From: Actinomycetota bacterium
GTDB lineage: Bacteria; Actinomycetota; Actinomycetes; S36-B12
Direction: 5' to 3'
Length of the DNA stretch: 41,520 nt
Assembly: GCA_030652695.1 (NCBI GenBank)
Contig: JAUSQD010000075.1
Span: 1-41,520, forward strand
Position numbers and translations under genes: made by a program. The notes beneath the pieces were generated by a model. It did not search any database. It saw only the letters and a program-made list of their open reading frames with translations, and was not told where the DNA came from. Below are positions 1 through 41,520 of the stretch, piece after piece. The first letter of the stretch is position 1; each line of letters begins with the position of its first letter.

Positions 1-575
1 AGGTGGTTGGTGGGCTCGTCGAGCAACAGGAGATCGGGCTGGCGAAGCAGCAGCTGGCAGAGCGCAACGCGGCGCTTCTCGCCGCCGGAAAGCACGCTGG
101 TCTCTGCATCGCTCGGCGGGCATCGCAGGGCATCCATCGCCTGTTCCAACTGAGCGTCCAGATCCCACGCGTTCTTGTGATCGATGGCCTCTTGGAGTTT
201 GCCCATTTCGGCCAGCAGTACGTCGTAGTCAGCATCTGGCGCGGCGAGCTCAACGGAAATCTCGTTGAATCGGTCGACCATCGCCTTGATTTCAGAGACG
301 CCATCCTGGACGTTCTCCAGCACATTCTTGGTCTCATCAAGCTTGGGCTCCTGCTGTAGAAAGCCGACTGTGAAGCCTTCCATCAGCATCGCTTCGCCGT
401 TGGAGACGTCATCAAGGCCCGCCATGATCTTCAGCAGACTGGACTTGCCGGCGCCATTCGGGCCGACCACTCCGATTTTGGCTCCGGGGAGGAAGGACAG
501 GGTCACATTGTCAAGCACAACCTTGTCGCCGTGCGCTTTGCGGGCCTTGCTGAGGGTATAGATGAACTCGGCCAT
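1..575 (-). CDS. ettA: Energy-dependent translational throttle protein EttA-like ABC-F ATPase (N-terminal part, truncated by window start)
   Basis: Reverse-strand translation [53 protein letters not shown]...[31 protein letters not shown]: Walker A, ABC signature and Walker B of ABC-F type. Confidence 0.88.
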   Translation of the reverse strand, partial: [191 protein letters not shown]

Positions 576-626
576 ATGCGCCAGCCTAACGGCCAGAACC
601 CATGGCCGAGTTCAAGGGCTGAGGCG

Positions 627-1172
627 CTAGGCGCCCACTGGCACACCGTTCATCTGATCAGCGCCGAGCCGCTCGAACTCCTCGAGGATCTCGCCGGTCT
701 CAGGATCGATGCCTTCCGGAACCTCGTCAAGTTCTGCAATGGCAAGTTCAGCCCCCTGCAGATCAGCAATGAGTCGCTCTTCGCTCTCCACCACTGCCTG
801 CCTCTTGACTCGACTGAACGTGGCGATGCCTCGAGCCAGATCCGGACCAACGGACCTGGCTTCAATGTCCTGATAGCGAATCCGATGCGAGGACTCACCG
901 CAGGGTCGCTCCACCTCCCTGGAACGCAGCCGCCCGTGCACGACGATCGGCATGCCCTTGGTCACCGACTGCACGATGTTCTGAGCCATGTCTCGCCAGC
1001 ACGAGACACCGAAATAGTGGGTGTCGCTATCGACCCAACGATCAGTTGCTCGATCGAATCGTCGGGGTGTGCACGCAATGCGAAAGGATGCGACTGGATC
1101 GCCGGCGGCACTGAACCGCAGCGAAACATCGCTGACAACATTGCCTACAACGGTCAGTGTGATGTCGTGCAT
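627..1172 (-). CDS. ssb: Single-stranded DNA-binding protein (SSB/OB-fold), start taken at MHDITLTVVGNV
   Basis: N-terminal SSB signature TLTVVGNVVSDVSLRFSAAGDPVASFRIA...WRDMAQNIVQSVTKGMPIVVHGRL; no canonical DDDIPF-like acidic tip. Confidence 0.85.
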   Translation of the reverse strand: MHDITLTVVGNVVSDVSLRFSAAGDPVASFRIACTPRRFDRATDRWVDSDTHYFGVSCWRDMAQNIVQSVTKGMPIVVHGRLRSREVERPCGESSHRIRYQDIEARSVGPDLARGIATFSRVKRQAVVESEERLIADLQGAELAIAELDEVPEGIDPETGEILEEFERLGADQMNGVPVGA

Positions 1173-1465
1173 GAAACCTCCCAGGTGCGGATCGAGACTG
1201 TTCTCGATGCCCACACCCTGAGTGCAAACGCTGGAGACGGCGACCCTGATTCACCGGTTGTGGATGCGATCCTCGCTGGTGCAAAGGCGTGAAGTTCCAG
1301 GGCAATTGATCGGAGTGAAAATTGTGCACTCACATGACTTGCTTGCTTATTCGTGGACAGAGCGCATACTGAAGATGACTCACCGCTTTCGCATCTGTAC
1401 CCAGCCCCAGCTCTTGCGAATCTCGGAACGCGATTCATGGCAAAGGCTTGAGGGACGGTGTGTGA

Positions 1466-3484
1466 ATGTCTCCTCCCCCTGCGTTCGCATTGGACCCCAT
1501 TGTTCCGCTGCTCATCCATCCTTTGCCCATTTCCCTGCTGTTGGTCGATCCACAATTGCGAGTGCTGTTCGCTGGAGGTCGCCAACTGCGCACCGACGGC
1601 TACGAAAGCGTCAGTTTGACCGGGCAATTGCTGACCGATGTGATGCCGGCAGATTCCCTTGAACTCTTCATCGGGGCCTACCGAGCTGCGTTTCAAGGTG
1701 AAACTTCTGAGTTGGTGTACGACAGCCCTCTTGGTGGCGGGCGATATCACGTCTCGATCCTGCCCTTTTCTGACCCGGTGGGTCAGATCGTGGCTGCGAT
1801 GTCAGTTTCGGTTGATATCTCGCATGTGGAGAACCTTGAGTTCGAACTGGGCCAAGTACGCAAGCTCATCGATTTTGGCAGCGGCATCTTCGAACGGCGA
1901 TCCGGATGGACCACCGATGAGCGCCTCCTTGCGATATGGGGCTTGGAGAGCCTGACGGACACCAACAAGAAGCTGAAAGAACTCATGCTCCCGGCGGATC
2001 GCCCACACGCCGAAGCACTCTGGAAGAGCCTGCGGCAGACGGGTGGGCGAGGCAGTCTGGACTACAGCATTGCGCATGGATTCACCAAGGAGGTTCGTCA
2101 CCTGCGTGGGACGTGGGATGTCAGTTTGGACTCCGACGGTGCAATCGTGCGCGTGCAGTCCACTCACGTTGATCTGACTGAGGTACACCGCATTCGTTCG
2201 GAGACAGATCGTGCCCGCGTCGATGCAGCCCATCAGCGCGAGCAGCTGTTGCGACGAGTGGGCGGAGTCCTGGCCACAACTGCACAGTCCATGGAAGACG
2301 CTGCGCTGGCCACCTATGAACTGGCACTGACCGCGTTTGGGTATGGCTGCGGTTTGCGACTGTTCAGTCCTGACGGTCAGTTGATCGAGCGATCGCTGGT
2401 GGGTCAGGCAGAAGGGGCTCGCACAACTGACCTGAGCCACTGGACTCGATCCAACTTTGACACCGTTGATTCTCTGCCTCCAGTGTTCAAGGAGGCCATC
2501 CGCACCCAGACCTGCCTTAGAGGGCGTAGTGAGGATAGGACCGAGGATCCGCTGGCCTGGCACACAGGCATGCGCTACCTCGCGGCTCCCATTCGCCATC
2601 GAGGTCGCGTCTATGGAGTTCTCAGCGTGGCAAGAGCAGCGCATGAGCCAGACTTCGACGCCTTTGAGATCGATCTCGCCCAATTGATGGCCGACCGTCT
2701 CGGAGCCTTTGCCGAACTCGATTCCGCGCGGGTTGCAATCGACCAGATGGGAGAGCTTCGCGCACGCCTGGGAGATCAACTCCAAGAAGTGAGGGCAGAT
2801 CAGCAGAATCTCATTGTTCAACTGGATCAGACTGAATCTCGCGAGCGTCTCAATCTGGCTGAGGCTCTCCACGACGATCCGCTGCAGATGGTGGTGGCGG
2901 CAATGCTGCAACTGGATGTGTGGCGAAGTCAGCAGCTCTCGGAGGATCCGGCCTTTGAGCGGGTGCAGTCAATGCTGGAGACCGCCGTCGAGCAACTCCG
3001 CATGGTCGTCACGACTCTTACTCCGCCCGATCTCACCGAAGGCCTTGGCCCGGCGCTCAGACATCTCGCAATAGCGACCTTCTTCGGCAGTGCAACCACC
3101 CCGAAGGTGCAGGGGCCTCAGCATGTGCCCTTGGACCCCAAGACCAAAGAGTCCGTGTATCGGATTGTGCGCGAGGCACTGGTGAATGTGCGCAAGCATG
3201 CGCATGCCAAGAACGTGGTTATTGAAATCTCGATCGGCGATGACGAAGTTCGGATCAGCGTCGTTGACGATGGCATTGGTATTCAGCATCAGCCCGCTGC
3301 GCCGGGACATTTGGGCTTGCCCTCAATGCGAGCAAGAGCCGCGTCGGCGCACGCTGATCTCGTGATTGCCAGCAATGTGGGAAAAGGAACAACCGTCGAG
3401 CTCGTGCTTCATCCGCAGCCTCGAACTGTGCGCGCGCAATCATCTGCGCTGAACAGCACGCGCGAGAAAGCAGAAGATCAATAG
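1466..3484 (+). CDS. PAS/GAF-containing sensor histidine kinase, NarL/HisKA_3 class
   Basis: ALHDDPLQMVVAAMLQLD dimerisation/His motif, then HATPase_c motifs (EALVNVRKHAHAKNVVIEI, VVDDGIGI, GHLGLPSMRARA); upstream PAS- and GAF-like regions. Confidence 0.85.
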   Translation: MSPPPAFALDPIVPLLIHPLPISLLLVDPQLRVLFAGGRQLRTDGYESVSLTGQLLTDVMPADSLELFIGAYRAAFQGETSELVYDSPLGGGRYHVSILPFSDPVGQIVAAMSVSVDISHVENLEFELGQVRKLIDFGSGIFERRSGWTTDERLLAIWGLESLTDTNKKLKELMLPADRPHAEALWKSLRQTGGRGSLDYSIAHGFTKEVRHLRGTWDVSLDSDGAIVRVQSTHVDLTEVHRIRSETDRARVDAAHQREQLLRRVGGVLATTAQSMEDAALATYELALTAFGYGCGLRLFSPDGQLIERSLVGQAEGARTTDLSHWTRSNFDTVDSLPPVFKEAIRTQTCLRGRSEDRTEDPLAWHTGMRYLAAPIRHRGRVYGVLSVARAAHEPDFDAFEIDLAQLMADRLGAFAELDSARVAIDQMGELRARLGDQLQEVRADQQNLIVQLDQTESRERLNLAEALHDDPLQMVVAAMLQLDVWRSQQLSEDPAFERVQSMLETAVEQLRMVVTTLTPPDLTEGLGPALRHLAIATFFGSATTPKVQGPQHVPLDPKTKESVYRIVREALVNVRKHAHAKNVVIEISIGDDEVRISVVDDGIGIQHQPAAPGHLGLPSMRARAASAHADLVIASNVGKGTTVELVLHPQPRTVRAQSSALNSTREKAEDQ

Positions 3485-3502
3485 GCGTCAGCGGTCAGGC
3501 GG

Positions 3503-6500
3503 CTATTCCGAGGCCGACACTTGCAAAGAAAGCGCCTCCATCACTGTGGCAATGAAGTGCGCATCATCTGTTCGCGTCTTTGTCAGGAAAGTCGTGAGGC
3601 CGGCACTCAAGGCATTCTGCTGAGCTGCGGTGAGATCCTCACCCGTGTAGATCACGATGGGAATATCTGAAGCTTCCAATGGATTTCTTGCATTCAGGAA
3701 TTCGTAGCCATCCATGACCGGCATGTGCAGATCCAAGATGATGAGATCCGGACGGTAGTGCTCGATCACATTGAGGGCTTCCAAGCCATTGCCTGCCTGT
3801 CGCACATCGATCCCTTGAGCTTCCAGCATGGCTGACACCACTTGACGAGTAGCGGCATCGTCTTCGACGACAAGCACCGAGGGACGAAGTCTTGTCTCCA
3901 GTGCGAGTCCGATACTTCTCAGCATTTCCTGGTTGGTGAACGGCTTGCGCAGCCAATTGACGACGACTGGCATAGGCATCTCATTCGGCGCATCCTGCGA
4001 ACCGGACACCACCATGACGCGCACATCCTGGAGACGATCGTCTCCCCTCAAGACTTCGAGAAGATCCAGGCCATGACCATCGGGCAGATTCAAGTCGAGC
4101 AGGATCGCATCAGGCACCATCGTGGCAAGGATCTCTCGCGCTGCGTCAACCGTGCCGGCGCTGCGAACCTGATGGCCTGCGCCTTCCAGCAGAGCCACCA
4201 TCACCAAGGACAGTTGTGGATCATCTTCCACGACTAGCAGAGAGCTCGTGGCCTGTCCCATGGCTCGTGAATTCTCGGCGACAGCCCGAACCACGCTGGT
4301 CATTTCAGGCGAAGCGGCCTGCTCGAGCTGGCCGCTGGAGTCCTGCGAAGCTAAGGGCAGCCGCACGGTGAAGGTCGAACCGACGCCCAGCTCGCTTGTC
4401 ACGCTCACCGTCCCGCCATGCTGCTCGACGATTTCCTGAGTGATCGCCAGCCCGAGGCCTGTGCCACCTTTTGCCCGCGTGGATGTCGAATCGACTTGTG
4501 AGAACCTGGCAAAGACAAAGTCGAGTTTGTCGTCTGGGATGCCATCACCGTGATCGATCACTTCGATGGTGGCGTGCGCAGCACCTGAGGCCTGGAGACG
4601 AACAGTGACGGTGGAGTCCTCATTGGAGAACTTGATTGCATTCGACAGGAGATTGGTGATGACCTGAACGATGCGATCGTGGTCGATCTCGGCTGGGAAC
4701 GCCGATTCCTGGATGTCGGTGGCGAGTGTGATGCTCTGGGCGTTCGCCATTCCGTCCACACCATCGACAGCTTCTACGACAACATCGGACAAGTCCTCGC
4801 GACCGAGCTTCAATTCCAGTTTCCCCGCGCTCATCTTCTCAAGATCAAGCACATCATTGATCAGCCGGACGAGTCGGTCGGTGTTCTGGCTGGCGATTTT
4901 CACCATCGACTTGGCCTTGTCAGGCAATTCGCCCATGGCCCCACCCTCAAGCAGTCCAAGGGAGCCTCGAATCGATGTCAGTGGTGTGCGCAGCTCATGC
5001 GAGACGGTCGAGATGAACTCGTTCTTCACTCGCTCAACTTCTTTGAAGGCGCTCACGTCATGCGACACAACCGACATGAAGCGATCATCCTGGTCACCGG
5101 TCAGCGAGTGGGCAAGCACTGTCTGCTGCACTTCGAGCTCGCCGTCCGCATAGGCAATGACCGACTCCCCTGTCCACATCCCGTCCTGCAATGCGATGGG
5201 AGTTGCCACCTTAAGCAACTCCGAGGCGATCTCATCGCCATAGAGATCAGCCAGACTGCCAGGTGCTTGCGTTACCCCATACCAACCCAAGAGTCGACGC
5301 CAAGATCGGTTGACGTGTTGAACATCGCCCTGAGTGTCGAAGAGGGCGATGAAGTCAGCTGACTCCTCAACGATGTCGACCAATCGTGCGAGCTCAGCAT
5401 CACGCAACTTCTGTTCAGTGATGTCCCGTCCTGTGGCGTAAAGACTCAGAGTCGTCGGATCTGCTTGAGATGTCCACAACACCGTTCGCAATGTGCCGTC
5501 CTTGCAGATCGTCCTTGATTCAAAGCCTTTGGAGACGGCTCCTTCGACTTGCCGAGCCACACTCTCCACTGAGCGTTCTACATCCTGGGGCGCGACAAGC
5601 TTGGTGAAGCGCTGCCCAATGACCTCCTCCTCGCTGTAGCCAAAGGCCTCGACAAACGCCGGATTCACTCTGACGAATCGTCCCTTTGCGTCCACGATGC
5701 AAAGGATGTCCACTGAAAGCCCGAAGAACTGGTCGATGTCCGAGCGCAGTTGCTCCAACTCGGTGACATCGCGCGCAGAGGCATAGATCCGCCCAGTGTC
5801 AGGGTCGAAGCGACCGGCCCAGATGAGCCTGCGGATCGACCCGTCCTTGCACACAGCGCGGGCTTCAATTCCCTCAACGGCCGTGCCGTCCTCCAACAAT
5901 CGCGCCATGGTTCCCATCACAAACTCGCGGTCCTCCGGAAACATGAGTTCCATGATTGAGATACTTTGCAATTCTTCCTCGGTGTAACCCAGGATCTCTT
6001 GAAATGCCGGATTGGCACGGACGAGGCGACCCTGCCCGTCCACAATGCAGAAGAGATCAATGGACAGTCCGAAGAAGGCAGCGCTGTCGGCCTGCGCGGA
6101 CACCAGCGCGGACATATCGAATACCAATCCGGTGAATACGCGCCTGCCTCCCACGCGGAACTCCGAGACACTCATTGCCAGTGGGAAATGCTCGCCACTC
6201 TTGCGCACCCCTTCAATCAGCCGATCCTCTGCACCGCCAACGTTGGACGCCAGCGCAGGGTCGACAGTGAAATGCGACAGGAGAGTCCCGGGAGTGGCCT
6301 GGGGCATGAGCCGGATGAAGTCCGTGCCCTTGACCTCTTCACTTGTGTAACCAAAGATCTGCTGCGCCCCGCGATTGAACTCCTCGATGTTTCCCTCGTC
6401 ATCTGTGGTGATCACACCGAAAGCTGTCGTGTCCACAAATTTGGCGAGAGCCTCGGCTGACTCCAGCGCCTTGGCCTGCATTTCACGTTCCCACTGCGAA

Positions 6501-6976
6501 AGCAGCACTCGTTCAGCGGCCTCAGCCAGCACAGCGAGCATCAGTCGATCGGAGTCGCTGAATTCCCGTGGTGTGATATCAATCACGCAAAGGGTCCCAA
6601 TCAATTGTGCATCTGGACCCTTGAGTGGCTGACCCGCGTAGAAGCGAATGTTCGGATCTCCCAGCACAAGCGGGTTATCGGCAAAGCGCGCGTCCAGCGA
6701 CGCATCGTTGACGATAAAGGCCTGCTCATCTCTGATTGCGTGGGCACAGAATGCGACATCCCTGCTGGTCTCCTGAGCTTGCAGCCCCACTCGGGATTTG
6801 AACCACTGCCTGTCGGTATCGACAAGGGTCACAACCGAGATCGGCGCATCGAAATATCGCGATGCCACCTCGGTGATGCGATCCAGAAAGGGATCGGGTT
6901 CAGTGTCGAGCAGGTTCAACTGGCGTAGTGCAGCTATGCGTGCCTCTTCATTCGAGGGAATCGCAGCAATCTCCAT
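3503..6976 (-). CDS. Hybrid sensor histidine kinase: GAF, multiple PAS, HisKA, HATPase_c, REC, REC (1157 aa, no obvious TM)
   Basis: FISTVSHELRTPLTSIRGSLGLLEGG H-box, GTGLGLAITQEIVEQHGG, two REC domains (LLVVEDDPQLS...LLDLNLPDGHG; VLVVEDDAATR...LDLHMPVMDGYEF). Confidence 0.92.
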   Translation of the reverse strand: MEIAAIPSNEEARIAALRQLNLLDTEPDPFLDRITEVASRYFDAPISVVTLVDTDRQWFKSRVGLQAQETSRDVAFCAHAIRDEQAFIVNDASLDARFADNPLVLGDPNIRFYAGQPLKGPDAQLIGTLCVIDITPREFSDSDRLMLAVLAEAAERVLLSQWEREMQAKALESAEALAKFVDTTAFGVITTDDEGNIEEFNRGAQQIFGYTSEEVKGTDFIRLMPQATPGTLLSHFTVDPALASNVGGAEDRLIEGVRKSGEHFPLAMSVSEFRVGGRRVFTGLVFDMSALVSAQADSAAFFGLSIDLFCIVDGQGRLVRANPAFQEILGYTEEELQSISIMELMFPEDREFVMGTMARLLEDGTAVEGIEARAVCKDGSIRRLIWAGRFDPDTGRIYASARDVTELEQLRSDIDQFFGLSVDILCIVDAKGRFVRVNPAFVEAFGYSEEEVIGQRFTKLVAPQDVERSVESVARQVEGAVSKGFESRTICKDGTLRTVLWTSQADPTTLSLYATGRDITEQKLRDAELARLVDIVEESADFIALFDTQGDVQHVNRSWRRLLGWYGVTQAPGSLADLYGDEIASELLKVATPIALQDGMWTGESVIAYADGELEVQQTVLAHSLTGDQDDRFMSVVSHDVSAFKEVERVKNEFISTVSHELRTPLTSIRGSLGLLEGGAMGELPDKAKSMVKIASQNTDRLVRLINDVLDLEKMSAGKLELKLGREDLSDVVVEAVDGVDGMANAQSITLATDIQESAFPAEIDHDRIVQVITNLLSNAIKFSNEDSTVTVRLQASGAAHATIEVIDHGDGIPDDKLDFVFARFSQVDSTSTRAKGGTGLGLAITQEIVEQHGGTVSVTSELGVGSTFTVRLPLASQDSSGQLEQAASPEMTSVVRAVAENSRAMGQATSSLLVVEDDPQLSLVMVALLEGAGHQVRSAGTVDAAREILATMVPDAILLDLNLPDGHGLDLLEVLRGDDRLQDVRVMVVSGSQDAPNEMPMPVVVNWLRKPFTNQEMLRSIGLALETRLRPSVLVVEDDAATRQVVSAMLEAQGIDVRQAGNGLEALNVIEHYRPDLIILDLHMPVMDGYEFLNARNPLEASDIPIVIYTGEDLTAAQQNALSAGLTTFLTKTRTDDAHFIATVMEALSLQVSASE

Positions 6977-6998
6977 CGGGCTCTCCTAGCTGGACTGG

Positions 6999-7409
6999 TC
7001 AGTTGAGGCTGGCTGCGGCTTGCTTGACCTGCTCATGCAGGCTCATGGGATCAAAGGGCTTGGTGATCACCGCGAGGGCCCCCGCCTCGATGTAGCTCGT
7101 GATTTCGTGCACTTGCGCTCGGGCGGTCATGAAGATCACTGGAATGTGATCAGTTGCTGGATTGGAGCGAAGCTGGCGCAGAGTCTCCATGCCATCCATC
7201 CCAGGCATCATCATGTCCAAGACGATGAGATCCGGAAGGTTCTCTTCTGCCGACTGCAGCCCTTCTGGGCCTGACGATGCGACAAAGGTTTCCAGGCCGC
7301 CGACATCGCGAAGGCTGATCTCTGCCACGAAGCGGATGTCATCCTCATCGTCAACAAGAAGCACCTTGTTAATGATCACGTCGCTGCTCACTTTCTCTGT
7401 CGTTGTCAT
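6999..7409 (-). CDS. Single-domain response regulator (REC)
   Basis: KVLLVDDEDDIRFVAE...PDLIVLDMMMPGMDGMETLRQLR...PVIFMTARA...ITKPFDP. Confidence 0.92.
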   Translation of the reverse strand: MTTTEKVSSDVIINKVLLVDDEDDIRFVAEISLRDVGGLETFVASSGPEGLQSAEENLPDLIVLDMMMPGMDGMETLRQLRSNPATDHIPVIFMTARAQVHEITSYIEAGALAVITKPFDPMSLHEQVKQAAASLN

Positions 7410-7755
7410 CCAGACCTGGGGCAGTCAAGGTCGCGAGTGCCAGATGCAAGGCGGCGAGCTGATCTGCTGCGTCATTCCAGACCTCGTTTTGCACCACATC
7501 GCTCTCGAGCAGTTCCTCGGCCACACCTGCCAACTGTGAACCTTCGTGAAAGCCAAAGGTCCCCAGTAGCCCATGAAGTTTGTGTGCCTCAGCCAGGCCT
7601 TCCTCGCGCGATGTACCCGGCTCCTGGCGCAGTACCTGCACGACACGCTCAATGCGTTCCAGGACGCGAGGTGCACGCTCCTTCCATAGCGGCTGCAGAA
7701 GCTCCGGCACCATCGACTCGTCTATTGCCATCACTGGATCACCGCTGCTCTGCAC
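7369..7755 (-). CDS. Hpt (histidine phosphotransfer) domain protein; start may be MAIDES at 7731
   Basis: AEAHKLHGLLGTFGFHEGSQLAGVAEELL Hpt-like helix; flanked by REC/kinase genes; ends overlap both neighbours. Confidence 0.75.
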   Translation of the reverse strand: MQSSGDPVMAIDESMVPELLQPLWKERAPRVLERIERVVQVLRQEPGTSREEGLAEAHKLHGLLGTFGFHEGSQLAGVAEELLESDVVQNEVWNDAADQLAALHLALATLTAPGLDDNDRESEQRRDH

Positions 7756-9214
7756 GAGGGGGATCAGTCTGGGTCGTCAATGACGTGCTCGTTGCTCCGG
7801 CACCCAGTCCGGTGCGCGTCATCGTGCCCCAGGCTGAATCGGATTTCATAACAGCACTGATGACTCCGCGCATGCGCCACCAAGCGTGCATCTGGCGGAA
7901 GCCAATGTTTTCGGCGAAGGCTGAGATGACCAGAATCACCAGGTTCTTGCGGCCTCGGTACACCGCGCGCGTCACATCGTCGACCACAACCGAAGCCAGC
8001 GAGACCATGATCCCGTAGCCCACAGCCACGAGCAGGAAGAAGATGGCAAATGGCGGATTGAGCTGTCCCATGGCAAGGCCAAGAAGGACAGTCGCGAATC
8101 CAAACAACTCAATGAACGGCCCCAAGGCCTCGAAGAGGAGGAAGTAGGGCATCACAACCAAGCCGATCCGGCCGTAGCGAGGGTTGAGAAACATTCGCCG
8201 ATGCTTGATCAGGAGTTCAGTCAATCCGCGCGACCACCGACGACGTTGTCGTCCCAGCACTTTGACCGTCTCTGGAACTTCCGTCCAATTCACCGTGTCC
8301 GGGACCATGGCCATCCGATATGGCCGCTTGTTGGACAGCATGTGGTGATGCATGCGTGCAACCAGCTCCGCGTCCTCACCTATGCAGTGCAGATCGAATC
8401 CGCCCACCTCGATCACGATGTCCTTGCGGAACATGCCAAATGCGCCCGAAATAATGAGCAAGCCATTGAGTTCAGACCATCCAACGCGGCCGAGCAGGAA
8501 AGCGCGAAGGTACTCCACCACCTGGATTCTTGGCAGCCATGAATCTGGCATTCCTGTTTGCAGAATCTCGCCACGCTCGATGACACAGCCATTGGCCACT
8601 CGGATGACGCCACCTGTGGCGATCATCCGTTCCGGATCGTTTGCGAACGGCTGGGCAACTCGGATGAGTCCGTCGCGATCCATCACGCAGTCGGCATCCA
8701 CGATGCACACCAATTCGTGCGACGCCGTGTTGATACCTACATTGGATGCGTCAGCGCGTCTGCCGGTGTTCACCTTTCGCACGACAACCAAGGACTCGCC
8801 ACCTCTGGGAAGGTGAGTGGACAGCACTTCGCCGATGGTCGGCACAAGATGCTCGACAACCTTCGGCACTTCAACAAGGTCGAACTCTGCGCGCAGCCGT
8901 TCGAATGTCTCGTCTTTTGACCCATCATCCACAACGATGATCTCGAACTTCGGGTAGGCCAGTTCAAGCATGGACCTCACGGACTGCACGATCCCAGCCT
9001 CTTCGTTGAAGGCAGCGACAACGACTGAGACTCCTGGCATGAGGGGGCTTGTCGCAAGCTCATTGAACCCCTGCAGTCCCACTCGTCGGTAGCGAGAAGG
9101 CACCTTGCGAGCCGCGATCAGGATGAATATGAGGTACGAGGTGTTGATCGCAATGAAGTAGAAAAGTACGAAATAGTTGAAAGCAAGGAGCAGTCCCTGC
9201 GCAGCCTCAATCAT
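7739..9214 (-). CDS. Membrane family-2 glycosyltransferase, processive-synthase type
   Basis: VVVAAFNEEAGIVQSV, VDDGSKDETFE, VDADCVMD, GEDAELVARM, LGRQRRRWSRG (QxxRW), N-terminal TM and C-terminal TM cluster. Confidence 0.9.
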   Translation of the reverse strand: MIEAAQGLLLAFNYFVLFYFIAINTSYLIFILIAARKVPSRYRRVGLQGFNELATSPLMPGVSVVVAAFNEEAGIVQSVRSMLELAYPKFEIIVVDDGSKDETFERLRAEFDLVEVPKVVEHLVPTIGEVLSTHLPRGGESLVVVRKVNTGRRADASNVGINTASHELVCIVDADCVMDRDGLIRVAQPFANDPERMIATGGVIRVANGCVIERGEILQTGMPDSWLPRIQVVEYLRAFLLGRVGWSELNGLLIISGAFGMFRKDIVIEVGGFDLHCIGEDAELVARMHHHMLSNKRPYRMAMVPDTVNWTEVPETVKVLGRQRRRWSRGLTELLIKHRRMFLNPRYGRIGLVVMPYFLLFEALGPFIELFGFATVLLGLAMGQLNPPFAIFFLLVAVGYGIMVSLASVVVDDVTRAVYRGRKNLVILVISAFAENIGFRQMHAWWRMRGVISAVMKSDSAWGTMTRTGLGAGATSTSLTTQTDPPRAEQR

Positions 9215-10297
9215 CGCGAAGCACCGACTTTTCGCGCTCGCTCAAGTTCCCCAACGCTGATCACTTCTGCGGCATACGAACCCGCTCGTGTTTGAGTTGA
9301 AAGGTGATCCAGCGCTTCGCGCCCGGTTGGGCCAGACTTCTCCAGGGCCGTCGCGGCGGCTCTGACGATGTGTGGATTCTCATCCTGCATCAGGCAGATG
9401 AGCAGACGCAGAGCGTCGTCATCGACAATCGCAGACAGCGCACCTATGGCTGCGATTCGCACTTCTGCGTCGGTATGTGTCGTTATGCAGTGCATCAGAG
9501 GCGCGCGCGCTTTGGCCTCCGATCCTCCCCAGGGCCCTCGCCGCTTCAACGAGCGGAAGTCGCGATTGATCCTCAAGCAAGAGTGCCACCAGATCACTAC
9601 TCGCCATGAAATCATCAAGCAGGCCAAGTACTTTGGCGCACAAAGCACGAGTGTTCGCGTTGTCAGACCGCAATCCGCGACGCAATGCAGGAGCACCCAC
9701 CGGTCCAATGCGCAACAGCGCCGCACCCACGAGGGCTGGTGGCGCTCCGTCTGAATGTTCCAGACTGCTCAAGAGGCAGTCGATGGCCGAAGGGTTGCGC
9801 AGTCGGCCCAAGGCCCGCACCGCCGTGTTGCGCACATCAGGATCGGAATCCTCAACCAATCTGGTCAGTTCACCCGCGTATGCGCTATGCCCCAGTGCGC
9901 CGAGCAGTTCGCATGCCACCCCACGGTCAAGACCTTTGCGGCTGCCAAGGAGCTCAATTGCCCTCGTATCGTATTCAGCCATCAGCAGATGCCGCACGAG
10001 CTCGACCTGAGCTTCGCCCTTGATGGTATTCAGCAATTGGGCTGCAGCCAGCATGGACAGCCGCATCGAAGCTGAGCCTTTCAGCTGCGGCGTTTCCTCT
10101 CCCAGGAGTGGATGCACTCCCGCGATGGCTGTCAGCATGGACTTGCGGGCAGCTGCCAATTGAGGCACACGTCGAGCATTGAGCGCACCCTCTGTAATGC
10201 GATAGACGACCACAAAAGTCAAGAGCAACAGATCAAGGACGACAAGACTGATCGCAACGACCTGAATAACCACAAGTGGAACTACAACCGCGTCCAT
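9211..10297 (-). CDS. Membrane-anchored HEAT-repeat protein, split by an apparent frameshift near 9527-9530
   Basis: ORFs 9419..10297 and 9211..9726 join as one HEAT array: ...DPDVRNTAVRALGRLRNPSAI...LPLVEAARALG | GSEAKARAPLMHCITTHTDAEVRIAAIGALSAIVDDDALRLLICLMQDENPHIVRAAATALE; N-terminal TM segment. Confidence 0.75.
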
Positions 10298-10322
10298 AGC
10301 GAGTTTACCTATCCGCGAGCGC

Positions 10323-10694
10323 TCATCGTGAGACGCGCAGGAATCGCTCGACGCGAGACTGCAACTCCTGCAAGCTGAATGGCTTCACGATGTAATCGTC
10401 GGCGCCAGCATCAAAACCCTTGCTGACATCGGACTCTTGACCACGTGCAGTCAGGAGAAGAACTGGTATCAGAGAGAACTCCGGATTGGCCTTGATGTTT
10501 CTGCAGACATCAATGCCGTTCATGCGAGGCATCTGAATGTCCAGCAGGATGATGTCGGGACGCTCGGACTCAATTGCCTCCAGACACTCATCGCCATTTG
10601 ATGCCTGCCGAACGGTGTGTCCAACAACGCCGAGCCTCAACGCGACGATGTCGCGGATGTCTTCATCGTCGTCAACGACCAGGACGTTCGCCAT
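10323..10694 (-). CDS. Single-domain response regulator (REC), start at MANVLVVDDD
   Basis: NVLVVDDDEDIRDIVALRL...PDIILLDIQMPRMNGIDVCRNIK...PVLLLTARGQ...DDYIVKPFSLQEL. Confidence 0.92.
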   Translation of the reverse strand: MANVLVVDDDEDIRDIVALRLGVVGHTVRQASNGDECLEAIESERPDIILLDIQMPRMNGIDVCRNIKANPEFSLIPVLLLTARGQESDVSKGFDAGADDYIVKPFSLQELQSRVERFLRVSR

Positions 10695-10827
10695 CTCAAC
10701 CCCCAGAGCCAGATTCGCGTGCTGCGTTGCGGAGACTCGCCTCAACTACTTTCAGAGTAATGGGGATTACTGCTGCGTGGATGAGGCAAATGCACCATTC
10801 GAGGGGTGAAGAATCTTAAGCCTCAGG

Positions 10828-12486
10828 TCAGTTCAACACGACTTGCGCCACTGCCTGAGCCATGTCCGTAGCCGACGGACTGCTGGCGACGGCAGCAACG
10901 GTAAAACCAAGGGACTCAGCCTGTTCAGCTGTGGTTGGCCCCGAAACAATCACGGGGATTGCTGTCCTACTTCCCAGATGTTGAGCCACTGCGCGCGCGG
11001 CACTGGGTGAACGCAGGATGATTGCGCTGATGTCACCACTGCGAAGCAGGGTGGTGGAGATCGGCTCGGGTCGTACGACGCTTGTCTCGTAGACGACGCC
11101 GTCAGTAATCGTCCACCCACGATTTCTGAGTCCGTCAGGCAGCGCGCGCATCGCGATGCTTCCGTGTGGAAACACCACCGTGCCGCCACCGGTAGGCAGT
11201 TCAGCGAGCAGCCCAACAGCTGAAGGCAACACAGGGATGAGATCGATCGAAACTCCCAGCTCCTGGACGCTTTCCGCGGTCTTGCTGCCGACAACTGCGA
11301 CCTGCATGCCCTTCAGCTTCGCTTCCGCAAGCGCATTTGCCAATCGGTCGCGTCCCACCAGCGAAGCCCAGCTCGGCATGGCGATCTGCGAGGTGACGAC
11401 CAGCCAATCAACACCGTCTTCAAGCTTGGCAAGCAGGACGTCGGCGTTGGCTCGGGAGAGCGAAGTCGACATATTCAAATAAGAGTCGGTAACCGAGCCG
11501 ATCCCAAGTGCCGCGAGGGCCTGCGCATCGGCTTCATTGTCATTTGCCCGGACAAGTAGCACTGGGTTCACATCACTTGCCAGCATCAGCTTGGATGCAG
11601 CGAACAAACCCATGGCGCGGGCGCTGCTGATGTCGCCTATTGCCGCGTTGCGCGTGACTCGGACTCGAGAGTGTTGATGCTCGTCAAAGAGTTCGGCGAT
11701 CAGCGTGAGCTCTTCGCCATCGAAAGTTGCGTATGCACCGGCGGCAGTCGTGCACTCAGCAGAGATGCCAACGAGTACTTCTCGCTCTGCCGCGGTTGTG
11801 AATCGCGCGAGGGGATCCTGCAATTGAGCTACGAGTCGCGCGAGGGGATCGCCTTCGCGACACTCAACGGCGAGTGCTCCTTGGGCCGGCGCTGGAACCA
11901 CGACTTCAGGATCCAGCACTTCACTGATGACATCCGTGCGACCGATGCGGGCAATGCCTGCGTAGGCCAGCACCACCGCATCGACTTCGCCTTCGAGCGC
12001 CTTGCGAATTCGTGAGTCAACATTGCCCCGAATCGGCTCGATCCGCAGATCGGGTCGCTGCGCAAGCAGCATCGCCGAACGGCGCGGAGAGCTCGTTCCT
12101 ATTCGGGCTGCATGAGGCAGAGTGGCAAGAGTGAGACCATCGCGACAGACCAACACGTCACATGGATTCTCCCGTTCGGGCACCGCCGCCAAGACGATCC
12201 CTGGCTCGGGAGCACTGGGCAGGTCCTTGAAGGAGTGGACGATGACATCGACTTCTCCAGCGAGCAGGGCTCGACGAAGGCTTGACACGAACAAGCCGGG
12301 GTTGCCTGGCTGATTCAGCGAAGTGCTCGTGTCATCCCCGTCGGTGCGGATGTGGATTTCCTCCCACGGAAGCCCGGCAATTTCCGAGAGCGCGTTGCCA
12401 ACGGTGGCTGATTGCGTGCGGGCGAGCAGACTTGCCCGCGTGCCAAGTCGGATTGGATTAGCCACGGGCGTCGAGGTCGATACCAA
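10828..12486 (-). CDS. hemCD: Hydroxymethylbilane synthase / uroporphyrinogen-III synthase fusion
   Basis: N-terminal half RLGTRASLLARTQSATV...VIVHSFKDLPS...GTSSPRRSAMLLAQRPDL..IRGNVDSRIRK (HemC); C-terminal half HemD-like (ILRSPSAARAVAQHL...VIVSGPTTAEQAESLG). Confidence 0.92.
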   Translation of the reverse strand: MVSTSTPVANPIRLGTRASLLARTQSATVGNALSEIAGLPWEEIHIRTDGDDTSTSLNQPGNPGLFVSSLRRALLAGEVDVIVHSFKDLPSAPEPGIVLAAVPERENPCDVLVCRDGLTLATLPHAARIGTSSPRRSAMLLAQRPDLRIEPIRGNVDSRIRKALEGEVDAVVLAYAGIARIGRTDVISEVLDPEVVVPAPAQGALAVECREGDPLARLVAQLQDPLARFTTAAEREVLVGISAECTTAAGAYATFDGEELTLIAELFDEHQHSRVRVTRNAAIGDISSARAMGLFAASKLMLASDVNPVLLVRANDNEADAQALAALGIGSVTDSYLNMSTSLSRANADVLLAKLEDGVDWLVVTSQIAMPSWASLVGRDRLANALAEAKLKGMQVAVVGSKTAESVQELGVSIDLIPVLPSAVGLLAELPTGGGTVVFPHGSIAMRALPDGLRNRGWTITDGVVYETSVVRPEPISTTLLRSGDISAIILRSPSAARAVAQHLGSRTAIPVIVSGPTTAEQAESLGFTVAAVASSPSATDMAQAVAQVVLN

Positions 12487-13717
12487 AGAGCGTGTGAATC
12501 GCCTTCTGGTAGTCCGCGAAGTCTCCGGTGCGCGCCAGTTCCTGTGCGCGAATTGATGGAGTGTGCAAGATCGTGTTCGAGACGCGATGAAGTGCGCGCG
12601 CTACTTCCTCGGCGGTTTCTGCATCGACTCGGCCGCGGATGCGCTCCATCTCTTCATTGATGATCGACATCACGTGGGTGCGCATCGCAACGACGGCATG
12701 GTCCGCGCTTCGACCCGATTCGGTCATCTCGAACTCAGCAACCGCCTGCAGGACGATGTCCTGAGCTTCAAGGATGGCAGAGGAGTGCTCCCTCGGGGCA
12801 AACTCTCGAATGACTTCAAGATTGATGACGTCTGCCCAGGCGCATTCGGCCACCTCAGGAGAAACATCAGGGGTGAGAGCGAGGTCAATGATCGGAATCA
12901 CTGGCTCATCGCCCGAGCCGCGCAACTCCCGTGCCGCCGACATCACTGCCTGGTCCACTAGGTACTCGGCAGTTCCGCTGCATGCGGCGATCAGCTGCGC
13001 TTCGGCGACAGCCGCAACGAGTTGATCGGCGTCAACGGGTACGAGTTCGCGAGTCTGAGCAAACTGCGCTGCCCGCCCTGAAGATGAGTAGACATGGATG
13101 TCTGCGCACCCACGCTTCTGCAGCGCAGCTGTCACCACCCGTGCATACGAACCAGTGCCAAGGATCAAAGCGCGACGACCTTCCAGAGATCCGTAGCGTT
13201 GTTCTGCGACGTCGAGTCCGACGCTGACAATTGAGCGGCCTGCCGCACCGAGGCCGGTTGAACTCGTCACGGCCTTTGACGTGGCCAGCGCCCGCTGTAG
13301 CAGGCGTTCCAGACTGGGCGACGTTGTCTGCTCAGTTTGAGCAGTGGCAAGAGCTTGCCGAACTTGACCAGCGATTTCATCCTCGCCGACCACCATCGAC
13401 TCCAAGCCAGATGCAACAGAGAACAGGTGCTGACCAACTGCAGTTCCCACGAGCACACGCATCGCGTCGACAACGAAGTCGAGTTCAAGGTGAGCGGCTA
13501 CCGCTACCGAAGCCGTGGTGAGTTCAACGGCATCATGGAAGCGTTCCAAATCGAGGTAGACCTCAAAGCGATTGCACGTGGAAAGCACGACGGCGCCATT
13601 CACATCGGCGCTGGATTGCGTCAGTTTCAGGGCCAGCCCCTCACTTGCGGCCGTGAGCCGGGACACTTCATCCAGGGTGACGTCATGATGGCTCGCGCCG
13701 ACCATGACCATCACCAT
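12458..13717 (-). CDS. hemA: Glutamyl-tRNA reductase
   Basis: VLSTCNRFEVYLDLE, SVASGLESMVVGEDEIAGQVRQA, Rossmann ALILGTGSYARVVTAAL. Confidence 0.93.
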   Translation of the reverse strand: MVMVMVGASHHDVTLDEVSRLTAASEGLALKLTQSSADVNGAVVLSTCNRFEVYLDLERFHDAVELTTASVAVAAHLELDFVVDAMRVLVGTAVGQHLFSVASGLESMVVGEDEIAGQVRQALATAQTEQTTSPSLERLLQRALATSKAVTSSTGLGAAGRSIVSVGLDVAEQRYGSLEGRRALILGTGSYARVVTAALQKRGCADIHVYSSSGRAAQFAQTRELVPVDADQLVAAVAEAQLIAACSGTAEYLVDQAVMSAARELRGSGDEPVIPIIDLALTPDVSPEVAECAWADVINLEVIREFAPREHSSAILEAQDIVLQAVAEFEMTESGRSADHAVVAMRTHVMSIINEEMERIRGRVDAETAEEVARALHRVSNTILHTPSIRAQELARTGDFADYQKAIHTLFGIDLDARG

Positions 13718-13723
13718 GCTCTG

Positions 13724-13729
13724 ATTCTA
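13724..13729 (-). promoter_or_regulatory. Candidate leaderless -10 element (TAGAAT) of hemA
   Basis: Reverse strand TAGAAT-N6-ATG directly before hemA start. Confidence 0.5.
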
Positions 13730-13781
13730 GGGCTGACCTGCCCGAGCGATCTCGCGGAACCATCGTCAGTTGTGCCTCTAC

Positions 13782-13787
13782 TAAGTT
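13782..13787 (+). promoter_or_regulatory. Candidate leaderless -10 element (TAAGTT) of hemE
   Basis: TAAGTT-N6-ATG directly before hemE start at 13794. Confidence 0.42.
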
Positions 13788-13793
13788 CTAGGC

Positions 13794-14864
13794 ATGACTT
13801 CCCCGGCTGCCCTGCCTGCTGAGCACCCGCTGATGAACGGATCCACCTCAGATTCGGCTTTGATCACGGCATATCGAGGTGAGCGCCCCTCGACTCGGCC
13901 TATTTGGATGATGCGCCAAGCGGGGCGATCCCTGCCCGAGTACCGCGCTCTGCGCGAGGGCACGGCAATGCTGGACTCCTGTCTGCGCCCAGACATGGTG
14001 GCTGAGATCACACTGCAGCCAGTGCGCCGTCACAAGGTCGATGCCGCGATCTTCTTCAGCGACATCGTCATCCCCTTGAAGCTCGCGGGAATCGACGTCG
14101 ACATCGTGGCTGGCGTCGGCCCAGTCATGGGGGAACCGATCCGCAGCGCGGCACGGGTCAAGAATCTGCCAGAACTTGATCCTGCTGCCTTGGCCCCGAT
14201 CATTGAAGCTGTCGGAATTCTGGTCGGCGCACTTGGAAAAGTTCCCCTCATTGGCTTCGCGGGGGCGCCGTTCACTCTGGCCTCATACCTTGTCGAAGGT
14301 CGACCTTCACGGGAGTACTTGCACACCAAGGCACTCATGCGCGAGGAGCCTGAGACTTGGCATGCCTTGCTCGCATGGGTGGCTCGCACGACTGGCACGT
14401 TCCTTCGGACTCAGGCGATGGCCGGGGCTAGCGCTGTGCAGTTGTTCGACTCGTGGGCCGGCGCGCTCACTCTTGAGGAGTACACCACGTTCGTTGCTCC
14501 GCATTCTGCCGCTGTGATGGCGCAGGTTGAAGATCTACCAGTGCCCCGCATCCACTTCGGCACCAAGACCGGGCACTTGCTTGTTGCTATGCGTGATGTT
14601 GGTGCGACGGTGGTTGGCGTCGATCAATTCACCCCACTTGATGTTGCCAACGAAATGCTGGGTGGCACATCTGTGCTGCAAGGCAATATCGATCCGGAGT
14701 TGCTTGCCGGCCCTTGGGATCTCTTGGCTGCCAATGTGCGCGATGTGCTCAAACGCGGATTGAGTGCGCCCGGCCATGTCGTCAATCTTGGGCACGGCGT
14801 TCCGCCTGAGACTGATCCTGATGTGTTGACGCGCATGGTCGCGCTCGTGCACGAAGAAGGCTGA
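13794..14864 (+). CDS. hemE: Uroporphyrinogen decarboxylase
   Basis: RPIWMMRQAGRSLPEYRALREG, IFFSDIVIPLKLAGIDVDIVAGVGP, GFAGAPFTLASYLVEG, NLGHGVPPETDPD. Confidence 0.96.
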   Translation: MTSPAALPAEHPLMNGSTSDSALITAYRGERPSTRPIWMMRQAGRSLPEYRALREGTAMLDSCLRPDMVAEITLQPVRRHKVDAAIFFSDIVIPLKLAGIDVDIVAGVGPVMGEPIRSAARVKNLPELDPAALAPIIEAVGILVGALGKVPLIGFAGAPFTLASYLVEGRPSREYLHTKALMREEPETWHALLAWVARTTGTFLRTQAMAGASAVQLFDSWAGALTLEEYTTFVAPHSAAVMAQVEDLPVPRIHFGTKTGHLLVAMRDVGATVVGVDQFTPLDVANEMLGGTSVLQGNIDPELLAGPWDLLAANVRDVLKRGLSAPGHVVNLGHGVPPETDPDVLTRMVALVHEEG

Positions 14865-14867
14865 CCG

Positions 14868-16238
14868 GTGACTAAGCGACACGACGTCGTCATCGTTGGT
14901 GGTGGAGTTGCGGGATTGGTCGCCGCCCTGGAGGCGTCCCATTGCGGTCGCTCAGTCATGCTCCTTGAAGCCCGTGGTCGACTTGGCGGGGCCGTTCAAG
15001 GAGTCAGCCTCGGTGGCGTGACTGTCGACGTTGGCGCTGAGTCATACGCCATCACCCGTCCCGACACCATCGAGTTGATCGAGCAGTTGGGTTTGACGAG
15101 CCAGACGGTGGAAACCCGCAGATCTGACTCTCGACTCGTGGTGCCGACCGGCATCCTCCCGATGCCGCAGGCATTGCTCGGGATCCCCACTGATCCTCTG
15201 TCGCCCGCAGTAGTGGCGATCATCGGCGAGGAGGCTGCCATAGTTGCGGCTGCTCTGGACGCCGAGCCGGTGCCAGATCAGTGGGATCCGCAATTGACTC
15301 TTGGAGCGCTCGTTCGTAAGCGCTTTGGGGACCAAGTAGCTGACCTCATCACCACGCCTGTAGTCGGCGGCGTACACGCGCTGCACCCCGACCTTGCTGA
15401 AGCAGAGGCGATCAGCCCTGGCATCACGGCCGCGATGATCAGACACGGAGGTCTGGCCAAGGCCGCGGCGGCGATGCGATCGGCATCTGGCATTCCTGGC
15501 TCAGCGGTGCGCGGCTTGCAAGGGGGGATGTCCACCCTTGTCACAGCCTTGGTTGAGGCACTTCACGCCGGCGGAGTGGATGTGCGTACCGACGTGACAG
15601 CGCTGAATGTGAACCGCGAGGGCGCGCAGTGGCTCATCAGCACTGGCAGCGGGAGTTACATCGCAGATGACGTTGTGGTGGCTCTGGACGCCCGCGGTGC
15701 GGCGAAGATATTGCGAGAGGTCACCCAGATTCATGCCCCGCTCGGCCGAATGCGGGTTGGCGACGTCGTTGTCTTTGCGGCCGTTGTGCAATGCACAGCT
15801 CTCGATGAGGATCCCTTGGGCTCCGGTGCCCTGATCGCCCCGAGCGCTCACGGTCTGCATGCCAAAGCCATCACTCATTCCTCCTCGAAATGGGCCTGGG
15901 TTCGTAATGCCTACGGCCCTGGCCGTCACATGATTCGGCTCTCCTACGGGCGTGATGGCGTGATTCAGGAATCCCTGAACGAGCTGCCGGCTATCGCTCA
16001 CGCCGATCTGGAATTTCTGCTCGGCACCGCGATCGCACCTTTCGAGGACAGCTATCTGGCTCGGTGGAATGGATCGCTCCTTGCCCCTCGAGTCGGGCAC
16101 CGGGCAGCTGTCGCGGAACTCCAGGCTGCCTTGGCCGCTACCCCTGGCCTTTCGGTCGCCGTTTCAGGCATGGCAGGCAATGGCTTGGCCGGCACCATTG
16201 GGCAGGCTCGCGCCAGCATCGCGGGAGTGCGAAACTGA
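14868..16238 (+). CDS. hemY: Protoporphyrinogen/coproporphyrinogen oxidase (HemY/CgoX family); GTG start
   Basis: FAD motif HDVVIVGGGVAGLVAALEASHCGRSVMLLEARGRLGG; C-terminal GNGLAGTIGQARASI; position in heme operon. Confidence 0.9.
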   Translation: MTKRHDVVIVGGGVAGLVAALEASHCGRSVMLLEARGRLGGAVQGVSLGGVTVDVGAESYAITRPDTIELIEQLGLTSQTVETRRSDSRLVVPTGILPMPQALLGIPTDPLSPAVVAIIGEEAAIVAAALDAEPVPDQWDPQLTLGALVRKRFGDQVADLITTPVVGGVHALHPDLAEAEAISPGITAAMIRHGGLAKAAAAMRSASGIPGSAVRGLQGGMSTLVTALVEALHAGGVDVRTDVTALNVNREGAQWLISTGSGSYIADDVVVALDARGAAKILREVTQIHAPLGRMRVGDVVVFAAVVQCTALDEDPLGSGALIAPSAHGLHAKAITHSSSKWAWVRNAYGPGRHMIRLSYGRDGVIQESLNELPAIAHADLEFLLGTAIAPFEDSYLARWNGSLLAPRVGHRAAVAELQAALAATPGLSVAVSGMAGNGLAGTIGQARASIAGVRN

Positions 16239-16241
16239 GGC

Positions 16242-16952
16242 ATGGTCACTTCTGACGTACGAGTCGCTTCAGCGCCCAAGCTCACCGCGCGAGAGGCCAA
16301 CGAGATCATTCGCTATACCTGCTGGACTTCGTTCAAGCGCGTGGGCCAACCAAGCGCTCTCGCAGGTGAAGAACTCGAACAGCTCTTGGCCAACTGGGCT
16401 GAACTGGACATCGTCGTCCGCGGGTTGTACGACATTTCCGGAATGCGCGCCGACGCCGATGTGATGACTTGGATCCACGCTTCGAGTGCGGATGCAATTC
16501 AAAAAGCCCTGAGAGAACTTCGACGCAGCGAGCTCGGCAAGGTCCTTGAAGTGACGTGGTCAGGAATGGCCATGCATCGACCTGCAGAATTCAACAAGTC
16601 TCACGTTCCTTCATTCATGCTGGGCAAGGCCCCGAAGGAATGGGTATCCGTCTACCCCTTTGTGCGCTCATATGAGTGGTATCTGCTGCCGGAGGAAGAG
16701 CGCCGAGAGATGCTCTTCGAACACGGGATGATGGGCCGCGACTACGCCGGCATCCAGTCGAACACCGTTGCTGCATTTGCACTGGGTGACTACGAGTGGG
16801 TGCTTGCCCTGGAGTCCGATGATCTCGACGAGATAGTCGACATGATGCGCACTCTTCGGTCTGCGAAGGCTCGTCTGCATGTACGCGAGGAGGTGCCCTT
16901 CTTCACTGGCCGACGTCTGGAAGCAGCCGAGTGGGTCGACAGCCTTCGATGA
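16242..16952 (+). CDS. hemQ: Coproheme decarboxylase (HemQ/ChdC, chlorite dismutase-like)
   Basis: CWTSFKRVG, HVPSFMLGKAPKEWVSVYPFVRSYEWYLLPEEERREMLFEHGMMGRDY, position in heme operon. Confidence 0.93.
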   Translation: MVTSDVRVASAPKLTAREANEIIRYTCWTSFKRVGQPSALAGEELEQLLANWAELDIVVRGLYDISGMRADADVMTWIHASSADAIQKALRELRRSELGKVLEVTWSGMAMHRPAEFNKSHVPSFMLGKAPKEWVSVYPFVRSYEWYLLPEEERREMLFEHGMMGRDYAGIQSNTVAAFALGDYEWVLALESDDLDEIVDMMRTLRSAKARLHVREEVPFFTGRRLEAAEWVDSLR

Positions 16953-18010
16953 GCTACGACTCAATCCTGCTTGCCTCCTTTGGCGGTCCCGAAGGTCCTG
17001 ACGATGTCATTCCCTTTCTCGAGCGAGTGACACAAGGCCGAGCCATCCCGCCAGAGCGGATTGCTGAGGTAAGCCAGCGCTATCTGCGCTTCGGAGGCAT
17101 CAGCCCTATCAACCAGCAAAATCGCGAGTTGATGAATGCTCTGCATCACGAGCTGATGGATCGCGGAATCGATCTGCCGATCTATTGGGGCAATCGCAAT
17201 TGGGATCCCGATTTCACCGACGCCATCAGGACCCTCGACGAAGACGGTCGCTCAAAAGTGCTCGCCATTGCAACTAGTGCGTACCCGTCATACAGCGGGT
17301 GTCGCCAATACCGGGAGAACATTGCTGCCGCACTCCAAGAAGCTGAGACTCCGAACATCACGGTGGACATGGCGTTCCCATACAGCAATCGACATGGATT
17401 CACTGCCCATGTCATCGAGGTGCTTTCCAATGCACTTGTCTTTCTCGTCAATGACAACCACCTCGAGACGGCAATTGATGTGCTCTTCACGACCCACTCA
17501 TTGCCGAAATCGTCGGCGGACACATCCGGGCCAGCGCCACACACGACCCCGGGGCTCTACATCGAGCAGCATGAGACTGCAATCGCTGAGGTCATGCGAG
17601 TCGTCGGTATCGCAACTGGTTTGAAGCCGCGCAGCCGGTTGGTGTTCCAATCGCGCAGCGGTGCTCCTGGCACTCCGTGGCTCGAACCGGATGTCAACGA
17701 TGCGCTGCATGAGATTGCAGCCGCAGGTCAGACAACGGCGGTGGTGCTCGTGCCCATTGGATTCGTCAGCGATCACATGGAAGTGATGTGGGATCTGGAC
17801 AACGAGGCCATGGCCACTGCCGAGGAGCTGAATCTGGCGTGCGTGCGCATCCCCACGCCAGGTGTGTCGCCGGCTTTCGTCAGCGCACTGGCTGACGTGA
17901 TCGAGGATGCGCGTCTGGGCGAGCCCACACGCACCGACCTCATCGGCCTCTGCTCTGGCACGTGCTGCCCCAACCCCCGATCCGAATTGCCGGCGATCCC
18001 CGGGGTCTAG
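16949..18010 (+). CDS. hemH: Ferrochelatase (coproporphyrin type, CpfC/HemH); start [16 protein letters not shown]
   Basis: [60 protein letters not shown] overlap with hemQ. Confidence 0.94.
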
Positions 18011-18023
18011 GCTCGCCTGCATC

Positions 18024-18998
18024 ATGAATCTCAACGAGCGACCCCGGCGCCTTCGTCGCACTGATGGTCTGCGCAAGCTCGTGCGACAAGTTCATCTGAA
18101 TTCCGGCAACCTCGTTCTGCCGATGTTCGTTCGCGAAGGAGCGAGCGACCCGACGCCCATCGCGTCGATGCCTGGCGTCGTTCAACACTCGCGGGCATCG
18201 CTGGCAAAAGCAGTGCGTGAAGCTGCCGATGCCGGAGTTGGCGCGGTCATGCTCTTTGGCGTTCCATCGACCAAAGATGCCAACGGAGATGCCGCGTGCG
18301 ATCCGAACAGCATCCTTGCCAGCGCCATCCGTTGGACCAAAGCTGAAATCGGCGACGCATTGCCTTTGATTGCCGACTTGTGTCTTGATGAATTCACCAA
18401 TCACGGTCACTGCGGCGTCTTGGATGCACATGGCAATGTCGACAACGATGCCACCTTGGCTCAATACCAGCGCATGTCTTTGACTCTTGCCGAAGCTGGA
18501 GCCGACATCCTTGGCCTGAGCGGAATGATGGACGGCCAGGTCGGCGCGGTGCGCGAAACTCTCGATGCTGCCGGCTCCACTGACACTGTTCTGCTGGCCT
18601 ATGCGGCGAAATTTGCGAGTGCCTTCTACGGACCCTTCCGCGACGCGGTCGAGTCCAGCCTCGAAGGTGACCGTCGCGCCTACCAGCAGGACCCAGCAAA
18701 CATCACCGAGGCAATCCGCGAAGTTCGCCTGGACATCGCTGAAGGCGCCGACATCGTGATGGTCAAGCCTGGACTGCCATACCTGGACATCATCGCCAAG
18801 GTTGCCGCCGAAGTCGATGTACCTGTCGCTGCGTACGTCGTGTCCGGCGAGTCTTCCATGATTGAGGCCGCAGCTGCAGCCGGCATGATCGATCGGGAGC
18901 GAGCGATCCTGGAAACCCTGACTTCAGTCAAGCGCGCAGGCGCCGACATCATCACCACCTACTGGGCAACCGAGGTTGCTCACATACTGAATCGATAG
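18024..18998 (+). CDS. hemB: Delta-aminolevulinic acid dehydratase (porphobilinogen synthase)
   Basis: [70 protein letters not shown]. Confidence 0.96.
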
Positions 18999-19001
18999 CA
19001 G

Positions 19002-20294
19002 ATGACAAGCTCCCAAGAGTGGTTCCAGCGCGCCCAGAGCGTGATACCTGGCGGAGTGAGCTCACCGGTGCGGGCTTTTCGATCTGTCGGTGGCACACCT
19101 CCCTATGTTGCGACGGCACACGGATCGCGCATCACAGATGTTGAAGGCAGCACCTACGTCGATCTCGTCGGTGCCTGGGGCCCAGCCATCTTGGGACACG
19201 CACATGCTGATGTCGTAGCAGCCGTCACAGCCGCTGCAAGGGACTCCTTCTCTTTTGGCGCCCCTTGCCCACCTGAGGTTGAGCTGGCTGAGGCAATCGT
19301 CAATCGTGTGGATGCAATTGAGAAGGTGCGCTTCACCAACTCCGGCACCGAAGCCGTGATGACCGCCCTGCGCATCGCGCGCGCTGCCAGCAATCGATCA
19401 GTAATCGTCAAGTTCGCTGGGTGTTATCACGGTCACGCCGATTCAATGTTGGCTGCTGCCGGATCAGGGGTGGCAACGCTTGGACTCCCTGACTCCCCCG
19501 GCGTGACTCCAGGATCGGCGCAGGACACGGTGGTACTTCCATATGGCGACATCCCCGCCCTCGAAGCACTCTTCGCGCAGCGCGGCAGTGAGATCGCTGC
19601 CGTGATCACTGAAGCGATCCCGGCGAACATGGGTGTGGTGCCACCGCCACCAGGCTTCAATCAACGACTGAGTGAACTGACCAAGGCCCATGGTGCGCTC
19701 TTCATCTTCGATGAAGTCATGACCGGCTTCCGCGTGGCTGCCGATGGCTGGTGGGGCAAGGAAGGCAAGCAAGAGCAGTGGACTCCGGACCTGTTCACCT
19801 ACGGCAAGGTCATCGGTGGTGGAATGCCTCTCGCTGCAGTAGCGGGCAGCGCAGCAATCATGGATCTGCTCGCTCCGGCAGGACCTGTCTACCAAGCCGG
19901 CACTCTCAGCGGCAATCCGCTTGCAACCACCGCCGGACTGGCCACCCTCAGGCTGTGCGTAGACGACGTCTACGACCATCTCGATGCAACAGCGAATTCG
20001 GTTGCCACGATTGTCAGCGATGCCTTCACCAAGCACGGCATCGGGCATCAAACTCAGATTGCCGGCAACCTCTTCAGCTTCTTCTTCACTGACCAAGAGG
20101 TGAAGAACTATGACGATGCCAAGACCCAGGACACTGCGCTGTTCGGACGCTTCTTTCATGCGATGCTCGACAATGGCGTGTGGCTGCCGCCTTCAGCGTA
20201 CGAAGCCTGGTTTGTCTCGGCTGCTCACAACGACGATGACCTTGCCATCATCGAAAAGGCCGCGAACGAGTCTGCGAGAATCGCCGCTCAATAG
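19002..20294 (+). CDS. hemL: Glutamate-1-semialdehyde 2,1-aminomutase
   Basis: [67 protein letters not shown]. Confidence 0.96.
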
Positions 20295-20299
20295 TCGAG

Positions 20300-20542
20300 T
20301 TAGATGGTTCCGACAATGCGCTGGGGTTGCGCGCGAAGCGACATCACTAAGGCAACGATCCAGCCAATGATCGTCCAGCCCAACAGCAGGTTGACCCAAA
20401 ACACCGACCAGTGCGGCACATCACGAACTGCGGCGATCGCCCAAGGCAACATGTAGCCGGCACTGAGAATCGCAACGATGACCGCAACAACCTTGGTTGC
20501 TGTCCACGAACGCTTGGCAGGCTCGATCTGAAACTGACTCAT
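20300..20542 (-). CDS. Small membrane protein, superinfection-immunity/TM2-like family
   Basis: Two TM segments; C-terminal WSVFWVNLLLGWTIIGWIVALVMSLRAQPQ. Confidence 0.6.
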   Translation of the reverse strand: MSQFQIEPAKRSWTATKVVAVIVAILSAGYMLPWAIAAVRDVPHWSVFWVNLLLGWTIIGWIVALVMSLRAQPQRIVGTI

Positions 20543-20634
20543 AATCCCGATCGTAAGGGCAAGGGGGCCACGCCCGATTCGCGAGCCACCCAACTTCTCA
20601 AGCGTCACTGCAACAGGAAAGAATGACCAACCGA

Positions 20635-20707
20635 GCGCCCGTAGCTCAATGGATAGAGCAACAGGTTTCTACCCTGTTGGTTGGGGGTTCGAGTCCCTCC
20701 GGGCGCA
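20635..20707 (+). tRNA. tRNA-Arg (anticodon TCT)
   Basis: GCGCCCG/CGGGCGC acceptor stem, GCTCAATGGATAGAGC D-arm, ACAGG-TTTCTAC-CCTGT anticodon arm, GGGGGTTCGAGTCCCTC T-arm. Confidence 0.95.
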
Positions 20708-20896
20708 CGTTAGTGAGGAGATGGCTGTACTGGGCTCAGGCATGCGGCGCCAGCTCGATGCTGTGTCCCTATTTGTGTGGCAACCGTCGCAAGTTCGCAG
20801 TGGCTATTCCAAGGATGCGGTCAGTTTTGCACAATTGATCTATGCCCACCGACCGATGTCGGCTATGGCTATCGATGCACCAGAGAGGTGAGGCAG

Positions 20897-21136
20897 ATGG
20901 ATCAGCAAGAGGAATACACCGGAATGCTGGAGTCTGAACTGGCGGAGGTAGACAAGATCAGGCTGCTGAACGCACTGGGTGCCGTTGACTTCAGCGAGCG
21001 GAAGCTCGTCGATGTGCTGGTTGCCTGGGGGACGCTCTTCGACGACATTGAAGACATGGACAGCACTGATGAAGCGGTCCTTGCTGCGCTCATCGCAGTC
21101 CGTGACAACCCCGACCTACCGCACACAAACATGTAG
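20897..21136 (+). CDS. Small acidic hypothetical protein (79 aa)
   Basis: MDQQEEYTGMLESELAEVDKIRLLNALGAVDFSERKLVDVLVAWGTLFDDIEDMD...; purine-rich region before ATG. Confidence 0.5.
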   Translation: MDQQEEYTGMLESELAEVDKIRLLNALGAVDFSERKLVDVLVAWGTLFDDIEDMDSTDEAVLAALIAVRDNPDLPHTNM

Positions 21137-21206
21137 AGCAGTGGGCTCGGGTCCTTGCCGGACTACCCTTCCGACCGCCCGCAAGAGACCCTGCGAGAGG
21201 CAATAG

Positions 21207-21560
21207 ATGAAGATAAGCATCACAATCGATTGCCCTGACCCTGACCAGTTGGCCGAATTCTGGGTGCAATTCCTTGGTTACGTGCCTCGTCCCGATGATG
21301 GGGACGGAACCTATGTCACGATCGATCGGCCTGATGGGGTTGATGGGCCACCGACCCTTACGTTCCAGAGGGTTTGTGAACCGAAGATCACAAAGGTCCG
21401 AATGCACCTCGATGTCTACGTCGAACACGCGGCACCGATTGTCACCGCGATGATCGCAGCCGGTGCGACTTCACTCACGACCAAAGAAGCCGGGCAGTGG
21501 ACGACACGAGTACTCCAAGACCCGGCAGGCAATGAGTTCTGCGTGATCGGACCAGACTGA
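21207..21560 (+). CDS. VOC (glyoxalase/bleomycin resistance-like) family protein
   Basis: ISITIDCPDPDQLAEFWVQFLGY...MHLDVYVEHAAPIVTAMIAAGATSL...VLQDPAGNEFCVI. Confidence 0.85.
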   Translation: MKISITIDCPDPDQLAEFWVQFLGYVPRPDDGDGTYVTIDRPDGVDGPPTLTFQRVCEPKITKVRMHLDVYVEHAAPIVTAMIAAGATSLTTKEAGQWTTRVLQDPAGNEFCVIGPD

Positions 21561-21688
21561 TGTGGCAAACCTAGAAGCAAGAGGCATGTTGCTTTGGGTT
21601 CGAGTCTTCGGACGCACTTCCAAGCACGTTGCAGCACTCGAGATTGATGCGGTCTAGTCGGGATTGCGAAGCCAGGGCTTGACGTTCC

Positions 21689-21705
21689 ACTTGCATTTTG
21701 CAAGT
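21689..21705. promoter_or_regulatory. Candidate HxlR operator ACTTGCA-TTT-TGCAAGT
   Basis: Perfect 7-3-7 palindrome lying between TTGACG (21679-21684) and AAGTAT (21702-21707). Confidence 0.65.
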
Positions 21706-21714
21706 ATCTCTCAC

Positions 21715-22119
21715 ATGAGCCTCTTCATCACCTGCCCCGTGGACAACGTCGAGCGCGCGACTGCGTTCTACTCAGCCCTCGGCTGGACTCTCAATGCTGA
21801 GATGTCCGATCACAACGTGTCCTGCTTCGCGATCGCGCCCGAGCAGTACGTCATGCTCGGCAGCCGTGAGATGTACGCGAACGTCGGGGGCACCGAGGAG
21901 CTGATCGGCGGACCCGACACACCTTCGAAGGTCACAGTCTCGTTCGACCTCACTAGCCGAGAGGCAGTCGACGCGCTCATCGAGCGCGCCGGCGCCGCAG
22001 GAGCACGGATCGGCGACACCGACGACTACCCCTTCATGTACCAGCGCCAGTTCGACGATCTGGACGGATACCACTATTCGCCGTTTTGGATGAAGCCGGA
22101 GGCCGAACTAACCAAGTGA
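21715..22119 (+). CDS. VOC family protein
   Basis: LFITCPVDNVERATAFYSALGWTLNAEMSDHN...YVMLGSREMY...DDLDGYHYSPFWM. Confidence 0.85.
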   Translation: MSLFITCPVDNVERATAFYSALGWTLNAEMSDHNVSCFAIAPEQYVMLGSREMYANVGGTEELIGGPDTPSKVTVSFDLTSREAVDALIERAGAAGARIGDTDDYPFMYQRQFDDLDGYHYSPFWMKPEAELTK

Positions 22120-22397
22120 GCGACCTGGCCGCGGCCCTCGACATCGTCGGAGCGCGGTGGGCTCTGCTCGTCGTGGAGCAGATGCTCGACGAGCCGAAGC
22201 GCTACGGCGACCTGCAGCGCGACCTCGGAGTGCCGACTAACATCCTGGCGACCCGCCTGCGCGAGCTCGAGGTGGCCGGCGTACTTGTCCGTCTGCCCCT
22301 CCGGCACAACACCCGGGCATACGCGCTGACCGAGCGTGGGCGTGCCTTGCGCGAGGCGATTATCGCGCTCGGAAACTGGGGCGCAGAGGAGGCCTAG
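22116..22397 (+). CDS. HxlR-family winged-helix transcriptional regulator; GTG start overlapping the VOC stop
   Basis: LDIVGARWALLVVEQMLDEPKRYGDLQRDLGVPTNILATRLRELEVAGVLVRLP...AYALTERGRAL. Confidence 0.9.
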   Translation: MSDLAAALDIVGARWALLVVEQMLDEPKRYGDLQRDLGVPTNILATRLRELEVAGVLVRLPLRHNTRAYALTERGRALREAIIALGNWGAEEA

Positions 22398-22702
22398 GTG
22401 CAGTGCCAAGAGCCCAAGTCGACGCCCAATTGCTCGTCAGGGTGCAGGGCAACCGCACACCCTTCGTTTCTGCATCAGAGCTTGAGCATTCCGAGCCACG
22501 CCATCCTCGGGAAGCTATATTTGGACGCCAATGGCTTTCGTGTTACCTGCAATTGCACATGCGTAGGAATGGGAAGGGAGCCGATGCATATGTCGCACGC
22601 CCAAGAGCTAGCAGTGACCGGTGCTCGTTTATGTCGGAACTCCAACTGCGTGATGCTGGACGCAAGTCGTCGCTTCCAACGCTGCACATCGAGCATTGAA
22701 GG

Positions 22703-22939
22703 ATGACCGCCCCATCTGAGAACGAGGAAGATCAGCCTTCTGTCACGGTCTATCCAGACGGACCACTGATTTTGCGAGGTGGAATCGTCGTAAAGGATGT
22801 CAACGGCGTTGTCCTGTCTTCGGGACAAGTGGTTGCGCTCTGCAGGTGCGGCCGGTCAGCCACCAAGCCCTTTTGCGACAGCAGCCACAAGCGCGGCGTC
22901 TTGGACTCGGGGCAAGCCCAGAACTTATCCAGCAAGTAG
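22703..22939 (+). CDS. CDGSH iron-sulfur domain protein
   Basis: VVALCRCGRSATKPFCDSSHKRGVLD: CxC-X2-(S/T)-X3-P-X-C-D-(S/G)-X-H signature. Confidence 0.9.
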   Translation: MTAPSENEEDQPSVTVYPDGPLILRGGIVVKDVNGVVLSSGQVVALCRCGRSATKPFCDSSHKRGVLDSGQAQNLSSK

Positions 22940-23935
22940 CGCTCTGGGTCGCTCGTGCCTGAGTGAGCTCTCGCCCAGGGACCATCGGCCGAGCACGTGC
23001 TCTGCGAATCGCGCTTCAAGGTGGAGACTCACCGCTGCCCCAAAGAGAATGTCTTCGCCCAGCTCGGGCTCAGACTCAACCAGGCTCCCACACAGGTCAT
23101 ACACGGCAGTCTGCTCGTGCAGCGAGTCAGCCGTGATGTGCACGTCGTAGAACCGGCACGCGCCATCGTCAGCACCGATCCGGCGAAGGCCCCGACTGAT
23201 GCGGCGGCTCGGATCCGATGAGTTCATCTCGAAGGCTGCAAGGTGACCGACGAGTGATCCACGCAACGCTCGATGCAGTCCGAACATGGAGATGACGTTG
23301 CTCAGGGCAAGGGTGATGCCCGGAGCCGACTCGATGTGCGCTCCGTAACCGTCGGCGATATCAAGGAAACGCAGCACTCTCGTGAAGAGATGAGAATGCA
23401 TCCGTGCGAGCTCGCCGTTTCCGTACTCGTCCATCTGAATCTCAACCAGGGCTGCCTTCGGACGGCCGGAAAGCCGAGGGATTCCCCAGGTGTGAGGGTC
23501 TGCCTCCTTCAACTGGTAGATCGAGCGATGCATCATGTATTCGCGGAACTGCGCGATTGTCGCCTGCCTTTGCAGGTATCGCGCTGGGGACTTTCCTGCA
23601 TCCTCACCAACGAGGGTCCACAGCTGGTCAGCAATCGAAGTGCCTTCGTTCCAGGGCACCTTTACATCCCTACGGAGGCCATCAAGCATGCGGTTTTCCA
23701 GCGCGGCTCGAAAGGCGATCAATTCGGGCTGCCACTCCCAGTCGTCCGACACATCGTCAAAGCCGAGGTAGTGGAGCTCATAGCACGTCCACAGACACAG
23801 TTGCAGGTCGTCGTCACCGACAGCGTCGGGGATAAGCGGAACCTGGTGAGCGTATGGAAGCCCCTGCGGATCGTTGGCATGAAGTGCCACGAACAACTTG
23901 GCAGAGAGGGGGCCACGAGGAGTGGGGAGAAGCAT
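22925..23935 (-). CDS. Iron-containing redox enzyme family / heme-oxygenase-like protein (start estimated at MLLPTPRGP)
   Basis: ALVEIQMDEYGNGELARMHSHLF, FYDVHITADSLHEQTAVYDLCGSLVESEPELGEDILFGAAVSLHLEARFAEHVL; 3' end overlaps CDGSH gene. Confidence 0.78.
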   Translation of the reverse strand: MLLPTPRGPLSAKLFVALHANDPQGLPYAHQVPLIPDAVGDDDLQLCLWTCYELHYLGFDDVSDDWEWQPELIAFRAALENRMLDGLRRDVKVPWNEGTSIADQLWTLVGEDAGKSPARYLQRQATIAQFREYMMHRSIYQLKEADPHTWGIPRLSGRPKAALVEIQMDEYGNGELARMHSHLFTRVLRFLDIADGYGAHIESAPGITLALSNVISMFGLHRALRGSLVGHLAAFEMNSSDPSRRISRGLRRIGADDGACRFYDVHITADSLHEQTAVYDLCGSLVESEPELGEDILFGAAVSLHLEARFAEHVLGRWSLGESSLRHERPRALLAG

Positions 23936-24164
23936 GGTGCCTCCAGTTGTGGATCCGGGATAGTGAAGATTTACTGAATCTAACGACGACCCGATCCCAG
24001 ATCCATCCCAAAGTCGCACGCGATGCGATTTGTTGACACTCGCGCATGAGTTGAATGGGCGATCGATCAACCGTCACAGTCCTGGGCGACTTCAGCGCCG
24101 CGGACAACATTCAAAGTATCCCCATTTCCACGCTGACTGGCGAGGGTTCGACTTCACCGTGGTG

Positions 24165-24671
24165 TCAGGAACTCGGTCGTTCAGTTGCGCCTGTGACGCG
24201 CAGGACAAGTGGCACGACGATCCAGGCGACTGCTGCCAGGACAGCGGATCCAATAGCCAGCCATGGTGTGCTGTCAGGAAATACAACGGAGCTGACCAGG
24301 AGCATGCCCATCACAATGCCGATTGCAAGAAGCGCGATGCCGAAGGAAGCAAACACGTGGGTTACGAATACCAACTGTGGCCGCATTCCCTGGCGAAAAT
24401 TCCATCGGTGGAAGGCCACAGGCGCAACCAGAACCGTGATTGCCGATGCGACAACGAATAGCGTCCATCCATACAGCGAGCGCTGACCGTCATTGAGTTC
24501 CTTGAATACTGGAGTGAAGGCAACGCCGAACAGAAACGCAAAGAAGAGTTGCCCACCGGTTTGCACGACTCGCAGTTCTTGGAGGATTTCCGCAAAATCG
24601 CGGTCAACATCGCGCTTCTCCTCATGACGCTCCAACTGGGCCACCCCTTCGGTTGAGTTCAGCCAGCACAC
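24165..24671 (-). CDS. DUF6328-like four-TM membrane protein
   Basis: EILQELRVVQTGGQLFFAFLFGVAFTPVFKELNDGQRSLYGWTLFVVASAITVLVAPVAFHRWNFRQGMR. Confidence 0.75.
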   Translation of the reverse strand: MCWLNSTEGVAQLERHEEKRDVDRDFAEILQELRVVQTGGQLFFAFLFGVAFTPVFKELNDGQRSLYGWTLFVVASAITVLVAPVAFHRWNFRQGMRPQLVFVTHVFASFGIALLAIGIVMGMLLVSSVVFPDSTPWLAIGSAVLAAVAWIVVPLVLRVTGATERPSS

Positions 24672-24801
24672 TTCCTACTTCGAAATCTTCGCACCGGGTG
24701 CCTCATTTTGTTTGGTAAATCGGACGACCTGTAGTCATCGGCCGGCGCTATTGTGAAAACTGCCCACGCTTCCCCCCGAGCACATTGCCGTTGGAGACGC
24801 T

Positions 24802-25854
24802 ATGACACAGCAGTTGCTCGTCGTTCCCAGCATGAGCAACAACCTGCTGACCGTGCTCGATCTCAACGCTCACGCAGTTCTGCGACATGTGCCATTGCCC
24901 AAGCGCGGCCCAAGCACTGCCTTCGCCTCACCCGACGGGGACAAGATGTACGCCCTGGCGAGCGGTGGGAACGACGTCGTAGTGATGGATACCCACACCT
25001 GGACGGTTGACCGCGTCATCCCAGTCAAAGGCACGATCATCGATCGCGGCAAGCTTCCCGCTGCCGGCCGCAACTTCTGGACGGCGGTCATTCCTCAAGG
25101 ACATATCCACCAGGTGGACACTGATTCTGGGAGAGTACTGAGGAGTTTCGAGAAGGCTGGGCCGTGCTTCACGGTCAATGCCGATGAGACTCTGCTGTTC
25201 ACACTCGATCAGGACAAGCGCAAGAAGCCTGGCCATTTCAGAGTCTGGTCAGTGGCAAGCGGTGAACTTCTTGCAGAAACTGCGACTCCCCCACTGCAAG
25301 GATTCACACTGGGAATGTGGACTGATGGCGCCAACGTGTACTGGTGTGAGCTTGCCAAAGCAGGTGCCGTGCATGTCATGGATGTCTCAGAGGCAGCTGC
25401 GCCGAAATACCGCACCCGCGTACCCGTTGGCTCGGCTCCGCTGGCGATCAGCATTCACCCAGACGGCACCATGTGGGTCCCCAATTCAGCTGATGGCACG
25501 GTCTCAGTTATTGACACACAGACACAGAAGGTCATCCACACACTCGACGTCAGTCACTACGTGGGCTCGATCTCGTACATCGACGGTCGCGTCTATCTCG
25601 TGCAGACGACCAAGCATGCACGAGTGAGTTTCTGGAAGTCCATGTGGATCACGATTCCGGCGCCCTATCTAGGCGTCTACATCACCAAGAAATCGGGCGC
25701 CCCGAAGACTCGACGATTCCTCGACATCCCTGCAGAGGTTGTGGCATACGACGCCATTACCTACGAGCGACTGCCTTGGCCAGCGATGACTCTGCCTTCC
25801 ATTGGCTTCTCGGGAGCGGTCATTGCGCGGGACCAATCTGGCGGGACTGGGTAG
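24802..25854 (+). CDS. YncE-like / YVTN beta-propeller repeat protein without evident signal peptide
   Basis: Repeated blades: LLTVLDLNAHAVLRHVPLPKRGPSTAFASPDGDKMYALASGGNDVVVMDTHT...LAISIHPDGTMWVPNSADGTVSVIDTQTQKVIHTLDV. Confidence 0.75.
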   Translation: MTQQLLVVPSMSNNLLTVLDLNAHAVLRHVPLPKRGPSTAFASPDGDKMYALASGGNDVVVMDTHTWTVDRVIPVKGTIIDRGKLPAAGRNFWTAVIPQGHIHQVDTDSGRVLRSFEKAGPCFTVNADETLLFTLDQDKRKKPGHFRVWSVASGELLAETATPPLQGFTLGMWTDGANVYWCELAKAGAVHVMDVSEAAAPKYRTRVPVGSAPLAISIHPDGTMWVPNSADGTVSVIDTQTQKVIHTLDVSHYVGSISYIDGRVYLVQTTKHARVSFWKSMWITIPAPYLGVYITKKSGAPKTRRFLDIPAEVVAYDAITYERLPWPAMTLPSIGFSGAVIARDQSGGTG

Positions 25855-25865
25855 TTCAGGGCCAG

Positions 25866-26509
25866 TTACCTTGGCCCATTGATCAACTCGCGCAATCGCA
25901 ACAATGCCGGGCCAGTGTCATCAGCCCAGAAGGACAGCTTCGAGAATCTGTAGTTGCCGCCTGGGAGCTGCGCAGTCTGAGTGTCGATCAGATGCACATG
26001 CATATTGACCTGACTCGACATCGCGATGATCAGATGCTGGTTGTCTTCTGGGTCGAGTTGCACAGTGCGCGACTCCATGAGGCTGCGCGTGTGGGCTCGC
26101 ACTTCGTTGATGTTGTCTATGGGGATCACCACTTCAATGGTGTGACCGTTGCGAACCCGCAGTCCATCGGACTCCAAGAGATGCGGATACACGATGAGGC
26201 CGGCCAAGAGGCCGAACATCCACACCAAGCCCCAAATACTGACGATGAGCAGTGGCCAACGGACCCAGGCCACGGCACGAGGTAGTGGACCACTGCCATT
26301 TCAAGCGCTGATGCACCGATCCATAACCAGATTGTTGACTTGACGATGTCGACATACGGCACGGCCAAAGACTCGTGGTTGCCAACGTCGGGTCGGCGAC
26401 GGATCCAACGGGCGAGGTTTGCATAGATCCCACGCTCAAACCGCATTGCACGACGCCAAATGCTCGTGCCAGACGTGTCTGGATTTGGGCGCACCTCCGC
26501 TTCAGTCAT
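25866..26509 (-). CDS. Hypothetical membrane protein, apparently split by a frameshift near 26262-26290
   Basis: ORF 26126..26509 supplies MTEAEVRPN...YVDIVKSTIWLWIGASALEMAVVHYLV; ORF 25866..26273 continues in another frame with AWVRWPLLIVSIWGLVWMFGLLAGLIVYPHLLESDGLRVRNG... Confidence 0.55.
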
Positions 26510-26961
26510 TTCGATCCTTCCTCGACTAACGGTCGAAGGGTGGCCAGAAGATGATCAAGTGATCGGGTGAGCGGCTCTAACAGGTCGTCTGGGAAGTCGT
26601 TGAACAACGCCGTCGCGAATCGCTGCTGGTCCTTCTGCAGTCGCTTCATCACTGCGCGTCCCTGGGTCGTCAATGTCACGACCGAAGCACGGCGGTCGGT
26701 GGCATGCGGTCCGCGGGTCACCAGACCGATCAACTCCAGTCCATCGACGAGATCAGTGACTGAACGCGGAACAATGCCGAGTTGATCAGCAAGAGCCCGA
26801 TGAGTGTGTGGGCCCGACATCCCAAGGACCCACACCAGTTGCACTCGACTGGGCGTGAGTCCCATTCGATCCAGACTCACGCGCTGGTCCTGTTCAAGCA
26901 AGAAGCCAAGCTCGATTACTCGGTCGAGTGCGTGAATCCATTCCTGGCGTGCCACTGTCAT
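26506..26961 (-). CDS. MarR-family transcriptional regulator
   Basis: VQLVWVLGMSGPHTHRALADQLGIVPRSVTDLVDGLELIGLVTRGPHATDRRASVVTLTTQGRAVMKRLQ. Confidence 0.9.
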   Translation of the reverse strand: MTVARQEWIHALDRVIELGFLLEQDQRVSLDRMGLTPSRVQLVWVLGMSGPHTHRALADQLGIVPRSVTDLVDGLELIGLVTRGPHATDRRASVVTLTTQGRAVMKRLQKDQQRFATALFNDFPDDLLEPLTRSLDHLLATLRPLVEEGSK

Positions 26962-27000
26962 GTACTGAGGCTACCTCACTAAGAGGTTTCCTCAGTACAT
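26960..27000. promoter_or_regulatory. Composite palindromic operator between marR and DUF1801 gene
   Basis: ATGTACTGAGG-ct-ACCTC-actaa-GAGGT-tt-CCTCAGTACAT; 16 of 20 symmetric positions pair. Confidence 0.75.
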
Positions 27001-27065
27001 TGGCAAATCCCCGATCACCCGATAGTTTCGGATAGACAGGCTGCGATTGTGCAAGGGGGGCAGGG

Positions 27066-27473
27066 ATGGCGGAGATCAAGACCAAGCCGACGACGGTGAG
27101 CGTCGACTCATTTCTTGACGCGGTGGAGAAGTCGTCCCGCCGGGCGGACGGCAAGGAATTGCGCGCGATGATGGAGCGCGTAACCGGCGAGCCGGCGGTG
27201 ATGTGGGGTCCATCGATCATCGGCTTTGGCACGTACCACTACAAGTACGACAGCGGTCACGAGGCCGATATGTGCCGGGTTGGTTTCTCGCCTCGCTCAG
27301 CCAACCTCGTCTTGTACGTTGGAGACTTCCCTGAATTTGAAGCGTTGCTGGCGAAACTGGGAAAGCACAAGCGTTCCAAGGCATGTGTCTATCTCAACAA
27401 GTTGGCAGACGTGGACGCCTCCGTTCTTGAAGAAATCGTCCGGCTGACCTATGAGGCAACCACAGCAGCCTGA
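27066..27473 (+). CDS. DUF1801 domain protein
   Basis: DGKELRAMMERVTGEPAVMWGPSIIGFGTYHYKYDSGHEADMCRVGFSPRSANLVLYV. Confidence 0.85.
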   Translation: MAEIKTKPTTVSVDSFLDAVEKSSRRADGKELRAMMERVTGEPAVMWGPSIIGFGTYHYKYDSGHEADMCRVGFSPRSANLVLYVGDFPEFEALLAKLGKHKRSKACVYLNKLADVDASVLEEIVRLTYEATTAA

Positions 27474-27485
27474 GCAAGGCCTTGC

Positions 27486-28649
27486 CTACTGCGCCTCATG
27501 CTGACGAATTGCATGGCGGTTGTCCTTGAAATGCCAAGCCTCAAACATCACAAGTCCGACAATCAACGCGGTGAGCAGTACTAGCGAAGTAAGTGACGAG
27601 ACGACGAGTCCGACCGGAATCAGACAGATCGCGACGATGGCTACGACCAGGCGCTGAAGATTCAAGGTGTGGATGTTGCGAAGCCGAAATGCCACATGCG
27701 CAAGCAAGTACACAGCAAACCCTCCAAAGAGCGCGACGTCTGCGACAGCCTTCAAAGGCTCATCAATGTTCAGCAATGTCTTCTTCAGGCCTAGAGCGAC
27801 CAGGACAATGCCCCACACAAAGAACAGGTGAATGTACGAGTAGGAGTCCCGGGCCATCGTGGTTCTTGCAGTCCCGGACACCGCCTCCAGACGGCGTTCC
27901 GCTACCAGGGAAACCACGTCGAAGTAGAGCCACCACATGGCCGAGATGACGATTACGCCCAGAGTGGCGGCCACAATCACGCCTGCACTGAGCGTCTCGC
28001 CTGCCGCAGCAACTCCCAAGGCAACGATCGATTCGCCAAGCGCGATGATGATGATCAAGCCATAGCGTTCTGCAAAGTGCCCAGCGTCGATCCGCCAGCC
28101 CCCAGGACCTGCAACCAGCGGGGATCCAAAGTCGATGACGATCGCCACCAGCCACAGGACGGCTCTCCATGGGCCTTCTGGTACAAAGCCAGCGACCATG
28201 ATCAGCACCGGTGCCGCCACAAATCCAGGTGCGAGCTTCAGCACTGCGGAGAAGACGTCGGGATCAGACCGGGTCGTGATCGCGTACAGGCCCACATGCA
28301 AGAGGCGAACTACGAGGTACGCGACGCCGAACAGTATCGAGTAGGTGCCAAAGGCCGCAGGAGCGGAAAGACCCACAAGCAGCATCGCTGCCATCGCCAC
28401 AAGCATGACCAGTCGTGAAGCGATGTCATCATCGATCTGAATCGAGTTGGTCAACCACGTGTAGCCACCCCATGCCCACCACACCACGGCAAGAACCGCA
28501 AAGCCGCGCAAGAGACCAAGCCACGTCAAGTCATCCGCCATCAGCGTTGTGACTTGGGTCAGTGCAAATACAAAGACGAGATCAAAGAAGAGCTCAAGTG
28601 GCGTGACCACGTGCTTGGAAGGTGAAGCATGGCTATGAGAGTCGCTCAT
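27486..28649 (-). CDS. Low temperature requirement protein A (LtrA) family membrane protein
   Basis: VTPLELFFDLVFVFALTQVTTLM...WWAWGGYTWLTNSI...AERYGLIIIIALGESIVALG. Confidence 0.92.
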   Translation of the reverse strand: MSDSHSHASPSKHVVTPLELFFDLVFVFALTQVTTLMADDLTWLGLLRGFAVLAVVWWAWGGYTWLTNSIQIDDDIASRLVMLVAMAAMLLVGLSAPAAFGTYSILFGVAYLVVRLLHVGLYAITTRSDPDVFSAVLKLAPGFVAAPVLIMVAGFVPEGPWRAVLWLVAIVIDFGSPLVAGPGGWRIDAGHFAERYGLIIIIALGESIVALGVAAAGETLSAGVIVAATLGVIVISAMWWLYFDVVSLVAERRLEAVSGTARTTMARDSYSYIHLFFVWGIVLVALGLKKTLLNIDEPLKAVADVALFGGFAVYLLAHVAFRLRNIHTLNLQRLVVAIVAICLIPVGLVVSSLTSLVLLTALIVGLVMFEAWHFKDNRHAIRQHEAQ

Positions 28650-28706
28650 TGGCGCAAGCTTTCGCAGTGCCGGGCAATCCTCGCCAGTGGTTTACGCAAC
28701 GCCTTG

Positions 28707-29588
28707 CTACTTCAGGAACTTGCTCGTTCGGCGGTCCGCCAGCAACTTGCCGCCCGTTTGACATGTGGGGCAGTACTGAAGTGAGGAGTCAGCGAATGAG
28801 ACTTCACGGACAGTGTCTCCGCACGTGGGGCACTGCTCACCAGACTTTCCATGTACGGCGAGTGTGCGCTTCTTCTCAGATTTCAATGTGCCAGTGCCAT
28901 GACCGATGCTGTTCTGGATCGCATCAGTCAGCTCCTTGCGCATTGCTGCATACAGTGTGGCGAGTTCTTCCGGCTTGAGGGAGTTGCACGCTCGAAACGG
29001 CGAGAGCCCCGCGGAGTGCAGGATTTCATCGCTGTATGCATTGCCAATTCCGGCGATCACAGACTGATTGCGGAGCACGCCTTTGAGCTGTGCTCGTCCA
29101 GCGGCATTCACGATCTCAGTGAAGGCCTCCAAGGTCAGACCATCTGAAAGCGCGTCTGGTCCGAGCCGCTCGACTCCCGGAATGCTCCTAGGGTCATTGA
29201 CGATGTACACAGCGAGTCGCTTTTGAGTTCCTGCTTCGGTCACATCAAATCCGCCTGCCAACTCGTCATCGTCTCGGACAAATGCAAGTCGAAGCGCCAA
29301 GGGGCCCTTGCCCATCTTCACTGGCATCGCGGACAGTTCTTCACGCCAGTGAACCCAACCGGCTCTGGACAAGTGCCAGACCAAGTGCAGGCCGGAGTCT
29401 GTCTTCATGTCGAGAAACTTGCCTACTCGAGTGACCGAATGGACACGCTGGCCTTCGAGGTCAGCAAGAGTCGGGTCATATGTCTTCAGCGCACTGAAGC
29501 TGGCCAGTGTCACTTTGGAGATTCGCAAGCCTGCAGTGTGCTCATGGAGAAATCTGGCGAGCGCTTCTACCTCGGGCAGTTCCGGCAC
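28707..29588 (-). CDS. Fpg/Nei-family DNA glycosylase
   Basis: MPELPEVEALARFL N-terminus, GIGNAYSDEILHSAGLSPF, zinc finger CPTCGDTVREVSFADSSLQYCPTCQTGG. Confidence 0.92.
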   Translation of the reverse strand: MPELPEVEALARFLHEHTAGLRISKVTLASFSALKTYDPTLADLEGQRVHSVTRVGKFLDMKTDSGLHLVWHLSRAGWVHWREELSAMPVKMGKGPLALRLAFVRDDDELAGGFDVTEAGTQKRLAVYIVNDPRSIPGVERLGPDALSDGLTLEAFTEIVNAAGRAQLKGVLRNQSVIAGIGNAYSDEILHSAGLSPFRACNSLKPEELATLYAAMRKELTDAIQNSIGHGTGTLKSEKKRTLAVHGKSGEQCPTCGDTVREVSFADSSLQYCPTCQTGGKLLADRRTSKFLK

Positions 29589-29603
29589 CGTGAAGTCGAT
29601 GAC

Positions 29604-30380
29604 CTAATGCGAAGCTTTGCGGTCATACATTCGGGCATCGGCACGATCGATCAGCTCGGCGAGTTCTTCGCCCGGCTTCAGTTCCGCCAAGCCGACGGTC
29701 GCAACCCCCAGGGTTGAGTGCAAATCCTCGCTCATGCTTTCAAAACGGCTTGTGGCCTCCGCCAAGTCAATGCCAAGAAGACCGCAGATGAATTCGTCCC
29801 CTCCGTAACGGAGAATGACATCGTCTTGACGCACCACTTCTCGGATGGCATCGGCCACGCGACGCAGGAGCAGATCGCCCGCTCGGTGACCTTCTGCATC
29901 GTTGACGGCCTTGAGCCCGTCGACATCAACGAACGCAAGCACGAATGGCTGCTCAGTTCTTCCAGCGGTCACAATTTCACGTTCAAGCTCTGTGATACCC
30001 GCCTCTCGGCGATACACCCCAGTCAGTTCGTCCTGAAGCAGACTGGCTCGGTGGACAGCAGATAACCGACGGTCCACGTCGGCCGCATCACGATCTGCTT
30101 CGGCTTGTCGGCGATCAGCGGCTGCACCTTTTCGATCTCTCCTGGCGCCGGCGCGGTCAGAGGCGGCTTCAACGTCCACCGTGCCCTCACGCTCATCGCG
30201 AGCCTCAGCTCGAGCATCTCGATCCTCTGAGCGCAGATCGCGATTCTCAGCTGTGAGATCAAGCGCCTCAGCAGTCCTATCGCGATCAACTGCAGTGCGA
30301 TCGCGATCCTCCATGTCCGCTATGGCTGCTACTTGCGCGCTCACCGAGCTTTCGGTGACAGAGGTCGCTCCCTGATCCAT
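29604..30380 (-). CDS. GGDEF-domain diguanylate cyclase with charged coiled-coil N-terminus
   Basis: LQDELTGVYRREAG, FVDVDGLKAVNDAEGHRAGD, RYGGDEF; RQDD five residues upstream fits an I-site. Confidence 0.88.
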   Translation of the reverse strand: MDQGATSVTESSVSAQVAAIADMEDRDRTAVDRDRTAEALDLTAENRDLRSEDRDARAEARDEREGTVDVEAASDRAGARRDRKGAAADRRQAEADRDAADVDRRLSAVHRASLLQDELTGVYRREAGITELEREIVTAGRTEQPFVLAFVDVDGLKAVNDAEGHRAGDLLLRRVADAIREVVRQDDVILRYGGDEFICGLLGIDLAEATSRFESMSEDLHSTLGVATVGLAELKPGEELAELIDRADARMYDRKASH

Positions 30381-30517
30381 AGAGGGATGATGCCACCCAC
30401 CTGTTTCCAGTAAAAGTCCCAGGCTGGCCTGAATATCCCATTTGTCATTGGGGAAGAAACCTGCTCCCTAGGATGTGCATGCCTATTGCGCGATCGGATC
30501 TGCGGAAGGAACACACC

Positions 30518-31906
30518 ATGTCTGGAGTTCGAGGGAAGGGGCGCTACATCACTGCCGCAGCCGTGTTGGCTGTGATGGGGATGACAGCCGCAGTCGGAAG
30601 CACGGCAAGCCAAGCGGCTTCTGCTTCGCCTTCTGCCTCTCCCACGGCTGCAGCTCCGACCCCGATACCGCCAAGCGCCGTCGTATTGAGCCTGCCCAAG
30701 GACATGTATCTGCATCCGGGCGCTCCGACCGAGTGGTGGTGGCACACGGGCACTCTGAAGGCCGGCAATCGCACCTTCGGATTCGAGATCAATGCAGCCT
30801 CCTTTGTGGACCAAGGTTTCGCCTTCTCTCAGATCAGCGTCACTGATGTCGCCAAGCAGAAGCACTACAAGCGCACCAATGTCTACGTTCCACCGGGCAA
30901 TTTCGCGCCCACCACTTGGGCGCAATCGGACACCAGCAAGCCCTGGTACGCAAAGCTTGGCGACCCAGCGAACAAGTTCGGTGGGGTGGAAGTCACCAAC
31001 CCAGGCACCGGCTACACGACTCCACCCACAGTCACGATCACTGGCAACGGCACCGGAGCTTCGGCAACCGCCCAGTTGAACGCCAAGGGCGGCGTCTCAC
31101 AGATTCTGATAGCCAACGCTGGCAAGGGCTACACCACACCGCCCAAGGTCACCATTACCGGCACCGGCAGTGGCGCGACGGCTGTTGCATTCCCCACGTA
31201 CGTATCGATGACCGCACCGGCGGCTGACCCGACCAAGAACATGCGCGTCAAGGCACTGCTGGCCGATGATCCCTCAATGAAGCCAGTGATGATCGATCTC
31301 ACTCTTTCGCAGAAGGGTCGTCCGTTCTTCGTCTGGGGAACTGGCGTGAATCCTGGAGCGACGAGCACCAGCGTGAAGGAGAACAACTACTACTTCTCAC
31401 TGACCAATCTGCAGGCCAGCGGTTCACTCACCATCGACGGAAAGAAGATTCCTGTCACAGGGGTCACGTGGATGGATCATGAGTACGGCGCATTTGGCAC
31501 CGCGGCGAATCCAGTTCAGTGGATCCTGCAGGACATGCAGCTCGACAATGGCTTCTCGATCTCCAATGTTGGCATTGTTGGCGAAGGACAGAAGCCAACC
31601 TTGAACACCGCAATGGTCGGCTACGCAACCCTTGAAGCGGCTAATGGCGATACCTACCTCGTCGGCAGCACGGTGACACCGTTCGGCAAGACGTGGACGA
31701 GTCCCGAAAGTGGGGTCACCTACTTCACGCAGTTCCGGGTACAGATTCCACAGTTCGGCGCCAACATCGTGGTCACCACGTTGATGGATGCGCAGGAGTT
31801 CCCTGGCACCAGTGGTGGATCTGTCTATGAGGGCGTGGCCAAAGCCAAGGGCATCTTCAAGGGCAAGGCCGTAGGCGGAACTGCTTGGATCGAGCAGACC
31901 TTCTGA
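30518..31906 (+). CDS. Secreted AttH/CrtC-like (lipocalin-like hydrolase) protein with an inserted two-copy repeat
   Basis: Signal peptide; YLHPGAPTEWWWHTGTLKAGNRTFGFEINAASF; WMDHEYG; NPGTGYTTPPTVTITGNGTGA and NAGKGYTTPPKVTITGTGSGA insertion. Confidence 0.72.
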   Translation: MSGVRGKGRYITAAAVLAVMGMTAAVGSTASQAASASPSASPTAAAPTPIPPSAVVLSLPKDMYLHPGAPTEWWWHTGTLKAGNRTFGFEINAASFVDQGFAFSQISVTDVAKQKHYKRTNVYVPPGNFAPTTWAQSDTSKPWYAKLGDPANKFGGVEVTNPGTGYTTPPTVTITGNGTGASATAQLNAKGGVSQILIANAGKGYTTPPKVTITGTGSGATAVAFPTYVSMTAPAADPTKNMRVKALLADDPSMKPVMIDLTLSQKGRPFFVWGTGVNPGATSTSVKENNYYFSLTNLQASGSLTIDGKKIPVTGVTWMDHEYGAFGTAANPVQWILQDMQLDNGFSISNVGIVGEGQKPTLNTAMVGYATLEAANGDTYLVGSTVTPFGKTWTSPESGVTYFTQFRVQIPQFGANIVVTTLMDAQEFPGTSGGSVYEGVAKAKGIFKGKAVGGTAWIEQTF

Positions 31907-31940
31907 AGCCGGAGCAAGCCGATCGAGCAGGGCTCAACAC

Positions 31941-32711
31941 ATGTCGGCCCTAGTCGACTTGCTCGCGCTGAAGAGCAGTGAGCAGGACGTGTTTGTGAGT
32001 GGTGTCTTTGACTCCGCCACCCCAAACATCTTCGGCGGTCAACTGCTTGCGCAAGCTCTGATGGCCGCGTGCAAGACAGTTATTGCTGACCGACCTCCGC
32101 ATTCCATGCACGCCTACTTCATCGCAGCGGCAGACAGCTCCAAGCCCGTTGCAATCCACGTCAATCGCGAGCGGGACGGCCGATCATTTTCTTCGCGGAA
32201 GCTGCGAGTCGTGCAGGGCGATCGGCTCGTGATGAATGCCCTCGCGTCCTTTCAGGACCCTGAGCCAGGGATTGACGCCCAGAGGTCGATACCTGTGGGA
32301 ACGAAGGCGCCTGCTGAACCGTTCGGGTTCTACGAGCATCCAGTATCTGCCGACATTCAGATTGTTGACGCAGCACCTGAATTGCCGTTTGCACATCCGC
32401 CACGAAGCTGGAGCAGATGCGTGTCGGAGATACCAGACGACATGGCAGTTCAGGCCTGCGTCATGACATACGCGTCAGACTTCTATACCGGACTCGTCCA
32501 GTTCACGGAGTTTCCACAAGACGCAGTAGTGACGAGCATTGATCACGCGATCTGGTTCCACCGCCCGTTGCACATGAACGAATGGCACCTCATGGACTGG
32601 ACCGGCCACTCGATCTCATCAGGCCGCGGGCACTACAGCGGCCACTTCTACGACAGCTCTGGACAGATGGTGGCAGGGGCCAGCCAGGAGATGGTCGTTC
32701 GACGGCGGTAG
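31941..32711 (+). CDS. Acyl-CoA thioesterase II (TesB-like)
   Basis: IFGGQLLAQALMAACKTV...PHSMHAYFIAAADSSKPVAIHVNRERDGRSFSSRKLRVVQ...SIDHAIWFHRP...GHSISSGRGHYSGHFYDSSGQMVAGASQEMVVR. Confidence 0.9.
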   Translation: MSALVDLLALKSSEQDVFVSGVFDSATPNIFGGQLLAQALMAACKTVIADRPPHSMHAYFIAAADSSKPVAIHVNRERDGRSFSSRKLRVVQGDRLVMNALASFQDPEPGIDAQRSIPVGTKAPAEPFGFYEHPVSADIQIVDAAPELPFAHPPRSWSRCVSEIPDDMAVQACVMTYASDFYTGLVQFTEFPQDAVVTSIDHAIWFHRPLHMNEWHLMDWTGHSISSGRGHYSGHFYDSSGQMVAGASQEMVVRRR

Positions 32712-32891
32712 CCGGCTCAGACAGTGACGGATTCCTGCGGGCTTTGCTCTTTGGGCGGGGCAAGCACGACGACAGAGAAACTGCACGCTGGAAGCACACA
32801 CCAAAGCGCATGCACCACTGCAACCGCGGGTTTGGATGATCTGTTGCTGTCCAATAGTGATCTCCTACTTCTTGAGACTGCCCAAGATGGA

Positions 32892-32942
32892 GACGGTGTG
32901 CAGCGAAGGCCACTCCCCCGCTACACACCGTCCGCTCAAGAG
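32892..32942 (-). terminator. Candidate hairpin downstream of substrate-binding protein gene
   Basis: GACGGTGTG-c-AGCG ... CGCT-a-CACACCGTC, 2 bp beyond the stop; no strong U-tract. Confidence 0.4.
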
Positions 32943-32944
32943 GG

Positions 32945-34246
32945 CTATCCGCCCAGGATGACCTTGCCTGACGAGGTGTCGATGTACTTGGCACCACAGG
33001 TCGGCTTTGCATCAGGTACGAGATCAGTGCCCTTTGCGATCATGAACCAGTTGCAGACAGCTGGATTGCCGTTGGGCAGGATGCCCGGGCCCTTGAAGCT
33101 GATCTTCTCTGGCACCAGTCCGCCACCGTCATAGTTGGTGACATTGCGCAGAGCGCTGATGAACGACGCTCGCGTTGGGCACTTGCCGGCGACCTTGAGA
33201 CCCTTGATCAACAGGTCGGCACCGAGGAAGCCCATAGGCGCTGCTGAGGAATAGGGGTTCAGGCCGGCTGCCTTCATACCTGCCGCGTAGGTCTTCACAG
33301 CGCGGTTGTTCACACCCACGGGAACTGATCCGTAGGTCGTGCCCAATGCACCATCAAGTGCACCATTGGCAGTCCTCAGCACAGAGGGATCTGAAAGGCC
33401 CACGATGCTGACGCCCTTCAGGGTGACACCCTGCTGCTTCAATGCGCTCATGATGGAAATCGCGCCGTCGATGAATCCAACGATGATCGCGCCATCTGCG
33501 CCGGAGTTCTTGATGCGCAGCGCTGTTGACGTGGCGTCGTGAGTTCCCTGAGGCTCATCGGAGATTCGAAGAGCCTGGGTCAGCCCGCCGACAAACGGGA
33601 TGAGACCCGCAGTCGCGTTGCCCGCTGCGGATGCACCAGTGCTGATGTGGTTGATGTTGGCAACCTTGGTGACTCCCATCTGCTTCAACTTCTCAAGCAC
33701 GCCAGTGCTGGCGATTGCGGGGTTGGATGAAACGGTCGCTCCCGTCACGCCAAATGCATTGCGGTCTGTACCGAAGGCTGGGTTATTGAATCCCGTGACC
33801 GGGATTCCCTGGTCTTTCAATGTTGGATACATCGAAGTCGTGGCGGTCTGAGCATTCAGGCCGAAGACGTTGTCTGACTGCACGGCCTTTTGCATCGCGG
33901 TGATCTGGCCGCTGCCATTGGACTGATCGTCATAGACCTTGTAGACCAACTTACGGCCGTTGATCCCGCCCTTGGCGTTCTCCTGGTCAATGCGCAGCTG
34001 CGAGGCTTCCGAGGAACCGATGTAGTTAGCCGACGCGGCGCCCGTCTTTGGGCCAATCCAGCCTACGTTGATCGTGGTCGCAGTCACGCCTGGAGTGGCT
34101 GGGCACGAGGCATTGCTCGTGGCAGCAGTGGGAGCTGGCGTTGGAGCGGCGGCGGCGCTGCCTGCGAAGCCCGCAAAGAGCAATGATGCGCTGGCGCCTG
34201 CCGCAAGAACGACCGTGCGCTTTCGAACTTGATGAGGACTAACCAT
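32945..34246 (-). CDS. ABC-type (branched-chain amino acid-like) periplasmic substrate-binding protein, copy 1
   Basis: Signal peptide RKRTVVLAAGASASLLFAGFAGSAAAA; INVGWIGPKTGAASANYIGSSEASQLRIDQENAKGGINGRKLVYKVYDDQSNGSGQ. Confidence 0.85.
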   Translation of the reverse strand: MVSPHQVRKRTVVLAAGASASLLFAGFAGSAAAAPTPAPTAATSNASCPATPGVTATTINVGWIGPKTGAASANYIGSSEASQLRIDQENAKGGINGRKLVYKVYDDQSNGSGQITAMQKAVQSDNVFGLNAQTATTSMYPTLKDQGIPVTGFNNPAFGTDRNAFGVTGATVSSNPAIASTGVLEKLKQMGVTKVANINHISTGASAAGNATAGLIPFVGGLTQALRISDEPQGTHDATSTALRIKNSGADGAIIVGFIDGAISIMSALKQQGVTLKGVSIVGLSDPSVLRTANGALDGALGTTYGSVPVGVNNRAVKTYAAGMKAAGLNPYSSAAPMGFLGADLLIKGLKVAGKCPTRASFISALRNVTNYDGGGLVPEKISFKGPGILPNGNPAVCNWFMIAKGTDLVPDAKPTCGAKYIDTSSGKVILGG

Positions 34247-34327
34247 TGAAACCTCCATGTGCAGATCACTGGTAGTGGTGACGGTTTGGCACTGCTGAGC
34301 CAGTGCCGCGCCCAATCGGATGATTGC

Positions 34328-34363
34328 CAGAATCGGATTCTGTTAAGCCGGAATCACATTCCG
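34328..34363. promoter_or_regulatory. Tandem palindromes CAGAATCGGATTCTG and CGGAATCACATTCCG
   Basis: Two perfect CNGAAT-N3-ATTCNG dyads (34328-34342 and 34349-34363), centres 21 bp apart. Confidence 0.65.
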
Positions 34364-34519
34364 CCAGATCAGAACAGCGTTTGTTATGCAACCGTTACCG
34401 GAAAACTCGGCATTTCAACTCAAATCAACCAGATCCTGCAGGTGACATGCGCAATGCACGGCTGGAAGACTCCACTGCAGAGGCGGCGATCTCCACGACA
34501 GCACTCAGAAGGGGAAGTC

Positions 34520-34936
34520 ATGAGCGAAATGCAGGATTGGAACGCTCAGATCATTGAGGAGTTTCGAGCCAACGCTGGACAGGTGGGCGGCAACTTTGCC
34601 GGAGCACCCATGCTGCTGCTACACACCACTGGGGCGAAATCGGGGCTCGAGCGAGTCAATCCGATGATGTACCAGGACCTCGGAGATGGGCGTATAGCCG
34701 TGTTCGCCTCAAAGGCTGGAGCCGACAGCGACCCCGACTGGTATCGCAATCTCGTCGCCAATCCTGTAGTCCAGGCTGAGATCGGCACCCGCACGCAGGC
34801 ATTCGTGGCTCGCACAGCCAGCGACGAGCGAGACCACATTTGGACCAAGCAGAAGCTGGACTATCCCGGCTTTGCACAATACGAGTCCATGACGAGCCGA
34901 GTGATTCCGGTGGCCATTCTCCAACCGGCTGACTGA
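34520..34936 (+). CDS. Deazaflavin-dependent nitroreductase-family protein
   Basis: APMLLLHTTGAKSGLERVNPMMYQ...RIAVFASKAGADSDPDWYRNLVANPVVQAEIG. Confidence 0.9.
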   Translation: MSEMQDWNAQIIEEFRANAGQVGGNFAGAPMLLLHTTGAKSGLERVNPMMYQDLGDGRIAVFASKAGADSDPDWYRNLVANPVVQAEIGTRTQAFVARTASDERDHIWTKQKLDYPGFAQYESMTSRVIPVAILQPAD

Positions 34937-34944
34937 GCCAGCTC

Positions 34945-35367
34945 CTAAGTCAAAATTCGTGGCCATTCGATTGCCGGGCAGCGATCCATCACCATGTCCA
35001 TCTCGTGCTCGATCACTCGATCAGCAGCGCTCGTGTCGATCACACCAAGTTGAAACCACACAGCGTCAGCGCCAATGACGATGGCTTCATCAGCAACTGG
35101 ACCCGCGAGGTCAGAGTTCACAAACACGTCGACCACATCAATATGACCGATGGCTTCTTGGGCTTCCAAGAGACTCGTGTAGCCCTGCTCGCCGTGGACG
35201 ACCCCTGCGGACGGATGGACGGGGATCACTCGCTTGCCCTTCTGCTTCAGCAGCTGGGCAATTCGGTAGGCGTCGCGGGATTGATTGTTCGACAGGCCCA
35301 CGACGGCCCACACCTGTGCTTCGCGCAAGAGCCGAGCAATGACTTTGGGATCGTTGATGACGCTCAT
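34945..35367 (-). CDS. CoA-binding protein (YccU-like)
   Basis: VWAVVGLSNNQSRDAYRIAQLLKQKGKRVIPVHPSAG...VDVFVNSDLAGPVADEAI...VWFQLGVID. Confidence 0.88.
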   Translation of the reverse strand: MSVINDPKVIARLLREAQVWAVVGLSNNQSRDAYRIAQLLKQKGKRVIPVHPSAGVVHGEQGYTSLLEAQEAIGHIDVVDVFVNSDLAGPVADEAIVIGADAVWFQLGVIDTSAADRVIEHEMDMVMDRCPAIEWPRILT

Positions 35368-35401
35368 CGCGCCAACCTACGCTCCATGACGGTCACGAGT
35401 T

Positions 35402-36658
35402 TCAGACGGACGCGGCCTCATTCATCGCGCGCCATTCATGCTTGGAACGCAAAGTGGTGTCCACATCAGGCGACATCGCGCGAAGACCGCCAACAGTGGC
35501 GTCCTCCTTGCTGATGTGCTTGAAGGTGTCCCACTGGAAAAAGCGAGCGCTGTTCTCCCAGGTGAACATATGGATCTCATTGTCAGGCACGCCTGCGCCG
35601 TTCATTTCGTTCAAGACGAATTCCGGGGCGTCGGGAAAGATCGAATCAGAGTGTGGGTAATCGCATTCCCACGCGATTACCTCAAGGCCGATGTCGTGTC
35701 GCACCTTCAGTGCAATGGGATCGGTGACATAGCAGGCAAGTGAGTGCTCCCGGAAGATGTCGCTGGGGAGCTTGTCTCCAAAGTCATGCCCAAGCCACCG
35801 CTGATTTGTGTAGTGACGATCGCAACGGTCCAAGTAGAAGGGGATCCAGCCGATCCCGGCCTCGGACCAAGCTACCTTCAGATCCGGGTACTTCCAGAAC
35901 GCTCCACCCCAGAGCAAATCCTGCGCCGCGAATGTCGACACCTGCGTCGCAAGAATGATCATGTTGTCGATCGGCGCTGCCGGGGCCATGTTGATTGCCC
36001 CGAAGCCTTGACCAATGTGCAGACACATCACGACCTGCAGTTCCGAGCAGGCCTGGAAGAAGGGCCCCCAGTACTCAAGATCGTGGTAGCTGGGCAAGCC
36101 CTGAATATGTGGCAGTTCAGGCATCGTCACTGCATGACAACCCTTGGCAGCCACGCGATGAACTTCAGCAACCATGGCGGCCTGATCCCACACAGGAATG
36201 ATGGCCAAGGGAATGAAGCGTCCAGGGTAGGCGGCACACCACTCGTCGATATGCCAGTCGTTGTAGGCCTTCAGCATGATGAGCGCGAGATCCTTGTCAG
36301 CTGCCTCTTGGAAGAAGCGGGCACTGAATCCTGCATAGGACGGGAAGCACATCGAGGCCAGGATGCCGTTGCGATTCATATCCCGCACTCGTTCGTGGAT
36401 GTCGTAGGCGCCTGGACGCATCTCTGCGTAGGACGAGGGGTCAAAGCCCCACTCCTCCTTTGGCCAGCCGACGACTGCATTCATGCTCGTGGACATACTC
36501 CACTTTCCTTGGAAGGTCCACGATTCAATGCCTCGCTCATCGACAAGCAGCTTGGGCGCCTGATCCTTGTAGGCCGCCGGGAGGTGCGCGTCATACATAT
36601 CGCTGGGTTCGATGACGTGGTCGTCATTGCTGATCAAGATCATGTCGTTGACGTTCAT
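35402..36658 (-). CDS. Amidohydrolase family 2 protein (metal-dependent hydrolase)
   Basis: ISNDDHVIEPSDMYDAHLPAAYKDQAPKL...FPSYAGF...LHIGQGF...WECDYPHSDSIFPDA. Confidence 0.88.
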   Translation of the reverse strand: MNVNDMILISNDDHVIEPSDMYDAHLPAAYKDQAPKLLVDERGIESWTFQGKWSMSTSMNAVVGWPKEEWGFDPSSYAEMRPGAYDIHERVRDMNRNGILASMCFPSYAGFSARFFQEAADKDLALIMLKAYNDWHIDEWCAAYPGRFIPLAIIPVWDQAAMVAEVHRVAAKGCHAVTMPELPHIQGLPSYHDLEYWGPFFQACSELQVVMCLHIGQGFGAINMAPAAPIDNMIILATQVSTFAAQDLLWGGAFWKYPDLKVAWSEAGIGWIPFYLDRCDRHYTNQRWLGHDFGDKLPSDIFREHSLACYVTDPIALKVRHDIGLEVIAWECDYPHSDSIFPDAPEFVLNEMNGAGVPDNEIHMFTWENSARFFQWDTFKHISKEDATVGGLRAMSPDVDTTLRSKHEWRAMNEAASV

Positions 36659-36833
36659 GCAGTCTGCCCCCTCGTTGCCGAGCCTGGCTCCAAAAGCCTT
36701 TGCTCATTTTGCAGAGCCCATGCATCGCAGGCAAGAGTCAAGGCGATAGACGAGACAGAAGTCGCTGAATTTGTTCCACTTCGTCGCAATGGTGCGATAT
36801 CGAGATCTCCCATCAATGCGTAGCATCGCGGTC

Positions 36834-37460
36834 ATGGACGTCGCGCACCGTCTGGCAATCCAGTCGCCCAGCACTCCCAAGCCTGAGGCGCACTCCTTCG
36901 AGAGCATGCACATCCGATTGCTTGCCACTGCCCTTGAAGTCATGAACGAAGTGGGCTACGACAACGCAACGGTAGGTGCGATTGCATCGCGAGCATTTGT
37001 CAGTCGTTCAACTCTGTATCGTCACTTCGAGAACAAGTCGGACATGCTTCAGCAGATTCTTCAATGGCACCAAAAGAGCGTGTTTGAGTCGTGCTTGAAG
37101 TTGACGCGCATTCGACCAGGTGACAAAGAGGCGCTCAGCGGGTGGCTGGAAGACTTTCCCGGGCTGTATGAATGGCCCAGCGATGCGATCATCGACAGTC
37201 ACGTGAGCGGCGATCGACTGATCAACAGAATTCACGACTCCCGGCGCGCGGCGGAAAGCGTGATTCGTGCCTGGGAGCGATCTGGGTGGACCACGACCAG
37301 CGCCACTCCGGTTGAACACATTCTGCTGCTCTTTCAGTTGATGACCCACTGGTGTCGCTACCGTCTTGCCTTCGGAACTGAGCGAGCCAACTTGTCCAGG
37401 GAGGCGCTGCTCGACATCGTCAGTCGTGAGCTTGCCTCCGTTTTCGTGCCGAGCAGATAG
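36834..37460 (+). CDS. TetR/AcrR-family regulator
   Basis: HIRLLATALEVMNEVGYDNATVGAIASRAFVSRSTLYRHFENKSDMLQQIL. Confidence 0.9.
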   Translation: MDVAHRLAIQSPSTPKPEAHSFESMHIRLLATALEVMNEVGYDNATVGAIASRAFVSRSTLYRHFENKSDMLQQILQWHQKSVFESCLKLTRIRPGDKEALSGWLEDFPGLYEWPSDAIIDSHVSGDRLINRIHDSRRAAESVIRAWERSGWTTTSATPVEHILLLFQLMTHWCRYRLAFGTERANLSREALLDIVSRELASVFVPSR

Positions 37461-37470
37461 CGTGCGCGGC

Positions 37471-37923
37471 ATGAGAATTTCAAAGAGACTTTCACTCGTA
37501 TTCGCCGGCATCGTTTTGACTTCCGTGAGTCTGGTTGGCTGCTCAAGCAGCGCTCCCACAACAAGCACACCTGTCGCGAGCCAGACGCCGCTGACTCAGG
37601 ATCCGATGACTGAAGCGCCAATCGACGAAGAGGCCGGTGCCAGCTACTGCGATCCGCTGGAACAGGCCTTCTCGATCAAGCCGGCATCTGGAGAGCCCGC
37701 GACAAACGAAGAACTGGCAGCGTTTGGCGAAGCGATGCTTCCAGTCGCGGAGGCAGCCTCGGCAGATGGTCGCAATGATCTGGCGGAGATGTTCACTCTC
37801 GTTGCCCAAGTCAACATCGATCCAGACACTACGACAGACGCAGAGACCAGCGAAGCCCTGAATTCGGTTCTCAGCAACGCTGACGAGGTCAACGAGACCT
37901 GCGGAATCGACCTGCTCCAGTAA
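37471..37923 (+). CDS. Putative lipoprotein of unknown function
   Basis: MRISKRLSLVFAGIVLTSVSLVGCSSS: signal peptide with lipobox LVGC. Confidence 0.7.
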   Translation: MRISKRLSLVFAGIVLTSVSLVGCSSSAPTTSTPVASQTPLTQDPMTEAPIDEEAGASYCDPLEQAFSIKPASGEPATNEELAAFGEAMLPVAEAASADGRNDLAEMFTLVAQVNIDPDTTTDAETSEALNSVLSNADEVNETCGIDLLQ

Positions 37924-37989
37924 ACGCTGGCAGACTGCGCACCGAGTGCATGCGGAGTTCCCGCAGGCACCTTCGCAAAGGGGACTTTC

Positions 37990-38379
37990 GTGTTCGATGA
38001 CAACGGCAGTTATCTGCTCGGCTTGATTGAGTTCTTTCTGTTCTTCGCCTGGTTCATGTGCCTGTTCTGGGTGTTGAGCGACATCTTCCGAAGCAAGGAT
38101 CTAGGTGGCGTAGCCAAGACGGTGTGGGTAGTAGTCGTCATCGTCCTGCCTTGGCTGGGAATTCTGGTGTACCTCATCGCTCGTGGTGGCGGCATGCACG
38201 AACGAGCAATTGAGCAGGCCCAAGCCATGCAGAAGGCACAGACGGAGTACATCCAATCCGTTGCGGGCACCACTGGCACTCCCACAGAGCAGATCACTTC
38301 GGCCAAGAGCTTGCTCGACAGTGGCGCAATCAATCAGGCTGAGTTCGATCAGTTGAAGTCCAAGGCTCTGGCTTCGTAG
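37990..38379 (+). CDS. PLDc_N and SHOCT domain membrane protein
   Basis: Two TM segments FLFFAWFMCLFWVLSDIFRSKDLGGVAKTVWVVVVIVLPWLGILVYLIARG; C-terminal SAKSLLDSGAINQAEFDQLKSKAL (SHOCT). Confidence 0.85.
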   Translation: MFDDNGSYLLGLIEFFLFFAWFMCLFWVLSDIFRSKDLGGVAKTVWVVVVIVLPWLGILVYLIARGGGMHERAIEQAQAMQKAQTEYIQSVAGTTGTPTEQITSAKSLLDSGAINQAEFDQLKSKALAS

Positions 38380-38393
38380 CAGTTCTCTGATTC

Positions 38394-38446
38394 AACAATC
38401 GCGGAGGTGCCACCAGCATTGAGCTGGAGGCACCTCCACGATTGTT
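38394..38446 (+). terminator. Strong intrinsic-terminator-like hairpin
   Basis: AACAATCG-c-GGAGGTGCC-a-CCAGC-ATTGA-GCTGG-a-GGCACCTCC-a-CGATTGTT; 22 paired positions with single mismatches. Confidence 0.75.
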
Positions 38447-38519
38447 TGACTTCATGATTCGCGCATCAGATCTCGGCATTTCGACAGGGCATGCGTGCCA
38501 GTTTCGACACAATGCGCAC

Positions 38520-38867
38520 ATGACACCAATGGAAACTGCGCAGCGATATGTCGAACTGTTCAATGCCAATCGCATGGGCGATATGGGACGTCTGTTTGCC
38601 GAGAATGGTCTCTGGGTTCCGCCGAACGACAATCCCCCCACTCGTGGGCGCGATGCGATTGTTGCCGGCTACGAGTCGCTCGCCGAGCAGACAGCATCGA
38701 TGACCTTCACTGATGCCCGGTATTACCAGGACGGCAATGTGGCCATCGTTGAACTGACATCCATGACCCCGGACGGACCTGTCGGGCGCGTGGCCGATGT
38801 CTTTGAGTGCAATGACGCAGGCGAAATCCTGCGCATGACGGGTTACAGCCACACACCCCGTGCCTGA
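38520..38867 (+). CDS. SnoaL/NTF2-like protein
   Basis: MTPMETAQRYVELFNANRMGDMGRLFAENGLWVPPNDNPPTRGRDAIVAGY...DVFECNDAGEILRMTGYS. Confidence 0.75.
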   Translation: MTPMETAQRYVELFNANRMGDMGRLFAENGLWVPPNDNPPTRGRDAIVAGYESLAEQTASMTFTDARYYQDGNVAIVELTSMTPDGPVGRVADVFECNDAGEILRMTGYSHTPRA

Positions 38868-38879
38868 CCCGGGATTTCA

Positions 38880-38892
38880 TTAGGCAACCTAA
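38880..38892. promoter_or_regulatory. Candidate MarR operator TTAGG-CAA-CCTAA
   Basis: Perfect 5-3-5 palindrome just upstream of a marR gene, followed by imperfect copy TTTGG-TAG-CCTTA. Confidence 0.6.
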
Positions 38893-38910
38893 TTTGGTAG
38901 CCTTATAAAT

Positions 38911-39372
38911 GTGAATCTGCAATTGAGCACCGCTGCCGCGAACGAGGCACCAGACGCCCCAAGCGACTTGGGCATGGAAGTGGCCGGCGCTGTGGTGCGG
39001 CTTCATCGGCGATTGAGGTCTGAGCGCATCGATGACCAGATCGGTGACACCCACTATTCGGTACTGGTGTTCCTCGTGAAGCAAGGCGCACATTCGCTGA
39101 AGGAGCTCAGCATTCGTGAACGGGTCACGCCTCCGTCAATGAACCAAACAGTGAACGCTCTTGAGGCGGCAGGCTACATCGAGCGTCACGATGATCCTGA
39201 TGACCGACGCAGAGTACTCATCGCGGCAACCGACAGCGGGATCGCTGTTGCCAAACAGACTCGCCGTTTGCGTCATGCCTGGATCAACGCACGCCTGAAG
39301 GATCTGCCCGCCGCCGACCGCGAGGTACTGGAAAGGGCGGCACAGATCCTTCGCCACATCGCTGACTCATGA
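38911..39372 (+). CDS. MarR-family transcriptional regulator (GTG start)
   Basis: HSLKELSIRERVTPPSMNQTVNALEAAGYIERHDDPDDRRRVLIAATDSG. Confidence 0.9.
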   Translation: MNLQLSTAAANEAPDAPSDLGMEVAGAVVRLHRRLRSERIDDQIGDTHYSVLVFLVKQGAHSLKELSIRERVTPPSMNQTVNALEAAGYIERHDDPDDRRRVLIAATDSGIAVAKQTRRLRHAWINARLKDLPAADREVLERAAQILRHIADS

Positions 39373-39382
39373 GACCGCATCC

Positions 39383-40678
39383 ATGAGCGCAATGTTCAGC
39401 TCACTTTCCATCTTCAACTATCGGGTCTGGGCATCCGGTGCGATCGTGTCAAACATTGGCACGTGGATGCAGCGCATTGCTCAGGACTGGCTCGTGCTCA
39501 CCCACTTGACTGACAACAACGCAACAGCTGTCGGCGTGGTGATGGCCTTGCAGTTCGGCCCTTCGATCCTGCTGTTGCCGGTCACCGGAATGGCCGCGGA
39601 TCATTTCGACAGACGCAAGCTTCTGATGATCACTCAAGGCGCGATGGGAGCCCTCGCTCTTGGACTTGGACTGCTCACGATCACCGGCCTGGTTCAGCTA
39701 TGGCAGGTATTTCTCTTCGCGTTCCTCCTCGGATGCGTGACGGCATTCGATACTCCCGCGCGACAGACCTTCGTTTCTGATCTCGTGCCCGGGTCCAGTC
39801 TGTCCAATGCAGTCGCCCTGAACTCGACATCATTCAACGGAGCCCGGCTCATTGGGCCTGCAGTTGCAGGGGTGCTCATTGCGGTGCTCGGCACTGGTTG
39901 GGTCTTCATCAGCAACGGACTCTCATTCAGCGCAGTCCTGGCCTCGCTCGCGATTCTTCGCACTCATGAGCTTGTTCATCGGGATCGACCAGCGAGAGAA
40001 CCTGGAAGTTTCATGGAAGGATTTCGCTACGTCTGGTCACGACCAGATCTGAAGGCGATCCTGCTGATGCTGTTCCTCCTTGGGACATTCGGCATGAACT
40101 TTCCGATCTACCTCTCCACCATGTCGGTCACGGTATTCAATGCGGGGGCGGGGGCATTCGGAATACTGACCTCCGCTATGGCCTTGGGGTCAGTCGTGGG
40201 GGCTCTGCTGTCTGCTCGGCGTGCCCGACCGAAAGTGACCTTGCTGCTCGCTGGTGCCTCAGTGTTCGCAATTTCCCTCGCGTTCGCAGCTATTGCCCCC
40301 ACCTATGCACTGTTTGCCATCGCGCTCATGATCGTTGGGGTCGCATCGCAGACACTCATGACCACCGCCAACAGCACAGTGCAACTCTCCACTGACCCTG
40401 CAATGCGTGGGCGGGTGATCGCAATCTTGATGGCCGTCATCATGGGCGGCACTCCGATCGGCGCTCCGATCATTGGCTGGGTGGCGAACAGCTACGGACC
40501 CCGAGCGGCAATCGGTCTCGGCGCTGTCGCCGGTCTGCTGTCGGCGTGTGTGGGCCTGTTCTACTTGATTCGCTATCACCATCTGCGTCTACACCGCATT
40601 GGTTGGCGCTTGCGGATCAGCCAAAGCGAACCCGAGCACCTGACAGCGATGTTCGAGGAGGTCAGCACCGCACGTTGA
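39383..40678 (+). CDS. MFS transporter (enterobactin exporter-like)
   Basis: FNYRVWASGAIVSNIGTWMQRIAQDWLVL...GMAADHFDRRKLLMITQ...DTPARQTFVSDLVPGSSLSNAVALNSTSFNGARLIGPAVAG. Confidence 0.92.
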   Translation: MSAMFSSLSIFNYRVWASGAIVSNIGTWMQRIAQDWLVLTHLTDNNATAVGVVMALQFGPSILLLPVTGMAADHFDRRKLLMITQGAMGALALGLGLLTITGLVQLWQVFLFAFLLGCVTAFDTPARQTFVSDLVPGSSLSNAVALNSTSFNGARLIGPAVAGVLIAVLGTGWVFISNGLSFSAVLASLAILRTHELVHRDRPAREPGSFMEGFRYVWSRPDLKAILLMLFLLGTFGMNFPIYLSTMSVTVFNAGAGAFGILTSAMALGSVVGALLSARRARPKVTLLLAGASVFAISLAFAAIAPTYALFAIALMIVGVASQTLMTTANSTVQLSTDPAMRGRVIAILMAVIMGGTPIGAPIIGWVANSYGPRAAIGLGAVAGLLSACVGLFYLIRYHHLRLHRIGWRLRISQSEPEHLTAMFEEVSTAR

Positions 40679-40724
40679 TCCTCCTCGGAGATGACGATGT
40701 GCGCCTCTGTTGTTCCGTGACATG

Positions 40725-40758
40725 AATATGGCGGGTGTCCGAGGACACCCGCCATATT
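40725..40758. terminator. Bidirectional hairpin between MFS gene and convergent substrate-binding protein gene
   Basis: Perfect 16-bp arms AATATGGCGGGTGTCC-GA-GGACACCCGCCATATT. Confidence 0.75.
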
Positions 40759-40773
40759 GCATATCCGAGTTGA

Positions 40774-41520
40774 CTAGCTGAGAACGACCTTGCCGGTCGA
40801 GGTGTCGATGTACTTGGCACCACAGGTGGGCTTGGGATCAGCGATGAGGTCGGTGCCCTTGGCGATCAGGTACCAGCCGCACAGAGCGGGGTTGCCGTTT
40901 GGCATGAGTCCTGGGCCCTTGAAGCTGACCTTCTCAGGAACCAGTCCGCCACCGTCGTAGTTGGTGACGTTGCGCAGCCCATTGATGAACGAGGCACGCG
41001 TTGGGCACTTGCCGGCGACCTTCAGACCCTTGATGAACAGGTCAGCTCCCAGGAAGCCCATGGGCGCACCTGAGGAGTAGGGGTTCAGGCCAGCGGCCTT
41101 CATGCCTGCTGCGTAGGTCTTGACTGCGCGGTTGTTCACACCGACCGGCACGGAGCCGTAGGTCGTGCCCAATGCGCCTTCAAGAGCACCGTTCGCGGTC
41201 TTCAGCACTGCTGGGTCAGACAGACCCACGATGCTGACACCCTTCAAGGTGACACCCTGCTGCTTCAGTGCGCTCATGATCGAGATGGCGCCATCGATGA
41301 ACCCAACAATGATCGCGCCGTCAGAGCCGGAGTTCTTGATGCGCAGTGCAGTGGAGGTTGCATCGTGTGTGCCCTGAGGCTCATCGGAGATGCGCAGTGA
41401 CTGAGTCAGTCCTGGTACGAATGGGATGAGACCAGCAGTGGCGTTGCCGGCTGCCGAGGCACCCGTGCTGACGTGGTTGATGTTTGCGATCTTGGTGACG
41501 CCCATCTGCTTCAACTTCTC
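40774..41520 (-). CDS. ABC-type substrate-binding protein, copy 2 (truncated by window end)
   Basis: About 90% identical by eye to the C-terminal half of the 32945..34246 product. Confidence 0.85.
   Translation of the reverse strand, partial: EKLKQMGVTKIANINHVSTGASAAGNATAGLIPFVPGLTQSLRISDEPQGTHDATSTALRIKNSGSDGAIIVGFIDGAISIMSALKQQGVTLKGVSIVGLSDPAVLKTANGALEGALGTTYGSVPVGVNNRAVKTYAAGMKAAGLNPYSSGAPMGFLGADLFIKGLKVAGKCPTRASFINGLRNVTNYDGGGLVPEKVSFKGPGLMPNGNPALCGWYLIAKGTDLIADPKPTCGAKYIDTSTGKVVLS

Follow-up and report, generated by a model that had tools for sequence, protein, structure and literature searches.

The regulators closest to the one considered here are the TetR-family proteins FadR, of Bacillus and Thermus, and KstR, the latter recognizing a single site of the form TNNAAC-N2-GTTNNA. 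Outside this family, the ARG boxes bound by E. coli ArgR are made of GAAT...ATTC half-sites arranged as TGAAT-N4-ATTCA, with boxes 21 bp apart, and the LexA box reads GAAC-N4-GTTC. Another TetR protein, Rv3160c of M. tuberculosis, is associated with palindromes proposed to block the -10 region (PMC7810876). On the metabolic side, ACAD10/ACAD11 and LvaA/LvaC act on 4-hydroxyacyl-CoAs through a kinase and acyl-CoA dehydrogenase pair, which phosphorylates the 4-hydroxyacyl-CoA and then eliminates the phosphate (PMC11342911; PMC12440821).

In the system described here, a TetR protein designated c11, with its relatives, most likely binds a tandem 21-bp operator and represses a catabolic operon. Palindromic operators, a TetR fold, acyl-CoA dehydrogenase target genes and a probable acyl-CoA ligand are shared with FadR and KstR; what differs is the operator core, a pair of RGAAY-N3-RTTCY dyads 21 bp apart, and c11 is only 12-22% identical to these proteins. 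As with Rv3160c, a TetR repressor is combined with palindromes proposed to lie over the -10 region, but in that case inverted repeats of 12 bp and 8 bp are nested, and the target is an oxygenase (PMC7810876). The likeness to ACAD10/ACAD11 and LvaA/LvaC lies in the APH gene of the operon, whose product is homologous to the kinase domain of ACAD11 (8v3v, E 4e-24) and which stands beside an acyl-CoA dehydrogenase (ACAD) gene. Unlike in ACAD11, the functions are divided between genes, the arrangement of P. putida lva, and a similar substrate is predicted from the APH homology and the gene pairing. Lipid-type genes with a TetR operator are already familiar. The operator architecture and the regulon appear undescribed, the comparison with the 11 motifs of a mycobacterial TetR survey (PMC4482099) extending to its main text, in which the letters of the present motif do not appear; literature searches for the literal motif gave no match.

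Tandem dyads between a receptor and a reductase gene

The window, that is, the whole stretch of 41,520 nucleotides analysed, is contig C13 of an assembly (G000) of 2.16 Mb in 199 contigs, with a completeness of some 90%. Its sequence stops at 41520, short of the upstream region of a second receptor copy. The elements of interest lie in and around a 273-bp intergenic region:

32945-34246, minus strand: Peripla_BP_6 substrate-binding protein (the receptor), likeliest target of the site in the source genome
34328-34342: dyad 1, CAGAATCGGATTCTG (CAGAAT-CGG-ATTCTG), centre 34335, 6/6 complementary arms and 3-bp spacer; its RGAAY-N3-RTTCY core spans 34329-34341
34349-34363: dyad 2, CGGAATCACATTCCG (CGGAAT-CAC-ATTCCG), centre 34356, 6/6 complementary arms and 3-bp spacer
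34371-34383: weaker dyad 3, AGAACAGCGTTTG (AGAAC-AGC-GTTTG), with 2 mismatches to RGAAYNNNRTTCY
34383-34398, minus strand: GTAAC-N6-ATAAC direct repeat, 152 bp before the receptor start
34520-34936, plus strand: F420H(2)-dependent quinone reductase / deazaflavin-dependent nitroreductase family protein, the alternative target
36771-37460: TetR gene of the window, 2.4 kb from the dyads

An earlier note on this DNA had described dyads 1 and 2 as perfect 15-bp palindromes with centres 21 bp apart, flanked by a divergent receptor gene starting at 34246 and a deazaflavin-dependent protein gene starting at 34520. All of this proved correct at the coordinates listed. The weaker dyad 3, which keeps the 21-bp register after dyad 2, had been overlooked. 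Within the 41.5-kb window, the pattern CNGAATNNNATTCNG finds two matches, exactly dyads 1 and 2; dinucleotide shuffles of the window gave 0.05 matches on average, and two matches in none of 100. The whole assembly contains three matches, the third of which (C42:1077) was rejected as a promoter site, since it lies past the 3' end of a gene resembling CoA-transferases. A sigma-70 consensus scan of positions 34200-34560 found no match.

The statement that the dyads correspond to no familiar regulator box also holds. Both LexA and ArgR were ruled out by the 3-bp spacer, where the ARG box has N4; in addition, no SOS genes were recognised near the sites, and the associated genes are catabolic, not arginine genes, with a TetR protein as the co-occurring regulator. 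Membership in a KstR regulon was excluded by a spacer of 3 bp rather than 2 and by the NCBIfam KstR model, which gives c11 a score of 22.5 vs a cut-off of 280. Nor do the dyads match the GlnR box (a GTnAC-N6 direct repeat), the GlnR-like repeat at 34383-34398 being separate from them.

The probable paired operator in the genus and its candidate regulator

The pattern GAATNNNATTC N{4,24} GAATNNNATTC, in which the spacing was left free, was run against nine genus genomes, with a reversed pattern as control. All nine matches, from five genomes, had a gap of N10, corresponding to 21 bp between centres, and the control gave none. When up to two mismatches were allowed, the site was present in every one of the nine genomes; the refined pattern RGAAYNNNRTTCY-N8-RGAAYNNNRTTCY has a perfect match in each of them. 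The pairs occur in two contexts. One is the promoter of an APH-SDR-acyl-CoA dehydrogenase-quinone oxidoreductase operon, which includes the ACAD gene in most genomes. The genes transcribed divergently from it are usually a lipoprotein/TauE pair; one genome has, on the other side, an amidohydrolase gene related to that at 35402-36658 of the window. The second context is the promoter of a separate SDR-acyl-CoA dehydrogenase operon. A scan of about 200 kb surrounding these loci met perfect 13-mers almost exclusively in such pairs, the one exception being intragenic.

The gene-proximal half-site reads TATTCT in 8/8 APH promoters, 4/4 SDR promoters and six of the seven distant ACAD promoters tabulated, and this sequence fits the TAnnnT -10 hexamer. 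The ATG follows TATTCT by exactly 6 bp in all eight APH promoters and in one distant ACAD promoter, a spacing that would resemble that of leaderless promoters. Since the proximal dyad usually contains the putative TATTCT -10 box, repression by occlusion is the likely mechanism. A repressor bound to this dyad would cover the -10 box and block RNA polymerase. Another dimer would occupy the dyad lying two turns further upstream, placing both TetR dimers on the same face of the helix.

The candidate regulator, c11 (source-genome copy G000:C196:9136-9768), has a TetR_N helix-turn-helix (PF00440, E 3e-10). It is carried by 8/9 genus genomes vs 0/76 other genomes of the family, adjoins the operon in convergent orientation in six genus genomes and is the single member of its subfamily detected in the three genus genomes scanned. 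In the source assembly, contig C196 (L362) bears c11, the quinone reductase, the SDR and the C-terminal part of APH, while contig C64 (L173) bears the APH start with its operator; apparently, the two are one locus divided by the assembly. The array is absent from c11's own promoter in the genus, a point that counts against the assignment. A near-palindrome of a different kind, TAGTTGAATGNTAAACTA, is conserved in the stretch separating c11 from a pirin gene, or in the equivalent position, and overlaps the pirin promoter (L162, L164, L165, L166, L168, L170 and L185); it is possibly the site of another regulator.

Compared with NCBIfam, c11 reaches no equivalog cut-off. Its AlphaFold model (mean pLDDT 80.5) is nearest in Foldseek to Bacillus FadR, KstR, BkaR and FasR, the best hits being 5gpc, 3whc and 3mnl. 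Given this FadR/KstR-like fold and an APH resembling the ACAD11 kinase, an acyl-CoA-type compound is the leading guess for the ligand. Such a ligand would release the repressor from its predicted core target, the adjacent APH-SDR-acyl-CoA dehydrogenase-quinone reductase operon, which in turn is predicted to feed 4-hydroxyacyl-CoA-type substrates into beta-oxidation. Binding, repression, the direction of control, the ligand and the window gene that would respond are all points that we infer from sequence.

Co-occurrence of operator and TetR in distant genomes

The strict pair pattern was scanned, on DNA alone, over GTDB genomes and over 395 genomes of the class. In the latter set, eight genomes outside the genus were matched, against none with the control. 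The DNA-only scans led to at least 11 distant loci with a TetR homologous to c11, the identity being 30-42% in most; no such protein is encoded in any of 101 control loci. Among the matches listed, the distant loci include those of Gordonia hankookensis (TetR gene at L277:4203-4853), Acidimicrobiia, Myxococcota/Deltaproteobacteria and others, and several have an acyl-CoA dehydrogenase 48-62% identical to that of the genus. The converse search, with the Gordonia TetR protein as sole query against the 395 genomes, yielded 30 loci. In all of the 12 best orthologs (at least 48% identity) the array is found at the gene's own start with 0-2 mismatches, an outcome equalled in 0/100 shuffles; the 18 more distant TetR loci lack it at that position. 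The co-occurrence of operator and TetR holds from the DNA side and from the protein side.

A further group of loci was termed mycobacterium-like, a descriptive label and a reading resting partly on gene order. Here, the TetR gene lies inside an APH-SDR-ACAD-TetR-QOR operon. The promoter of this operon has AGAATGCTATTCT, or a sequence little different from it, in 21-bp register with degenerate dyads; just one dyad is perfect. With the TetR gene inside an operon that has the dyads at its promoter, absence of the array from the gene's own start, and from that of c11, finds an explanation. In the tree, c11 groups with the mycobacterium-like TetRs (support 0.82) and lies outside the clade bearing the array at its own gene start, which likewise speaks against c11 as the regulator. 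Most likely, the regulator-operator system spans freshwater actinobacteria, Gordonia, mycobacterium-like genomes and Myxococcota. Reciprocal footprinting of this kind gives an uncharacterised TetR subfamily its predicted operator and regulon, links the c11 subfamily with an actinobacterial pathway of ACAD11 type, and, as Gordonia hankookensis is available in culture, opens the nature of the ligand to experiment.

Pairs with the same 21-bp spacing were encountered in other settings and left out of the regulon. The Bacteroidetes genome CTSoil_022 (L186, L188, L192, L194, L195, L200 and others) has, among the matches listed, dozens of GAAT-N3-ATTC dyads arranged strictly in tandem at 21 bp; in AT-rich loci, mostly of this genome, 74 of the 81 pairs listed fall outside long ORFs. 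These look like a different system, as do the AGAATAATATTCT-type dyads that occur in pairs with 21-bp spacing in Bosea, Methylovirgula and Beijerinckiaceae (L211, L212, L239, L242, L266), where the gene just downstream of the L212 and L239 pairs is one that we take to resemble family 2B encapsulin shell proteins. Finally, L193 (Acidobacteriaceae TAA 166) and L222 (Duganella) have GGAAT-N3-ATTCC pairs, spaced by 21 bp, at the start of a TetR gene whose sequence shows no relationship to c11; in L193 this gene is divergent from one resembling FAD monooxygenases. Such loci suggest more than one origin for the design of two dyads 21 bp apart.

The window copy and its competing readings

The window operator scores 29.8 bits toward the receptor and 24.9 bits toward the reductase, below all of the training sites (mean 44.7 bits, lowest 36.9). 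In place of TATTCT it has GATTCT/CATTCC, on neither side matching the -10 form. It is separated by 82 bp from the receptor start and by about 157 bp from the reductase start. A repeat of the form RTRAC-N6-RTRAC (an 11-bp direct repeat), which we take to resemble the GlnR box of other actinobacteria, is found in 36/52 receptor upstream regions of the genus, against a shuffled mean of 3.6 and with a gap of 6 only; the GTAAC-N6-ATAAC type occurs in the window and in the receptor promoters of L007, L083, L092, L100, L102 and others. In the most closely related receptor paralogs the repeat stands at about -107 to -118; for the window gene the figure is -152. As the operator falls between this GlnR-like box and the receptor start, its position is suited to repressing the receptor promoter, and it is plausible that the receptor gene is an extra target in the source genome. 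There, c11 would control the receptor gene, the F420-dependent reductase or both in concert with the catabolic operon. It is only tentatively that we put forward the reading in full: a widespread, unnamed TetR of a 4-hydroxyacyl-CoA pathway (ACAD11-like kinase plus dehydrogenase), with operators that embed the -10 box of its core promoters, might in one freshwater actinobacterium have recruited one of some twenty receptor paralogs, its operator being set between a nitrogen-type activator box and that gene, and so coupled uptake to catabolism. This would suggest a route by which a member of a large receptor family gains transcriptional control of its own.

The earlier note had proposed a new regulator site controlling the receptor gene. 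The paired operator being conserved genus-wide, with sites elsewhere at catabolic operons and TetR genes, the first part is supported and the second only partly. As a general statement, a dedicated regulator of receptor genes is quite improbable: proximity to the receptor start and the slightly higher score in that direction speak for it, but the genome-wide scan for further receptor sites found none in the source assembly at up to two mismatches, and no paired dyads were found upstream of the other receptor copies in the regions examined in the genus. Moreover, the window copy is the sole paired site at a receptor gene in the genus, the other mismatch-free sites are all at catabolic operons, and the element common to receptor promoters is the GTAAC-N6-ATAAC repeat instead. 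Service to the reductase, instead of or alongside the receptor, is a more serious possibility, if short of likely. The best matches to this protein elsewhere in the genus are just 33-40% identical, from which the neighbourhood appears specific to the source genome, paralleling a site unique to that genome, and oxidoreductases are typical of the regulon. Against this stand the greater distance to the reductase start, the lower score and the lack of TATTCT on that side.

It seems improbable that the same operator is bound by another protein, whether the LuxR-type product of an operon neighbour (L166:11272-12021) or the TetR of the window. The LuxR gene is kept next to the operon and the window TetR gene is close to the dyads; yet the DNA-only search ended, among the matches listed, at c11-type TetRs in distant phyla. 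In c11-type proteins the recognition helix is nearly identical (SN[QDEK]AFYR), whereas that of the window TetR differs (SRSTLYRHF), and the promoter of the latter is without a strong dyad. Least probable of all is that the palindromes are due to chance or are a non-functional relic. The window copy does have no embedded -10 box and relatives have no copy at the orthologous place; a BLAST search with the intergenic region of the window retrieved no homologous region from the genus loci examined. But the shuffles described above never produced two matches, the 21-bp register is that of every other genus pair, and the next-best score within the window is 5.5 bits. The preferred reading, a c11-type repressor acting at this operator, accommodates the receptor as one target in addition to the catabolic operons.

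The receptor itself belongs to a large set. The source assembly gives 20 protein matches to its family, 18 of them close (E <= 7e-36) and several truncated at contig ends. This one Peripla_BP_6 family is widely expanded, often in tandem, across all nine genus genomes, and the expansion is specific to the genus, the other genera of the family giving only distant matches.
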